Shown here in pieces: positions 1 through 53,531 of a stretch of DNA of 53,531 nucleotides. The position numbers and the translations under genes were made by a program. Every line of letters begins with the position of its first letter. The stretch's first letter is position 1. This DNA is from Cochliopodium minus. Taxonomy: Eukaryota > Discosea > Himatismenida > Cochliopodiidae. The stretch is taken from positions 1 through 53,531 of the forward strand of contig JAMYWO010000052.1 of assembly GCA_024220525.1 (NCBI GenBank), read 5' to 3'. A model generated the notes under the pieces. It ran no database searches. It was not told the DNA's origin and saw only the letters and a program-made list of their open reading frames with translations.

Positions 1-70
1 ATAAAAAATAAAAAATAAAAAATAAAAAATAAAAAATAAAAAATAAAAAATAAAAAATAAAAAATAAAAA
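1..70. repeat. ATAAAAA 7-mer microsatellite at the left window edge
   Basis: Ten perfect copies of ATAAAAA start at base 1. They precede the first visible exon of the lipase gene at 229, so they lie in an intron of that gene. A matching TTTTTAT run ends the window. Simple-sequence introns like this are a likely reason for the contig break. Confidence 0.9.
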
Positions 71-228
71 ATATTTTCAATAATTTTTAATTATATTTAA
101 TGTTAATAAATTATTTATTAAAATAAAATTAAATTATCTATCAAGATTTTTAAAAATAAACAAACACAAAATAAATTTTTTTTTTAAATTTATAAAGGTG
201 TTAATTTAAAATTTTTTTTTTTTGATAG

Positions 229-941
229 GCAAAATATTTTTTTAGAACGGAATTAACTCACAGAATCAATCAGTTGGCAGAAATAAAGTTCATTGGCCCC
301 ACTTTCCGAAAGTTTCAAAGAATTGTCAACCAAAACTATATAGGAGACATCAACATTTATCCAAATTTTTCGATATCCGATTATTGCAAGGTAAAAAAAT
401 AAAAAAAATAAAATAAAATAAAAATAAAATAAAAATAAAATTAAATAATCAATTTCAATAAATAATCAATTTCAATAAATAATTTAAAATTAAACAATTT
501 TAATATAAACAAACAATTTAAATAATAAAATAAATGATAAAAATTAAATTAAATAATCAATAAAAAAATAAACAAAAAATATCAAATAAATGACAAAAAT
601 ATCAAATTTAAAAATAAAAATTGTTATCTTATTTTTTTTTGAAATAGGTTATTTCAAATCCCACAAATGAATCTCTCCAAAAATTTTCCAATTTAGGAAT
701 GACAGCTACTTTCCACAAAATTTCACAAATTCTCACTGCAACCAAAATAGAAAGGAAACTAGATCATTGTGTAGAGGAGAGTTTCAAAAAAGCACAAAGT
801 GAAATCAGTGGCAGCAAAGAAAAGTTTCATTTCAAGTATTTGGGTCATTCTCCCAGCTTCCATTCTCAGAAGAAAATGGAGTCTATGCCTTCACTGAAAC
901 TGTTGCATAATAAAAACTTGGGAAATTTTGATTTGTATTAA
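229..941 (+). CDS. TGL3/4/5-SDP1-type triacylglycerol lipase, C-terminal end only
   Basis: Two exons, 229-390 and 648-941, join in phase 0 across an A-rich intron and end at TAA 939-941. The visible 151 residues run from KYFFRTELTHRINQLAEI through GDINIYPNFSISDY and VISNPTNESLQKF to a basic tail. This matches the stretch after the patatin core in yeast Tgl3/4/5 and plant SDP1: a helix with a KHR-type motif, a GD-x-T/N-I strand, an I-x-NPT motif, a TW/TFxKIS motif and a C-terminal helix. These enzymes release fatty acids from stored triacylglycerol on lipid droplets. The catalytic GxSxG and Asp lie upstream of the window and cannot be checked. The family is recognised by pattern from memory. 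The exon joins are clear because the frame is open through both exons. Confidence 0.72.
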
Positions 942-1122
942 AAAGAAAAAGAAAGGAAATTTTATTAAAAAGTTGTACAAAATAATTTAATTAAAAAATT
1001 ATTATTTTTCAAACAAAATAAAAAAAAAAATAAAAATAAAAAAATAAAAAAATGAAAACAAGATGTATGCTGAAATGAAAATACAAAATTTTACTGAAAA
1101 AAATAAAATAAAAATTGTTTAA

Positions 1123-1880
1123 TCAAATTCCAAATGGAAACAAATATTGAGTTGGAAAACCTAAACTGTAAAGGGAGATGAAAAATATGGAGGATTCCAA
1201 AAGAACCATTGAGATTTGACTGATCCCAAACCCTAATCCTCTTCCATTAAATGAGAAACCGTATCCTATTTGATAGATGATTCTTCCAAAACAAAAGGAG
1301 AAGAAAAAGTAGAAAGAAATCTTTGGGAATATGTAGCCTAACAATAAAAAGTTCAAAACCACAAAAGGAAAGTATTCAAGGGTGTTGAAGTATGCTCTTT
1401 GGAGACGATTGAATCTTCCAATCTTTCCTTCTTCAATCAATGTAACCACATCAATGGAATCTGCTTTTGAATCTTTGGAATCACCCTTGTAATGATGAAC
1501 ACCATAACTAATATTTAAAATAAAATTTATAAATTGAAATAATTTCGCTGAATTAATAAAAAAAAAAAAATTTTTTTATTAATTCCTGTTTACACTTGTT
1601 GATCTGCAGTTTTGATTACATTTGTTCTTCCATCCTTTGAAAAATTTAGCATCAGTTTCAATAATATAATTGCAACGGAAGCTCCATAATAAATATAAAT
1701 GTATTCATCCAATTTGTTGATCTTCTCAATCAATGTCTTTGTTTGATTGTTGTATGAAACTATCAATCCGAAAATAATAATAAAGATTATTGTATAGGTA
1801 GCCAAAAAAATCTTAAATGCAATTCCTCCTTCTGAATTTTTGAGTTCCTTCAAACCTCTAATTTCTGTTTTGTTGCTCAT
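1123..1880 (-). CDS. MAPEG family membrane protein, copy A (microsomal GST/FLAP-like)
   Basis: Two exons, 1880-1594 and 1507-1123, join in phase 2 and give about 223 residues. Exon 1 has a first membrane segment (FKIFLATYTIIFIIIFGLIV) and a second near residues 63-78. Exon 2 carries the family hallmark RLQRAYFNTLEYFP followed by GRIIYQIGYGF and two more hydrophobic segments, giving the four-helix MAPEG plan. Members conjugate or isomerise lipid and xenobiotic substrates with glutathione in the ER or outer membrane, or assist leukotriene synthesis; the exact substrate cannot be read here. At 223 residues it is longer than the usual 150-160 of MGST3/FLAP because of a charged loop (GDSKDSKADSIDV) after helix 2. 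It is the downstream member of a tandem pair. Confidence 0.85.
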
Positions 1881-1956
1881 TTTCTAATTTTTTTATTCTT
1901 TTTAAATTTTAATAAAATTTTTTTACTTTATTGAATAACAAAGAGGATATTTTTCT

Positions 1957-1975
1957 CGTTGAGGGTATTGATCGG
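1957..1975 (-). promoter_or_regulatory. conserved promoter block upstream of the MAPEG copies
   Basis: On the coding strand this reads CCGATCAATACCCTCAACG, about 80 bases before the ATG of copy A. The same block with one change lies at 2999-3017, about 75 bases before copy B. Surrounding promoter DNA of the two copies has drifted, so this GC-containing block is the best conserved part. Its factor is unknown, and the role is inferred only from conservation and position. Confidence 0.4.
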
Positions 1976-2173
1976 ATATTTTTTTTTTCCTCATCCTTTA
2001 ATTCAAAAAGTAATTATTTTGTTGTAAATTTTGAACCTTTAAATTTATTAATTTCTAGTTTTTATCAATGTGTAAAATCCTTTCTTTGATTTCAAAATAA
2101 AAATTTATTATTATTTATTTATTAAAAAAATTAATAAAAAAATAATTTAAAAGATTTTTAAAATTACTTTAAT

Positions 2174-2925
2174 TCAAATTCCAAATGGAAACAAATATTG
2201 TGTTGGAAAACCTAAACTGTAAAGGGAGATGAAAAATATGGAGGATTCCAAAAGAACCATTGAGATTTGACTGATCCCAAACCCTAATCCTCTTCCATTA
2301 AATGAGAAACCGTATCCTATTTGATAGATGATTCTTCCAAAACAAAAGGAGAAGAAAAAGTAGAAAGAAATCTTTGGGAATATGTAGCCTAACAATAAAA
2401 AGTTCAAAACCACAAAAGGAAAGTATTCAAGGGTGTTGAAGTATGCTCTTTGGAGACGATTGAATCTTCCAATCTTTCCTTCTTCAATCAATGTAACCAC
2501 ATCAATGGAATCTGCTTTTGAATCTTTGGAATCACCCTTGTAATGATGAACACCATAACTAATATTTAAAATAAAATTTATAAATTGAAATAATTTCACT
2601 GAATAAATAATGAAATAATTAAATTGAATATTCCAGTTTACACTTGTTGATCTGGAGTTTTGATTACATTTGTTCTTCCATCCATTGAAAAATTTAACAT
2701 CAGTTTCAATAATATAATTGCAACTGCAGCTCCATAATAAATATAAATGTAATCATCCAATTTGTTGATCTTCTCTATCAATGTCTTGGTTTGATTGTTG
2801 TATGAAACAATCAATCCGAAAATAATAATGAAGATTATTGAAACAGTGGCTAAAATAATCTTAAATGCAATTCCTCCTTCTGGATTTTTGAATTCTTTCA
2901 AACCTCTAATCTCTGTTTTGCTCAT
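2174..2925 (-). CDS. MAPEG family membrane protein, copy B
   Basis: Exons 2925-2642 and 2558-2174 join in phase 2, giving about 222 residues with the same four hydrophobic segments and the RLQRAYFNTLEYFP signature as copy A. Exon 2 is almost base-for-base identical to copy A (one silent change seen in 385 bases), whereas exon 1 differs at about ten residues, for example a deleted Asn at position 3 and FLATYT against ILATVS. The copies share about 240 bases of upstream DNA. Both copies look intact, and the substrate is unknown. Confidence 0.85.
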
Positions 2926-3129
2926 ATTCTAATTTTTTTTTTTATTTTCTATATAATTTTTTTTTTTATTAAACGAATAACAAATAGGAATGTTTTATCG
3001 TTGAGGGTTTTGATCGGGATTTTTTTTTTCCTCTTCCTCAAATACCAAATGAAAATATTTTGTTGTAAAAATTGGAACTTTAAATTTATTTATTTCTAGT
3101 TTTATCAAATCTAAAATCCTTTCTTGATT

Positions 3130-3720
3130 TGAAGATATCACATCTTGTTCAACATGCTTTCCAAACCGACTATTTAAAAAAAATTTAATTTCAAAAACTT
3201 TAATTGTTTTTTAAATAAAAAAATTGAACCTTGATGGGAAATTTCTTTTTTGAGAAGATCTCTTTCCAAATCTTTAATCAGACTTTTGATACATTCTTGT
3301 GAAATCAAATCTTCAGTAAATTCCAAAACAGAATCGTGACAACATCCTTTGACCTCTTCCAATTGACCTCTTGGCAAAGTTCCTATTCCACATAATGTAG
3401 GGAGTTTAGTTTTTAAAAAATAAATTCAATTATTAAATTTTTTTTAAATAAAAAACTTTTAAATAACCTTGATTCGCTTCTAGATAGAAAAAAATTCTTA
3501 AAATGGAGTTACGAAAAGGTGAAAGGAAATTTACCTTAGTTTTTTGTGGATTGAAGTAAAACCAAACAATTAATCTCGAGTATCCCAAAAATCCAAAAAA
3601 CCAGGTGATTCGCTCTTTGTCTTATTAGAACTCAAGAAAGATCTTTTTTTATCTTCAAAGGAAGGGGATCGTAATTTTTTAAAATTTCTAATATCAATTC
3701 ATATTTATTTTCAAATCCTA
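3130..3720 (-). pseudogene. unidentified gene fragments, probably decayed
   Basis: Two stretches look coding on this strand but do not join cleanly. At 3377-3234 an open frame includes LPRGQLEEVKGCCHDSVLEF and continues through LISQECIKSLIKDLERDL; it can be spliced to a short end VGLESMLNKM with a stop near 3145. At 3717-3570 an exon-like segment with FENKYELILEILKNYDPLPL meets an in-frame stop after KKDLS, and the likely continuation ending FLDFWDTRD is in another frame. No family is recognised. The stops, frame breaks and missing acceptor before the first segment suggest a relic, though exons of a gene with unusual splicing cannot be excluded. Confidence 0.35.
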
Positions 3721-3986
3721 AAAAAAAAAAAAATTAATTTTAATTAAATAAATTCAATAAAAAAAAAACCTTCAGGATGGTATTCTCTTTAAAAGATGGA
3801 ACCATCAAATATCTTACCTAGATACTTTGAGCCATTCTCTATGATTAAACAATAAAGTAAAAGCAATAACCGGAAAAGTGCACACAACTGCAGACTTTTG
3901 AAGAAGTATTTGAAGAATAAGGAGATTCATTCAATGTTTGATTATTGAAATTGATAGGTTTTTAATCTTTTTTTTGTGTTACACAG

Positions 3987-4085
3987 GCAAAAGAAAGTGG
4001 AGACTACAAAACAAGCAAAAAGTGCAATGTAGAGAAATACGAATTGGTAAAAGCAAGGAGAACCTTTGAGTGGTTTTCTTATTGA
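3987..4085 (+). other. possible terminal exon of an unknown gene
   Basis: An open segment after a good acceptor (TTACACAG) reads AKESGDYKTSKKCNVEKYEL, then VKARRTFEWFSY and a TGA. Its charged composition is protein-like and differs from intronic frames nearby. No upstream partner exon was found, and a candidate at about 3777 stops early. The antisense frame is also open, so the strand is uncertain. Confidence 0.2.
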
Positions 4086-4303
4086 AAATTTTTGTTCGAC
4101 AAAAACCTTTCCTGTGTGATGAGAATACATTTATTTGTTTTTGATAGGATCAATCATCTTTTCAGCAAATTCTTTATCTTTGAATATAACAATATTTGGA
4201 AGTATTATATTCATGAATTCATTTATCTTTGATATTTGGGTACAGTAAGTGAAAAAATTTGCAATTATTCTATTTCAACATAAAAAAAAGAAAAGAAAAA
4301 AAG

Positions 4304-5118
4304 ATGAAAGGATTTGATGAGAATTCTAAAGATAACTCAAATAAATTGGAATTGGTGAGAAATGCTCTCTATTATTGCCTCAATGTATCAACATATAATC
4401 GTAAAAAATTAATAAGATTGGTTGATGATAAAGAAGATGAAAAAGGAAGAGTAAAAATAGAATTTGTTTATCCAAATGCAAATGTAAAGGATAGGTTCAA
4501 AATAGATAGAAAAGTAGTAAGTCAAGATCTTCAAGAAAATAAATTATAAAGAATATGAAGAATTGAAAAAGAAAATAACAACACCAAAGAAAAACAAAAA
4601 ACAACTATCTATACAAGAAGAAGAACCATTGATCCAAGAAAGAAACAAAATAGTATATCATTTCATGAAGCTAGAGTATGAAAAGAATTTTAAAGAAGAA
4701 TATTACCTGGATTTTGTTGTTGTATATTCATTCACATCAAATAAATGATGCTATTGATTGTCACAAGAACAAAAATAGAGAAGGTTCATTCTATAATTTG
4801 AAGATGATAGTTCCCATAAACAACGATGCATATCTTGTGGAAAAGAAAAATATCATTTGGAGCATTTCAAAAACAACATTCGGATTGGTTATCGAAACCT
4901 ATCTCAGTTTTTTTCTTGTATACAAAAGGATAGATGAATACAAGGATATTCCTTCTCATTATGATTCAATTTGCAAAGAACTAGAGAAATTAATCAAAGA
5001 ATCTAAAACAAAAGATGTCAAGGTTTTCATTGATTATTATACTAAAGGGAAAGAATTTGAAGAAAAAACGGTCTATTTTGTCAAAAATATTTATAAGGGA
5101 AGAAATTTTATATGGTGA
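4304..5118 (+). pseudogene. unknown protein gene broken by two frame changes
   Basis: Three consecutive open segments in different frames read as parts of one protein: 4304-4549 (from MKGFDENSKDNSNKLELV), about 4540-4748 (KEYEELKKKITTPKK to VVVYSF) and about 4740-5118 (AIDCHKNKNREGSFYNLKM to IYKGRNFIW). Frames change near 4540-4550 and between 4720 and 4748, with no intron-like sequence at either point. The composition is charged and coding-like throughout. No domain is recognised. Either this is a decayed gene or the assembly has two indels; short A-runs near both points make sequencing error possible. Confidence 0.5.
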
Positions 5119-5265
5119 TCATTTAAACCAACTTTTAATCTATCAACGATATTGATTTAATTTGTAAAGATCTTGGATTGTAAAGATCTCTCATTTTTTT
5201 TTAAGGCATCACCAACATCGAATGTTTTTTTAAGTTAAGAATATAAAAAAAATTTTCTCACTTCC

Positions 5266-5542
5266 ATGTATAAAAAAGAGAATGAGGAAAGGATAAAGTT
5301 TTGCAAAACTAAGTTCAAAGAGATTCTGGATGACTTCAAAGAGGTTTTTGTAAATCTTCTTAAATAAAAAATTTGTTTAATACGACAAGTTCTCTATGAT
5401 AATGTCCAAAGGAGTTTTTTCCTTTGTTTTTATTGCAGATGAATTGACCGAAAAAACCCCCTTACACTACTACTTTTACTTCTGTGCTCTCCAAAAGACC
5501 CATTTTTTTAAACAAATTTTAGATTTAGCAAGAATAATATAA
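5266..5542 (+). pseudogene. remnant with an ankyrin-like segment
   Basis: Two short open frames lie here: 5266-5367 (33 residues, from MYKKENEERIKFCKTKF) and 5402-5542 (46 residues). The second contains ADELTEKTPLHYYFYFCALQ followed by KQILDLA. That fits the ankyrin pattern in which a TPLH turn is followed by a helix ending in L-x-x-A. A single repeat with no partners suggests a relic. Together with the broken gene before it, it may be the tail of one larger dead gene. Confidence 0.35.
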
Positions 5543-5596
5543 AAAAAAAAATTATCAACAGTTTCCAAGAGAGATTAAAATTAAAAAAAAAGTGAA

Positions 5597-7497
5597 ATGG
5601 AGGATATTCTTAATTTCAATAAGAATAAATTAAAAACACCTATTAACACAAATATCTTTCAGCAGTTGAATTTATTTTCAACAAGTAAAAGAAGAGAGAA
5701 AGATAAAGAATTAAACGATATAAATGAACATTTTCCCAAATTTAAATCACCGCAAGATAGAAATAAAACATTGAAAGTGACCTTATTTCAATCCAGATCC
5801 GTCAAAAGTGAGGGGATCCATCTATTAATTGAAAAAGAAATTGAAAATTTGTTGATTGATGAACAAGAGAAGCCTGATCTAATCATGTTTCCTGAAAATT
5901 GGTAAATAAAAAACATATCCTCCTATATAAATATCTCAACATATCAAATTTTACAAACTTTACTGAGCAAACAATAAAAAATTAAGAATTTAATCAAAAT
6001 TAAATTAAAATAAAATATATCTATTGTTAATCATTTAAATTTCATAAAGATATTCATCAATATACATTATCAATTATTCTTGAAATCTCAAGATATAAAC
6101 AGATTTAGAAAATTTGATGAAAAGAAATTACATATAATCAAGATTTATGATTTCCGAGTTTTATAAACTTAACATATTAACTCTTTAAATCAGGATGTGC
6201 TTCGTTTTGGAAACAGATAATGTATTGGAACATCCAATATTCAAATCAATAGCAGAAAAATTAAAAACACATGGTATTGTGGGTAAATTTTAATAATCTC
6301 CTCTCTTTAAAAAAAATATTCAAATAAAAAAAAAACGAAATTAAATTATCAAAGCATGTTTGGGAACTTTCAGAGAATATTGCAGAGTAGAAGAAAAAAT
6401 GAAAAATTATGTTACGGGGGTAATCACAGGGAATACAGGAGATGTGATCGGGAAATATAGAAAAAGAAAACCAGTCAATATTGGTGCACATGATGAGGGT
6501 TCTCTTTTAATATTTTTAAAAAATTATTTTTTCTATTTAAAAACAAATAATTTTAAAAATTAAAAAAAATATTCAACAAAATTAAAATTTAACAAGAATC
6601 ATAAAAACAAAATAAAATGAATCTAATAATCAAAAAAAAAAAATGTTCAAAAATAATAAATTTCATTGAAAGGAAGTGAAGTTGGATGCTGGAATGTAAA
6701 TACTAATAAAGGAGAAATAAAAGTGGCCATGATGATTTGTTTTGACATAGAAAACGAAGATATTTTCAACGAAACGATGGAAAAAACTCCCAAAATCTTG
6801 TTAAACCCAACCTGGATCCCTTGTAAAAAAAATATTTTTTATTTTTTTTTATTTTTTATTTATTTTTAATTTTTTCAATAAATTTTGAAAAAAAAAATTA
6901 AGCGCCAGGAAATGATAAAAATGTTTCTATTTTTAAAAGTAATTGGAGGATTGGAATGGAAACTATGTCTAGGAAATTTGAAAAAATTGTTTCAGACACA
7001 AACACAACCATAATAAGGTTCAAAAAAAAAAAAAAACATTTTTTAATTTTAATATTATTCATTATGGTTTTTATTCATTTGTATTTAATTTATTTAAATT
7101 ATTTTTATTTTATTTTTTAAAAAATATTTTATAATTTTTTTTTCTTTAAAGGTGTGATACTTCAAAAGATAGTGGCGCTTTTGGAACGAGTCAGTTGATA
7201 GACGCTTACAAAACGGAGTACATTCCCAACTATAATGGAACAAGACATTCTTTTATGGTAGAAATGGACTTGGAGAACAATGATTTTAGAAAAATAACAA
7301 AGCCTCCAACAGTACCCAGAACTGCGCTTAGAGGTTTTTTTAATAAGATTATTGTTAATTTTTACTTATTTTATTTTTTATTATTTTTAATAATTATGTT
7401 ATTTTAAATTTTTATTATTTATTTTTCGTTAATTCTTTTATTCTTTTATTTTTAATATTTACTTATTTAAATTTTTTTATTTTATTTATTGTATTTT

Positions 7498-7529
<32 letters not shown>

Positions 7530-8708
7530 TTTTTTATTTATTTATTTATTTTATTTGTTAATTTTTTTATTTAAATTACTCAAATAAATTTTTATTTTTT
7601 CATTTATTATTAAAATTTTAATTATTTTCATTGTAAAGATAACACAGGAAATCGTTATACAGTTTCTCATCTTTTTGGAACAGAGAGTTCCATTTTCGAA
7701 GCAAGTTTTTTGGACAGAATGATTGTGGGAGTTTCTTCCTTAGATAAAACGATCACTTTGTTCAACCAATTCACCACTGACGTGAAAACTAAATTGAAAT
7801 TTGAGAGCGTTCCTCTTTCTCTCACTAAATCAAGCAATACTTCTTTTTGTTCTTCTTTTAATGATCATTATTTGAGGATTTTTGATTTAAACACATCCAA
7901 AACAATTTCTGAAATAAATTGTGGAGAAGAAAACGGGAAAACATGGAAATTATTGAAAGAAAGTAAAAAAAAATATATAAAAAAAATTTAAAAACTATTT
8001 TTAAAACTATTTTTTCAAAATTTTTTCAAATATTTTTCCTAATTTTTTTTTTTTTGTATTTAATTAGGTGAAAATGATACTATTTGGGGAGTAACTTTGA
8101 AAGGAAAAATATTTCGTGTGGATGCAAAAGAAACTTCTTCAATTCATACTTTCCCACAAAAATCACCATCAGGACCCTCGTACTCTTTCTCTTTCGTCAA
8201 AGAAGACCAAAATCTCATTATTAACACTTCAGGAGAGAAATTAAACATCTGGGACAAAAGAAAAATGGATCAAACAGTGTCTTGCTTTGATAACCCTTCT
8301 CCTTTCAATTTTGTTACCTCTTTAAACAATAAAAAGTTAATAACTAGTGATTCCTGTGGGAAAGTAAAACTTTGGGACTTTGATGGAAATGTTTTGAATG
8401 TGTTTTCTCCTCATGGTGATGCTGTTATAACTTCTATTGTTCCCTTAGAAAAAAAAGAAGGCTTTTTTGTTTCTTCCTCTTCTGATTCTACTTTGAAACT
8501 TTTCAAATTTAACGAAGAAAAGGAATTATCTCAAGTTTTTCATACTTTTAAAAGCCATTCTTTGCCTTTGTATGGTGTCAAATTGAATTTTGAACATGGT
8601 GGTAACAGGATGATTTCTTTTGGTGAAGAAAATACTTGTAAAACATGGAAATTTACTTCTCATTTAAAGGATACTCCCTTGCATGAATTATTATTGGATG
8701 ATCTTTAA
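5597..8708 (+). CDS. nitrilase-superfamily (carbon-nitrogen hydrolase) domain fused to a seven-repeat WD40 propeller
   Basis: Eight exons (5597-5901, 6194-6282, 6355-6498, 6673-6822, 6903-7017, 7152-7333, 7639-7962, 8068-8708) keep one frame and encode about 649 residues. Residues 60-320 are a CN-hydrolase domain: Glu100 in FPENW, Lys168 in GKYRKRKPV and Cys202 in MMICFDIENED are the expected Glu-Lys-Cys triad, followed by NPTWIP and a late GTSQLIDAY strand. Such enzymes cleave amides or nitriles; the substrate is unknown. Residues from about 329 form seven WD-like units, including LNIWDKRK, VKLWDFDG and LKLFKF, each about 40 residues as a closed propeller needs. The switch from enzyme to propeller occurs at the exon 6/7 junction, and exon 7 has no upstream ATG of its own that keeps repeat 1, which supports one fused protein. 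The WD part probably tethers the enzyme to partners. A possible alternative is two genes with an unseen start. Confidence 0.82.
7499..7560. repeat. TTTA microsatellite in intron 6 of the nitrilase-WD40 gene
   Basis: Repeated ATTT/TTTA units lie in a 305-base T-rich intron (7334-7638). This intron separates the enzyme half from the propeller half. No other feature is visible in it. Confidence 0.8.
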
Positions 8709-8769
8709 AATTAATTTTTTTGATTAACAAATCTAAAGAGTAAATTTCCTCATCTTTATTCATTTGCTT

Positions 8770-8804
8770 TTGAGGAACTTACTAAACCCCTCAAAGTTCC
8801 TCAA
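8770..8804. promoter_or_regulatory. inverted repeat upstream of SEC14-like copy 1
   Basis: TTGAGGAACTT at 8770-8780 and its exact reverse complement AAGTTCCTCAA at 8794-8804 form an 11-base inverted repeat with a 13-base spacer containing CCCCT, 60 bases before the ATG. A weaker version (TGAGGA ... TCCTCA, 9955-9985) lies 82 bases before copy 2. It could be a dimeric factor site. The role is inferred from shared position. Confidence 0.45.
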
Positions 8805-8863
8805 TGGATTTATATTGATTTTAAATATAAAAATAAAATAAAAATTAATAATTAATTAAAAAA

Positions 8864-9852
8864 ATGGAGAATTCAAACTGTGATATTGATGTATTAATTC
8901 AACAAAACAAAGAAAAGATAAACAAATTGAAAGAATCCATCCAAGATATTTACGATGAAAAGAAGCACGATGATTTATTTTTGTTAAGATACTGTCTTTC
9001 TCACAAGAAAACTTCCAAAGCAGAAAGCTCAATCAGATTTAACGTGGATTATCGAAAAAAAAATGAAAGTTGGTTGAAAGAAGCAGTAAATGGAGAAAAA
9101 TCAGCACCCCATTATGGAATTATAGGTATGATTTATAATATCTTGTTTAAATGGAATTAAAATCTATTTTAATAAATTTAATAAAAGGAAAACATATTTT
9201 TGGCGGAATTCATAAAGTGAGTATTGAAAAAGGTCAACCTGTTGTTTTTTATAGGAGTGGTTTGGCAGACTTGAAAAAGGTATCAGATTCTCTGACTGTT
9301 GAGCAATTAATTGAGTTTATGGTCTTCCAGAGAGAAGTTTACCACGTAAAAAATTTATTTTTTAAAAAAAAAGAAGCTGTCAAAATTTTATTTTCAAAAA
9401 ATTTTAATTTGAATTATTTTTAAAAAAAGTTAATTTGTGATGAATTGACAAGAAAAAGCAGAAAACTTATAAAATTGATCATTATTAATGATTTAGAAGG
9501 GTTTTCCATGCTTTCTAATGACAAAAAAATGTTTAAAAGTGGAGGAGAATCATCTAAAATAGGAGAAAAGTTGTATCCTCAATTAGTAGAAACAAATCTC
9601 TTCGTAAACGTTCCCACTTCTTTCAAAATCATATTTTCAATTGCCTCTGTTTTTATGAGCAAAAAATCACTTTCTAAAATGACAATGGGAAAAGGAAATA
9701 CCAAGGATAAGAAATCTATTGAAAAGTGTGAGTATACCTCCAAAATTTTTTCTCAAATTGATCTTCCTACTTTTTTGGGTGGCACTTGTGATTGTTCTGG
9801 AGGTTGTATTGAAAATGTATCAAACGATATCAAAAAGGAAGAATTAAAATAA
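8864..9852 (+). CDS. SEC14/CRAL-TRIO lipid-binding protein, copy 1
   Basis: Exons 8864-9125, 9188-9345 and 9430-9852 give 280 residues. Residues 1-85 are the helical CRAL-TRIO N region (LLRYCLSHKKTSKAESSI). Residues 92-265 are the lipid-binding lobe: GGIHKVSIEKGQPVVFYRSG, then LIIINDLEGFSM, YPQLVETNLFVNVPTSFKII, and the closing LPTFLGGTC. These are the standard landmarks of Sec14-like phosphatidylinositol/phosphatidylcholine-exchange proteins. There is no signal peptide or membrane segment, so it is probably cytosolic. A Cys-rich end (GGTCDCSGGC) follows the lobe. It is followed at 10067 by a close paralogue. The ligand cannot be told from sequence. Confidence 0.85.
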
Positions 9853-10066
9853 TTTATTTAAAAAAAAAACATTTGAAAAAATAAAGAAATTTCCATTTCC
9901 CAATAAAAATTTGCATCTCTTTTAATTTTTATCTTCAAAATAGATTGATCCCTCTGAGGAGTTTTATAATCCCTCAAAATCCTCAAAAAGAAATGATTTA
10001 AAAAAACAATTTAATTCTAAAAAAATAAAAAAATAAAAAATAAAATAAAAATTAAATAAATAAAAA

Positions 10067-11078
10067 ATGGAGAATTCTAACTGTGATATTGATGTATTAA
10101 TTCAACAAAACAAAGAAAAGATAAACAAATTGAAAGAATCCATCCAAGATATTTACGATGAAAAGAAGCACGATGATTTATTTTTGTTAAGATACTGTCT
10201 TTCTCACAAGAAAACTTCCAAAGCAGAAAGCTCAATCAGATTTAACGTGGATTATCGAAAAAAAAATGAAAGTTGGTTGAAAGAAGCAGTAAATGGAGAA
10301 AAATCAGCACCCCATTATGAAGTTATAGGTGAGCTCAACACTTGGAAACTTATTTGTAATTTTTTTGAATCAAAAAAAAAAAGGAAAACATCTTGTTGGA
10401 GGAATTCATAAAGTGAGTATTGAAAAGGGTCAACCTGTTGTCATTTTGAGGATGGGATTAGGGGATTATAAGAAGGTTTCTGAATCTCTGACTGGAGAAA
10501 ATTTAGTAGAATTTATTGTATTTCAAAAAGAAGTTTACCATGTAAATCATAATTATATATTTTATTATTAAATATTTATTAATTTATTTATTTTTTTAAA
10601 AAAGTTAATTTGTGATGAATTGACAAGAAAAAGCAGAAAACTGACAAAATTGATCATGATCAATGATTTAGAAGGGTTTTCCATGCTTTCTAATGACATA
10701 AAAATGTTCAAAAGTGGGGGGGAATCCACCAAGATTGCTGACAAACTGTATCCTCAATTGTTAGAAACAAATCTCTTCGTAAACGTCCCTGCAGTCTTCA
10801 AAATCATATTTTCAATTGCCTCTGTTTTTATGAGCAAAAAATCTCTTTCAAAAATGACAATTGGAAAAGGAAATACCAAGGATAGAAATCTATTGAAAAG
10901 TGTGAGCATACCTCCAAAATTTTTTCTCAAATTGATCTTCCTACTTTTTTGGGTGGCACTTGTAATTGTTCTGGAGGTTGCATTGGGGAAGTATCAAACG
11001 ATATCAATAGTAGGATCTCAGATAACAAATGATTTTTCTGAATCAAAATCAAAATATGATTATTTGTTAATTCACTGA
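10067..11078 (+). pseudogene. SEC14/CRAL-TRIO protein, copy 2, with a C-terminal frameshift
   Basis: Exons 10067-10328 and 10384-10541 plus an exon from 10605 match copy 1 in order, length and phase. Exon 1 is nearly identical to copy 1; exons 2 and 3 differ more. Near 10884 one A of a short run present in copy 1 is missing. The frame then leaves the conserved end and stops at 11078 after an unrelated hydrophobic tail. The homologous end (LPTFLGGTCNCSGGC to a TGA at 11030-11032) is still readable in the other frame and shows mainly conservative changes. This points to a very recent loss or a base-call error. If real, the altered end replaces the gate-strand region and adds a hydrophobic stretch. 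The inverted-repeat promoter block is retained. Confidence 0.65.
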
Positions 11079-11354
11079 AATTTATTTTAAATTTATAAAA
11101 AAGATAAATTTTAGGATAATATATTAAATTTTTAATTGAAACAAATTCAAAGAAAATTGGGCTTTCTAAAGATCTATATTTTATCATAATTAGCTGTAAC
11201 AAAATTTAAACATAAAAGAACCTTAAAATGAAATTAAAAAAAAAAAAAACTCAAAAGGAACAATATTACTCAAAATATTGATTTGAAATCAAAAAAAAAT
11301 TTTGACAAAAAAAAAAATTTAATCAAAAATAATAAAATAAAAATAAAATAAAAA

Positions 11355-12495
11355 ATGATTCTGAAATATGAAGAAAATATGGGAATAATAGAATTATTTG
11401 TGATATACATGTTAGATTCTGCTATTGAAGTAATGGTATTGTCTGTATTTTTCATACTACCAATGAAAGATGTGATATATCAAAACTTGTTTGACTACTT
11501 TGGATTAGGAGATAAAATGATGTTTGTTGTAGTGACATCTTTAGTTCATTCATTGTCGTATTTCTTCAGTTTTGCATTCTATCAAATGTGCGAACAATTC
11601 AATTTGCTTGAAAAATACAAGATAAAGAAGACTGAGAAAATGAAAGGACCATCACAAGAATTGATTTTAAAAACTTTGAAAGATGCATTAATTGGACAAT
11701 TCATATTTCAACCAATCTTGTTGTATATAATGTAATAATACAGTATAAAAAAAAAAAATGATAAATTATTTTGAATATTCACCTAAAATTCAATTTTTAA
11801 AAAACAATCTAGATATGATTATGCTACAGAATACGGAATGATAATGAATGGTCCTTTACCAAGTTTTTTCGAAGCTTTCCAAACTCTTTTTTGGTACTAT
11901 CATTTCCTTGAAATCTGTTTCTATTTTTCACATCGTTTGCTTCATCATCCTTTGTTATACAAAAGATTCCATAAACAACATCATGAGTATAAAGATACCA
12001 TTTCTATAAGTGCAGGTAAAAAAAATTTCTCAGTTTTAATTTTTCGCCTAAAAAACAATAAATAATAATAATAATAATAAATATAAAGAGCATAGCAGTT
12101 TTGTTGAAAGTCTTATATCAGCGCAAATACCATCGTTGGTTATTTTATTGTCTGGATGTCATTATAGCTTGTTCTTATCTATTCTCATTTTAAGATTATA
12201 TACCACTTATGAAGTTCATAGTGGATATTCTTTCCCTTGGTCATTGGGATACAGAAGTGAATATCATTATTTCCATCATTCTGCTAATATAGGTAATTAT
12301 TCTGCTTCTGTCTTTTTGGATTCTCTTTTTGGTACCAATGATGCTTGGAATGAACATTATCGAATTCTTAATTCCAAAAAACTCCAAGAAAGGGAATCAA
12401 TTGGTGATTCTAAAAATATTTTGAGTGAGAAAGATGAATTCGAAGAGAAATATACAAATGAAATGAAGGATAATGATAATAATATTGAGGATTGA
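11355..12495 (+). CDS. fatty acid hydroxylase/sterol desaturase family membrane di-iron enzyme
   Basis: Exons 11355-11731, 11813-12015 and 12089-12495 join in frame (328 residues). Several hydrophobic segments surround three histidine boxes: HRLLH, HKQHH and HYFHH, the metal ligands of the superfamily that includes C-4 methylsterol oxidase, C-5 sterol desaturase and fatty-acid 2-hydroxylases. The spacing (HRLLHHPLLYKRFHKQHHEY, then about 90 residues to YRSEYHYFHH) and the HSGYSFPW stretch before the last box are most like the methylsterol-oxidase branch. The enzyme would sit in the ER membrane and use O2 and reduced cytochrome b5. The last 60 residues are a charged tail (KDEFEEKYTNEMKD) without an obvious retrieval signal. 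The exact substrate is not decided. Confidence 0.86.
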
Positions 12496-12712
12496 AATCA
12501 ATTAAGAAGATTCAACTCGTTTTTTTGTAAATATTGCAAAAAGTAAATAAAATTGTATAGAAAGCCTATTTTTTTATTTTATTTTGTTACATGTTATTCA
12601 AAAAAATGAACACATTGATTTATCTAAAATGATCTTTCATACATTCAGATCTTTGAGCCAATTAATTTTTAAAATGAAAAAAAAAAAAAAATTAGGGAAG
12701 GTAAAAGAAAAA

Positions 12713-13609
12713 ATGGGAAATGATTTAAATGTTGATAGTAAAGAAGTAGAAGAATTCAAAAATCTCACAAATTGTAAAAAATAAAACCAATAAATTATAT
12801 AACAGGACAAAATAATTTACTTATAAAAAAATAAAAAGTTTCTGAAGAAGAATTGAAGAGACTTTGGAGAAGATTCAAGAAATTGGATAAAGATGATAAT
12901 AACACATTGACCACTGAAGAATTCAGAGAAATTCCAGAATTAGCCAGTAATCCTTTGTTAGAGAGGGTGATTGCCATTTTCGATACCAATAAAGATGATG
13001 AGATTGAATTCAAAGAATTCATCTCTGCCCTTTCCACTTTTTCTGTGAAAGGAAACATTGAAGCAAAATTGAAATGTAAAAATTCCTTTTTTTTTTTGAA
13101 GATAATAATTGATTGGATGCATTCATTGAATCAAACAAATCCAATTCTTGAATACATAATTCATATTTGGAGAATATAAAGGATTTATAAAAGAATAAAA
13201 AGTATTTTGAAGTTCATCCAAAAAAATAAAAAGAATCCTATTCTATAAATAAGATTTATTGAATAAGAATTTGAATTATAAAATCTCATAATTAAATTTA
13301 TTGAACAAAAAAAAATATCATCATTTTTAAACTATTAAATCTTAAAAAAAAAAAATCTTAGTTGCATTTCAAATATATGATATGGATGGAGATGGATTCA
13401 TTTCGAATGGAGAATTATTTCAAGTACTGCAAATGATGGTGGGAGACAATTTGACCGAAGTTCAACTTCAACAAATCGTTGACAAAACAATCTTGGAGGC
13501 AGATCAAGACAAAGATGGAAAAATAAACTTTGAGGAATTTAAAAAACTCATTTCTAATACTGAAGAGTTTGATGAAAAAATGACTGTCAAATTAAGCGGA
13601 AAGATTTAA
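12713..13609 (+). CDS. CNB1: calcineurin regulatory subunit B
   Basis: Exons 12713-12773, 12839-13075 and 13362-13609 give 181 residues. Four EF-hands are readable, with loops [36 protein letters not shown] and [12 protein letters not shown]. The linker after hand 2 ([20 protein letters not shown]) and the [24 protein letters not shown] region closely follow animal and fungal CnB, separating it from calmodulin. The subunit binds calcineurin A and activates this Ca2+-calmodulin phosphatase. The chosen ATG gives MGN, keeping the N-terminal Gly that is myristoylated in known CnB. An upstream ATG at 12584 is in frame but would bury that Gly, so it was not used. Loop 1 has an Asn where Gly is usual at position 6. 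Confidence 0.95.
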
Positions 13610-13733
13610 AATTAAAAATATAAAAATATTAATAGTTTAAAAAAAAAAAATGTGAAGAGTAAAACAGATATTAAATAAAATTTTATTGGGAATAAATAAA
13701 AACTTATCAAAACAGAAAATATATTTAAATATT

Positions 13734-14645
13734 TCAGTTGACATAAGGGTTTTGTTTGAGCGGAGAGGAGGTGATGGAGTTGAAAGAACCGTTGGCCAAT
13801 TCGTCACTGTCTACTTCCTCTTCAAAGACCTCCTCAACATTTAAAGAAGAAGGAGAAGAAGGAGGATTCTTTTCATCATCATTGTAGTTATAATCCAAAG
13901 GAGGATTGTTAAAAGAAATATTAGAATTGTTGTTGACATTACTTTGGACGTAAGAAGAAAGGTAATCTTGTTTGTTTTGAAAAGACAAGTGTTCAATTTG
14001 CTTTTCTTTTTCTTCGAGTTGATTCGCCAAAAGCTGGATCTGCTGGTTTTTCTCCTGGTTCTGGATCTGCAAAGCCTCGATCTTCTGAGAAAACAAGCTA
14101 TGAGAAGTTTGCTGAGACTCCTGCAACGTGTTGGACAAAATCTCCAACTGATGATTCTTCTCCTTGTTCTCAATCTGAAGCAAATCAAGCTGTTGGTTCT
14201 TCTCCTTCATCTGCAAAAGTAGAGAATCGATCTTGGAAGTCTTCTCCTTGTTCTCATGAAACAAAGAATCGTTCTGAGTCAAAGTCTGCTTGTTCTGGTT
14301 AGAAAAAATCTCGAGCTGTCTGTTTTTCTCATCATAAATCTCCTCTTTTTCTCTTGCAAGCTCCATGATCTCTTTTTCCTTCTCTTTGATCTTTTTGTTC
14401 AACTCTGTTTCGGTTTCTTCTTTGCTTTGAATCATTTTGATGAGTTTTTCGTTCTCCGAGGAGATCTGGAAGATGTGGTTGGAGAGTTTCAGGAGCTGCT
14501 GCTCGCACTCTTTGATTCTCTTTTCGCTTTCCTGTTGGTTGTCGGAGGTGGGCAACGTTTTTATTTTGTTTTCCAACTCCTCTATTTTCTCTTTCAATTC
14601 AAAATTCTCTTTCTCTATTTGTATTCTTTCTTTATCGCTTTTCAT
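13734..14645 (-). CDS. coiled-coil protein, unknown function
   Basis: A single exon of 303 residues. Residues 1-220 are heptad-like coiled coil rich in E, K, Q and N, with a loose repeat built on EKNQQLDLLQIENKEKNHQL and related units (about 130-215). The last 80 residues are low-complexity and acidic (EEVFEEEVDSDELANGSF) with Ser/Pro/Asn runs. No catalytic or membrane motif is present. It could be a Golgi, cytoskeletal or scaffold protein; composition alone cannot say. The long open frames on the opposite strand are mirror images of its repetitive codons. It and the next gene are both minus-strand coiled-coil genes but show no clear sequence kinship. Confidence 0.75.
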   Translation of the reverse strand: MKSDKERIQIEKENFELKEKIEELENKIKTLPTSDNQQESEKRIKECEQQLLKLSNHIFQISSENEKLIKMIQSKEETETELNKKIKEKEKEIMELAREKEEIYDEKNRQLEIFSNQNKQTLTQNDSLFHENKEKTSKIDSLLLQMKEKNQQLDLLQIENKEKNHQLEILSNTLQESQQTSHSLFSQKIEALQIQNQEKNQQIQLLANQLEEKEKQIEHLSFQNKQDYLSSYVQSNVNNNSNISFNNPPLDYNYNDDEKNPPSSPSSLNVEEVFEEEVDSDELANGSFNSITSSPLKQNPYVN

Positions 14646-14927
14646 TATTTTTTTTGGAAGAAAATTTGAAAAATGTAGTTTTTGTTTAAATTTTTTCTTG
14701 AAATTTTTAATTTTTATTAATTTAAATCATTAAATGAATACTAAACAAAAATAAGTGATTTTCTGAATATTTTTTAAATAAGTATTTGTTTCATATTAAT
14801 TAAAACACTTGTTCTTTGGTTTTAAAAGCATTTTAAGTGTCAGAAAAAAAAGATAAAAATTTTTTTAATAATTTCTTTTTAAATAAAATATAAATTCAGT
14901 GAAAAATAAATTAAATAATAATAGAAA

Positions 14928-15500
14928 TTACTTTTTATCATTTACAATGCCATTTGAATGACTATGATATCCACCATCTTCCCTCTTCTCATTATCCATC
15001 TCATTCTTTAGATTGTTGAATTGCTCGATGATTTTCTCGATCCAATCCTCCCTATTAAGATTATTGCCTCCATCTTCCTTGATGCCCAATTTCTGAAACA
15101 GAAATTTCTTATTGGACTCTATCTTTTGATTTATCTGCGAGATTTTTTCATCGCACATTTGTTTCTCTTCCATCACTGAATTTATGGACAATTCATACTC
15201 TTTCTTCTCATTATCTATCTTCATCATCAGATCTCTCAATTGTTTATTTTGTAAGGATTGCACCTGTGTCAATTGTTTTTCTGTTTCTTCTATTATCGTT
15301 GTCTTTTCTTGCAGAGATTTGCTTAGATGCATCATCTTCTCTTTCAATTCTTTCACTTCCTTCTCCAATTGAAGATTTATCGTCTCCATTTTATTCTCTG
15401 TTTGTATTGGTGACGTGGTTGTATTATTTGTGTTGTTATTTGTTTCTTTATTCGTTTTATCTTCTTCAGGCGCTATTATCTTGAACAATTGATTCCACAT
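14928..15500 (-). CDS. coiled-coil protein, unknown function
   Basis: A single exon of 190 residues. An Asn/Thr-rich leader (residues 15-35) is followed by coiled coil from about 40 to 130 (LQLEKEVKELKEKMMHLSKS) and a C-terminal part containing FLFQKLGIKEDGG and NREDWIEKIIEQFNNL. No family is recognised. Its start lies 39 bases from the assembly gap, so part of its promoter is unsequenced, and a 5' extension through the gap cannot be excluded, though MWNQLFKII is a plausible start. Confidence 0.65.
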   Translation of the reverse strand: MWNQLFKIIAPEEDKTNKETNNNTNNTTTSPIQTENKMETINLQLEKEVKELKEKMMHLSKSLQEKTTIIEETEKQLTQVQSLQNKQLRDLMMKIDNEKKEYELSINSVMEEKQMCDEKISQINQKIESNKKFLFQKLGIKEDGGNNLNREDWIEKIIEQFNNLKNEMDNEKREDGGYHSHSNGIVNDKK

Positions 15501-15539
15501 TTCCCTTTTTCTTCCTTTATATTGATATTTATGAACTTC

Positions 15540-15639
15540 NNNNNNNNNNNNNNNNNNNNNNNNNNNNNNNNNNNNNNNNNNNNNNNNNNNNNNNNNNNNN
15601 NNNNNNNNNNNNNNNNNNNNNNNNNNNNNNNNNNNNNNN
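15540..15639. other. assembly gap (100 N)
   Basis: Exactly 100 N, the usual placeholder for a gap of unknown size. It separates two divergent genes, so their order and orientation here rest on scaffolding. Confidence 0.99.
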
Positions 15640-15784
15640 TTGGTTGATCATTGAAATTTCAAACAAAGAAATTATTGAACAATATTGATCCCACAAAATT
15701 GCTATGACCTTTCCTTCATGAATGAGTGAATTTTCAAATTTATAAGCTTTATTTTCATTGTTAATTTCAAAGAAAATAAAAAAA

Positions 15785-16628
15785 ATGGTGAAAGGAAAGC
15801 CAATATTTTTAATTTTACTTTTGGTATTGCTATATATCAAGAATTCTGCTGCAGTATGCGGTGATTTTAAAACTTGTGCAACATGCACTGATGGACCATG
15901 TATTTGGTGTTCTTCCACAATAACATGCCTGCCTGGAACATTTAATGTAAAGAAATTAAAAATTTACAAATTTAATTTGTTTTAGTGAACCAAAATATGT
16001 TAAATAAATTTTGTTTATTCATATAGGGTCCAGCTGCAGGCCAAACATGTGGAGGATTTTCATGGTATGCATCATCATGTGATGGTAATAAAAAAAAATT
16101 TTATCGACAATTTCGATCAATAAAAGAAAGAGATTTATCAATGATTATCTGATATCAAAATCTCTATTCAATCCATACATTCAAATACTTTTATACAATA
16201 ACATTCTTCTATTTAATTTAAAAATTGAAACAATTAAATTCAATATATCACCGATATATCCAATAAATCACTCAATAAAAAAAGAGATCTTACATAAAGA
16301 TCCATTATCTACAAATAAACCATCATTTTCCATTTAATTTTACCCTTTTTATTTGAAACTTAAAAAATATATTTTTTATTAATTTTCAATAATAGTACCT
16401 GGATTGGGAGTATTTATAATTATTGGTGGAGTGGTTGGGATAGTGGTTCTCATTTTGATTATTTGTTTTTGCCGCTGTATCTGTTCAAGAGTAAAGAAAA
16501 AAGATGATTATCAATATATTTCTTTGGATGAAAGGGTTTCAAATAGAAATTCTAATAAAGAGATGACCTCATCCCAAATCGAAAGAGATGAAATGCGTAA
16601 AAAATATGGGCTTTCAAACAAGAATTGA
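15785..16628 (+). CDS. PTTG1IP: PTTG1IP/PBF-like single-pass membrane protein with a PSI-type cysteine domain
   Basis: Exons 15785-15946, 16027-16084 and 16396-16628 give 150 residues. There is an N-terminal signal peptide (KPIFLILLLVLLYIKNSAA). A small Cys-rich ectodomain follows with the CxxCATCTDGPCIWC pattern typical of PSI domains. A transmembrane helix (about 78-98, VFIIIGGVVGIVVLILIICF) leads to a Cys/Arg stop-transfer stretch (CRCICSRVKKK). The cytosolic tail ends RDEMRKKYGLSNKN, which matches the conserved end of human PTTG1IP, and a YQYISL motif could be an endocytic signal. In animals the protein binds securin and traffics between plasma membrane, endosomes and nucleus; its role in protists is unknown. 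The start was chosen at MVKGKP because the upstream in-frame ATG would put lysines ahead of the signal peptide. Confidence 0.85.
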
Positions 16629-16867
16629 AGGAAAAAATAAATTAATAAAAAAATAAAAAAACAAAAAAGTTAGAATATCCCTTTATCTTCAATAACATTT
16701 CAATATCATAATTTTTAGAAAGAGTTAGTGATTTTTAATTTTAAACAGGAAATTTAAAATTTAAAAAATAAATTGAATAAAAAAAGATTTTATCTGAGAA
16801 AATTGATTTATTTGACAAAGAACAAAAAATTTACGAATTTCTTTTTCTTGAAACAAAAAAAAAAAAA

Positions 16868-17251
16868 TCACTTTTGCAAAATGTTTTTGAACGACTTGAT
16901 GGTCTCCATGTTGTGCAGCTCAGGATCATCAATGACTTTCTGGGACAAAGACAGAGTCTCATCAATAGCAAACTCGAGCTTCTTCAACTCTTCCAACAAC
17001 TCGTTTTCTTTCAGTCCCAATTGAACTTCTCTTTTGAAAATGTTGGATTTGATGTTTTTGTGTTGCTGAGTGTTTTGTTGGTTGGATCTTAGACTGTTGT
17101 TCTTTGTTTTGGTTGTGGTGGGAGGCTCGACGATGGGACTTTCGTTTCCCATCCATTTGAGGATCTGGTTGGCCATCTCTTTTTCCTTTTCGATCTCGTG
17201 TTTTTTCTCCTCTTTGATGGGTGTCACGTTTAGGAGATTAGGTGCAGTCAT
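16868..17251 (-). CDS. small hypothetical protein, disordered N half and helical C half
   Basis: A single exon of 127 residues. The N half is polar with a short motif MANQILKWMGNE and a Pro/Thr stretch (VEPPTTTKTKNN). The C half (KENELLEELKKLEFAIDETL to SFKNILQK) is one long amphipathic helix or coiled coil with a VIDDPELHNMETI segment. No domain was recognised; a SNARE-interacting or BAG-like helix is conceivable but unsupported. Base composition and codon use match neighbouring real genes, and opposite-strand frames are poorer. Confidence 0.6.
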   Translation of the reverse strand: MTAPNLLNVTPIKEEKKHEIEKEKEMANQILKWMGNESPIVEPPTTTKTKNNSLRSNQQNTQQHKNIKSNIFKREVQLGLKENELLEELKKLEFAIDETLSLSQKVIDDPELHNMETIKSFKNILQK

Positions 17252-17698
17252 CGTGCTTGATCCTTAACAAACTTTTAATTATTTTTTTAAAACACTTTTT
17301 ATTTTATGAATGTTCTTTCTTTTTGGTTCATCAATTAGATACTTTTTTTTATATCTTATTTATCAAATTTAGAATTATATGTATAATTAAATTGATATCA
17401 CAATATCTTTATTAATAAATTCAAATAATTTCCAAAAAAATTTTTTAGGGAAGCCCATTGTTCCCCTGAATAATATATCTTTGTTAGAAAGTGAATTATT
17501 CTATTTTTATTTTAATTTCGATGCAAATGCTTTCTTTATAATCAATACTCTAAATTGTATTTGGTGTATATGATCAAATATTTGAAGGATCATTGTATTT
17601 GGATTCATTATAATTATGAATTATACTTTCATTTCTAATATATGATCAAATACTTTTATCTAAATTCATATTATTTTTTCAATATTTCCAAATCCAAA
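17252..17698. other. intergenic, 447 bases, no gene seen
   Basis: AT-rich DNA between two minus-strand genes. It holds a weak hairpin (GGGAA 17448-17452, TTCCC 17461-17465) and two copies of TATGATCAAATA about 70 bases apart (near 17568 and 17642). These may be upstream elements of the gene at 16868-17251, but nothing proves it. Confidence 0.5.
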
Positions 17699-18240
17699 TT
17701 AATCATTAAAAATTTTTGATATTATTGGATCACATTTGATATTTTGTTTGAAATGTTTAAATATTTTTATAATTAAAAGGGAATTCTTACTTTTTTTGGT
17801 TTTCAATTGATTGGTGGATTTCAAATCTTTATTTCCTTTACTTATTTGCAACAATCTTTGTTTATTGATTTCAGATTCTTTTTTTTTTTTGTAAATTGAT
17901 GGTAATATAAGAATAAACAGGTGTATTGTTTTTTTTTTTTACTTTGAATCAAAAGATTTCTTTTCAATTCATTGAATGTGAATTCTTTCATAAATTTTTT
18001 AAAGGTAGATTCTGTTGTTGAATTTTTTTTGAAAGAGAATCCTGATTTATTTCCCACTATCTCCAAATATTTCGTGAGGACATCCAATGATACGATTTTT
18101 TCTTTGGATTCTTTGAAATTATCTTTCCAATAATCCTTTAAATTCTTTTCAGAAAGAGTATTGGAGTATTCAATTCCCAAATCACTCAAGAGAGTACTTT
18201 GTTCATCAATTATATTTGTTTTCAATTTTTGTGTGCTCAT
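17699..18240 (-). CDS. hypothetical helical protein, two exons
   Basis: Exon 1 (18240-17943) starts MSTQKLKTNIIDEQSTLLSD and contains KDYWKDNFKESKEKIVSLDV and FMKEFTFNELKRNLLIQ. The donor at 17942 and the acceptor before 17877 fit in phase 1, and the frame continues (KSEINKQRLLQISKGNKDLK) to a TAA at 17699, giving 158 residues. No family is recognised. The last 35 residues are in very AT-rich sequence and may be read-through into another intron, so the C-terminus is uncertain. Confidence 0.5.
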
Positions 18241-18721
18241 TTTATTTCATACAAAATCTGAAATCTATTTTTTTTTTTTAATATTCATTCTGATGTTAAA
18301 TTTTGTGATATCTCAAATCTTTTTAAACTTAAGGATGAACATTTAGGGATGTGATTGATTTTTTTGGAGAGTTCAAAATAAAAATTAGATTCTTTTATAT
18401 GAACTCTAAAAACAAGGAAAAGTAATTGAAGCACTCAATAAAAAAAATACTGAACTCATTTACAGTCAAAGATCATCAAGTTTTCAAATTGGAAAAAAAA
18501 AACGAAACAAAACCATTTTGAAAAAGAAAATGAAGAGGTATAAACTTCATCTCTTCAATCAAAAGAGAAAACCTCTATTATACAATTCAATGAGTTTACA
18601 GAAAACAAAAGAAAAAATAGTTTTTAATAAAAAGGGATTTTATAAGTATTCTTTTTTTATAAATAATTTTATTTATCAATCAATTTGAAAAATATACAAA
18701 TAATCAATTCACACATCACCC
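18241..18721. other. intergenic, 481 bases, no gene seen
   Basis: Lies between the end of HSP104 and the start of the 17699-18240 gene. It contains the imperfect hairpin TGAAGAG ... CTCTTCA near 18530-18556 with a 13-base loop. This could help 3'-end formation of HSP104, although no clear AATAAA context stands out. Otherwise it is low-complexity AT DNA. Confidence 0.45.
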
Positions 18722-21355
18722 TTATTTGCTGTTTTGGATGATATCTTTGAGAATCACTTTATAATCCAATTTTTCACCATTAGAGAAAACTTTGACAGTG
18801 GATTTGTTTTGCAATTCACCAGAAATGATCAACTTGGAAAGATGGGTGACAAGATGTTTCTCCAAATATCTTTTCAAAGGACGAGCACCATAAACAGGAT
18901 CATAAGATTGATCAACGATGAATTTGGTAGCAGAATCCTCAATCAAGATATCGATCTCACGATCCTTCAATCTCTTTGCTATCTGATCGATCTGTTGCAA
19001 GATGATCTTTTGCATGTGTTGATATACAAGAGGAGTGAACATAGAGATGGCATCCAATCTGTTGAGAAACTCGGGTCTAAAGTGTTGGCGGACAGATTCC
19101 ATGACGAGTTTACGAGCATCCTCGGTGATTTTACCCTCTTTGGTGATCCCTTTCAACAAATATTGAGAACCAAGATTGGAAGTCATGATGATGACAGTGT
19201 TGGTGAAATTGACAGTTCTTCCTTTTCCATCTGTCAAACGGCCATCGTCCAAAACCTGAAGGAGAATGTTAAAGACATCACTGTGAGCCTTTTCGATCTC
19301 ATCAAACAAAATGACGGAGTAAGGTCTTCTTCTCACTGCTTCAGTGAGCTGTCCACCTTCGTCAAAGCCAACATAACCAGGAGGAGCACCTATAAGTCTT
19401 GCAACACTATGCTTCTCCATGTATTCAGACATGTCAATTCTTACCATGTTCTTTTCATCGTCAAAAAGTTGGTAAGCCAAAGTTTTTGCCAATTCCGTTT
19501 TACCTGTACCTGTTGGCCCTAAGAACAAGAAAGTTCCGATAGGTTGATTAGGTCTTGAAAGTCCCGCTCTGCTTCTCAAAACAGCTTCACAAACTTCATC
19601 GACAGCTTCCTCTTGTCCCACAACACGTTTGTGAACTTCATCAGAAAGGTTGAGCAACTTTTCTTTTTCGGTTTGAGAAAGTTTTTTGACAGGGATTCCG
19701 GTCCATCTGCTCACTATTTCGGAGATTTGATCAGGTCCTACTACTTCGCTGATCAAGGAATCTTTATCTGTTTCCTTTCTCTTCTTCTGTTGCTCTTCCA
19801 AGTTTTGGATTTTCTTCTTTATTTCGGGCAAAGCTCCATACTTCAAATCAGCGACGAGTTGAAGATCTTGTCTTCTTGTTGCAGATTCGATTTTCATTTG
19901 AATTTCGTCCAATTTACGTTTCAAGTCACGGATTTCGTTTACTCTTGAACGCTCCAACTCATATCTTGATTTCAAAGGTTGTAAAGTATCATTAATGCGA
20001 GAAATTTCGTTGTTGACAACTTCCAATCTCTTCAAAGACATCTCATCTTTGTCCTTTTCGTTTTTCAATGCAGTAGCCTCTATTTCGAGCTGCAATTTTC
20101 TTCTTTCCATTTTATCGATATCTTCAGGTTGAGAATTAAGTTGTACACGAACAGACGAACATGCTTCATCCACCAAATCCAAAGATTTATCAGGCTGGAA
20201 TCGAGAGGTGATGTATCTTTCGGAAAGTTGTGCTGCGACAACCAATGCAGAATCTTTGATTTGAACACCATGATGTGTCTCATACTTTTCTTTCAATCCT
20301 CTCAAAATGGAAATGGTATCTTCTATGGAGGGTTCTTTAACGAAAACTTGTTGGAATCTTCTTTCGAAAGCCTGATCTTTTTCGACATACTTTTGATACT
20401 CATCCAAAGTAGTTGCACCAATACACTTCAACTCTCCTCTTGCCAACATGGGTTTCAATAGATTTGCAGCATCCATAGCTCCATCAGTTTTACCAGCGCC
20501 AAGAACCAAGTGGATCTCGTCAATAAACAAAATGACTTTACCCTCACTGTCTTTCACTTCCTTCAAAACTGCTTTCAATCTTTCTTCAAATTCTCCTCTG
20601 TACTTTGCTCCTGCAATCAATGCACCCATATCTAAAGAAATCACCTTGCATTGTAGATTTTCAGGGACATCTCCTTTCACTATTCTCATCGCCAATCCTT
20701 CCACGATCGCTGTTTTACCAACACCTGCAGATCCCACCAAAACAGGATTGTTCTTTCTTTTTCTTGATAACACTTGGATCACTCTTCTTATTTCTTCATC
20801 TCTTCCAATCACTGGATCCAATTTTGATTCTTCTGCCAATGCTGTCAAATCTGTTCCATATTTATTCAATGCATCGTATCCTGATTCTGCTCCCTTGCTG
20901 TTCACTTTATTGTTTCCTCTTATTTGGATTATTGATTCTTTCAGCGAATTTTTATTCAATCCTCCCATCTCAAATGCTTTCATGCAATCATTTTCTTCTA
21001 TGATTGCCAATAACAAATGATCCAATGCCACATGTGAATCCCCATTTTCTTTTGCCAATTTTTCTGATTTTTGGAAAACTCTTATTGTTGCAGGACCAAC
21101 TGATACTTTTTGTGGTGCTGGATCTTGTGATGGTAATCTGACGCATATTTTCGTCAGATTTTTGATTATCTCTTTTGTATTCCCTTTTGCTTTTTCGCAA
21201 ATATTTGAGGCTAATCCATTTTCTTCTTTGAACATTGCCAATGCCAAATGTGCAGGTTCCAATTGTACATTTGAAAAGCTTTTTGCTGATTCTTGTGCTT
21301 GGATAAATAATTCTGTTGTTTTATTTGTCCATTTATCAGTATCTATTTCACTCAT
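18722..21355 (-). CDS. HSP104: HSP104/ClpB-type disaggregase, cytosolic HSP101 form
   Basis: A single 877-residue exon. In order: Clp N domain (1-150, [20 protein letters not shown]); NBD1 with Walker [10 protein letters not shown], Walker [10 protein letters not shown] and pore loop [11 protein letters not shown]; a long coiled-coil middle domain (about 405-530); NBD2 with [19 protein letters not shown] and pore loop GAPPGYVG; and a C-terminal small domain. The family threads aggregated proteins through a hexamer with Hsp70. The middle domain separates it from ClpA/ClpC. No organelle-targeting extension is present, and the protein starts MSEIDTDKW like cytosolic members. It ends QNSK, without the acidic DDLD-type tail of yeast Hsp104. 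It is intronless among intron-rich neighbours. Two heat-shock-element dimers lie 150-180 bases upstream. Confidence 0.97.
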
Positions 21356-21507
21356 TTTATTGATTTATTTGGTTTAATTTCAATTTTTTTTTTTATTTTT
21401 CTTTTGCTTTGTTTTTCTTTTTTTATTTTAAAAAGGAAGAAATTTCATATTTTTTAACCTAAAAATTAAAATTAAATTTTGAAGAGATTTCTTTATTTTT
21501 TTTCACA

Positions 21508-21536
21508 GAATATTCAAACATTTTGAAAGAAGTTTC
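21508..21536 (-). promoter_or_regulatory. two heat-shock-element dimers upstream of HSP104
   Basis: AGAATATTCA (GAA-TA-TTC, 21508-21515) and AGAAGTTTCA (GAA-GT-TTC, 21529-21536) are both perfect head-to-head nGAAnnTTCn units, the core of HSF1 binding sites. They sit 153-181 bases before the HSP104 start. The second is followed by AAGGAAA, which may supply a degenerate third unit. HSF control of this family is well known; binding here is inferred. Confidence 0.65.
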
Positions 21537-22470
21537 AAGGAAATACATTTATTGTTTTGTTATCTTCTTTTCTATTCATTCAAATCTCTTTGAGGTGTTT
21601 TTTATACATAACAAATTTTAGCTCGAATTAAAAATCATTTCACCTTTCTTTTAAAAATTTGTATTCATTTTTGAGGTGAAATGCATTTTTGAGGTGAATA
21701 GAAAGTTGAAAATTAAAAAAACAATTACTCATAAAATATGGTAAATCTTTTATAAAGCATAAATGAAAACTCACTGAGAAGAAATAACTATGAAAACTTT
21801 ATTTTTGTTTTGGTAATTTTAATTTAAATCTTTTCAATGAAATTGGAGATAAATAAACTTTAATTGTAAAAAAAAATAATTTTCATAAAGATCATTAGAA
21901 ACCATTTGTAATTATTAAAGAGATTTGATCAAAATTAAAGTATATATTTTTGAAAACTCCGAGACAAACTCCGGTCTCTTTTGAAAAAAAATGAATACCA
22001 TTCAAAATATTAGACTTTTCAAACACATTTAAAATATGCAAGAATGGTTGTCTTGGCCATTAAATAATATTTCAACTTTGGTTGTTTACAATTTTAAATT
22101 CAATCTGATCAGGAGTCAAAACAAAAAAATAAAAAGAGTCCAATAAACACATAATTTTTTGGAGACTAAAAGTTTATTAAAAAGTAATATTTTTGTAGAT
22201 TAAAAATGAATGATAAAAAAAAATTTAAATAACAAAAAAAGCATACATCGAAGAAGACAAAACAATATAACACAAAACAAACAACAAGACTGAAAACACA
22301 ACCACCCACAACACATAAACACTTCAGATGCTTCATCCAGGCCAGAAAGTTATTGATGTCAACCAAGAAAGGAATTTATAGAAGTAGATAGAAGGAATAA
22401 ACTTACATTTATTTTTTAGAGTTTTATTAAATCAAAATGCAACAACATAGTATGACTTGGTTATATTCTT
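21537..22470. other. intergenic, about 930 bases
   Basis: HSP104 upstream DNA running to the end of the zinc-finger gene. TTTGAGGTG occurs three times (near 21590, 21671, 21688), possibly further promoter elements. Near 21956-21977 a GC-containing patch (CTCCGAGACAAACTCCGG) stands out from the AT background. No coding exon is supported; the 66-residue open frame near 22166-22366 has no coding character. Confidence 0.5.
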
Positions 22471-23793
22471 TTATTTGTGAATGCCGCCAAAGCAGTTGAG
22501 GTTTGTGTTAGATCCGTTGTTGTCTTGAACGAGCATGTGGAAGGCTTCGTCCCAATCGATGTCACTGAGGAAGGAACCATGTATGTGGCAGTGGTCGTCG
22601 TGTATGTGATGGAGTTCATTTCCGACTACAAAGTCGTAGTGGTCTCCATGTTGGAATAATCTATGTCCACATTCATCTCCATGTTGATGGAAATGTCTAA
22701 TAACCTAAAATGATTTCATGATTTTTTTTAAAAAACTATGTTAGATTAATTATTTAAATCCTTTTTTTATATGGCATGTCATTTAAAAATAATTTTGAGT
22801 TCAAAAAAAATAATAATAAAATAAATTAAAGTGAAATAAATTTTTTTTTTTTGTATTTATTTACATCGCTGAGAGAATCGTCCACATTATTTGGCTTGTT
22901 CTCCAATTTATGTTCTATGAGACCATTTGTTTCCGAAATATTCAACAATCTCCCATCCTTTGATAATATATCGAAATGATCATCGTGATGGATGAGAAGG
23001 GGTTCTTGGCTGCTATCTACATGGGGCTTGAGGAGATCAAAGAAATTATTGTTGAAGATATTGTTGGTGAAAAAATTATCTTGTTTCATCTCTTTGATCT
23101 CGATATTTTGATTGAATATACATGCCATTTCATGATTCTCTCCAGATTCTTGCTTGATTTGAGTTTTATGTCTTAATTCATGATGGCATGAATGTTCACA
23201 TTCATTATTGAGCTCTATCAAATCCCTTTGAAGTTCATTTCTTTCATTTTCCAATTTTTGATGTTCTTAATATGGAAAAAAAAAAATTTAATTTTAGTCT
23301 GAATAAAATAAAAATTAATTATTATATTTATTATATTGAAGAAAAATATTAAGAAAAAGAGGAATATTTTTAGAAATCTGATTTAACAATCAAACATTCT
23401 AAAAATATATATTTTATTTTTATTTGAAGGAATATAAAAATTATTTTTTTTACTGTTCCCGTTGGTATGTCTCTTCTCATGTTTATTTTTATCAGAGTTT
23501 CTTGAAAATGATTTATCACAGAATGAACATTTAAATGGCTTAACCATAAGATGGATGTTCTTCTCATGAGTCTCTTTGTCAGATTTCCTGGCAAATTCTT
23601 TGTCGCAATAATCACATTTGAATGGCTTGATTGCTTTATGGATAGTATTTACATCTTTAAAATATATAAGGTATTAATTATTTTTGCTTAAGAAAAAAAA
23701 AAATTTAGGTATTATACGTCTAAGCATATTTGCCTTTCGGGTAAATGTCTTATTGCATCCTTGATCTGCAAAAGCGCAAGGAATTTTTTTCAT
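22471..23793 (-). CDS. C2H2 zinc-finger protein with a histidine-rich metal-binding C-terminus
   Basis: Four exons (23793-23718, 23654-23454, 23265-22865, 22704-22471) join in frame, 303 residues. Residues 1-90 hold three C2H2 fingers: an incomplete or atypical first (CAFADQGCNKTFTRK), then FKCDYCDKEFARKSDKETH and FKCSFCDKSFSRNSDKNKH, joined by a linker ending KPF. Residues 95-140 are a helical stretch ending in a Cys/His cluster (NECEHSCHHELRH). From about 185 a motif HHDDHFDILSKDGRLLN appears, and the last exon repeats it as GDECGHRLFQHGDHYDFVV plus LHHIHDDHCHIHG. This CGH..HGDHxDF..HxDH module resembles small His-rich zinc- or cadmium-related proteins. It is probably a nuclear factor that senses or stores zinc. 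The acidic DIDWDEAFHML helix near the end could be an activation segment. The DNA target is unknown. Confidence 0.8.
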
Positions 23794-24655
23794 TTTTTCT
23801 GATATTATAATTAGTTCAAGGCAGTTTTTTGGTTGATTTTTTTTATTTATTTATTATTTTAATTTTTTTTATTTTGTGAAGAGATTATAATAATTATTTT
23901 TTATTTGAAAAGAATTTTTTTATATTTTAATGTTTTCTTCTATTGAGAGATATTTTAAATTTAGTTTATGTAATTTTTGGATAATTGTCACATTATTTTA
24001 GTTTGCAAAATAGTATGAATTGAATAAAATAAACATTCAAAATAATAAATTAATTAAAATATTTTAATTTTGATTCATTCTAAAAATATTTTGATATCTG
24101 TTTTGATGATCAGGAATAAACTTGTTTTTCTATATTTTGTAACGTTCTTTGGGTGAAAACAAAAAAATATTTTCAAATCTTCAAATCTTGAGACAATTAT
24201 TTGAATGAATTAAAGAAAATAAATTCAGAGGGGTAATTATTCGGGTAGTTATAACAATAGTGTTTGACTTTAGAGATAATATAGTAAATATTGATTATAA
24301 ATAATTTTGTATTTATGATTTATATTTTTTTCTCTGAATTTTTATCTTTGCTTGGAGGAATTGAAAGTAGAAAAATTCTAAGAGTAATTCATATAATAGT
24401 ATTTGAATTCAAATTGATGATAAATAATTTTTATAAAATGGATAATTTATAGAATTTAAAGAATAATTTTTCTTTTTACCTTCCTTTAATGAAAATTAGA
24501 TGAAGTAGACCCAAAATTTTTATAGATTTAAATCAATATAAATAAAATTTTTGTTGGTTGGATTCAAATTTATTATTCGATTGATTCAATCTACACAAAG
24601 CTTGATTATTCCTTATTGATGATTCATATGATTCTTTCACATTTTTTGAATCTAA

Positions 24656-24677
24656 CTCCGAGAAACAGAACTCGGAG
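24656..24677. repeat. short perfect hairpin CTCCGAG/CTCGGAG
   Basis: CTCCGAG at 24656-24662 and CTCGGAG at 24671-24677 form a 7-base perfect stem with an 8-base loop, rich in GC within an AT desert. A related patch (CTCCGAGACAAACTCCGG) lies near 21957-21975. The function is unknown; it may be part of a small RNA. Confidence 0.45.
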
Positions 24678-24983
24678 ACCAACAAATCTTGAGGAGATAT
24701 GTTTTTATTGTTTTGAATGTTTAGATCACCATTTTACTTTATCAACAATTTTAGATTATCAACATTCAAAAAGCTGTTTTCTTTCTTCTTACGTAAAAAA
24801 TGTTGTGTAAAGTAGTTGATCCTTTTCTGTCTTTCACATTTGGATACTATCAAGAATTTTTGTTTCGAAAGTTTTTTTTTAATTTATTTTGAATTTAAAT
24901 TGAATTTTACTCCTTTTTTCCCAACAACCACTTTATAAAATCCATTTTTGGATGATCTTCAGATGTGAACAAATGGAGCAAGT

Positions 24984-25240
24984 TCATCCATATCTATCTA
25001 TTTTGTTCACATCACCTTTACGAGGAGTTTTGCATTTCTCAAAATTTCTTTTGTCACACATCCAATTTAATTGAGTCCAATCATAATTATCTATTTTCAT
25101 TTTTGAAGAATTTTTTTTAATTTTATTTAATTTTAATAAAAAAAAAAATTTTTAGCCTCCAAGAATTTTATATCTCCCATTATCGCAAATAAAATCGATC
25201 TTGCTTGGAGTGATTGGTATATTCAACGATGCAAACATTT
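24984..25240 (-). pseudogene. fragment of a decayed gene, possibly ankyrin-type
   Basis: Two exon-like pieces read on this strand. About 25240-25157 contains IPITPSKIDFICDNGRYKIL before a stop. 25100-24984 is a 38-residue frame starting MKIDNYDWTQLNWMCDKRNF and ending VNKIDRYG at a stop. After that stop, other frames keep coding-like words (ELAPFVHI, KWIL). The V-N-x-x-D-x-x-G turn followed by a helix-like tail recalls an ankyrin repeat. Several breaks and no intact partner suggest a relic. Kinship with the 5266-5542 relic is possible but not shown. Confidence 0.3.
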
Positions 25241-25927
25241 ATTATAATTTCTATATTATCATAAATATTGAAATAAGAAAAATAAGAATTATAAGAAAAA
25301 AAAAATATATATTTGCCAATTTTGATATATTTCTCCACATTGAAAGCTAATCAACTATAAATCTCCAAACCTCTTTAACTTTTTGATTGATCTTTAAAAA
25401 TAGAAATTTTAATGTTAAACTCGGTCAGAACTCATAATTTCATTCGATTATTTATTGGCAAGTGATAATTTTGCTATCGAATCTATTTCCTATTCAGGAT
25501 TAGAATCTACAAATTTTTGTTAATATTGTTGAAAGATGATCTCAATCCTCTTTATCTTTCGAAGTTACCAAATTGTTTTTTAATAAACCTTTATTTTTTT
25601 TTTTAATTTTAAATTTTAGTTATAATTGAGATCAATCATCTTATTAATTAAATAAAAAGAGTTTATATGAAAAATTTCATTAACTCACCAATATTGTTTT
25701 CATCCTCCTTTTTTTTTAATTATTTATAATTTCATTTAAAAATAGTTTTTGTTTCAAAGAAAAGTAATTACTCATAAAACAAGCTATACCTTATTTGAAA
25801 GATGGATTTCAACAAAAATTTTGTAATTTTTAATGTTGTAAAGGTATTTATATGTCTGCATATTGTGATATAAAGAAAAATATAATAAAAAAATAAAAAT
25901 TTTATAGTGTAGGAATAAATATAATCA

Positions 25928-28900
25928 ATGGGGAACACAAATGTAAAGGATCAGGATGATATTCCAATTATTATACCCAATGAGGAATTGGATTTTGAGA
26001 AAGTAAAAATAAAATAAAATAAATTTTTTTTTTTCATTTTATCCATAATTCTTGAAGATTGAAGAATTCAAAAAGGTCAATACTCTCATCTTTCAAGTAA
26101 TGCATTTTCTTTCTAAATTTTATAATTAATTCAATTTTTATATTGATTTTATTATTTATGATCTAAGGGAGGAAGTGTCAAAGGTTTGAGTTATGTGGGA
26201 TCATTATCTACATTGGACAACTATTTCAAAGATATGAAGGAAGGAAAAACATTTCTTTCTCAGATCGAAACAGTAGCAGGAACTTCAGCAGGGAGTAAAA
26301 TCATCAAAGAATCTTTCAAATATATCTAATCAATTAAACATCATCAAGTCAAAAGAAAAATAGAATTTTGATTTTATAAATTTTTTTTTTTTTTAAACAA
26401 TCAGGTATCACTGCATTGTTGATTGCTTGTGGATTGGAAATCTATGAGATAAATTCGATAATGAAAACAACAAGCTTTTCCTCATTTGCAGGTAAAAAAA
26501 AAAAAATCTTTTTAAATTAAATTCTTAAATTAAAATAAAATAAATTTAATTTAAAAAATTAAATTAAATTCAATCAAATTAAAAAAGAAATTTGAATCTA
26601 TTTTAAAAATTTATAAATTTATTTTTTTTTATAGATGCACCTTTTTGGACTAGCTTTTATGTTGGAAAATTTGTGGAAATATTCTCAAGAGGCTATCTTT
26701 GTGAAGGAAACACCTTTATAGATTGGATTAAGGGTATCTTGAAGAACCACGTCAATGTTGACGAAAACATCACCTTCAAGCAACTCAAAGAGGCTAAAGG
26801 AAAGAGTTTGTTGGTATATGCAGTCAGATTAAATGATAATAAACTTGTCCAATTTTCTCCCCAAACAACACCAAATGTTCCTGGTATTCAAAAAAAAAAA
26901 TTAATTATTTTTTAAAACATTTAATTATATATTTATTATTTAAAATTATTTTTTTTTTAATTTTTTATTTTTATGATTTTTTTAATATTTTTTTTTAATT
27001 TTTTTTTTGGACAGTCTGGCTTGCGGTAAGAATGTCTATGTCCATCCCTATTTTCTTCAAACCAGTTAGGGTCAATCAGACAGGAGAAGGTTTGGATACT
27101 CACATAGAACTTGATGAAGCGAACGGGAAAACATATTATGTTGATGGTGGTATGATTGCAAACTATCCATGGTCACAAGTAAAAAAAAAAAAATTCGTTT
27201 TAATTTATTTTTATATTTATTAAAATTTATTTTATAATTTATTATTTATTTTTATTTTTATTTTTATTATTTTTTTTTATTTTAATATAATTTTATATAT
27301 TTAATTTTTATTTTTTTTCTTAAAATTATTTTTTATTTTTTGTTTAAAAAAGGTACTTGAAGGAATGAAAATAGATCACACCAATGTTTTGGGATTCAAA
27401 ATTCTTTCTCAAAGTGAACTAGATACTTTACACAAAGTTATTGTAGAGAAAAAGTGGCCAGAAATAAATGGTAAAATACAATAAATAAAAAACTGAAAAT
27501 AATAAATTGGTATCAAATAAATAAAAAATTTAATTTGGAAATTAAAATAAAAGTAAAATAAAGTTAAATAAAATAACAATAAATAAAATAAATTTAAATA
27601 AAATAAAAATAAGTGAGTAAAAATAAAAATTAAACTTTAAAATAAAAAAATTCAACTATAAAATAAAATAAATTAAACTTAAAATAATAATTTTTAAAAT
27701 TATAGTTGGGTTCTCCAGAAATTTGATACCGTACTCCTTCGGGCCACTGTTCGCCATACAAGACAACATCTTCTACTCCGACTCAAAGGAGGGAACAGAG
27801 ATGAGAAACAGGACGATCAAAGTGTTCGACGAGAACGTGAGTTTTCTAAACTTCAACATGAGCAGAAAGGTGAAGGAATCGCTCATAAGTTCTGGGATAA
27901 AATCCGTTTTCAACTTTTTTCACAAACATCAGTTTTCTCATCATCAGAAACTCCATTTCGACAAAGAGTATACCAGCAAGGAAATCAATTTCAAGTCTTC
28001 GTGTTTTGGGAAGGAAGTTGAACGGCTCAAGGAAGTTGTCAATTGCATCAAGGAGCATGACGATGTTGAACATAGTCCCACTGGTAATCAAAAAAAAAAA
28101 AAAAATTTTCACTTGATGATTTTTTAACTAAAAAAATTTAAAATAAACAAAAAAATTAAAATTTTTCAATTCTTTATTTTTTGAAAAAATTTTAAATCCA
28201 TTGATAAAATTTTTCTTAATCCATACAGTGTTTTTTTTTATTTGTTATTGTTCATTTAATTTTATTTGTTTGATTAAAACTAATTTCCTATTTCAATAGA
28301 ACTAAAAAAACATTTCAATTTTAATAATTTTATTTTTATTTAATCAAAAAAGTATTTTTAAACGAAAATTTTACTATATTCATTTTGCTAAAAATCCTTT
28401 TTTTTTTTTAAATATTAGAATCAATTGTAAACCTCCAAAAAGATCTCAGAAAACTTAAAAGTTATATGTCTATGACGATTGACAACATGCCCAAAGAGCC
28501 AGAGCACATCCAAAAATACTTGAACTACCAACAAGAAGTTATTTCCATGATCTCTGACCTTGATTTAGTTCTTAAAAAAATGGGATACAAACATGAAGAG
28601 CCAAGGTACAACGTAACAATTTCTTCCATTGAAGCAAAAAATTTGCCTAACAAAGATAATGGTAAGAATTTTTTTTAAAAAAAAAAAAAATTGTAATCTT
28701 TATATTTTTTCTTTTGTTATTTTTTAAAAAAATTTAAAATTTCTTTTCTATTTTTTGTTATTAATTTTTTAATTTAATTTTTTTTTTAAAGGAAAAGACC
28801 TTTCGGATCCTTATTGTATTTTTACTTTGGATGGTACTACCAAAAGAACTCTGTACATTAACAACAATGTTAACCCAGTATGGAAAGAAACCCTCTCCTT

Positions 28901-29090
28901 TACAAACATCAAGAGTAGTGCCACCTTGTCCATCAAAATTTATGATTCTGATTATCTTTCTGATGATCTTTTGGGAAAGTTTGAGATTGATCTGAACATT
29001 TTGGAGACTGGGCAACTCCTTACTAACAAGCTTACTGAATCTGGAGAAAACTCTACTGTTAGTTTTAAAATCGAAAAGCAAAATAATTAA
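25928..29090 (+). CDS. patatin-like phospholipase with a C-terminal C2 domain
   Basis: Ten exons (25928-26002, 26058-26096, 26168-26294, 26405-26491, 26635-26883, 27015-27178, 27353-27470, 27706-28083, 28419-28661, 28792-29090) hold one frame, 592 residues. Residues 37-270 are a patatin domain: oxyanion-loop GGSVKGLSYVGSL (Ser replaces the third Gly), nucleophile GTSAG, and DGGMIANYPW with the catalytic Asp, so the Ser-Asp dyad is present. Layout and the GGxVKG loop are nearest to ExoU/VipD-like and calcium-independent PLA2 types. Residues about 485-590 are a C2 domain: YNVTISSIEAKNLPN, DLSDPYCIF, NPVWKETLSF, KIYDSDYLSDDLLG. Its Asp residues at loop 1 (DLSDPY) and loop 3 (YDSDYLSDD) fit Ca2+ binding. 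The protein starts MGN and could be myristoylated, giving a second membrane anchor. Probably a Ca2+-recruited phospholipase A. Confidence 0.9.
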
Positions 29091-29686
29091 CATAATTCCA
29101 ATAGTTATGGCAGTTTTACCTATTAAAAATTTAAATTTTTATTAACTTTCTCTTTAAAAGTTGATTCAAAATAAAAATAGAAATGTTTGAAGAATTTACA
29201 ATTATCTTTTTGATTGTAACCTCATCTATTGGGAAAGCATGTCCCAATCTTTTGGAATGAAATTAGATTTCCTGAGTTCCACTGTTTGCATGAATCATCT
29301 TTATGGGATCTCTGAAGGTAATTCCTATACTGTTGTCAAAGATTAAGAGATCAATGAAGATGCAAAAATTTTCTTTAGTCTTTTTAACTTTTCAAGATAA
29401 ATTTAAATAAAAATTGACTCCAGCAGTGAGATTTTAACATAGATTTCACTCTTTGGTTTTTAATTTGATTCAGAGAACAGTTCTTAGTTACCATTGACAA
29501 CAGAATAAAATACTTTTAATTTTTGTTTGTCTGGAGTTTTCTTCGATGATACATCAAAAATTAGAAAAATTTTGAAAGAATTATCTAATAAAGTTTGAAA
29601 AAGTTAAAAAAATAAAATAAATATTGAATAATTATTAAAAATTATTTACATTTATTATTGTTTAATAAAACCTTAACTTTAAATAT
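29091..29686 (-). other. intergenic between convergent genes, with coding-like fragments
   Basis: The space between the patatin stop and the RCC1-like stop has two minus-strand pieces with protein-like composition: about 29560-29494 (VSSKKTPDKQKLKVFYSVVN before a GTAACT donor-like site) and about 29344-29268 (SIGITFRDPIKMIHANSGTQ, then EI and a stop). Their phases do not join through any splice pair I could find. They may be relics or a misread small gene. No family is recognised. Confidence 0.25.
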
Positions 29687-31717
29687 TTAATCATATGGAA
29701 ATTTATTGAATTTTGATAAGATTTGTGTAATCAAGATTGTGATCACTTTAGGAAATTTTAGCTTCCTGTTTTTATTGAAATGATTCACAACAAGGAATAA
29801 CAAAAAAACATTTGATCTGAATTCAACATTCCAATGAGAATGTTCCTCCTTAGTCCAAGAGAACACAGCAAATCCTAAAAAAAAAAAAAAAAGAATAAAA
29901 AAAAAAAAAAAGATAAATGAAAGTTATTAGCAAGAAATAAAATAAGTCAAACCAACAGACCTTGGAAAAATAGCAGTATCTGGTATTTTAATATCAAAAC
30001 TTCCTGAAACACAAGCCTCACCGTTTCCAGGATAAGGAACAATATAACAAAAAGAGTAAGTAGAATACATCATTTTTATTTGATGGGGAAGCAAATCGCT
30101 GAGTTTCCTGGCTACACTATTATTTTTTCCAAAATTTTTTTCAGGGACGCAAGAACTCCAAAAATAAACTCTTTTTAATATTTCAAAAAAAATAAATGAG
30201 AATCAAGTTTATTTTTTAAAAAATTTGAAGAACCCATTATCAGATGATGCAACAAATGAGAAGGCAGCACAAGAAATCTTTTTTCGAAAAAAAAAAAGAA
30301 TTTTTCAAAAAAAAAAGAATTTTCAAAAGAATGTGCATTACATTATAAAACTTTTTGATTCCAAATTCTTTTGGAATGAATATTTTTTGCATTGGCCTAT
30401 TAAAAAATTTTTGTATCTTACCACAAACTCCCCATAATTCTCCTGTATAAAAAATTAGGCTCGAAAAAAAAAATAATAATAATAATAATTGCCTTCTTGT
30501 GAAACCTTTTTTTTTCAAAACCGAAAATTATTTTTTATAAAAAAAAAATTTAAATAATATTCAAAAAAAAAAAATTGATTATTATTGCACCAAAAATAAT
30601 TGATTTTATTGTAAAAAAAATATTAAAATTATATTCAAAAAAAATAATTTTAAACATTAATGATTATAAAAAAAAATGGTTATTATTCAATCAAAAAATA
30701 TCTACAGCAACAGAAAAATTGGATCCACAAGCAATTGCTTTTACTTTAAAAGGACAATCGATCAATTCTGGTCCATAACTAGGGTCAGAGACTTTAAATT
30801 TATTTGAATTGTCCTGTCCGATATGAATTAATTTTCCATCACTCAAAACCAAATAAAGAAAATATAAACCTGTTAAATTTTACTTTACTTATAATCGGAA
30901 AACAAAAAATAAAAAAATTTATTATTTTTATTTGAATATTTATTATTTAAATATTTTTTATTTATTTTTAATTTAATAATATTATAATTTATTAATTTAA
31001 ATATACCAAAAAAATTTTGCTTTAAAATTTAAATTATGTTCATTGATTTTTCATTTTAAACTTTAAAAATATTTCAGTTTTTAATTTTAGGTTTTTTAAA
31101 TTTCTTTAGTTTTTTTTATGTCAAAATTATGCATCGTTCATTGATTTTTTTTAATATTTATTGCTTAATTTTACCTGCTGAAATTGCGATCACTTTCCGA
31201 TTAATATCATAATCCAAACCTCTTACTTTCCCCAAAACTAGCTCACTCAAAGTGGAATCTCGGCTATCATATTAAATATTTATTGAAAATTTTAATTCAA
31301 TTTCTCTTTGATTTCACAAAAATAAAAAAAAAAAATTTTTTTAGAACCTAGAGGTAATTAAAGGAAGAACCACACCATTTGTGTAAATAGATCCATCTTC
31401 CATCAAACAAATTACATAACACCCTCCAACATCCATTCTCCAAACTTTTTTGTCCAATTCATATATTTTGTTGATATGTTTTGCTAATATCGTTTTCCTA
31501 TCCTTTTTCAATGCATATATCACCACATTCCCTTATTTCCAAATTAATTTCCAATTTCTATCAAAAATATCAACGTTTCCTTACCTCCCAATACTTGAAC
31601 GAATTCATCATTTAAATCTTTATCCCATTTTCCTTCATTCAAATAGTAAATACTCCCTCCTAATGTGGATATACATGGAGGAAATGCTATTTCCCTATAA
31701 AAAAATTCTTCATCCAT
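29687..31717 (-). CDS. RCC1-like beta-propeller protein with a conserved-looking helical C-terminus
   Basis: Exons 31717-31585, 31531-31348, 31263-31175, 30869-30706, about 30440-30342, 30277-30234, 30155-29953 and 29874-29687 encode about 365 residues. RCC1-type blades are visible: STLG-GSIYYLNEGKW, GCYVICLMEDGSIYTNG, YFLYLVLSDGKLIHIG, ACGSNFSVA joined to YTGELWGVCGK, and SCAAFSFVASSDNG. The blades are shorter than in RCC1 itself and lack its Ran-GEF residues, so exchange activity is not implied. After the propeller come a Cys-containing linker (KLSDLLPHQIKMMYSTYSFC) and an aromatic region (AVFSWTKEEHSHWNVEF) running into a leucine-rich helix. All joins fit in phase except the one between exons 4 and 5 (30706 to about 30440), where no pair of sites restores the frame; a one-base error or micro-exon is likely. 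Confidence 0.68.
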
Positions 31718-31983
31718 TTATTTAAATATTATTTTCAAAAAAACTCAAAATCTCAAAATCTCTTTTTTTAGTTGATTTGAGGTTCTTCTCGACTCGATTT
31801 TTTTTTTTTTATTTAGATTATTTTGAATTTAAAATCTTTACATTTAAATTATTCTGGAATACTGTCGAAAAAAAAATAGAATCAAGGAAAACAGGTTGAA
31901 TATCATTTGAATAAAATTTTAATTTGAGTTTAATTAAATTGTAATTATTCCTTTTTTCCCAAGAATTTGCAGATTTCCACTAG

Positions 31984-32568
31984 TTAAAGTTGATTCTCAT
32001 CCGCTGAATCCTAAAATAATTTGAAATGAGAATTATTGAAAAAGAAAAATGACTATTTACTTTTCCATTTGGATCATTTTCTTCCTGAAAAAGAAAAGAA
32101 AATTAAAAAAACAGATTATCAAATTTGAAGAAAATTTTTACTTCTCCTTTTAACTAAATTGGGTTAATTAATACCCTAAATCAAAAATAAATTATTTTAC
32201 TTTTCCAGATGGGGAGATGGACGAATCATTTTCTTCCTAAAAGAAAAATTAAATTAAAATTAAAAGAAGATTATCAAATTTGAAGAAAATTTTACAATTT
32301 CAATTTTTAACTTGCAGAATGGAAAATATTAATAAAAATTTTCAAAAATGGATCAAAATTGATTTACCCTTTTTTTGAGTTGTTCAATTTCTCGAGTTTT
32401 ATAAAGGAGCTGATCTTCTAATTCTAAAATCTTTTCTTTATCTGTGTAGTTTTCTTGGATTATTTGGAATATTTCTTGATCTTTTTTTTTCAATGCTTCA
32501 AGATTGCTTTTTTTTTCTGAAATCAATCTTCTTTTCAAATCAAAATGGTCTTTTTTAAGAACTTCCAT
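31984..32568 (-). CDS. small coiled-coil protein with duplicated micro-exons
   Basis: Exon 1 (32568-32368) encodes 67 residues of coiled coil (MEVLKKDHFDLKRRLISEKK to TREIEQLKKR). Three tiny phase-0 exons follow: 32236-32201 (EENDSSISPSGK), 32084-32061 (EENDPNGK) and 32010-31984 (DSADENQL, stop). Exons 2 and 3 start with the same GAAGAAAATGAT and end GGAAAA, so one is probably a copy of the other. The 95-residue product has no known domain and is probably a helical adaptor with an acidic tail. Splice signals are good for every micro-exon. It lies close behind the start of the RCC1-like gene, on the same strand. Confidence 0.6.
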
Positions 32569-32621
32569 GTTGATTTTAAAGAATTTTTAGTTTTTTTATT
32601 TTTTTTATTTTTTATTTAATC

Positions 32622-33480
32622 TTATTTATTTTTTAATTTATTCCAATGAATAACAAAAAATTTGAATAGTTTTAATTTTACATTTCTCTTTTTATTTTGT
32701 TTCTTAATTTTGATTTGCATACAATATTGATTTGTTTGAGAAGTGGAATTAAAAAGGAACTTTAAATATTCCCATCCCGAAAAGAAACTTTCAAAAATAA
32801 TTTTTTCTGATATCAAAAATATTTTTTTGGATTGATTGATGATGTACAACTCTTTTGATGATATACAATTAAAGTTTGAATTGATGATATACAAGTCCTT
32901 AGATGTTTTTAAAATTATTTATATTTTTGAAAAAACAATTTTAAGAATTTTCTTAATATTTGAAGTAAATAAAAAATTCAATTCTATTCACAAAATATAA
33001 TTCCTATTTTATATTTATAATTTGGACAAAATTGAAAATATTTATTCTAAAAATTTTTTTTGGATTTACCATTGATGTCTTTGATGTTTTTGGAATCCAA
33101 AAGGGAAAATCTATTTATCAACTTTTTTAAATTTATGTTAGTTTAATTGAATTTCAAAGAAGAAATATTTTTCTCACTTTATCCAAATCATTTGATAAGC
33201 CATTGATATCTAAATTGGCCATTCTTACACATATGATTTCATCTAAATTATTTCTCTTCATTTATTTGCCCTTTGAGGTTTTTTTTTAATATATTTATCT
33301 TTTATTTTATAATTTGCAATTAGAAATAAGAATAACTTTGAATCTGATTGAATATAAATTAAACTTTGAAACCATCCCATCATACAATCTATGAATTTTT
33401 TCCAGTTGAAAGTAATCCAAAAAAATGATCAATTGTTTGAATTCTCCAGTTTTTTTTTTTATCTGGGATCTTTATCATAA
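32622..33480 (-). CDS. possible leucine-rich protein gene, structure unresolved
   Basis: Coding-like pieces in order: about 33464-33320 (GEFKQLIIFLDYFQLEKIHR and on), 33260-33177 (MKRNNLDEIICVRMANLDIN to LSNDLDK, then a GTGAGA donor), about 33129-33076 (LINRFSLLDSKNIKDING) and 32897-32622 (DLYIINSNFNCISSKELYII and on). The second and third join cleanly in phase 0. The others do not fit without an extra exon. Spacing of Leu/Ile and Asn suggests irregular leucine-rich or F-box-LRR type repeats. It could be a real gene with missed small exons, or decayed. No function is assigned. Confidence 0.3.
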
Positions 33481-33653
33481 AAAAGAAATAAATATTAGCT
33501 TGCCAAATGTAGAGAACGAAAAACTAACATGAATTTTCACTATGTATATCATAACAGGTAAACACAATCAATAATTTGTCACTTTATTACTTACTGCCTT
33601 GATAATATCAAATAATATTGAAGATTTTATTGTTATTCATAATCAAAAAAGAT

Positions 33654-35081
33654 TTAAATAGAATTTAACAACCATTCTGAAAAAGGTTTCAAATAAACTT
33701 TGGAATCAGATCCCTCGAGCAATTTTTCTGCTTCTACCATGGCAGTGACAATGCCAGATCTGTGGTAACCTTTGCCTTTCAAAGAACTCGCCAAAGAATC
33801 GACAAACTCAGGGAAGAGAACATCACTGAAAATTTTTACATCCGAAATGTCTCCTTTAAGTACATCTATATGTAACGTAAACAATCCTGTTTTATTTTAA
33901 ATAAAATTATAATTAAATGTTAACTTTGATTAAAAAATTCTTAATTTTTATTTTGCCCCAATCAAATCTTGTTTCTAGTTGATGATTGAATTGAGGAGTT
34001 TCGTCCCAAACGGAACTTTTCATGGAATAATATTTGTCACGAATTTGATCAATCTTCATATTTTCATCAAAGTTGAGTTCATCGACATTGGAGGTGGCTT
34101 CGTGTTCTTTCCAAAACTCTTGGAGCAAAGCGTTACAAAAAGTGGAATGGTTAATGTCCTTGTTGATACTGGACAAATTTATCACTCTCGACCTCACACT
34201 GGTAGTGGCTTAATTTAAAAAAATTTCGAAAATTAATTTTAAAAAAGAAAAAAACTTTTATAAACAAAAATATATTGGAATTAATTCCAATAAAAATTAA
34301 AAAATTACCCTTTGATTCAAGTTTTTTTTTGTTTGGAGTGAGATACTTTTCTAGGGCACCCAAATTGACATCAATCAACATTGTACCATGATGCAAGGCC
34401 TTATCTCTGGTGTACTTGTAGGCCGATCCCGAAATTTTTCTTTCTCCCACTACTATATCGTTTCTTCCTGATCCTGTCGCATCTACATCAAAGTGTTTTT
34501 TTAAGGTTCTGCATAACAAATTTGTGTTTTTTATTTTGTCATGTTGTGACAACATTGAAATGAATGAAAAACATGTATTTCCTCTTTGAAATTTTAATTA
34601 AAAAAATTTGAAAATTATATGATTTTAAAATTTCAATGAACAAGATGAACAATTCAATTAATTGGTAAAATGAATATTATCTTGATAATCTTTTTTTTAT
34701 TTATTTGACTTACAAATCTTGATAGACAGCTCCACCTCCAGAATCTCTTCTTACCAATAATACATTATCCTTTTCCATTTGTTGTACTTGACATTCAACC
34801 CATGGATTCTGATGTTTTCCTATAATTACATTTGGAGAATTCTTGTACATAAACAATACAGGTACAGATAGATCAAAATGTCTGAAAATGTAATTTTCAG
34901 TTGATAGATTGAAAAAAGGATCATTTGATGTTGATAAAAATATTTTAACTTTTCCATATCCTTCTGGTTCTTTTACATTATCAGTATAATGTGGTTCATT
35001 TGAATAATTTCTACAGTTGAATTTGTTTTTGAATAGATTTTTGTTGAATATACTCTTGAATTTAAAATTTTTCATCTTCAA
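33654..35081 (-). CDS. LIPT1: mitochondrial lipoate-protein ligase/lipoyltransferase (LplA/LIPT1 family)
   Basis: Exons 35081-34714, 34583-34309, 34208-33957 and 33886-33654 give 375 residues. The first 30 residues are rich in Lys, Asn, Phe and Arg without acids (ending CRNYSNEP), as in a mitochondrial presequence. Family landmarks follow: NLSTENYIF, VIIGKHQNPWVEC, the lipoate-binding RRDSGGGAVYQDLGN, GRNDIVVGERKISGSAYK with the catalytic Lys region, and HHGTMLIDVNLGAL. The C-terminal accessory domain (WGLFTLHIDVLKGDISDVKI, FPEFVDSLASSLKG) is present, as in bacterial LplA. It attaches lipoate to 2-oxoacid dehydrogenase E2 or glycine-cleavage H protein. The third intron uses a GC donor (33956-33955), since only that join restores the family's WG-x-FTLHIDV strand. 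A two-step LIPT1 role without ATP activation cannot be ruled out. Confidence 0.92.
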
Positions 35082-35398
35082 TTTTTTTTTTTTAAAATAT
35101 TCCTAATTTTGATTTTAATGAAAAATATTATGAATCTTAACATAGATTATCAAACCACTAATTTATACAAAGATCTCTCTAAAAATTCAAACTTCAATAT
35201 TTTTTAACTGAATTTTTTTTTTAATATGCATCTTATTCTCATATAGTGTTTTTTTTTTTAAATTATATTTAAAAATCTATATATAAATTAAATAAAAAAA
35301 AAATCTTCTCTATTTATTGTAATTTTAATTCACTATAATCCCCAAAACTCAAAACTAAATTTTTAATTATTATCAAATAAATATTTAATAGGTCCAGC

Positions 35399-36348
35399 AT
35401 GGGAAAGGTAATTAAAATTCAAACCAAAATATACTATTTCTATGAATATCAATAACATTAATTCCAAATATACCTATTTAAAGAAATAATAGAATTACAC
35501 ATATTATATATATACAAAAATATTCATCATATATATTATTTATAGCAACAAGCACAAAAGAAATCTAAGAAAAAATTAGCAGATGCCTTCGAGAAAAAAA
35601 CTTGGTTTACCGTACAATCCCCTCAACCATTTAAACAAAGAGATCTTGGATTCACCCCAATAAACAAAACCCAAGGAGCTTGTAAAAATATCTATCTTCA
35701 TTAATACGATTATAATATCAGATATAAAAAATTTTAAAAATTCTATCTTATTTCTCAAAATTTTATAAATTTATAGTCATTTCTGGTGATGCAATTAAAG
35801 GACGTGTTGTTGAAGTAAATCTTGCTGAACTCCAAAAAGAAGAAGCACATTCCCATCAAAAAATTAAACTTAGAGTAGAAGAAGTTGTTGGAACTACTTG
35901 CCTTACCTCTTTTGTTGGTCTTCAATTTACTACTGATAAAGTTTGCTCCCTCATTCGTAAATGGCAAACATTGATTGAAGCACACATTGATCTTAAAACA
36001 TCTGATGGATATTTTCTTCGTCTTTTCTGTATTGGATTTACTGATAGAAGAAAAAATCAAATCAAAAAAACCTCTTATGCAAAAACCTCTCAAGTAAAGA
36101 GAATCAGAAAAAGAATGTTCGCAATCATGAGAGAAGAGGTCTCCAAATGCGAATTGAAAGCTCTCATTGAAAAGCTTGTTGCAAATTCAATTGGTAATAA
36201 GATTAACAAAGCTTGCCAATTTATCTACCCTGTAAAAGATGTTTACATTCGTAAAGTTAAAGTTTTGAGCTCTCCAAAATACGACGTCAATAAATTTAAT
36301 CAAGATGTTAAAAAGGAAGATCTTGGTGTCACTGTTGAAAGAAACTAA
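35399..36348 (+). CDS. RPS3A: 40S ribosomal protein eS1 (RPS3A)
   Basis: Exons 35399-35407 (only MGK), 35546-35681 and 35777-36348 give 238 residues. Highly conserved segments are KKTWFTVQSP, the EVNLAELQ region, RKWQTLIEAHIDLKTSDGYF, LRLFCIGFTDRRKNQIKKTS, YAKTSQVKRIRKRMFAIM and a YPVKDVYIRKVKVL strand. The tail stops soon after (DLGVTVERN), without the long acidic extension of animal eS1. A three-codon first exon followed by a 138-base intron is common in ribosomal protein genes. The protein sits near the mRNA exit of the small subunit. Confidence 0.97.
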
Positions 36349-36632
36349 ATTAATGCATCTCTTCACTTAATTTAATAAAAGAGATTTTAAAATAAATATT
36401 ATTATTCTTCTATTTTTAATTTTATTTCTCAAATCATGATAATATTTTGTTTTTTTTTGAATTTGCTCTGAATGGAAATTCTGATTATCAACGATAGATT
36501 TTAAACTATAATTTAAAAATCTCCTCATTATTGGAGTTTTTTTACCCATATAAATTAAACTGGAAAAAATGAATCTTCAATTAAAAAAAAAAATAAAAAA
36601 AATAAATTTGTTTCCTAAATCCCATCAAAAGG

Positions 36633-39600
36633 ATGTTCAAATTATTATTTGTTATGTTTTTTATTTACCAAACTCTTTCTGTTGGAATTTATGAATTGCC
36701 TTTCTCAAATTTTCCATCGTAAAAAAAAATAAAATTTTATACATCCTAATAATAATTTATCCATTTAGGTATGGAGTTCCATCTGGGCTACAATTTCCAA
36801 GTTATCAAGAAAGAATGACCAATGTTTGGACTAACTTAGCAAGAGTTGCCCCTTTAAATTTTAAATCAGACTATATTATTCCACACGCAGATTCAACGGG
36901 CTCAAATGTAAGAAAATTGTTTATATCCATGAGGAGTTAGAAATAAATTTCCTTATCAATCTTAATTTTCTTTATTTTTATTTTTCTATTTTTGAAAAGG
37001 TTTATAATCTTGGGTCATCTAAATTTCCTGCACAACCACCCATGTATTGGAACTTAAATTTGAACAGACTTGCTAGAGCTCACTCATATGATAGAGGGTA
37101 ATTAAATTTAAAAAAAAAAATTTGGACAAATAAATTTTTTTTTCAAATCATAAAGATCAAATTGCATTGGAAATCAATTCCAAGGAGGAAGTGGACATAA
37201 TGATTGTAATTCAACAAATTTCGGTGTAAGAATTGCAAATTATTATAGTGGAGCTTGGGTAAGAGATAATTATTAATTTTCTAAATTTTTCATTTATTTT
37301 TCTTAAAAGGGAGAAAATTACTTTCAATATGATAATCTCACATGTTATGGATTTGCAAATGGACAAAGATTGTGGCCTTTGCTCTCAATAATGGGATTCA
37401 TTTGTGATGGGGCAGTTGGTAAAAGAATTAATAATCAACAAATAAATGACAATATGATTTTAGATCTCAATTCAATGAGATATATAAAAAATAACCAATT
37501 TATTACTCGATTAAATTGAAAGAATTTTTCACAAAATTTTTAAATGATAGGTTGTGGAACTGGACAAATTTTATTTAGCTGCGTAACTGATGATGGATCT
37601 TTGTAAAACAGAAATTTTTATTCAAAAAAAAAAAAAAAAAGCAAAAAAACTAATTATTTTTTTTAAATAGTACTGGTCACAGGTAAATAGTTAAAAAGAT
37701 AAATAACTAAAAGTTAATGTATAAAAATATAGATCAAACATTATGTCATCTGATTACAATGAATTTTCGTCAGGTTTATTATGGTTCAGCAATACACCAA
37801 TCACAACCCAAAACTTTGGAGGAAATCGTAAAAAAAGAGGCTAAAAAAAAGTTTTTAAATTATTATCTAATAATTTTTTTTTTAAAAAAAGCAACTCCAT
37901 ATTTATTAGTTCCAAGGATAATAACAGCAGCTCACGTGTTTCATGATTTAGCAAGTAATATTCCAAATTTAATATAAAATATTTGGTATTTATTGTTTTT
38001 TACAAAATATAAAATTTAGATCCAAACAATTACAGATACATGGCTATTGTCAGAACAACTGATACTGTTAATTCTGTGCGTGTTTGTGTTGACGGAACAT
38101 GCGAGGCTTTGACTTTTTATGCGGGAATAAGCGCAAATGTGGGTGTTTATCAAAGTGGTGTCAAAACTCTTACAGGAAGTTGTCCCACTTATAATTTCCA
38201 ACTCACTTATAATACAATCCTCAATGAACTTTATCCTGTTTTGGGTATTATGTTTATTTTATATTTTGATTGTTATAATTATTAACTTTTTTTGATTTAA
38301 TAAAAGGATATTTTCAGTTGTACGATTTCAATACTTGTTTGAATGACTGGACATTAACAGGACCCATATTAACACCCTCAACAACCGCACCCTCAACAAC
38401 CGCACCATCGACAACCGCACCATCCACACTTAGACCTTCAACATTAACACCATCCACGTTGACTCCATCAACTTTGACACCATCAACAAATACACCATCC
38501 ACACTTAGACCTTCAACATTAACACCATCCACGTTGACTCCATCTACAACCACACCATCAACAAATACACCATCCACACTTAGGCCTTCAACATTAACAC
38601 CTTCTACATTGGTACCATCCACACTCATTCCTTCTACATTCGCACCATCGGCTGTTCCTACTTCTGCTCCGGTCAGGTTTGGACAAAATCATACTCTTTT
38701 TAAAGTTCTTCAGTTTTTAACAATTTTTTTTTTTAGCTGCACAAACACTACTCAATGCGATGATTCTAATGTTTGCACGATAGATATGTGCAGTGGTGGA
38801 TTATGTACCCGTAGTCCTTTCGTCTGTAACGACAGTAATCCTTGTACCAATGATTCTTGTGATCAAATCGCGGGATGTCAGTACGTCAACATTCATTGTG
38901 ATGACTCTAATGCATGTACTCTCGATTCTTGTAATACCACAACAGGTAAACTATTATTCTTCAATTTATTTTTATTTTGTTGATTATTTTCTTTCATTTT
39001 TTTTTTTAAAGGACAATGCCAACACACTAACGTTGTTTGCAATGATAATTCTTTGTGTACACAAGATTCATGTAATCAACAAACAGGATGTGTCTTTTTG
39101 CCTGTAAAAATTTTTTTTATTGTTATTGACTTTATAAAAATTTAAAATTAATTTATACTTTCATCGAAATAGATTACTTGTGATGATGGAAATTTATGTA
39201 CTGTTGATTCTTGTGTCACCACTACTGGGTGCTTATTCACGAACATAACTTGTCAAGATAACATTTCCTGCACAACCGACAGTTGTGTTGCTGGAAATTG
39301 CCAATACATAAACAATTGTAATGATAACTTGCCTTGTACAAGCGATGTTTGTAATTCAGATGGAACTTGTTCATTTAACAACAATTGTAATTTTTCTTTT
39401 TTTCTATTTTTATCATTTTTTTAAATCTTTTTTTTTAAAGGTAACGATAATTTGGCTTGTACTGCAGATACTTGTACATCAGGAGGATGTGTTTTCTCAA
39501 ATACTTGTAATGATAATATAGCTTGCACAACAGACACTTGCACATCAAATGGGTGCAACTACACAAGCACCTGTAATGATAACGATTCATGTACCAATGA

Positions 39601-41445
39601 CGTTTGTAACCCTAATGGAACTTGTTCTTATACCCGTTTCTGTACCACCTCCCCATCCACTCTCACGTATTTTTTTTTTTATATTTTAATTTATTTTTTT
39701 ACATTTTAAAATTTATTTTTTATTTTTTATTGAATAGACCCTCAACTTTGACACCTTCTACATTGGTTCCATCGACAACTCAACCGTCAACTATCCCTCC
39801 AGTTACAGTAACCCCAACAGCTGCGCCAGGAACCTGTTTAACAAACGCAGACTGTAACGACAAATTTTCTTGCACCTCCAACAACTGTAACCCTTCCAAC
39901 AGCACCTGTTATTTCGTCAACACTTGTAACATGTTTTTTTTTAAAAATTTCTTTTTTATTTTTTAAATTTTTTTTTTTTTTTACAAAAAAATTAGGTAAC
40001 GATAACAAAGTTTGTACTGTGGACATTTGTACATCAGTGGGATGTTCTTTTGTTTCGAATTGTTAATTTTTTTTTTCCCATTTTAATTATTTTGTTTTGA
40101 AAATGTACTTTTATTGATAGGTAATGATGCCAATGTATGTACCCAGGACCTTTGTCTTTCCAATGGAAATTGTATGAACACCGCAGTAAACTGTGATGAT
40201 GGAGATTCTTGCACAACAGATACTTGTGACAAAATTAAAGGTAATTCATTTCTAATTTCACTCTAAAAAAAAAATTTTTTTATAAAAATTTTTTTCAATT
40301 AATTTTTTTCGTTTCATTTTTATTTATTTTCAAGGATGTGTACATACAAAAATTTCGAGATGCAACCTCTGTCCTGGATGTGATCTCACGCGCTATACAT
40401 GTACCAAATCAAACAATCAATATTATTGTGCATACAGCTATTCAACAAGAAGCGTAAAAATGAAAAAAAAAAAAAACAGTTTTTTAAACCAAATTTTGAA
40501 AACTTTTTTAAATTTTTTTTTTTTTTTTTGTTTAAAAATAGTTGGCAATCAGTTCTTTTAATACCTCCTCCAACATCATCGTTTTCAACACTTTAACTGT
40601 TTCAGACTATGCATTTATCCAATCAGACAGTGTTCTTCTTTCTACCCCCACTCCATTCAACCCATTTTCTGATGCTCCGTTAACATTTACTTCTGGTATT
40701 AATTTTATATTTTTAATTTAATTTTTTTCTAAATTTATTTTTTGATTTATTTTTGAGATTATTTGTTTTTTAAAATTTTAAATTTATTCAGTAAAAATTT
40801 TCTTACACCTTTTTTTGACAGGAGCAACTTATAATGGGCAGTACATCATAAACATTCAAGACCCAACATTCCTTTCCACATCTTACTTCCAAGGAACTCC
40901 CAAGCAAATTCTCGTCGGTGTAGTCAGCTGCACAAATTGCACTGGAAAATTCGCAGATCTTCACTTTGAATTTTCAAAGCAAGTAGAAGTAAGAAACTGT
41001 GAAATAGAACAAACACCTATGTAAGAATTATTTTTATTTTATTTTTTTTTCAAAGTTTTTTTTTTATTTTCTTTTTATTTTTTACTTTTTATTTTTATTT
41101 ATTTATTCTCATTTTTTTATAATCTCATTTTTTATTATTTTTATTATTTTATTTTTCATAAAACTTATTTTAAAAGATACAACAACCAAGGCGTTTCAAT
41201 TTTGGTGACATTGAACCCTAAGAAATGCCCAAAAGACAATTTCCCACTTGGAGCAAAACTTGGTGTTGCATTTGGTAAAAAAAAAAATATTGAAAAAAGT
41301 TTCACAAGAAATAAAATTTAACAAATTTAATTTTATAAATATAGGTGTTACTGCTTTGGTCTTGGCTGTGGTCATCACAGTTGTAGTCATAGTTGTAAAA
41401 AGAAGAAACAATGATTTTCAAGACAATGAAATGAAGTCAAAATAA
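36633..41445 (+). CDS. CAP-domain surface protein with about 14 CTDC repeats and a transmembrane segment
   Basis: Twenty-three exons, all in frame, encode 1045 residues (36633-36718, 36769-36907, 37000-37097, 37156-37258, 37310-37418, 37551-37602, 37671-37682, 37733-37827, 37892-37954, 38020-38244, 38307-38676, 38737-38945, 39012-39103, 39173-39386, 39441-39666, 39738-39925, 39996-40061, 40121-40240, 40335-40453, 40542-40695, 40822-41020, 41177-41274, 41345-41445). A signal peptide (FKLLFVMFFIYQTLSVG) precedes a CAP/SCP-like domain with LNRLARAHSYD, WGENYF and GHRSNIMSSDY. A Thr/Pro/Ser linker of five-residue repeats (PSTLT type, about 350-450) is followed by about 14 units of the C(N/D)D(N/S)xxCTxDxC class, known in Dictyostelium as the CTDC repeat of stalk-tube and sheath proteins, broken once by a second Ser/Thr/Pro linker. 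A Cys-poor beta-like region, one membrane helix (VTALVLAVVITVVVIVV) and a short basic tail end it. Probably an adhesion or matrix receptor. Confidence 0.9.
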
Positions 41446-41566
41446 ACTTGTGTGGCAGACAATCAATATAAAGTTGATAATAATACTTTTTTTATTTCAA
41501 AAATGGAAAAAAAAAAAATAAATAAAAAAAATTATTCTTTTTAAATTTTTTATTCTTAGAATTTAA

Positions 41567-42409
41567 TTAATTCAAAGATTCTTTGTATTGTATTTCTGTC
41601 AAGGAAGAAGGTTTATCTACCCACTCAACATTTTTTTCTTCTTTTCTCGATAAAAGGCCAAACATTTTCCAAGTAGATAAACAAAAGGGTCCACCCCCTT
41701 GTTTGAGCCTAAAAAACTGATAAGCTTCTTTGCAATAAATTTTTGAGATTTTGGAGGGATTTCTATGACATTTCACATTTGATATCAGCTCCCAAACTTT
41801 TCCGTTGTGAGATCCTTCAAATGAAATGTCGTAATCTGCATATTGATTGTCCACTATTAGTTTATTGCAGATGAATCTTTTTGATTTAAAGTTTATTCCA
41901 AACCAATACTTATCCTTGTATCCTATTTCTGTGCCTATTTTTTTTTTTAAAAAATAATAAATTATGATTATGCAAACAACTATTATTCATTTATCAAAAT
42001 CCATTTTACTTGTTGTAGTTCCACACATTTCTTTATATCATGAAGACATAGAAAAAAAAAAAATTTTAAAAATAAAGTTTTTTGAATAGAAAATACTATC
42101 TTTCGCTCCTTCGAAGATCACATTCAAATCTGTATATTGAGGGTCCCATTTTTTATTTTTTATTCCATACCATCCATCAGGTGTTGCGACTTCGATATTT
42201 GGATTGTTGGGGTATAAGGGAACTTGTTTGCCTTCCACTTGCTTTAATGATTCCAAAAAATCTGTCTGATGGAAATCGATGTATTGATGATTTAAATAAT
42301 CTTTGATCATCCCTTTATTCTCTTTGTTTGTTCTCATCAATCTTCCCAACGATTCGAAATCAAGATAGGAGAAAAGATGATATTTTACGAATTTGGGTAA
42401 TTTATTCAT
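41567..42409 (-). CDS. F-box-like protein with an F5/8C-like (discoidin-fold) domain, copy 1
   Basis: Exons 42409-42097 and 41934-41567 give 226 residues. The N-terminus LPKFVKYHLFSYLDFESLGR followed by LMRTNKENKGMIKDY has the Leu-Pro start and spacing of an F-box, which would bind Skp1. The C half, with KYWFGINFKSKRFICNKLIV, YDISFEGSHNGKVWELI and FFRLKQGGGPFCLSTWKMFG, follows the F5/8C-like fold (GSxDGxxW motif, FRL edge strand and a closing FG), here probably a substrate-recognition module. It could serve in an SCF ubiquitin ligase. Start at MNKLPK was chosen to match the paralogue; an upstream in-frame extension lacks support. Confidence 0.7.
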
Positions 42410-43090
42410 TTTCTCTTTAACAATCTTTTTTATAACAATTCCTTTCTTCAAAGAGAAAATTCCAATTTTTTTTTTTTTTTATCCTTTCATTGATTATATC
42501 AATAAAAGATAATCATAACAATTTAAAAAAGAATTTGAAAATCTAAATATCATTGAGAATCTCTCTTCACTTTTCTGAATGAAGAAGAAAAATTAAATAT
42601 TGATTGAATATTCAAAAAAAAAAAAAAAAAGGAAAATGTTAAAAATACATTTTATACCGATATATTTACCCATCTTACAAATTCATTGTTATTTTGGTAT
42701 TATAATCCATATAAAAAAAAGATTATATAATTTATTTTTCAAATAAAAATATCAAAACAGCAAGACACCTTCCTAAAATCATCTTCCATACTTTTCAAAA
42801 ACAATATATACTTTCATCACATTTCTTTATTTTTTTTTTTTAATCCCCTTTTGATCTAGAAAAGAAAAAATTTAATTTTTGAAAAGATGCAAAAGATTCT
42901 TTTTAACTTCTGGCTATGATTATTACCACAGTTATTCTGTAAAATATTGAAGACAACTTCCACACGAATGAGCCATTTTTTTTAATTTTAAAACTATTTA
43001 AAAAAAATATAAAAAAATATTTGTTTTGTTTTTTTCGAATAAAAGAGTTATTAAATCAGAAGAATATTACAAATAAACATTCAATATGAA
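42410..43090. other. intergenic, about 680 bases, no gene seen
   Basis: Divergent promoter space between a minus-strand F-box-like gene and a plus-strand leucine-rich gene. Only A- and T-runs are visible. No tRNA, repeat or coding exon can be supported. Confidence 0.5.
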
Positions 43091-43812
43091 ATGGGAAACA
43101 AACAATTGCATAATAAAGTTAACATTTTTACTATTGACTTTGAATTCTTTGATAATCTGATCGATTTGAATATTAATTAGGTTATAAATACGGTTGGAAA
43201 TCTATATCTATCTAATTCAAACTTGGGAGATCGAGATGCAAAGTTAATAGCAAATCTTATACCATTCAACACAAAATTGGAAAAGGTATATTTGGGAGCC
43301 AACAAGATATCGATGAAAGGGATCAATTTTCTAATAGATGCATTAAAATTGAATTATATGATAACATTTATGGATATATCAGGTATAAACTTTTTTTATT
43401 GATTTATAATTATTAAAATCAAACAAAATTTTTGTTAAGAATTTATCCAAGCTTTTTTTTTTTCAATTTTTTCTTTTTGTTAAAAGGAAATCCTTTGGGA
43501 CAAATTACATACAACTCAATCAACCCTTTTGATGAAATCCAAAAGTTATGCAAAGAAAACAAGAAAAAACCAGAAAAAGCACAAAGAAGAGTATTGTCTT
43601 CACTACCCAAATGGGAAAAGGGAAAACACATTAATTTTCCAATTTCTTTCGGACTGGCTCTCAAGAATTTGGTTCTTGTTTTGAAAAGAAACAAAATCAA
43701 AATCCCAAGGTACGTTTTTGAGTCCATTGTGAGGTTTGTTGATGTCTTCGCATTTATACCTCTAGAAGTTAAAATGGTTGAAGAAATAAGAATTCAAAAT
43801 AAAAAAGATTAA
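43091..43812 (+). CDS. short leucine-rich-repeat protein (ribonuclease-inhibitor type)
   Basis: Exons 43091-43117 (MGNKQLHNK), 43181-43382 and 43487-43812 give 184 residues. Exon 2 has about two and a half repeats: VGNLYLSNSNLGDRDAKLIA, LEKVYLGANKISMKGINFLI and FMDISGNPLG, with the L-x-L-x-x-N-x-(I/L) pattern and 28-residue spacing of RI-type LRRs. The C half is basic and helical (KKPEKAQRRVLSSLPKWEKG). Reading through without the first intron meets a TAG, so the nine-residue first exon is needed. MGN could be myristoylated. It lies between the two F-box-like paralogues and on the opposite strand. Partner unknown. Confidence 0.65.
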
Positions 43813-43862
43813 ATTTATGAAAAAATTATTTTCATAGAGTTTTTATTTCGTTTTCTTTATTT

Positions 43863-44728
43863 TTAATTTTTTTCGGGTTCCTTTTTGGTAACTTGAAATT
43901 CATAGTAACACAAAGAAGAAGGCTTATCAACCCAAACAGCCTCAATCTCCTCCCTTCTTTGCAAAAATCCAAACATCTTCCAAGAAGAAAGACAAACCTG
44001 ACCAACACTTTTAACCCTAAAAAATTGAAAGGATTTATTTGAATTTATTTTTTGTTTGTCAAAAGAAAGGTTGTCATAATCTAAAATTTTTAGGAGCTCC
44101 CAATCTTTTCCATTGTGCGATGCTTCGAAATTGATTTCTGTCTCTTTTCCGTAAGTACTCAATAAAACTATTTGGTGGCAGATGAACCTTTTTTTCTTCA
44201 AGTTAATTGCGAACCAATGTTTGTCTTTTAAACTCAAAAGTTCCACTGTTTAAATCAAAAATTTTTTAGAAATTTTAATGTTTTTTTTTGGAAGTTTTTA
44301 CCTGTGGTGGTCACACAGAGATCTTATTTATTCACAAAAAAAATTTATGAAATGATCAATTCGATTTGAGTTTATGAAAAAAAATTTATAAAATAAAGTT
44401 TTTAATTTCTATTACCTTTTTCATTTCCATCAAAAATTGCATTCAAATCAGTTAGATTTCTTTCCCACTCTTGACTTTTTATCAAATACCATCCATCAGG
44501 AGAAATTACTTCGATATTTGGATTGTTGGGGTATAAGGGAACTTGTTTGCCTTCCACTTGCTTTAATGATTCCAAAAAATCTGTCTGATGGAAATCGATG
44601 TATTGATGATTTAAATAATCTTTGATCATCCCTTTATTCTCTTTGTTTGTTCTCATCAGTCTTCCCAACGATTCAAAATCAATAAATGAAAGAACATAAA
44701 ATTTGATAAATTTGGGTAAATTATTCAT
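43863..44728 (-). CDS. F-box-like protein with an F5/8C-like domain, copy 2
   Basis: Exons 44728-44416 and 44245-43863 give 231 residues, with exon 1 exactly as long as in copy 1 (313 bases). F-box-like start LPKFIKFYVLSFIDFESLGR; C half with KHWFAINLKKKRFICHQIVL, FEASHNGKDWELLKIL and FFRVKSVGQVCLSSWKMFG. The middle of exon 1 is almost identical to copy 1, while both sides have diverged by many residues. Both copies end with a WVDKPSSL motif, probably a conserved terminal element of the fold. Copies are inverted-equivalent neighbours on the same strand with an unrelated gene between. Confidence 0.7.
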
Positions 44729-44983
44729 CTTGTTTGAAATCGAATTTAGATTTTTATCTTTGGAACTTTTTTTTTATTATTATTTTCAGTTAAAAAAAAT
44801 AAAAATATCTTAAATGGATGGATTCAACTGAAGACTTTAATTCCAATAGATTTGATTTCCAACACGTGTTGATCAGTTTTATTTTCTCCAAATTGTTTCA
44901 CCAAAGAATGTTGAATAAAAAAAAAAAATTTGATTGGATAACTTGCTTCCCTTTATTTAAACAAAATAGACCAGCATCAAAAA

Positions 44984-46580
44984 ATGGAAAGACAATATAG
45001 GGTAAATAAAAAAATATTTTAGATGATTTTAAAGAAATATTTTATTTGTAACAAAAATATGAACAAAAATATGAATAATTCATCCTTTAATTCATTGAAA
45101 GATAAAAGATACTTTTATCACCAATAAATACAAATCCCAAATTATCTATTGCAATTTGGTTTTCAAAAATATGGGATGATTAAGTATGAACAGGAAATAA
45201 TCAATGAATATGAAAAAGGAAAATTAATATTTGCATCCATTAAATAAAATTATTTTTGTAAATATAATAATAATCATTTATTTATTTATAAAGAAAATTT
45301 GTTAAAGAAATATGGATTTTCCAAAGTTTAAACTCATTTGAAATTGAGTATTTACAATTTTTTTTTTATTTATCTTTTATTTTCTTAAATTTTTGAAATA
45401 GAGAGACCAAGATGTAGAAAACAATTTTGGAGGGAATTTCGGATTTAATAACGGAAACAACGAGATGATTTTCGGAGGAATGGACAAGGAGTCATTGATG
45501 AAAGCCTCCAACAAACTTCTTTTCTCTTGCAGATCTCAAATCACTTTAATTGAAAACAAAAATGATGAGGAGGATGATAGGTACAAATTATTTGGCTCCA
45601 ATTATGATGATAGTAATGGAAAAGTAAAAAAAAAATTTTAATTAAAAAAAAAAAAAGTTTTTTTTTCACGTAGACATGTCCAAAATTTACAATTTTGTTA
45701 GCGGATAATAATTTATAACCAACAAATTTTGAACTGTTGTAAAGTTTTGGACATCTCTAATTTTCACAAAAATTTTAAGAAAAAAATTTAATTTTAAAAC
45801 AAAATTTTTTTAATTATTTCCATTAATTTTTTATTTGATAATTTTTTTCTTGTTTTATTTTTAATTGTTTTGACTATTTTTTAGAGCGGATCCACTGTAC
45901 ATTTAGAGGTACAGTTGCAGGAAAATTTGGACACTTTGACAAAACATTGCCAAAAACTTGAAAAGTTGATTGTTCCCAACAAAAATGATAACAACTGGAG
46001 GTAAAAAACAAAAATAAAAAATAAAAATTAAAAATTTATGATCTAATTTAAAATTAAAAATTAAATCAAAAATTAAATAGAAAATTGGAACAAATTATTG
46101 CAGAGAAAGAAACGATAGAAAAAAGTTTGAAAATTTCAGTGAAAAAAAGAAAAATGAAGGACAACAAAAACTCTTCTAATGGACTTTCTTCCAACAAAGA
46201 TTTGGACATGGAGGATCCTTTGGGTTCTAGTGTTGTCAATGCTAGGCGTAACGTGAGAGATTTGCAGGATTTCGCTTCCAACATTTTGCATAATTTGTCT
46301 GATCAGAATAATTTAATAAAAGTAACAAAGATTATAACAATAAAATTTAATAATTTAAATTTAAATTAATTAAAAAATTCAAATTTAAATTAAAAATTAA
46401 ATTTTTTTTTTTTAGGGGACGATTTCAAAGTTGTTGAGTGCTGCGGATACTTTGGGTCTTTCTAATTCTTTGATGAAAATGATAGGAAGGAGGGCTCTTG
46501 TGGACAAAATTATAGTTTATGGTGGAATGTTGCTGATTTTGCTTGTTATTTTTGTTTTATGGTGGTTTTTTGTGAGATAA
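44984..46580 (+). CDS. GOSR2: membrin/GOSR2 (Bos1) Golgi Qb-SNARE
   Basis: Exons 44984-45001 (MERQYR, tentative), 45402-45580, 45887-46000, 46081-46321 and 46416-46580 give 238 residues. The N-terminal helices include KESLMKASNKLLFSCRSQIT and LQENLDTLTKHCQKLEKLIV. The SNARE motif runs from about residue 150 with the zero-layer Gln in NLSDQNNLIKGT, followed by KLLSAADTLGLSNSLMKMIG and a C-terminal membrane anchor (IIVYGGMLLILLVIFVLWWF). The LGLSNSLM-x-x-I-x-x-RAxxDKxxxxGGMLL sequence is diagnostic of membrin, which works in ER-to-Golgi fusion with Sed5, Bet1 and Sec22. Exon 3 must start at the second of two overlapping AG sites (AGAG) to keep frame. The six-codon first exon and the 400-base first intron are the weakest part. 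Confidence 0.88.
45673..45757. mobile_element. 85-base TA-flanked MITE, Tc1/mariner-like termini
   Basis: Inside intron 2 of the membrin gene. The left end GACATGTCCAAAATTTACAA and the reverse complement of the right end, GAGATGTCCAAAACTTTACA, are terminal inverted repeats with two differences and one gap over about 20 bases. The element is bounded by TA on both sides (45671-45672 and 45758-45759), the target duplication of Tc1/mariner transposases. It is too short to code; the middle can also fold. No second copy was seen in this window. Confidence 0.6.
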
Positions 46581-46813
46581 AGAAAGAAATTTTTAAAAAA
46601 ATAAATTATTTTAAAAAAATCTAAACTTTTTTTTTAATTAAATAAATTCAATTTGGTTTGATAAACTAGTGTTATTTTGGAGAGAGAAAAATAAATTTGA
46701 GAAGCTTTAAAAGAGAAAAAATTCTTTAATAACAGAAGCAAAAATTACTTTTAATATACATCTTTTATTGAAAATCTCCATTTTAAATTTTTTTATTAAA
46801 AAATAAAAATAAA

Positions 46814-49800
46814 ATGAATTTCTCTTATAATAATGAAAGTCGTCTTTCTTTGACTTTATTAGGATCATCTTTTTGTGGGAAAACTTGTCTTATTACAAGA
46901 TTCATAGAGAATAAATTTGTGGATGGTAAAATATAATTTAATTCATCTATCATAACCCCATAAAAAAGAGATCTCATCTTTAAAATCTTTAGAATATGAA
47001 TATACGGAGACATTGGAAGATAATTATTACACCAAAATCAAATTGGAGAGGAATCATATCAATTTGTCCTTTACTGATACATCGGGAAACTTAAATCGTA
47101 ACAAAAATAAAAAATATTTCACAATAAAGTCTGGAAAATAAAGCAAATAGATATGAGAAATGCATTTATACTCTCAAATAAAAAATATTCAAAATATATT
47201 CAAAAGTGAGGAAAAAAATAGATGTCATACACATATAAATCATATTTACTTCAATCTCAATCAACAATATATCAATTAAAATTAGAAATAAAAATGAATT
47301 ATCTCAAAACAATAAATTTAATTAATAAACCTTGAAAAATAAAGAATATCCAACTCTATATCAGAATTGGATCCAAGAAAGAGATGGATTCCTCCTTGTA
47401 TTCTCGGTGGTGGACAGAGAATCATTCGAAGAAGCAGAAAAGTTTTTCGAATTGATCCAAAAATATGCCTCCCCCAAATCCACAGGCAACTGCATCCTCA
47501 TAGGGACCAAAACAGATCTCATAACTTTGAGAGTAATAGAAAGAAAAGAGGCGGAAGAGTTTGCAAATAAGAAGGGTTTGCTTTATTTCGAGGCAAGCGC
47601 TTTTTCTGGGGAGAATGTTGATACTGTTTTTCATCAAATTTCAAAGCTTTCATTCGAATCTTTTCCTGGAAACAAAAATGGTTTCACACAATACAAAATA
47701 TTTTGTTTAATATTTAAAAAACATTTTAGTTTATTGGTTTTTTTTTGTCAGTTTAATTTGTATTCTTTTAAATCAATTTATTTTTTCATTTTAAATTTTA
47801 TTTTCACATTATGCTTTATTTTAGTTTTTTTTAAGATCTTTATTAAAATCAAAATTTTAATAATTTATTCAAGAAATAATTTGTTTAAGTACATAAAACT
47901 TTTTTCGAAATAAACTTTTTATGTCTAATTTTTAAAATTATTATTTAATTAGAGAACCAAAGGGAGAGTTTGATGGAGACATACGAAATAAAAGAAGAAG
48001 AAATCGAAGATGTGAGCAACAACATCGACAACCTGCACCAAATAGAAGAGATAGAGAAGGAGCTCGAAAAGGAAATGAAAGAAAAGGAGGAAAAAGAAAA
48101 ACTGATTCGAAAAACTCAACTAAAACTCGAAAAGATGAAGGGGGAGCTCCTTGAAAAGTCCAAAAAGATTGAATCTCTTACGCAGTCTCTTTCGCTTCTC
48201 ACCAAGAACAAGAGGAAGGCTGTCAAACTCAGTTTTGGCCGTGTTGACATGAAGAGGTCTCTCACCAATTTAGATGATCTCGTCAACAATAGCTCTCCCA
48301 ATTCTTCTCTTAGGTTTTTATTTTTAATCTTATTTAAATTTATTTATATTTTTTATTTTATTTTTTCTATAATTTTTTATAATTTTTTATTAATTATCTT
48401 TCTTGTTTATTTTCTAATAATTTATTAATTATTAATTATTAATTAATTATTTATTTTTTTTAAAATTTTTTTTATTATTTAATATTATTGCTTTTATTTT
48501 CTATTTATTTTTTATTATTTATTATTATTTATTTATTGTTAGGAAACAAGCGAAAAAACCAGTAAAATTTACACCCAAAAAAAAAACTAGCGCAAACAGA
48601 ATTGAAGTGTCAATAAACCACTCGCAACCATCCACTCCTCAAATCAGACCACAATCCACGCGAATCGAACCTATAAAAATCATGGAGGAGCCGAAAAAAG
48701 CGGAGACTTTAAAAATAGTGAAAATAAATAAAATAAAAAAATTTTTCATCAACAAAAAAAATAGTAATAATTTAAATAAAAATAAAAATAAAAATAAAAA
48801 AAATAATAATGACGAAAATAACAATAATGTTGAGGAGGATGATGAAGGAATTTTTCCTTTCACAGTAGAGAATCTTGTGGAGTTGCAGAAGGACACTTTT
48901 CCAAACTTTCCCGTTCCTCAAGTCATTCATTATCTTATCAAAAAAATTTTTGAAACAGGTGGGAAGAAGACTGAAGGTTATTTTCGAAAACATTTCAAAA
49001 TGATTTTTAAATTTTTTTTTTATTTTTGTTGAATTTAATTTTTTTTTTAAAAAATTTTTTCTTAATAAATCCAATTTTTTCTTTTCATTATTTAATACGT
49101 TCTTGTTATTTACATTAATTTAGATATTATTTTAATGAATTTTGATTATCATTTTTTCTTAATTATTTTTAATGATTTTTTTTTATTTTTGTTTTCATAA
49201 ATTTATTTTTATTAATTATTTTTTTCATTAGAATATTTTCTTTCATTTTTTTTTTATTGTTTCAAACCTTTTTATTTTTTATAAAAGGAATATTCAGGAT
49301 ATCAATACCAAGCGAAGACAGAGACGAGATAATGAAGCAAATAAAAAAGACAGGGACGATAGAAATGACAACAACCGACCCCCACTACTACGCTGCAACC
49401 TTAAAATCCATTCTGAGAAAATTTCCCACCTTCTTCACCAATTATGATGAGTGTTTAGATGCCTCCTCTCGCCTTGACTTTCTCAAAATTTGGAATGATT
49501 TGAGTTTAATAAAACAAAATTTCATGGTTTATTTCTCCATTTTCTTTTCCATGATGCTTGAAGAATCTGTAGTGAGAGGTTGGGATTTTTTTAGATTAAA
49601 TTTTTTATCATTTTTTTCTAGACTTTAAACAAAAATTTTATTAATTGATAAAAATTTTTTTAAAAATTATTTCATAATTTTTGATTTTTTTTCACTTAAA
49701 TTTTTTAATTTTTTAATAATTTTTTTGAAAATACTTTCTTTATTTATTTCTTTTCTAATCATTTTTTATTTTTCATTTTTTGTTTAAAAAAAAATTAATT

Positions 49801-50389
49801 AGAAACGAAGATGGACTTACAAAACTTGGCAGTAGTTTTTGCTCCTTCATTCATCTATTGCGAAACGCTGGACATCCAAAAAACCCTCTTCAACCAACCC
49901 AGAGAAATTACCTTCCTCAAAAAAATAATACACTTCACCATCAACACTAAGACTCAAGTCTCCCAAAACCCCAGAATATCCGTTCGATTCAATATGTACA
50001 TTGAAACAAACAATGGCATTCCGAACAAAAAAATAGACGACATCAACTTTAAATTTGAAAATAATACTTTGATTGAAGCGAATGAAGATAAACAAGATAA
50101 AAATGAAAAAATTAGCTTGGATTTGAATGTTGTGAATCTTCAAAGGCCCTCCAGAAGGTCTAAAAGTAACAAATGTATTTTTTTATTTTTTTTTCTGACT
50201 TTTTCAATTTTATTTTAATTTTTTATTTTTAATCATTTTCTCTTTAAAATTTTTTTAATTTTCTCTTTTTTTTTCTTTTTTTTAGCTTGGGTCAGACCTG
50301 AGAGTAGCTCTCCTCGACCTGAAAGAGTGGTGAAAAACTTTTTGACTCGATCATCCAAAAAGATTGTACTTAAAGAAGTTGTAAATTAA
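46814..50389 (+). CDS. Ras-like GTPase domain fused to coiled coil and RhoGAP domain
   Basis: Exons 46814-46925, 46993-47097, 47345-47680, 47953-48313, 48543-48976, 49288-49578, 49803-50165 and 50286-50389 keep one frame, 701 residues. Residues 10-180 are a Ras-family GTPase: P-loop GSSFCGKT, G3 DTSGN, G4 GTKTD, G5 EASAFS. H-Ras Gly12, Gly13 and Gln61 correspond to Ser19, Phe20 and Asn70, so hydrolysis is probably poor. Residues about 195-270 form a coiled coil (EKEMKEKEEKEKLIRKTQLK), then a basic, disordered linker. Residues about 408-590 are a RhoGAP domain with catalytic Arg453 in EGIFRIS, KFPTFFTNYDE and MDLQNLAVVFAPSF. There is no CAAX box after the GTPase. The joining intron (47681-47952) has a GTTTCA donor; the phase fits and the frame upstream of METYEIK is open to the acceptor. 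Two separate genes remain the alternative. Confidence 0.75.
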
Positions 50390-50516
50390 AAATATTATTG
50401 TGTACCAAAGAACAATAAATAGCATTTAAAATTTTTTACTTCTGGAAATACTGACCAACAGAAATCAAATAATTATTAATAAAAAAAAATAAAAAATAAA
50501 AAATAAAAATTGAGAG

Positions 50517-53500
50517 ATGATTGAAGAAAATGGATTAAAAGAATTTTTGTATGAAATACCCAATAACAGCAAAAATATTGAATTAGCCAAAGAGAATGTC
50601 TTGAAAGATTCCTATGATAGTGAATCCTGGTCGATTTTATTGAAAGAATGCAAAGAGATAGATATTGTGAAAACTAGGAATCTCTTCGACTACTTTTTGA
50701 ATCTATATCCGACCTCTGTAAAAAAAAAAACAACAAATAATTTTAAATATATTTTTGTGTTCAGATAATATGTCGTTTTCCAACCAATAAACCTCTGATA
50801 TTTTTAACATTCAAATATTGCTACTCTTCTTTTGAGAGTATTGAATTTTTTTATACAAAATGGAGTGTTAAATTAAAGATATACTTTAAATACTTTCAAA
50901 GATAGTTTATCAATGTCTGATTTGAGACATTTTTTAAAGAAGGATAACATAGATTTTTAATTTTGTAAGAATTCAATATATTATTCAAAAATAAAAAGAT
51001 ATAATCAAGATTTGGGTCTAATGATAGTGATATAACCATATTGTGGAGAATACAGAACATAAAGAATAATTAACAATTAATTAACATTATTTATTTTTTT
51101 TCAACTAAATAAAAATTCAGGGAAAATACTTGAAATTATATGCTGAATTAGAAAAGAAAGCAGGGAATGATAAAGAAGCGGAGACTATCTACCAAAAATA
51201 TTTGAAATCAGTTCCTTATGTGGGTTTTTGGAAAAGTTATTTGAATTTCGTGAAAGAAAAACAACAAAAAAACGAAGATGGAAAAAGAGAAATTCTCATC
51301 GCATACAAATTCGCAATAGAAGATAATAAAATCGGATTAGATATTGAAAGTACTCCCATATGGAAAGATTATTTACAGCTCTTAAGAGATCCAAGCTTAA
51401 AAACAGGTTTAAAAAAAAATTAACGAGACATTATTACACTTAAAATTTTTCTTTTAATTGTTTTACTTATTTTATTTTATTTTTTTTTTCTAATTTATTT
51501 TTTATTATGATTTTTTTTTTTTGTTTTTTTTGTTTTCTAATTTATTTTATATTTTGATTTTATTTTCTTAATTATGACTTTGATTTGATTTTTTTTTTTG
51601 TTGTTTTTTATTTTTATTTTTATTTTTATTTTTATTTTTATTTTTATTTTTTTTTATTATTTTTTTTTATTATTTTTTATTTTATTTTTATTTTTATTTT
51701 TACATAATTTTTTTTTTAGATGTATCAAAAATAAGATCGACGTTCATACAAGCAATATCAAGGCCACTAATAAACTTGGAGGAGATATGGAAAGAGTACG
51801 AGGCTTTCGAAAACGATTTCAAAGCACTCGCCTTGAAAATGATCAAAAAGCACAACCCCCTCTACATCAAAGCTCGTAATTCTTTCAACGAAATGAAACT
51901 TTCTTATGATGAAATCAACAAGAGTATGTTGGCTGTCCCTCCTCGTTCTGTATATGAAGAAACCCAACAAGTAACAAATAAAAAGAAAAATCAAATCAAA
52001 TTAATAAATAATAAAAATAAAATAAAATAAATAAATATTGATATAAAAAAAATTAAATTTAAAAAAATAAAAAATATTAAAAAAATTAAAAAATAAAAAA
52101 ACAGCAAAAAAAACAACAAAAAAAAATCATAATAATCAAATCAAAGTCACAATAAAGAAAATAAAATCAAAATATAAAAATAATTAAAAAAATAAAATTT
52201 AATAAAATAAAATTTAATAAATTAAACTCCATAAAAAAATAAAAAACAGAAAAAATTTCAAACAATTAAAATTAAAAATTAAAATATTAAAGTTGGTATT
52301 TTGGGAAAGACTCATCAACTATGAAAAAACAAATCCATTGGAGTTAAGCCAAGTGTTGCACCATGAACGCATTAAATTCATTTACGAGCAAGCTCTCCTT
52401 TGTCTCAACAAATATCCCGACATCTGGATCGATCTAGCTAATTTTCACATCGAAAATAATTTAATTGAAGTTGCTGAAAGGTAAAAAATAAAAATTTAAT
52501 TTTTTTAATTTTGTCAATTTTTGCGGATTATTTTCATTTTATTTTTTGTTTTGTTGTAAATTTAATATATTTTTATTTTTTATCAATTTTTTTGTTTTAT
52601 TTTTGTGTTTAATTTTTTTAAATTTTCATTTATTTAAAATATTTTTAATTTAATTTATTTTATTAATTATTATTTATTTATATTATTTTATTTCAAAATT
52701 TAAATTAATATTTATTTTACTTTTATTATTTTTATTTTTCATTTAGTTATTACATAAGAGGATTAAATTTTAATCCTACCTCCGCTTTACTTCACTTTTC
52801 ATACGCCCTCTTCTTGGAGGAGAGGAACAAAATAGAAAAAGCAGAACAAATCTACGACCAACTCATCAAAAACGCTCCAACAACCCTCGCTTACATTCAA
52901 AAAATGAAATTTAAAAAGAGAACTCAAGTAAAAAAAGAATTTAAACCTTTTAAATTTATTTTATTTTTTTAAAATTTATTTTAATATATTATATTTGATT
53001 TTAAACAATTTTTATATTTTTTTTAGATTCAATTTTTTTATTTTTTATTTTTTTATTTTATTAAAATCTGATTTTTTTTGTTAAATTTGATTTTTTATTT
53101 TATTTAAATTCAATGTTTATTATTTTTTTTATTTATTAAAATTAATTTTTATTTTTATTTATTTAAAACTAATGATTTTATTCTTATTTATTTTTTTTTA
53201 ATTTTTTTAATCGTTTTATTGATTTTTTAGTTTTTTTAAAATTTATTTTTGACTTTATCAATTTTTTTCTTCTTGTTTTAGAATTTGGAGTCTTCAAGGG
53301 AAGTGTACAAAAAAGCATTGAAAGAGTTCCAAGAGACAAGTTGGGAGATACACTGCGCCCAAGGTTTCATGGAATACTACATCAATAAAAATCCCAATAT
53401 TGCAAGAGGTTTATTTGAATATGGTAAATTTATTAATAATTTTTTTATTTTTATTTTTTATTTTTATTTTTATTTTTATTTTTTATTTTTTATTTTTTAT

Positions 53501-53531
53501 TTTTTATTTTTTATTTTTTATTTTTTATTTT
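50517..53531 (+). CDS. CSTF3: cleavage stimulation factor subunit 3 / Rna14 (HAT-repeat protein), 5' part
   Basis: Exons 50517-50717, 51121-51406, 51720-51970, 52293-52480, 52747-52927 and 53282-53423 give 416 residues; the gene runs off the window. HAT repeats with the W-x-x-x-(L/Y)...A-x-x-(I/V)(Y/F)E-(R/Q)-A pattern are seen throughout: ESWSILLKECKE, GKYLKLYAELEKKAG, AETIYQKYLKSVPYVGFWKS, TFIQAISRPLINLEEIWKEY, LVFWERLINYEKTNPLELS, FIYEQALLCLNKYPDIWIDL and KAEQIYDQLIKNAPTTLAYI. The WERLINYEKTNPLE and YPDIW segments match CstF-77 well. The protein scaffolds CPSF/CstF in mRNA 3'-end cleavage. The ATG is taken as the first in the open frame. Introns 2 and 3 are of opposite A/T polarity (see findings). 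Confidence 0.9.
51598..51710. repeat. TTTTTA simple repeat in CstF-77 intron 2
   Basis: Runs of TTTTTA and TTATT units fill the 3' half of the intron just before the acceptor at 51719. They are complementary in type to the A-rich next intron. Confidence 0.85.
53446..53531. repeat. TTTTTAT 7-mer microsatellite at the right window edge
   Basis: TTTTTA and TTTTTTA units run to the last base, after the donor of a CstF-77 exon at 53424, so they are intronic. They mirror the ATAAAAA run at the left edge. Confidence 0.9.

Follow-up and report, generated by a model that had tools for sequence, protein, structure and literature searches.

In the 53,531-nt stretch of Cochliopodium minus DNA that was analysed (the window), an eight-exon gene was found that probably encodes a single protein of 649 residues, in which an amidase of the nitrilase superfamily is followed by a WD40 propeller that would dock the enzyme on a partner protein. 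The window belongs to a contig of 181,895 bases (C52) in an AT-rich genome of 44.65 Mb in 598 contigs. Splicing of the exons between 5597 and 8708 (Table 1), at GT–AG introns throughout, yields 1950 nt in one open frame of 649 amino acids plus a stop codon, which bears out the eight exons of consistent phase proposed in the initial annotation of this DNA. In a codon model, the frame of the gene model was positive in all eight exons and both other frames were negative; the absolute values of this model are rough, since its training set comprised 6084 codons from 11 frames, several of which are WD40 proteins. Aligning a Devosia carbon-nitrogen hydrolase to the DNA also recovered the junction between exons 2 and 3.

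Table 1. Exons of the nitrilase-WD40 gene and the intron at its domain boundary (window coordinates)
Feature	Coordinates	Strand	Content	Basis
Exon 1	5597..5901	+	N-terminal extension of about 55 residues, then first nitrilase strands up to Glu100	open frame, splice sites
Exon 2	6194..6282	+	nitrilase domain	open frame, splice sites
Exon 3	6355..6498	+	nitrilase domain, Lys168 within GKYRK	open frame, codon score, protein-to-DNA alignment
Exon 4	6673..6822	+	nitrilase domain, nucleophile Cys202	open frame, Pfam, codon score
Exon 5	6903..7017	+	nitrilase domain	open frame, codon score, alignment
Exon 6	7152..7333	+	nitrilase C-terminal end	codon score; aligned with C-terminal parts of NIT2 and the Devosia enzyme
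Intron 6	7334..7638	+	domain boundary; 305 nt; donor GTTTTT; acceptor TTGTAAAG; 5.9% G+C	
Exon 7	7639..7962	+	presumed propeller closing strand, blades 1 and 2, start of blade 3	coding score
Exon 8	8068..8708	+	remainder of blade 3, blades 4–7, stop codon	open frame, WD40 matches

Intron 6 lies between the nitrilase half and the WD40 half, and it is here that the gene model has to be weighed against two adjacent genes, namely a nitrilase gene that ends within the intron and a WD40 gene downstream, with no fused product. Such an arrangement would have a usable end, as read-through of exon 6 adds a 24-residue run-on and reaches a stop at 7405-7407 to give a nitrilase-only product. A distance of about 300 nt would also fit the local gene spacing (intergenic gaps of 155 and 219 nt were measured), and the donor GTTTTT is unusual, being found in none of the six introns of three conserved genes (SKI8, RPS3A and the Ras gene), all of which have GTA donors. 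However, the coding signal resumes at the acceptor at 7639, 80 nt upstream of the first in-frame ATG (7719), and a separate WD40 gene would therefore need a start codon further upstream. The 26 codons preceding Met 7719 have a coding score of 17.4 bits, compared with at most 7.5 bits in noncoding 78-mers (240 overlapping ones from the window), and two segments encoded upstream of 7719, RYTVSHLF and SSIFEASFL, look in our reading like the outer and first strands of a WD40 blade. Neither the 305-base spacer nor the frame ahead of 7719 offered a usable start codon for the whole propeller; the single ATG of the spacer (7334–7638), at 7396, meets a stop after two further codons. Furthermore, the composition of the spacer is intron-like, its G+C content of 5.9% standing beside 5.0, 7.5 and 8.6% in introns 4, 5 and 7, and 16.5–27.0% in six intergenic samples. 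Composition alone is not decisive, because introns 1–3 (18.2, 15.3 and 10.9%) overlap the intergenic values; three other parts of the window also have stretches of 250 nt with a G+C content of 7% or less. The phase is kept across the intron (phase 1 at the end of exon 6 and at the entry to exon 7), an agreement expected by chance in about one case in three. Based on the open frame and phases, the coding signal ahead of the in-frame ATG, the lack of a usable ATG in the spacer and the intron-like composition, the DNA is best read as a single nitrilase-WD40 gene, and we consider two adjacent genes quite unlikely.

The donor site itself finds a parallel elsewhere in the genome. GTT donors are present in three of the seven introns of the window gene (introns 3, 5 and 6), and protein-to-DNA alignment of the NIT2-like gene on contig C58 places GTT at the start of two of seven introns, including one with the donor GTTTTT, which favours the reading of the window gene as one gene. 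Alternative donor/acceptor pairs around intron 6 also preserve the frame, so that the exact junction is less certain than the fusion. Frame, phase, coding signal and composition all speak for the in-frame junction of nitrilase and WD40 domains proposed earlier, a stronger case than could be made in the initial annotation, and the particular splice pair is the less sure part. A single locus might also make two products, with retention of intron 6 or early polyadenylation giving a soluble nitrilase and splicing giving the nitrilase-propeller form. The in-frame run-on to the stop, the weak donor and the T-rich intron (67% T) would suit this arrangement, but some run-on arises from any retained intron, and we regard a second product of this kind as unlikely.

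By sequence, residues from about 60 to 328 of the spliced protein are a nitrilase-superfamily (carbon-nitrogen hydrolase) domain with a Glu-Lys-Cys triad. The Pfam family CN_hydrolase (PF00795) matched with an E value of 1.1e-9 and 38.4 bits (cut-off 23.2), over residues 90-229 only, and a Pfam scan of the whole protein at E <= 10 returned, besides this family, WD40-type propeller families and a weak match to Tectonin. The three catalytic residues named in the initial annotation were recovered at the same positions in the spliced protein, each in its motif context: Glu100 in MFPENW, Lys168 in KYRKRK and Cys202 in MMICFDI. The PE, YRK and IC(Y/F)D motifs are kept in an alignment with NIT2, the Devosia enzyme and a paralogue from the same genome. 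Matches to NCBIfam models were weak, the best being Lnt (22.1 bits) and formamidase (22.0 bits), and all lay far under the cut-offs. Among solved structures, no significant match to the nitrilase half was found (aliphatic amidase 2uxy, E 0.22). In alignment points, the nitrilase half reached 64 against the Devosia enzyme and 45 against NIT2, while the NIT2-like gene on C58 reached 284.

Divergence of this order would also suit a nitrilase half that is catalytically dead and serves as a pseudo-enzyme for oligomerisation. In two collections of non-eukaryotic sequences, genome_contigs gave 13 pattern matches and no relative at E <= 1e-3, and the plasmids gave one weak, nitrilase-only match, from Devosia, with 26.0% identity over 49% of the query; the restriction of the Pfam match to residues 90-229 is in keeping with such a pseudo-enzyme. 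Nevertheless, Glu, Lys and Cys are all retained in their motifs, and loss of catalysis appears improbable to us.

The remaining residues, 329-649, constitute a divergent WD40 region by sequence comparison, for which a layout with seven blades can be drawn, the number being part of the layout and not a result. The WD40 family PF00400 matched at 29.5 bits (cut-off 27), and the best match of the WD half among solved WD40 chains was 2ymu (3.8e-23). With a WD-repeat profile derived from human SKI8 blades and WD frames of the same genome, partial matches were obtained in five of the seven blades, and blades 3 and 7 were placed by eye and by alignment to SKI8. Blades 2, 5 and 6 scored 9.5, 6.1 and 7.8 bits, above the best shuffle shown (5.4 bits), whereas blades 1 and 4 scored 2.3 and -0.9 bits, below it. 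The complete propeller of seven units that had been proposed is thus borne out only in part: the WD40 homology is clear, five blades match partially, and three of these beat the best shuffle shown.

Several comparisons bring the WD half close to SKI8 (WDR61), and if it were a fast-evolving paralogue of SKI8, the fusion would connect the amidase with the SKI or PAF1 complexes. Human SKI8 aligns collinearly with residues 71-297 of the WD half (4.1e-8), and a profile of two SKI8 sequences (human and own-genome) gave the WD half 42.1 bits, compared with 8.5 bits for the best of 1000 shuffles. In a register test with human SKI8, the score was best in or near register (local score 132, compared with at most 103 for shifts of at least two blades), but the genome's own SKI8 gave no register preference. 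Moreover, WDR33, DAW1 and a G-beta chain match the WD half as well as SKI8 or slightly better, and with exon 8 the score of WDR5 equals that of SKI8. The best genomic match to human SKI8 is an ordinary SKI8 gene on contig C144 (8.3e-46; 49% and 43% identity), whereas the window gene, at 24.7 bits (E 1.9e-4), ranks behind many other WD40 frames. With this separate gene in the genome, the propeller does not serve as the main SKI8 of the cell. Identification of the propeller as SKI8 was rejected in view of the far better candidate on C144, the similar scores of other WD40 families and the inconsistent register preference, and descent from SKI8 as a fast-evolving paralogue is very unlikely in our estimate. 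We therefore call the WD half a divergent WD40 propeller, with no family assigned to it.

One copy of the fusion was found in the genome, and a search of the genome for paralogues of the nitrilase half matched only its own exons. A search of the genome with the PF00795 profile yielded 13 exon matches on seven other contigs; the window's own nitrilase was not among them, so nitrilases with short exons may escape this search. At seven other nitrilase loci (7-8 kb each), no WD40 frame was found at E <= 0.01 when the WD half of the fusion and human SKI8 were compared with frames 35 or more amino acids long, a limit that passes over shorter exons. The closest values were 0.049 in locus L038 and 0.36, on the opposite strand, in locus L035. 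In another of the seven loci, L032 (G000:C41:80000-88000), 2849 of 8001 bases are N beside a NIT2-like gene, the aligned frame of which contains one stop. No relative was found in viral_contigs, again a collection without eukaryotes. Among the listed titles and abstract openings from the open-access literature, no description of a nitrilase-WD40 protein was found, in line with the initial annotation, which knew of none; in one paper the terms nitrilase and WD40 occur as separate table entries (PMC3218866). The fusion is a probable new combination, with two known domains in a new order, where undescribed in this literature is not the same as absent from eukaryotic proteins.

Genes with introns in the neighbourhood and the genome include those for eukaryotic ribosomal protein S3A (archaeal-eukaryotic S3Ae family), Ras and CRAL/TRIO domains, and they mark the genome as eukaryotic. 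CRAL/TRIO (Sec14-like) genes stand in tandem at 8864-9852 and about 10067-11078 of the window, with blocks 94, 86 and 79% identical at spacings of 1175-1203, the last frame of the second copy being 10572-11078. A second tandem, of MAPEG-family gene copies, is located on the minus strand at 1118-1857 and 2169-2905 (blocks 99 and 89% identical, spacings of about 1050). An intronless open frame of 880 residues for a ClpB/Hsp104-type disaggregase occupies 18722-21364 of the minus strand, in intron-rich surroundings. In the frame at 38279-38983, three stretches of Dicty_CTDC repeats (PF00526) come after a long Thr/Ser/Pro repeat, and an assembly gap of exactly 100 N (15540-15639) falls within a coiled-coil-like frame.

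Known nitrilase-superfamily enzymes act on small molecules in most cases, and nitrilase domains associate as dimers or tetramers. Most likely the fusion protein is a small-amide amidase docked on a partner through its propeller, the docking being the part that we infer. By analogy with the amidases of the superfamily, Cys202 would attack a small amide at its carbonyl, with ammonia or an amine as the leaving group, and the acyl-enzyme would then be hydrolysed. Contacts between nitrilase domains would produce an oligomer displaying two or more propellers, and these may dock on a partner protein and keep the amidase close to its substrate or to the pathway producing it. A propeller placed at the nitrilase C-terminal end and displayed several times per oligomer could bind such a partner avidly. 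The functions suggested in the initial annotation, in which the propeller is the target of the amidase, its scaffold or a binder of the acyl group, are possibilities drawn from the fusion itself. Because superfamily enzymes mostly act on small molecules, the propeller is less likely to be the target of the amidase; a docking module is the more likely role. Taken as a Rosetta-stone fusion, the gene would link a carbon-nitrogen hydrolase, so far unlinked, to a propeller-based complex: the WD40 propeller would position this eukaryotic amidase on a specific complex and so name its partner, with intron 6 at the domain boundary as the seam, a possibility that we put forward tentatively.

With each of the known nitrilase fusions, NitFhit and NAD synthetase, the joining of domains indicated a genuine functional link. 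If true, the nitrilase-WD40 fusion would offer a lead on where an orphan amidase acts and on its partner protein. Confinement to one species would make it another instance of domain shuffling in a genome rich in introns, of little consequence.

Among the closest precedents is NitFhit, in which a nitrilase of branch 10 is fused to Fhit in fly and worm; it is a functional nitrilase fusion (PMC9913352), of the kind that the initial annotation appealed to. As in NitFhit, the nitrilase domain of the window protein is N-terminal to a second domain in a single chain, and the Nit domain of NitFhit touches the fused domain in part through its C-terminal strands (PMC9913352). Different from NitFhit, in which the second domain is a nucleotide hydrolase, the second domain here is a WD40 region; the HIT family of Fhit is absent from the Pfam scan of the protein at E <= 10, and the nitrilase half has, by its sequence, no clear membership of branch 10. 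Glutamine-dependent NAD synthetase likewise has a nitrilase-like domain, a glutaminase fused to a synthetase, as half of a two-domain protein (PMC3376133). Unlike in that enzyme, the partner domain here is a propeller with no assigned catalysis, and with the NCBIfam model for NAD synthase the protein reaches 15.8 bits, where the cut-off is 479. The window protein has the PE, YRK and IC(Y/F)D motifs in common with omega-amidase NIT2 and related carbon-nitrogen hydrolases, and its catalytic residues come in the same order; it differs from them in its low similarity, a longer loop after the Cys strand and the WD40 extension, and a separate NIT2-like gene is present on C58. Similarly, the WD half resembles SKI8 and other seven-bladed WD40 proteins in its WD40 repeats and aligns collinearly with most of SKI8, whereas it is far more divergent than the SKI8 of its own genome and is fused behind an amidase.
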